This document shows positions 1 through 11,793 of a DNA stretch of 11,793 nucleotides, piece by piece (within the stretch, counting starts at the first letter, position 1; every line of letters begins with the position of its first letter). The position numbers and the translations under genes were made by a program. Below the pieces are notes generated by a model. That model was given only the letters and a program-made list of their open reading frames with translations, was not told the DNA's origin and searched no databases. The DNA is taken from assembly GCA_021160155.1 (NCBI GenBank), contig JAGHDB010000310.1, positions 1 to 11,793 of the forward strand, read 5' to 3'. The DNA comes from Bacteroidales bacterium (GTDB lineage: Bacteria > Bacteroidota > Bacteroidia > Bacteroidales > UBA12481).

Positions 1-678
1 GGTAAGATGGTTGACCACCTCCGAGATCAGTACTTTACATTGTTTGATGGCTTCAGGACCGCTGGTTTTCAGCACGGATAAAAGGCTTTCAAGTTCCCTG
101 TCAAGTTCTTTAAAGGGAACTGATTTATTGACCAGTCCGATAGCTCTGGCTTCGTGACCATCAAAACGTTTTCCGGTCAGCATCAGTTCTTTAGCCCAGA
201 ATTCTCCGGTTCTTTTCAATACAAAAGGGGAAATACAGGCGGGAATGATACCAATCTTCACTTCACTGAGCGAAAAGACGGTATCTTCAGCACAATAGGC
301 AAAATCACAGGCAGCCATCAAACCATTGGCCCCGCCGATAACAGCACCATGCACCACGGCAATGGTAGGTTTACTGCAATTATATATAGTTTCAAAACAA
401 GCTGAAAGCTGATTGCTTTCCCTGAGATTTTGTTCGTAGGAATAATCGGCCACATCACGCATCCAGTTCAGGTTGGCACCGGCACAGAACGACTTACCCC
501 TGCCCTTTAAAACCACATACCGTATCTGACGGTTCTTCTCTATCTCCGTGAAACAATCAATGATTTCAGCAATCATCACCTCATTGAAAGCATTGTGAAT
601 CTCAGGGCGGTTCAGGTAGAGAATCCCGGTATCGTGATCCGTAATGAATTGAATTGTCTGATAGTTATCCATATTCAT
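1..678 (-). CDS. liuC: Enoyl-CoA hydratase/isomerase family, probable methylglutaconyl-CoA hydratase (3' end cut by window edge)
   Basis: This is a crotonase-fold enzyme; 226 residues are visible and the C-terminus lies beyond the left edge (relatives have about 260-270 residues). I translated it from the reverse strand. Visible motifs are NRPEIHNAF near the N-terminus, the first oxyanion-hole segment KSFCAGANLNWM (62-73), the second glycine-rich segment HGAVIGGANGL (110-120) and the catalytic-Glu region FSLSEVKIGIIPACISP (135-151). The ANLNWM and IIPACISP wording resembles methylglutaconyl-CoA hydratases, which hydrate 3-methylglutaconyl-CoA to HMG-CoA in leucine breakdown. As I recall for that subgroup, Gly (119) rather than Glu sits at the first acid position of typical enoyl-CoA hydratases, leaving Glu139 as the likely catalytic acid. 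It begins 9 nt after the carboxylase stop, so the two are probably cotranscribed. ATG at 678 is used; ATG at 672 is an alternative. Another short-chain enoyl-CoA hydratase is possible, but the neighbour favours LiuC. Confidence 0.85.
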   Translation of the reverse strand, partial: MNMDNYQTIQFITDHDTGILYLNRPEIHNAFNEVMIAEIIDCFTEIEKNRQIRYVVLKGRGKSFCAGANLNWMRDVADYSYEQNLRESNQLSACFETIYNCSKPTIAVVHGAVIGGANGLMAACDFAYCAEDTVFSLSEVKIGIIPACISPFVLKRTGEFWAKELMLTGKRFDGHEARAIGLVNKSVPFKELDRELESLLSVLKTSGPEAIKQCKVLISEVVNHLT

Positions 679-687
679 CTTGATTTA

Positions 688-2295
688 TCACATCCTGAAA
701 ACTCCATATTGATGCGGACCAAACGGTTGATTAAGTGATGCGGCAATTCCCATGGCCAGTACCTTACGGGTATCCGCCGGATCAATGATCCCATCGTCCC
801 ACAGTCGTGAAGTACTGTAATAGGCTGAGCCTTCCATTTCATATTTTTCCAGTATTTCATTTTGTATGGTTTCCCGCTCTTTCCGTGTCAGTTTTTCGCC
901 CCGGGCTTTCAACTGATCCTCTTTGATGGTCACCAATACTCCGGCAGCCTGGTCTCCGCCCATGACCGATATTTTGGCGTTGGGCCACATAAATAATAAC
1001 CGGGGATCATATGCCCTGCCGGCCATAGCATAATTACCTGCCCCGAAAGAGCCCCCGAATATCAGGGTAAATTTGGGTACATTAGCATTGGCAACTGCAT
1101 GGACCAGTTTGGCTCCGTCTCGGGCAATACCTCCGCGCTCGTATTTGCTTCCCACCATGAAACCGGTAATATTCTGCAGAAATACCAGCGGTATCTTCCG
1201 GTTGGTACAAAGTTCAATAAAATGGGCTCCCTTCAAAGATGTTTCAGAATAGATGATACCGTTATTAGCCAGAATTCCAACAGGATAACCCATGATTCGT
1301 GCAAACCCGGTTACCAATGTAGTAGCATAATCTCTTTTGAATTCATGGAAACGGCTGCCATCCACTATTCTCATTATTATTTCGTGTGAATCAACCGGCT
1401 TTTTAAAATTCAACGGGGCTATACCGTACAACTCTTCAGGATCATAAAGCGGCTCTTCAGGAGTAGTGAGATCCAGTTTTTGTTTCACCGGTGCGGCAAA
1501 ACTTTCAAAAATATTCCGGCAGATTTGTATGGCATGCGCATCATCTTCAGCCAGGTGATCAGCTACCCCTGAAACCGAAGTATGAATAACGGCGCCACCC
1601 AGTTCTTCGGCAGTTACCTCTTCACCGGTAGCAGCTTTAACCAACGGCGGTCCGCCGATAAATATGGTTCCCTGGTTTCTCACGATAATGGTTTCATCAC
1701 TCATAGCAGGGACATAAGCCCCGCCTGCCGTACAGGAGCCCATCACGATGGAGATCTGAGGTATTCCCTGTGCAGATAGCCTGGCCTGATTATAGAAAAA
1801 CCGCCCGAAATCAAAACGGTCGGGAAACACATTTGCCTGTTCGGGTAAAAATATCCCTCCCGAATCCACCATGTACACACAGGGCAGGTGATTTTGCATG
1901 GCGATTTCCTGGGCTCTGATATGTTTTTTAATAGCCTCTTTAATATACGTCCCTCCTTTCACAGTGGCATCATTAGCAATGATTACCGTTTCACGGCCGT
2001 GAATCACTCCGATCCCGGTAATGATCCCGGCAGATGGAAACCGGTCGTCATACTGGCCGTAAGCAGCTAAAGGAGAGAGTTCAAGAAACGGCGTATGCGG
2101 ATCAAGAAGGAGGTCAATCCGTTCACGTGCCAGTAATTTTCCCCGTTTCCGGTGTTTTTCTATTGTTCCCGGCGGTCGCTCCGCAACTACCTTATTAAGA
2201 TGATCCCTGTACTCATTCATCAGTATCAGAAACCGTTTACGGTTTTCACGGAATTCCCGGGAATTAGTTTGAATTTTCGACTTTAAAACGTACAA
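688..2295 (-). CDS. mccB: Acyl-CoA carboxylase carboxyltransferase (beta) subunit, methylcrotonyl-CoA carboxylase type
   Basis: The 535-residue protein is full length for a biotin-dependent carboxyltransferase subunit, which moves CO2 from carboxybiotin on a partner alpha subunit to an acyl-CoA in the cytoplasm. The N-terminal block [16 protein letters not shown] (51-66) and FLELSPLAA (70-78) are typical. The N-domain oxyanion region [17 protein letters not shown] spans 185-201, with [14 protein letters not shown] at 222-235 and SGVADH at 242-247. The C-domain has [12 protein letters not shown] (413-424) and [12 protein letters not shown] (436-447). These wordings fit methylcrotonyl-CoA carboxylase better than propionyl- or acetyl-CoA carboxylases; geranyl-CoA carboxylase beta is a close alternative. 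No biotin/alpha subunit is in the window. The start is a TTG: an in-frame TAA lies two codons upstream, and the next ATG (residue 26) would remove family-conserved sequence. The gene precedes liuC by 9 nt, which suggests a leucine/isovalerate degradation unit. Confidence 0.92.
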
Positions 2296-2370
2296 ATTGA
2301 ATTAAATTTATTGATATTTAGGGATATCTTCATGATTCGAACATCCTCTAAATATAATAAATATTGGGTG

Positions 2371-2392
2371 ATAAAACAGGCGAACGTTGCCT
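2371..2392 (-). terminator. Possible intrinsic terminator after the FNR-type gene
   Basis: Nine bases past the regulator's stop codon, the minus strand has a short hairpin: stem AGGC/GCCT (2389-2392 with 2378-2381) around a 7-nt loop, followed by GTTTTAT. The stem is only four base pairs, so termination may be weak and some read-through into the carboxylase gene is possible. Confidence 0.35.
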
Positions 2393-2401
2393 TTAGTCAG
2401 T

Positions 2402-3079
2402 CTATCCGTTCTTGCTCAGAGTCTCCAGTGTTTTTTTATCCAGGATCTCCAGACAGCCTCTTTCTTCAGCGATAATTCCGCTTCGGGTAAAACTTTTAAT
2501 AACCCGTACCGCACTCATATGAGACATCCCGGCAAATTCACCTAAATCCTTGCGGGTGAGTGATAATTTGAAACGGTTTGCATGAAAAACCTCATCAGCC
2601 AAATAAAGCAGGGCATCTGCCATACTGCCGTTCAATTGCTTTCTCGTCATAGTTACAATCTTGTTGTAATGATAAAGAGTTCGCTGATTTACGGTTGACA
2701 GAATCTCCCTGCCAAACTGAGGGTTTGAAAGAATCAACTCTTCAAAAACCGTCCGGTCAATAGCACAGATTACAGAATCTTCAAGGGCGGCAACCGAATA
2801 TTGAAAAGTTTCACTGGAAAAAAGATGCGGCAAACCTATATAATGACCATCGGAGTATATGGTTAAGATCAGATTAAAATCACCGGGTATCTCCTTGTAA
2901 ATCTTCACCAAACCCGTTTGTAAAAAAAGCACATGGGTCAGAAAAGATCCCTGTTTGGCAATGTGCTCCCCTTTTTTATAGGTAAGTTCCACTCTCCGGT
3001 TATTGGCAAAATCAAGCTCCAGTGGTTTTAAAAACTTGAAACAGCTTGACTTATTCTTACATTCAGGACAATTGGCCAT
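2402..3079 (-). CDS. FNR-type Crp/Fnr transcriptional regulator with complete [4Fe-4S] cysteine set
   Basis: The 225-residue protein has a cyclic-nucleotide-binding-like beta-roll domain (about 20-115), a dimerisation helix (about 118-150) and a C-terminal winged helix-turn-helix (about 172-215). The N-terminus has C4-x2-C7-x5-C13, the same spacing as Cys20, Cys23 and Cys29 of E. coli FNR. ALEDSVIC with Cys105 aligns with ALETSMVC holding FNR Cys122. All four ligands of the oxygen-labile [4Fe-4S] cluster are therefore present, and anaerobic activation is the likely mode. In the recognition helix the FNR E-x-x-S-R residues are replaced by Met188, Val191 and Arg192, so the DNA target probably differs from TTGAT-N4-ATCAA. 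An upstream in-frame start at 3187 would add 36 residues. I chose 3079 because that extension overlaps the likely promoter and operator and the length then fits the family. The gene is divergent from the respiratory operon, its likely target. Confidence 0.88.
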   Translation of the reverse strand: MANCPECKNKSSCFKFLKPLELDFANNRRVELTYKKGEHIAKQGSFLTHVLFLQTGLVKIYKEIPGDFNLILTIYSDGHYIGLPHLFSSETFQYSVAALEDSVICAIDRTVFEELILSNPQFGREILSTVNQRTLYHYNKIVTMTRKQLNGSMADALLYLADEVFHANRFKLSLTRKDLGEFAGMSHMSAVRVIKSFTRSGIIAEERGCLEILDKKTLETLSKNG

Positions 3080-3124
3080 AAAAAAATATCCAGCTAATAA
3101 ATAAAATAACATTTCAGGAAGCGA

Positions 3125-3132
3125 CAAAGTTA
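3125..3132 (-). promoter_or_regulatory. Bacteroidota-type -7 promoter element for the FNR-type gene
   Basis: The minus strand reads TAACTTTG, a perfect match to the Bacteroidota sigma -7 consensus TAnnTTTG. It would give a leader of about 40 nt before the ATG at 3079. A TTTG lies upstream (3148-3151), but with only 15 nt between, shorter than the usual 19 or so, so the -33 element is uncertain. Confidence 0.5.
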
Positions 3133-3145
3133 CAAGAGTTTGTAA
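3130..3145. promoter_or_regulatory. Perfect 16-bp inverted repeat, candidate operator
   Basis: TTACAAGAGTTTGTAA is a perfect palindrome with 6-bp arms (TTACAA/TTGTAA) and a 4-bp spacer. It overlaps the upstream edge of the TAACTTTG promoter element, with its centre near -18 of the regulator gene. A dimer bound there would block RNA polymerase. The size fits a Crp/Fnr-family site, so autorepression by the adjacent regulator is the simplest reading. The sequence is not the E. coli FNR box, in line with the changed recognition helix. A TetR-type or other dimeric repressor site cannot be excluded. Confidence 0.5.
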
Positions 3146-3215
3146 AACAAATGAACGTAAATCAACTTTTTTATTGCGCAAGATCATTCTTTCGATTATT
3201 CTATCTATCTACATA

Positions 3216-3294
3216 TTGACATGTATCTATACTTGGATGACAATTTGTTTTAAGGTGATAATTCTCTTTTTGTAGTGGACAGACTCTATTTTTA
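3216..3294 (+). promoter_or_regulatory. Likely promoter region of the Mbs-like operon, elements uncertain
   Basis: The plus-strand leader upstream of the MrpE-like gene has two -7-like octamers that each miss TAnnTTTG by one base: TATACTTG (3228-3235) and TATTTTTA (3287-3294). Neither has a well-placed TTTG about 19 nt upstream. TTGACATGTATCTA (3216-3229) matches the classical FNR box TTGAT-N4-ATCAA at 8 of 10 positions. ACAATTTGT (3240-3248) is a small inverted repeat. None is at a clear class II activator position, so this marks the region rather than a precise site. Confidence 0.25.
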
Positions 3295-3326
3295 CCCCTC
3301 GAAAACAGACAGCATAATTCGAACTT

Positions 3327-3821
3327 ATGAAAATAAAAACCATCCTGATTATGTCGGTCATCCTGTTTATCGGCTGGCTGATAATGAACAACTCGCTTCA
3401 ACCCGGGATTGTAATCAGCGGAGCCATCCTTTCGGTGGGTATCTCCATGATTTTCTGCCGGTACTGCAGGCTGATTAACGATGTTCGCCTCACTCCTAAA
3501 GCACTCGCATATTCGTTTGCGTATATTTTTGTTTTCAGCTGGGCTTTGATCAAAGCCAATCTGGATGTAGCCTCCAGGGTGATACGTCCTTCACTCCCGA
3601 TCAAACCGGGAATTGTTCAGGTCAGGACTAAGCTCAAATCAAAAATCGGCCGGCTGATTCTGGCCAATTCAGTCACTCTGACACCCGGCACTTTAATAGT
3701 TGAATACCACGATGATCTGATGTTCATTCATTGGATTGACGTAAAAAGTGAAGATGTGGAAAAAGCCTCACAAGAAATTATCGGTCAATTTGAAAAATAC
3801 CTGGAGGTAATGTATGGTTAA
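3327..3821 (+). CDS. mrpE: MrpE/MbhA-type antiporter-module subunit
   Basis: This 164-residue membrane protein begins the operon. Hydrophobic segments lie at about 5-21, 28-44 and 58-77, followed by a cytoplasmic domain of about 85 residues ending near the MrpF start. The stretch ANSVTLTPGTLIVEY (113-127) is the hallmark of the MrpE/MnhE family. In Mrp antiporters and in Mbh/Mbs complexes this subunit belongs to the Na+/H+ exchange module with MrpF and MrpG; it is thought structural rather than catalytic. ATG at 3327 gives the usual family length; no Shine-Dalgarno sequence precedes it. Its 3' end overlaps the next gene by 8 nt. It corresponds to MbsA/MbhA by position. Confidence 0.92.
   Translation: MKIKTILIMSVILFIGWLIMNNSLQPGIVISGAILSVGISMIFCRYCRLINDVRLTPKALAYSFAYIFVFSWALIKANLDVASRVIRPSLPIKPGIVQVRTKLKSKIGRLILANSVTLTPGTLIVEYHDDLMFIHWIDVKSEDVEKASQEIIGQFEKYLEVMYG
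3803..3807 (+). promoter_or_regulatory. Ribosome-binding site of the MrpF-like gene
   Basis: GGAGG lies 6 nt before the ATG at 3814, inside the end of the MrpE-like gene. It picks 3814 over an ATG at 3810 in the upstream gene's own frame. Confidence 0.6.
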
Positions 3822-4074
3822 TACAATTCTTACCATAGCGGGGGCCCTGATGCTGGTAGCTATTTTGCTCTCTTTGTATCGTTTTCTGAAAGGCCCTACC
3901 ACTGCGGATAAAGTAGTGGCATTTGATGTTATGACAGTTTCATCCAGCGCCATCCTGGTACTGTTGGGTTATTACAGTAACCGGTACATCTATCTGGATG
4001 TCGCCCTGGTGTATGGCCTGCTTAGTTTTATCGGGGTCATTATTGTGGCCCGTTATATTGAAAAAGGATATTAA
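3814..4074 (+). CDS. mrpF: MrpF/MbhB-type antiporter-module subunit
   Basis: An 86-residue protein with three transmembrane helices (about 4-22, 34-52, 58-80), the normal size and topology of MrpF/MnhF. The loop RFLKGPTTADKVVAFDVMT (23-41) is the family signature, with the conserved G-P-x-x-x-D-K-V-V-A-x-D pattern. It joins MrpE and MrpG in the cation-translocating part of Mrp antiporters and of Mbh/Mbs complexes, where it equals MbhB/MbsB. The start overlaps the preceding gene and has a GGAGG ribosome site; the stop is 1 nt before the MrpG-like start, so translational coupling is likely. Confidence 0.93.
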   Translation: MVNTILTIAGALMLVAILLSLYRFLKGPTTADKVVAFDVMTVSSSAILVLLGYYSNRYIYLDVALVYGLLSFIGVIIVARYIEKGY

Positions 4075-4075
4075 A

Positions 4076-4432
4076 ATGGATGTATTAGCAATTATCGGAG
4101 CGTTCATCACCCTCATCGGATCGATATTCATGGTATTGGGCGCATTGGGCCTGGTTAGAATGCCGGATGTATTTAACCGGATACAGACCGGCACCAAAGC
4201 TTCTACCCTGGGTACTATTCTGAGTTTGCTCGGACTGGCATTGATCGTTCCTTCCTGGTCAGGCAAGCTTATCAGCTTCATACTGTTTGTCGGGCTGACA
4301 AACCCGGTATCTTCTCATGTTCTGGCCCGTGCAGCGCATCATCTGAAGATTCCCATGTCTGTGTCTGACCGGACTGTTACGGATAAGCTCAGTGAATATT
4401 ATAATAATAACCCAAAAGAAGTGGAAGAATGA
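4076..4432 (+). CDS. mrpG: MrpG/MbhC-type antiporter-module subunit
   Basis: A 118-residue protein with three hydrophobic helices (about 3-26, 42-60, 64-82) and a short polar C-terminal tail. MVLGALGLVRMPDVFNRIQ (19-37), KASTLGT and the later LTNPVSSHVLARAAH are the recognised MrpG/MnhG signature. ATG at 4076 fits family length and follows AGGA at 4065-4068 with good spacing; an extension upstream would run through the MrpF gene and add non-family sequence. The tail is Asn- and Glu-rich, and its stop overlaps the next start as ATGA. By order it equals MbhC/MbsC. Confidence 0.93.
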   Translation: MDVLAIIGAFITLIGSIFMVLGALGLVRMPDVFNRIQTGTKASTLGTILSLLGLALIVPSWSGKLISFILFVGLTNPVSSHVLARAAHHLKIPMSVSDRTVTDKLSEYYNNNPKEVEE

Positions 4433-4674
4433 TACTGATTATAGTTTCAATGGTTTTGGGCGTAGTTATGATCGCAGTTTCCCTGGTTGCCCTTCATACC
4501 AAAAAATTGCAGGCTGCCATCCTGGCTGCAGGCGTATTGTCACTCATGACTTCCATCCTTTTTCTGTTACTGGCTGCACCGGATGTAGCATTAACCGAAG
4601 CAGCCATAGGAAGTGCCCTGACCACGGCAATATTTTTTTACGTGTTGAATAAAATCAAAAATACCCATGTATAA
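4429..4674 (+). CDS. mbhD: MbhD-type subunit (DUF4040; MrpA C-terminal domain homologue)
   Basis: An 81-residue protein with three helices (about 1-22, 29-49, 56-75). LLLAAPDVALTEAAIGSAL (47-65) is the strongly conserved DUF4040/MrpA C-terminal signature. The acidic residues there (Asp53, Glu58) lie in a buried polar region linked to ion movement in Mrp and Mbh structures; the fold is related to NuoJ. In Bacillus-type Mrp this domain is part of large MrpA, whereas Mbh/Mbs operons carry it as a separate small gene, as here. There is no separate MrpA in the cluster. It overlaps both neighbours (4 nt upstream, 8 nt downstream). Confidence 0.9.
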   Translation: MILIIVSMVLGVVMIAVSLVALHTKKLQAAILAAGVLSLMTSILFLLLAAPDVALTEAAIGSALTTAIFFYVLNKIKNTHV

Positions 4675-5365
4675 AAAATTGTTTGTCCTCCTTTTACTGG
4701 CTGTGCTGGGATGGTCATTTTTTACTCTCCTTCAGACACACCAGGAGCGACAAAGCCTGAATCCTTTGTCAAAACACTATGTCGAAAAGGGACCGGATGA
4801 AGTGGGTGCACCAAACTTAGTCACAGCCATTGTAGTCACCTACAGGGGATTTGATACCCTTGGCGAGGTTACCATTCTGTTTGTTTCGGCTGCTATTGTA
4901 GGGCTCTTCCTGAAAACCGAAAACCGTCGGCGTAAGTATAAAATCAGAAGCACCAGTGAAATATTGCATGCGGCTCAGCGTCTGTTGTTCCCGGTAATGA
5001 TTCTTTTCGGTATTTATATTTTTATGAATGGTCACCTGACACCGGGAGGAGGGTTTCAGGGAGGTGCGGTAATCGCCACCGCCATGATCCTGGTTCTGCT
5101 GACCAACCCTGAAAGTCCGATCAGCCACCGGGCATTTAACCTGTTAGAATCCGTTTCAGGATTCTCCTATATTATAATAGGTGTTTTAGGCGTACTCCTT
5201 GCCGGCGGATTTTTGGATAACCACATTCTGCCCCTCGGCAAGTTCGGGAACCTGTTCAGCGCCGGTGCTATCCCACTTATCTACTCTTTTGTCGGATTAA
5301 AAGTGGGTTCAGAACTCTCCAGTATTATACTCAACCTCAATGATGTTCAAAAAGACGACAAATGA
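4667..5365 (+). CDS. mrpB: Fused MbhE-like and MrpB/MbhF-type subunit
   Basis: The 232-residue protein has two parts. Residues 1-88 resemble the end of MrpA/MbhE: a helix at 4-22, then YVEKGPDEVGAPNLVTAIVV (38-57), YRGFDTLGEVT (59-69) and a second helix to about 82. Residues 95-232 are MrpB/MnhB-like with four helices and the signature NGHLTPGGGFQGGAV (121-135). A basic linker, RRRKYK (87-92), joins the parts. Mbh of Pyrococcus has these as two genes (E and F), while the archaeal Mbx/Mbs gene list, as I recall it, has no separate E. The start lies inside the DUF4040 gene and the stop overlaps the next gene as ATGA. The role is as part of the Na+/H+ antiporter-like arm. Confidence 0.9.
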   Translation: MYKKLFVLLLLAVLGWSFFTLLQTHQERQSLNPLSKHYVEKGPDEVGAPNLVTAIVVTYRGFDTLGEVTILFVSAAIVGLFLKTENRRRKYKIRSTSEILHAAQRLLFPVMILFGIYIFMNGHLTPGGGFQGGAVIATAMILVLLTNPESPISHRAFNLLESVSGFSYIIIGVLGVLLAGGFLDNHILPLGKFGNLFSAGAIPLIYSFVGLKVGSELSSIILNLNDVQKDDK

Positions 5366-5733
5366 ATTTTTTCAGTGTACAAGGCATTAGTCTAACGATC
5401 GGTTTTATTTTGATCCTGATTGGATTGTGGGGTATTCTCACACAACGGAACCTGATCCGGATCATCATTGGTTTCACCATTTTTAATAATGGTGTCAACC
5501 TCATAATCGTTGCACTTGCCTACATGAAGGGTCGTACCGCTCCCATAATCGACCAGGTAGTCACCCGGACTGACGCCGTTGACAAAGTGGCTGACCCGAT
5601 TCCGCAGGCATTGGTACTGACCGCTATTGTCATCGGAGTGGGTGTCACTGCGGTCATGCTCTCCTATACATTACGCATGTACAGAGCAAAACACTCATTA
5701 GAAATTAATGTTTTTACTGAATCAAAATGGTAA
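5362..5733 (+). CDS. mrpC: MrpC/NuoK-type subunit (MbhG-like)
   Basis: A 123-residue protein with three helices (about 9-25, 31-53, 84-110), the normal size of MrpC/MnhC and MbhG, which are homologous to complex I NuoK. Typical features are the helix-2 segment IIIGFTIFNNGVNLII (34-49) and DPIPQALVLTAIVIGVGVTA (79-98). A polar loop of about 28 residues separates helices 2 and 3. In complex I-like machines this subunit sits between the ion-pumping MrpD unit and the rest of the membrane arm. It overlaps both neighbours (4 nt and 7 nt), consistent with coupled translation. Confidence 0.92.
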   Translation: MNFFSVQGISLTIGFILILIGLWGILTQRNLIRIIIGFTIFNNGVNLIIVALAYMKGRTAPIIDQVVTRTDAVDKVADPIPQALVLTAIVIGVGVTAVMLSYTLRMYRAKHSLEINVFTESKW

Positions 5734-8700
5734 CACCGATACATTTAGTTAGCGTTGCACTGGGCACCGCCTTTCTCCTGGGATTCACCAAAGACCGGAA
5801 CTGGAAAATTTCAGGGGGATTGGTATTGCTGGCCCTGCTGCTTATGAACCTGATCTCCGGAAGTTGGACCTATGCACTGTTTTTTGGTGACCAGGTGCCT
5901 GTACAGGTCTTTACGGCAGGCTTTAAACCTCCCTTCTCAATCAATCTGCAGATGGGCCGGTTTGAAGCGGCAATCACCCTGATGATCAACTTTGCCGGAT
6001 TGTTAGGCGCTATTTACCTTTTCGACCGGTTAAAGAAAGCAGGACGATATGCTTTTATGGTCTATATGGTCTTTATTCTCGGCCTCAATGTAGCCGTGAT
6101 GACCCGTGACCTTTTTAACCTGTTCGTATTCATGGAGATCACTACCATAGCCACTGCAGGTTTAATCTTCCTGGTCCAAACCGGTAAAGCAGCCGCAGCC
6201 GGTCTAAAATATATGATAGCCACTTCCATCATCTCCGGAGTTCTGTTAATCGGTATTATTTTTGCTTACTCATTGGTCTCTACCCTGAACCTGGATGGGA
6301 TCATAGACGGTGGATTACCTCTTATCAAAGGAGGTGCCATGGTGGTCTTTCTTATCTTAATCGCTTTGCTGCTGGAATCAAAACCTTTTCCGGCCAACGG
6401 TTGGGGCCTCGACGTATATGAAAGTGCCCATCCTGGTATCGGAGCCATGCTTTCGGTAGCAACCGGACCGATGATTGCATACGTAATATTTAAAGTACTC
6501 CCCATTTCAGGCGGCGCCTGGAACCACCTGATTGCCATTACCGGGATCATCACTTTCGTGGGATCTAATTTTCTGGCAATCAAACAACATAATACACAGC
6601 GCTTACTAGGATACTCCTCTGTGGCCCAAGCTGGTATTTTATTAATCGCCATTGGTCTTCAGAAAGAGCTGGGACACACGTTCATTTATGTTGCTGCCGG
6701 TTTACTGATGACCAATTATTTTGCCAAAGCGGGTCTTTTCTGGCTTTCGGGCCTGATTAAAGGAGAATCCCTTCAAGACTGGACACAGCTGAAAGGTCGA
6801 CCGGTACTTCTTTTCCTGTTTGGATTATTTGTTTTCAGCCTGGCAGGATTTCCACCATCCCCGGCATTTTTTGCCAAATGGGAATTGATTATGCAACTGG
6901 CATCCCACGGCGGATATGTTTGGATGGTATTCATTCTGATCGGATCTTTCTTCGAATTGATCTACCTGACACGTTGGTTCGGACAGGTGATTGGTTCGAA
7001 AGAAAAATCATCTGCCCAGCCTGATTTGGCCACACACCGCCTGGTGCCTGTGGGTATAATGGGTGTCGGACTCCTGGGAACCATGGTTTTCTTCCTGCAC
7101 CATTATGCCCCTGATCTGGCTATCGATTTTATCCCGATTATTTTTATTGCCGCCCTTTTTATCCTGGATTTTCTGCCTGCATTCTTGAAAAATACAGTAA
7201 CCATCTTAGCAATGGGTTGGTACTTATTGCAACACATCTCAGATGTACAGAATGATACAGTCAGATTAATCTTTTTTCTGATTTTTCTCGCCGGCGGAGC
7301 GATTAGTCTTCTTGCCGGATTCAGTTATAAAGGAAAACGGATAGGATATTATCCCTTTGTAGCCATGACTTTCGTGGGCTTAACAGGATTGGTTACCGCT
7401 ACAACTACTCTGGGTTTCTTTCTCTCCTGGGAATTGATGGCTCTGGGTTCCTACCTGCTGATATCCAGGGGTAAAAACGCCCAAAAAACTTCCTGGATCT
7501 ATATCCTCTTTTCAGTTGGAGGTGCTTATTTACTGCTGATGGGTTTCGGTGTGTCGTTTGCAGTCACCGGAGACGGATTATTAAGTTCTTTGGGAATAGC
7601 TGCCCGGGCACTACCCGCAGTGGGAATCCTGCTGACAATTGGTTTTCTTAGTAAAATTGCTGCAATGGGATTGCATATCTGGCTTCCCGGCGCTTATGCC
7701 GAGGCTGAAGATGATGCCACACCCTTCATTGCCGGGATCATGATGAATGCCGGTATTTTCGGACTCATCCTGTCGCTCTCAATTATTGCAGGCCATCCTT
7801 TTACCTGGTGGCTGGGCTGGCTGGGGGTCATAACTGCAGTCGGAGGCAATATACTGGCCGCATTCCAGGAGGATGCAAAAAAACTGATTGCTTATTCCAG
7901 TATCGGAATCATGGGCTATATTTTATTCGCCCTCTCCATGAACATCCAAATGGCCTGGATGGCTGCTCTTTATTATGTGGTTTTACATTTCCTTTATAAA
8001 ACAATATTGTTCCTGGCTGTAGGCGGAGTGATTTTTAGAACCAAAACCAGGGAAATGTACCAAATGGGTGGGTTGATCAAAAAAATGCCACTCTCCTTTA
8101 TTTCCGTTCTGATCGGTATCATTGCATTGGCAGGTATTCCTCCACTGGCAGGTTTCGGCGGCAAGTGGCTGTTTTATAATGCAGTGGTGATGAACGGCTG
8201 GTACCTCCAGGGAGCATTGGTTTTCTTTTCCGGAGTAGTAGCCTTTCTCTATTGCTTTAAACTGATTTCTGCCATTTTTCTGGGCCAGGCAAAAGACCGG
8301 TATCGTCATATTAAAGAAGCACCGGTATGGTATATCCTGCCTCAATACCTGCTGATCATCGGGCTTTTGATATTCAGTGTTTTACCAGAGCTGGTACTGC
8401 AACCTGTTGCTCATGCCCTAAGGAGTATGCCGGGAGAAGGTATTCAATGGGACGGGCATTTTGCACAGACCTCATTCGGATATTGGAATGCATTTATCGT
8501 CATGACTGTAATCGCAATCATGTTTGTGATATTGTTGGCCTGGTTGATCCTGAATAGCCGGAAAGCACAAAAAGTGAAACAGTTCGACATGGTTTTTGCC
8601 GGGGAAACCCCGTTCACACCGGAAACTTCTCATGTCGCTTATAATATTTATGCTCCTTTTAATAAAGCACTGGGCTTTCTGGTCGTACCCGTCACCACCT

Positions 8701-8843
8701 GGTTCTGGCATGCCACAGCTTCTGTTACAGATGCCTCTGCCAATCATCTGAGAAAATGGTACAACGGAAACGGTCAAACCTATGCCCTGCAGATGGTGAT
8801 CTATATTGTTATGTTTTACCTGATTATACGTGGAGGATTCTGA
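5727..8843 (+). CDS. Double MrpD/NuoN-type proton-translocating subunit fusion (MbsH-H' like) with MbhI-like C-terminal tail
   Basis: At 1038 residues this is twice the length of a normal MrpD/NuoN subunit. Two pump-like units are visible. Unit 1 (about 1-495) has helix-5 FVFMEI with Glu137, RLLGYSSVAQAG (292-303), Lys334 and GFPPSPAFFAKW (374-385). Unit 2 (about 510-890) has LSWELMALGSYLL with Glu569, SKIAAMGLHIWLP with Lys643, DAKKLIAYSS with Lys718, HFLYK with His754/Lys758, and GIPPLAGFGGKW (803-814). Unit 2 wording resembles HyfB/HycC-type and Mbs H' subunits. The last 120 residues add helices plus YNGNGQTYALQM (1012-1023), which resembles Mbh subunit I, the anchor to the NuoH-like subunit. 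Unit 1 lacks some canonical charged residues (see findings). No stop or frameshift lies between the units. The role is H+ (or Na+) translocation driven by the peripheral redox arm. Confidence 0.9.
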   Translation: MVTPIHLVSVALGTAFLLGFTKDRNWKISGGLVLLALLLMNLISGSWTYALFFGDQVPVQVFTAGFKPPFSINLQMGRFEAAITLMINFAGLLGAIYLFDRLKKAGRYAFMVYMVFILGLNVAVMTRDLFNLFVFMEITTIATAGLIFLVQTGKAAAAGLKYMIATSIISGVLLIGIIFAYSLVSTLNLDGIIDGGLPLIKGGAMVVFLILIALLLESKPFPANGWGLDVYESAHPGIGAMLSVATGPMIAYVIFKVLPISGGAWNHLIAITGIITFVGSNFLAIKQHNTQRLLGYSSVAQAGILLIAIGLQKELGHTFIYVAAGLLMTNYFAKAGLFWLSGLIKGESLQDWTQLKGRPVLLFLFGLFVFSLAGFPPSPAFFAKWELIMQLASHGGYVWMVFILIGSFFELIYLTRWFGQVIGSKEKSSAQPDLATHRLVPVGIMGVGLLGTMVFFLHHYAPDLAIDFIPIIFIAALFILDFLPAFLKNTVTILAMGWYLLQHISDVQNDTVRLIFFLIFLAGGAISLLAGFSYKGKRIGYYPFVAMTFVGLTGLVTATTTLGFFLSWELMALGSYLLISRGKNAQKTSWIYILFSVGGAYLLLMGFGVSFAVTGDGLLSSLGIAARALPAVGILLTIGFLSKIAAMGLHIWLPGAYAEAEDDATPFIAGIMMNAGIFGLILSLSIIAGHPFTWWLGWLGVITAVGGNILAAFQEDAKKLIAYSSIGIMGYILFALSMNIQMAWMAALYYVVLHFLYKTILFLAVGGVIFRTKTREMYQMGGLIKKMPLSFISVLIGIIALAGIPPLAGFGGKWLFYNAVVMNGWYLQGALVFFSGVVAFLYCFKLISAIFLGQAKDRYRHIKEAPVWYILPQYLLIIGLLIFSVLPELVLQPVAHALRSMPGEGIQWDGHFAQTSFGYWNAFIVMTVIAIMFVILLAWLILNSRKAQKVKQFDMVFAGETPFTPETSHVAYNIYAPFNKALGFLVVPVTTWFWHATASVTDASANHLRKWYNGNGQTYALQMVIYIVMFYLIIRGGF
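8832..8837 (+). promoter_or_regulatory. Ribosome-binding site deciding the NuoH-like start
   Basis: GGAGGA lies 7 nt before the ATG at 8845 and overlaps the end of the fusion gene. This favours ATG at 8845 over the in-frame GTG at 8830, which would lie upstream of the ribosome site. Confidence 0.65.
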
Positions 8844-8844
8844 T

Positions 8845-9753
8845 ATGTCATTTGACTGGTTAATTAAAATAGGATATGTACTGCTGGGTCTGTTTATTGT
8901 ATTGAACTATGGCCTTTTGCAATACGGAGTCATCAGGCGGATTTCAGCGCGAATCGGCAAACGAATCGGGGTTAAGGTATATCAGCCTTATATTGACCTG
9001 ATCAAGAACTATTCGTTTCGTTCACAAATCACCCACGGTGTAATGTTTTACCTCGGACCGGTATTCAGATTATCAGGGGGTGTGGGGGTTTTTCTCTTTA
9101 TGCCGTTGATCTTCGGATCTGAGCATTTCAGTAATTACTCTTTCTCCGGCGATCTGATCCTGATCCTCTATTTTCTCTTTTTCGGGATGCTCGGGATGGC
9201 ACTGGGTGCCGGAGAAGGCGGTCACCCGTACTCCTTTATAGGGATCAGCAGGGGATTATCCCAGTTCACTACTATTGAATTACCTTTTACCCTGGCCGTA
9301 ATATCTCTGGCTATTCAATACCACACTTTTTCCATTACGGATATCGTAGCCGCTCAACAGGGTGGCATCATGCATTGGACCCTGATGACCAATCCGTTGG
9401 CCACCGCAGCCGCCATGCTCTCCTTTCTGGGTATGATGGGAAACTCTCCGTTTAATGTGGTGATCGCACCGCAAGAAAATCCGATCGGCCCCCCCACTGA
9501 ATACCACTCGACTTTTCTGGCTGTTTTGCAAACCAACCGGGCTATTCTGGGACCGGTTGAAGCCATCCTTATGGTGAATCTTTTCTTTGGTGGCGCAACC
9601 AATTGGGTAAGTTTGATCATCAAATCGTTTTTGGTATTCTTCTGGCCGGTTTTCGTTGGTATCGTTTTCCCCAGATTCAGGGTTGACCAATCCATTCCCT
9701 GGTTCCTGAAATTACCCTTTGTCTTAGGTATCCTGGCCATTTTTCTGATATAA
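8845..9753 (+). CDS. mbsM: NuoH/MbhM-type membrane anchor subunit
   Basis: A 302-residue, eight-helix-type membrane protein of the NuoH (respiratory chain NAD1) family, which links the hydrophilic redox arm to the ion-pumping arm. The first loop RISARIGKRIGVKVYQPYID (33-52) matches the conserved R-x-x-AR-x-G-x-R-x-G-x-x-x-x-QP-x-x-D pattern. GAGEGGHPYSFIGISRGL and APQENPIGPPTEYHS hold the conserved acidic loop residues near the redox arm. The C-terminal helices end at the membrane without extension. It starts 1 nt after the fusion gene's stop. Its place before the NuoB-like gene matches the archaeal Mbx/Mbs order; in Mbh the equivalent gene follows the NuoD-like one. Confidence 0.92.
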   Translation: MSFDWLIKIGYVLLGLFIVLNYGLLQYGVIRRISARIGKRIGVKVYQPYIDLIKNYSFRSQITHGVMFYLGPVFRLSGGVGVFLFMPLIFGSEHFSNYSFSGDLILILYFLFFGMLGMALGAGEGGHPYSFIGISRGLSQFTTIELPFTLAVISLAIQYHTFSITDIVAAQQGGIMHWTLMTNPLATAAAMLSFLGMMGNSPFNVVIAPQENPIGPPTEYHSTFLAVLQTNRAILGPVEAILMVNLFFGGATNWVSLIIKSFLVFFWPVFVGIVFPRFRVDQSIPWFLKLPFVLGILAIFLI

Positions 9754-9762
9754 TAATCCATT

Positions 9763-10422
9763 ATGGAAAACAAAGATTTTATCAAACCCTATTATGAGTC
9801 TAAGATAGTCGAATCTCCTGACGGAGAAGAGATTAAAGTAAATCCACTGGAAGATTATTTTTGCGGAGAGGCTCCTAAAAGCCATGCACCTAACAGCAAT
9901 AAACTTTGGGAAAGCTTTCTTAACTGGGCCCGGGCCGAATCGCTTTGGGTGCTGGGCTTCGGAACCGGATGTGGCAGTATGGAAATCCTGCCCCTGATGA
10001 CTCCCCGGTTTGATGCTTATCGTTTTGGTGTACAGATGCGCCCCACTCCCCGGCAATCCAATGTGATTATTATCTCCGGATACCTGAGCGTGAAGACGTT
10101 GAAAAGAGCCATCCGAAGCTATGAACAAATGCAAAACCCCAAATATGTCATGGCTCTGGGAAGTTGTACCATCAACGGGGGAATGTACTACGACAGTTAC
10201 AATACCATAAACCGACTGGATCACTATATGCCGGTGGATGTTTATATAACCGGCTGCATGCCAAGACCTGAAGCGCTGCTGGCAGGTTTTGAAGAGATGA
10301 AGCGACTGATAAAAGCCGGTAAAGGAGAAAAAGCCAACGAGTACGCTGAAAATTTTGAATGGTATAAAGCCAATCAGAAAAAAATTATTAAAGACTGGAA
10401 CATGCCGGATTATAATTGGTAA
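9763..10422 (+). CDS. mbsJ: NuoB-like small subunit with three-cysteine proximal cluster site (MbsJ-like)
   Basis: This 219-residue protein is the NuoB/hydrogenase small-subunit homologue that carries the last [4Fe-4S] cluster before the active site. Cluster ligands are Cys70 (FGTGCGSMEI), Cys135 (ALGSCTINGGMYY) and Cys165 (YITGCMPRPEALL). Complex I has a tandem Cys-Cys at the first site and [NiFe]-hydrogenases have CxxC; here the position of the second cysteine is Gly71. Three protein ligands imply an open iron site, as proposed for the Mbs sulfane-sulfur reductase. An extra Cys34 lies in an N-terminal extension of about 45 residues (DYFCGEAP). RPTPRQSNVIIISG (93-106) is the typical helix-loop. 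A charged tail of about 40 residues follows the core. The start is 9 nt after the previous stop. Confidence 0.92.
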   Translation: MENKDFIKPYYESKIVESPDGEEIKVNPLEDYFCGEAPKSHAPNSNKLWESFLNWARAESLWVLGFGTGCGSMEILPLMTPRFDAYRFGVQMRPTPRQSNVIIISGYLSVKTLKRAIRSYEQMQNPKYVMALGSCTINGGMYYDSYNTINRLDHYMPVDVYITGCMPRPEALLAGFEEMKRLIKAGKGEKANEYAENFEWYKANQKKIIKDWNMPDYNW

Positions 10423-10427
10423 AGATC

Positions 10428-10955
10428 ATGCAGGAAATTATAGAACGAATCAGTAAAGTATTTTCAGTAGAGGAAGTAGTGCAACAGAATAATCACCAGT
10501 GGTTTATTACCGTACCTAAGAAGCAGGCACTGGAATCCGTCACCTATTTGCGTGACCGGGAAGGATTTGTGCATTTTGTCCTGCTCAGTTGTGCTGATTG
10601 GATTGAATCGGGGAAATTTCAACTGACTTATCTGCTGAATCATCCCGTTAAAAAAATAGATTTAGGTATCCGTGTTTTTATCGACCGGGAAAATGCAGAA
10701 ATGGAATCGGCCCATTATCTCTGGGAACAGATTGCTACTTATCAACGTGAGCTGTATGAAATGTTTGGAATTAATTTTCCGAACAGTCCTCGCCTGACCG
10801 ATCCGCTACTACTTGAAGGATGGGATAATATTCCACCCATGCGGCGCGATTTCGATACACTGAAATATGTAGAAAAAACTTATTTCCCCACACCGGGTCG
10901 CAAATCAAATGATCCGGGTACCTATATGAAAGAAAAGCTTTATCCGAATGAATAA
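10428..10955 (+). CDS. mbsK: NuoC-like 30-kDa-type subunit (MbsK/MbhK-like)
   Basis: A 175-residue soluble protein of the NuoC (complex I 30 kDa) family, a structural partner of the NuoB- and NuoD-like subunits in the peripheral arm; it binds no cofactor. The family signature is plain: ATYQRELYEMFGINFPNSP (114-132), LTDPLLLEGWDNIPPMRRDF (134-153). The C-terminus continues about 20 residues past this, as is common. I start at ATG 10428, 5 nt after the NuoB-like stop; a TTG at 10416 would add only four residues and overlap that gene. It overlaps the NuoD-like start by 8 nt. Confidence 0.9.
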   Translation: MQEIIERISKVFSVEEVVQQNNHQWFITVPKKQALESVTYLRDREGFVHFVLLSCADWIESGKFQLTYLLNHPVKKIDLGIRVFIDRENAEMESAHYLWEQIATYQRELYEMFGINFPNSPRLTDPLLLEGWDNIPPMRRDFDTLKYVEKTYFPTPGRKSNDPGTYMKEKLYPNE

Positions 10956-11793
10956 TAAACTTATTTCATTGCGAGCCGACCGGAGCCTTTTCCCTAAAGA
11001 AGGGCCAGATGGCAAACTTGAGATCGACCTTGAATCAGGGAAATACATTAAAGTCTGGCATGGACCGAATCACCCGGGAGTTACCGGAAATATGTCACTT
11101 GAAGTGACTATCTGCGGAGATGAAGTGGTTGAATCTAAAACCCATGTGGGATATCTTCACAGGGGATTCGAAAAACTCTTTGAAAGACGCAAATGGATAC
11201 AGTGCTTTCCGACCAGTATCCGGATGTGTGTACCCGAACCCGATTCAAATGAATATAATTTTGCTGCCTCTGTTGAAGAATTGGGTAATATTGAAGTACC
11301 GGAATATGCCCAATGGTTGCGCATGCTGGCATTAGAAATGGCCCGTCTGGCCATTCTGCTGAGAGTGGTTCCGGCTCATGGAGGCACCATGGGACTCGGC
11401 CTTGGCGTACAATGGGGTGTATATCTTCGTGACCTGCTCCTCGACCGGTTTGAAGAGCTGACCGGCGGGCGTGTTTATCACATGTACATTATTCCCGGGG
11501 GTGTTCGCGGCAAACTACCTGAAGGTTTTAAAAGCCGGTTGACCGAAAATCTGAAATTAATCGACGAATTTACGGTGCGAATTAAAAAATTGATGTTCGA
11601 TAATGCCGTATTTAAAAAACGTGCCATCGGCCTGGGTGTAATCAAACCCGAATGGGTTTACCAATATGGTATCGTGGGCTCAAATGCCCGCGGAGCCGGG
11701 TTTAATTTGGATGTCAGAAAAGACTATCCCTATCTCTTCTATGACCAAATTGATTTCGAGCCTCCTGTGGGTCATGATTCGGATGTTTATACA
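10948..11793 (+). CDS. mbsL: NuoD-like large subunit lacking canonical [NiFe] and quinone-site residues (MbsL-like; 3' end cut)
   Basis: 282 residues are visible of a protein that usually has about 400-430; I translated it directly. It belongs to the NuoD/group 4 hydrogenase large-subunit family: HGPNHPGVTGN (38-48), THVGYLHRGFEKLFE (65-79), SVEELGNIEVPEYAQWLRML (108-127), GGRVYHMYIIPGGVRGKLPE (173-192) and GSNARGAGFNLDVRKDYPY (244-262). At the first nickel-binding motif, where hydrogenases have R-x-C-G-x-C, this protein has R-M-C94-V-P-E97, so the second cysteine is Glu. Where complex I has His in GPxHPSTHG for quinone, this has Thr46. It is therefore unlikely to be a normal [NiFe]-hydrogenase or quinone reductase. 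The C-terminal DPCxxC region lies beyond the edge. The start overlaps the NuoC-like gene by 8 nt. Confidence 0.9.
   Translation, partial: MNNKLISLRADRSLFPKEGPDGKLEIDLESGKYIKVWHGPNHPGVTGNMSLEVTICGDEVVESKTHVGYLHRGFEKLFERRKWIQCFPTSIRMCVPEPDSNEYNFAASVEELGNIEVPEYAQWLRMLALEMARLAILLRVVPAHGGTMGLGLGVQWGVYLRDLLLDRFEELTGGRVYHMYIIPGGVRGKLPEGFKSRLTENLKLIDEFTVRIKKLMFDNAVFKKRAIGLGVIKPEWVYQYGIVGSNARGAGFNLDVRKDYPYLFYDQIDFEPPVGHDSDVYT

Follow-up and report, generated by a model that had tools for sequence, protein, structure and literature searches.

The window analysed here is the entire contig C76 (11,793 bp) of an assembly of 411 contigs with a completeness of 81.6%, and it carries on its plus strand, from position 3327 to 11793, an Mbs/Mbx-type operon identified from the list of open reading frames and from Pfam matches, which exceed the cut-off for each gene. 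The operon starts with MbsA (MrpE; MNHE, 3327..3821, PF01899, 134.6 bits), MbsB (MrpF, 3814..4074, PF04066, 64.3 bits) and MbsC (MrpG; PhaG, 4076..4432, start inferred, PF03334, 87.1 bits), followed by MbsD (DUF4040/MbhD, 4429..4674, PF13244, best PDB match 6u8y_D), MbsE, which comprises MbhE and MnhB domains (4667..5365, PF20501 and PF04039), and MbsG (MrpC; Oxidored_q2, 5362..5733, PF00420, best PDB match 6u8y_G). The next gene (5727..8843) is a 1038-aa ORF joining MbsH and MbsH', two antiporter-like units matched by PF00361 (Proton_antipo_M) in two stretches. MbsM (NuoH; NADHdh, 8845..9753, start inferred, PF00146, 138.2 bits) precedes the NuoB gene, coding for MbsJ (Oxidored_q6, 9763..10422), and the series closes with MbsK (NuoC; Complex1_30kDa, 10428..10955, start inferred, PF00329, 85.2 bits) and MbsL (NuoD; Complex1_49kDa, 10948..11793, PF00346), which, because the window is the whole contig, is truncated at residue 282. 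An earlier note on this DNA had read the order as E-F-G-D-(E/F)-G-(H-H')-M-J-K-L, with two MrpD units and NuoH ahead of NuoB; every gene is indeed present in that order on the plus strand with Pfam support, with the refinement that the two MrpD units form one fused ORF. The placement of the host in Bacteroidota, which that note thought probable, is confirmed: G004, a genome of the same family, has a NuoB identical to that of the Bacteroidales MAG behind L048. A Crp/Fnr-type regulator (2402..3187, minus strand; Pfam cNMP_binding and HTH_Crp_2) is divergent from the operon, and a cluster judged by eye to be Crp/Fnr-like occurs in the flanks of 18 of the 84 loci.

The presence of two antiporter-like units and the placing of NuoH before NuoB make this the gene order of the MBS/MBX family. 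Against solved structures, the window NuoB finds its best match in 6u8y_J with 205.5 bits, versus at most 130.3 for complex I and 102.9 for MbhJ, while NuoD scores 177.1 bits with 6u8y_L, complex I reaching no more than 149.3 and MBH 88.7. In the NuoB tree, suggested by the earlier note, the protein falls in a single clade with P. furiosus MbsJ (support 100/100, long branches flagged by the program); NuoD was assessed by scores and residues. Window MbsJ has a three-Cys proximal cluster, C70, C135 and C165, corresponding to C28, C93 and C123 of P. furiosus MbsJ, and Gly67 at the position of C25; its N-terminal ~46 residues lie outside the MbsJ match. The three cysteines of the catalytic [4Fe-4S] cluster are kept in 82/82 MbsJ rows (the window included, the duplicate loci L048 and L083 excluded), with the loop in register with MBS. 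In MbsL, Thr/Val is found in 74/74 rows (6 of 80 having been dropped as short) where quinone-reducing complexes have His/Tyr (15/15), and the acidic residue that MbhL has at this site is absent; Cys stands at the C85 position in 59 of the 74 rows and at the C385 position in 30, the window genome having both, and window MbsL carries the MBS-like RMCVPEPD.

Two other identities, a group 4 NiFe hydrogenase and an ordinary complex I that reduces quinone, have general homology alone in their favour and were rejected on these residues and on further searches. The complex has neither His38/Tyr87 nor the tandem Cys in NuoB, and no NuoF of its own was found: in the 81.6%-complete assembly the sole two PF01512 proteins are RnfC and a NuoF located beside NuoE and a FeFe hydrogenase gene. 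Judged by NuoF, the complex appears to lack the NuoEFG input module of an ordinary NADH dehydrogenase. As to hydrogenase, the two Cys pairs for Ni-Fe are broken, MbsL keeping at most one Cys of each, and the genome has no match to PF00374 and no second NuoD-like match. Together with the NuoB tree, these findings make both identities extremely unlikely. Membership in the Mbs/Mbx family, judged from sequence, is firm, in agreement with the earlier note, which had set the complex apart from Mbh hydrogenase by its gene order. Ehr, offered there as an alternative name, is a broad label for hydrogenase-related complexes (PMC6349859). It suits the present complex, which is group 4-like, has Mrp subunits and lacks Ni ligands; MBS names it more precisely.

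The remaining subunit was found on another contig of the same genome, C402 (= L108), whose minus strand (4309-1758) encodes the last 100 aa of MbsL, a 593-aa MbsN-GltD protein and a rubrerythrin-like gene. C76 probably adjoins C402 across an unseen gap of ~40 nt, a size judged from two intact relatives, L021 and L022; the protein cluster of the window NuoB is also represented on a contig of 51,933 bp. In this protein an MbsN domain, identified by sequence (6u8y_N, 77.9 bits), is fused to a FAD-NAD(P)H flavoprotein of GltD/NfnL type; VIA-align structure matches span residues 156-593, with no chain for the MbsN half. The cluster cysteines of the GltD half and the cysteines of the MbsN half are conserved; the YRR form is missing from 50 of 66 fusions. 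The fusion comes after MbsL in 72/72 loci that continue past MbsL, and no NfnS gene was seen beside it on C402. The downstream MbsN/NuoI-like gene that the earlier note proposed to look for does follow MbsL, but as a domain fused to a GltD/NfnL-like module and not as the stand-alone MbsN taking ferredoxin electrons.

Elsewhere, the genome carries Rnf, Nfn and FeFe hydrogenase genes (Rnf and Nfn ORFs read by eye), the NfnSL genes, also sought at the suggestion of the earlier note, being located on contig C364; with this equipment the host looks like a fermenting anaerobe. The parallel search for CoA-disulfide reductase gave three matches, the best with 95.9 bits against a curated cut-off of 578.8; since all 14 control genomes likewise stay below that cut-off, the result carries little weight. 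YeeE has no match in the window's own genome; many of the YeeE matches behind its association among the loci are fragments with stops, and that association ignores kinship. The genome also has one molybdopterin-family protein (45 bits), its frame cut by the end of its contig.

Since MbsN is joined to a FAD/NAD(P)H module of GltD/NfnL type whose cluster cysteines are conserved, NAD(P)H is the likelier partner, and the description of the complex as ferredoxin-dependent, given in the earlier note, is not supported in that form. We propose, with confidence slightly above even, a membrane-bound ion-translocating NAD(P)H:sulfane-sulfur oxidoreductase, an MBS variant in which a flavoprotein takes the place of the ferredoxin-accepting end. 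The sequences show the family, the cofactor ligands, the missing Ni and quinone sites and the conserved fusion; NAD(P)H as donor, sulfane sulfur as acceptor, the direction and the pumping are what we infer. NAD(P)H would reduce the FAD in the GltD/NfnL-like half, from which electrons would travel to the proximal MbsJ cluster by way of four [4Fe-4S] clusters, two in this half and two in the MbsN half. The fourth iron of the proximal cluster, without cysteine, may cleave S-S bonds, either in polysulfide or in a different sulfane, and this cleavage would be coupled to H+/Na+ movement via the Mrp-type arm by MbsL, MbsM and the fused MbsH-H'. No activity measurement on a fusion-bearing member is known to us.

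The MbsN clusters could still take electrons from ferredoxin, in which case the complex would, like that of P. furiosus, reduce sulfane with ferredoxin as donor, and the GltD half would be a side branch exchanging electrons with NAD(P). Ferredoxin is the donor drawn in bacterial MBX models (PMC9431562, PMC10356935), and both the conserved cysteines of the MbsN half and the ferredoxin-using Rnf and Nfn genes fit with it. A mere side branch, however, would hardly be kept so strictly, the MbsN domain being a fusion in all 72 loci, and we consider this reading unlikely.

By standard potentials, the gap between NAD(P)H and sulfane is ~60 mV, or ~12 kJ/mol per 2 e-. The driving force of the proposed reaction would be small, about that of MBH rather than of MBS, for which yields of 12 and 41 kJ/mol, respectively, are given (PMC7684303). 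With so small a driving force the reaction would be reversible, and the complex may instead work in reverse, with an ion gradient and electrons from sulfide or persulfide reducing NAD(P)+, above all in the sulfur-oxidising Proteobacteria among the carriers. By record title these include Thiothrix, Lamprobacter, Lamprocystis, Thiosymbion, Sedimenticola, Magnetovibrio and Sideroxydans, which we take to be sulfur oxidisers; the window's host, looking like a fermenting anaerobe, has no evident need of such a route, and reverse flow seems quite unlikely. An older proposal for MBX (PMC3608648, PMC6349859) is an ion-pumping ferredoxin:NAD(P)+ oxidoreductase, with MbsJ and MbsL non-catalytic. The fusion does combine ferredoxin-like and NAD(P) sites; however, invariant ligands of the proximal cluster would be unexpected if it were idle, and P. 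furiosus MBS reduces dimethyl trisulfide (PMC7684303), so that this role is highly improbable.

In the antiporter arm, the best PDB matches of the fused ORF are 6u8y_X (MbsH', 200 bits, residues 514-1029) and, for the first stretch (residues 7-259), 6u8y_H (MbsH, 91 bits). Chance or artefact as its origin was rejected, since H and H' are one ORF in 67 of the 68 loci with both ends covered, the exception being L081 with a 901-aa frame. The TM8 lysine of the MbsH half is lost in 69/69 rows, and that of MbsH' additionally in the window, L025 and L026; pumping may consequently be weak, and the losses offer a natural experiment on coupling. A tie between the H-half loss and the NAD(P)H module is weakened by L122 and L123, which have the module yet keep the lysine. 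The MbsD E58 equivalent is kept in the window and is Glu in 54/54 rows; that of MbsG E37 is Asn, in a column with D42 N10 E5 S4 T2 G2 over 65 rows. The window lineage is no outlier in the loss of ionisable residues, with 4 of 100 conserved membrane columns against a median of 1 (from the 48 fullest rows) and up to 7 in others; only the places of its losses are notable. Against the proposed explanation there stand ferredoxin in the printed models, the small energy, the lack of a YeeE match, the 50/66 fusions without the YRR form, the lost lysines and a C76-C402 join that is itself inferred.

By record titles, the complex with the fusion occurs in at least nine phyla, including Bacteroidota, Spirochaetota and Pseudomonadota, and several carrier record names (SulCav, Zod) presumably point to sulfidic sites. 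Carriers that can be cultured include Prolixibacter denitrificans, Rhodobacter aestuarii and Thiothrix caldifontis. No plasmid carriage was seen among the matches listed, all of which are below 60% identity. MBS has been studied so far as a ferredoxin enzyme of hyperthermophiles. The earlier note called the acceptor unexplored in a bacterium of this group; for bacteria at large this goes too far, since MBX/MBS has been described for Thermotoga maritima (PMC9431562), Thermoanaerobacter (PMC3608648) and Zhurongbacter (PMC10356935). Among the papers listed by searches of the open-access literature, none was found on an MBX flavoprotein subunit or on MBX/MBS in the bacterial group of the window. 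Bacterial MBX/MBS is already known; what is new is the flavoprotein-fused variant and how widely it occurs. MBS is seen as the connection from hydrogenases to complex I (PMC7684303), and the variant might, tentatively, represent an unrecognised respiratory class, an NAD(P)H:sulfane-sulfur oxidoreductase doing the job of complex I with a GltD-type flavoprotein for NuoEFG and S-S bonds for quinone. If so, a complex I-like core would be joined to pyridine nucleotides through a different flavoprotein, and the class would reduce stored or environmental sulfur in anaerobes or, reversed, provide a pmf-driven route from sulfide to NAD(P)+ in sulfur oxidisers; it would give a testable enzyme for either process in sediment and purple sulfur bacteria, and the donor drawn for T. 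maritima MBX would need re-examination.

Compared with P. furiosus MBS (PDB 6u8y; PMC7684303), the window system shares the subunit set and order A-B-C-D-E-G-H-H'-M-J-K-L-N, the three-Cys proximal cluster, the equivalents of MbsL C85 and C385, and Thr/Val at the quinone residues; it differs in the fusion of MbsN to a GltD/NfnL flavoprotein and of H to H', in Gly for MbsJ C25, in the ~46-residue N-terminal extra and in the lost TM8 lysine of the H half. A subtype with separate H (L122, L123; 24-63% identity in aligned stretches) has the same gene order, the MbsN-GltD fusion and a three-Cys MbsJ without C25, whereas H and H' are encoded separately and the TM8 lysine is kept. Among the 14 control genomes, T. 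maritima is the sole one with a protein above the cut-off of NF010590/PRK13984, the MbsN-GltD fusion family, and we take its gene to be part of the mbx operon. The T. maritima MBX, likewise bacterial, is drawn as ferredoxin-dependent (PMC9431562), and its likeness to the window system rests on the fusion-family protein. Finally, the C-terminal 440 residues of the fusion share the [4Fe-4S], FAD and NAD(P) domains of NfnL, Xfn and the glutamate synthase small subunit (PDB 5jfc, 5vj7, 2vdc), which are here placed behind an MbsN domain and encoded together with a membrane complex.

The window makes up the whole of contig C76 (11793 bp), from a Bacteroidales genome assembly with a completeness of 81.6%. 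The operon runs from position 3327 to the end of the window on the forward strand, its genes nearly without gaps between them, and by ORF reading and Pfam comprises MrpE, MrpF, MrpG, MbhD, MbhE/MnhB, MrpC, an ORF of 1038 aa with two Proton_antipo_M stretches (5727-8843), NuoH (8845-9753), NuoB, NuoC and NuoD, the last as its first 282 residues only; this is the Mbs/Mbx order described in the earlier note. Upstream and divergent lies a Crp/Fnr-type regulator and, beyond it on the same strand, a carboxyltransferase of the acyl-CoA carboxylase type and an enoyl-CoA hydratase-family gene (1-2295, minus strand), which adjoin the operon. The top NCBIfam model of the hydratase is gamma-carboxygeranoyl-CoA hydratase, the matches of both proteins being under the curated cut-offs; the two may serve together in the breakdown of leucine or terpenoids.

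Against solved structures, NuoB matches MbsJ of the P. furiosus membrane-bound sulfane reductase (MBS, PDB 6u8y) with 205 bits, complex I reaching no more than 130, MbhJ 103 and formate hydrogenlyase 80, and NuoD matches MbsL with 177 bits, versus at most 149 for complex I, 89 for MBH and 62 for formate hydrogenlyase; 6u8y is also the top match for H' and H, the two units fused in the 1038-aa ORF, and for G and D, the comparison covering J, L, H', H, G and D. In a tree of the NuoB-like protein, an analysis that the earlier note had suggested, all 84 group rows, which come from the window and 83 loci and include two identical pairs, join P. furiosus MbsJ with 100/100, away from the NuoB, MbhJ and HycG references; the tree included 18 references, a short one (L006) having been removed, the program flagged long branches among them, and the bootstrap was not fully settled.

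In P. furiosus MBS the proximal cluster is held by three MbsJ cysteines, C28, C93 and C123, C25 being unbound and dispensable, and taking out the unique iron of the cluster costs ~98% of the activity (PMC7684303). The window MbsJ likewise has the three cluster cysteines (C70, C135 and C165), whereas Gly67 replaces C25; the three are kept in 82/82 rows, duplicate loci L048 and L083 left out, and none of these rows has Cys at the C25 position (Gly in 81, Ala in one). In MbsL, the places of Nqo4 His38 and Tyr87 hold Thr and Val in 74/74 group rows (six short rows removed), as in P. furiosus MbsL, and His and Tyr in 15/15 other complexes of the relatives. The equivalents of C85 and C385, which are not required in P. 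furiosus (PMC7684303), are Cys in 59/74 and 30/74 rows, respectively, and both are Cys in the window's genome. Because of these MbsJ cluster cysteines and MbsL Thr/Val and Cys residues, we infer that the active-site chemistry would be of the sulfane type, neither nickel nor quinone.

Searching the window's own genome with a relative's downstream gene as query located contig C402, whose minus strand opens with the final 100 residues of MbsL (C-terminus ICPPEIER), followed by a 593-aa protein and a rubrerythrin-like gene; past the latter, on the opposite strand, lies PEP carboxykinase. Comparison with the intact relatives L021 and L022 puts the gap between the window's contig (C76) and C402 at ~14 codons, which suggests that the two adjoin and together form one operon. 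The 593-aa protein joins an MbsN domain to a GltD/NfnL-type FAD-NAD(P)H flavoprotein; NCBIfam NF010590 (PRK13984; 611 positions, "putative oxidoreductase") covers this fusion end to end and could carry a more informative name.

The gene following the fusion was counted in 62 loci, seven more being left out as their sequence ends too early: it is ferritin/rubrerythrin-like in 18, across distant phyla, dihydroorotate-dehydrogenase-like in 16, CBS-domain-like in five, ArsR-like in two and of other kinds in 10, while 11 have no gene within 400 bp. The ferritin/rubrerythrin-like gene of the window's genome lies at 1758-2213 of C402; in the relative L047 an apparent peroxiredoxin comes next after it. 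The dihydroorotate-dehydrogenase-like protein, encoded behind the fusion in L021 (15789-16772, PRK07565) and 15 other loci, is a possible partner for the flavoprotein.

Scanning named genomes confirmed at least 206 loci, 80 of which were kept; by their titles these belong to Bacteroidota, Chlorobiota, Marinimicrobia, Spirochaetota, Pseudomonadota, Calditrichota, Delongbacteria, Cloacimonadota, Caldisericota and Aminicenantes, many coming from MAGs with binning taken as given. The NuoB of the complex occurs in 34/247 sampled genomes of the window's own order (E <=1e-70, both subtypes counted), and the fusion in 2/395 genomes of a phylum sample (E <=1e-150). In the order sample YeeE/YedE is commoner with the complex (27/34 genomes) than without it (91/213); the window's own genome gave no match. 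A subtype with separate H, in the same order, is described from reading of L122 (4232-15105) and L123 (4525-15616) only, and four genomes (G453, G457, G502 and G562) seem to carry both subtypes, judging by NuoB identities of 57-62% beside 74-76%.

Among the proton-carrying residues, taken from PMC7684303, the fused H half keeps the equivalents of E138 (69/69 rows), E219 (68/69) and K393 (69/69), and the TM8 lysine, K250, is gone in 69/69. In the H' half the K248 equivalent is present in 65 rows and is Asn in the window, L025 and L026, one row being cut; a quick tree built from 34 H-H' rows unites these three as a clade with SH-aLRT 96. The H-half TM11 His is Asn in the window, L026 and L076, and an Arg of the MbsM PFN loop is absent from the window, L025 and L026. 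In the window ORF the TM8 Lys places are residues 248 (Pro, H half) and 674 (Asn, H' half), the TM11 His place is 330 (Asn) and the Arg place is NuoH residue 200 (Asn); L026 has the same pattern with Ala for the NuoH Arg, and L025 part of it. The overall count ruled out the window as an outlier in lost ionisable residues. Speculatively, a weaker pump would fit the lower driving force that NAD(P)H provides; however, the separate-H relatives L122 and L123 retain the H-half lysine, which argues against a simple link.

Within the open-access literature searched, no paper was found that describes either a flavoprotein subunit of MBX or this mesophilic group. Published accounts of bacterial MBX/MBS cover Thermotoga (PMC9431562) and Zhurongbacter (PMC10356935), with ferredoxin given as donor, and Thermoanaerobacter, where it is presumed to be a ferredoxin:NAD(P)+ oxidoreductase (PMC3608648). 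Bacterial MBX/MBS is thus already known, and the fusion-bearing mesophilic variant is, as far as the open-access literature searched goes, new.
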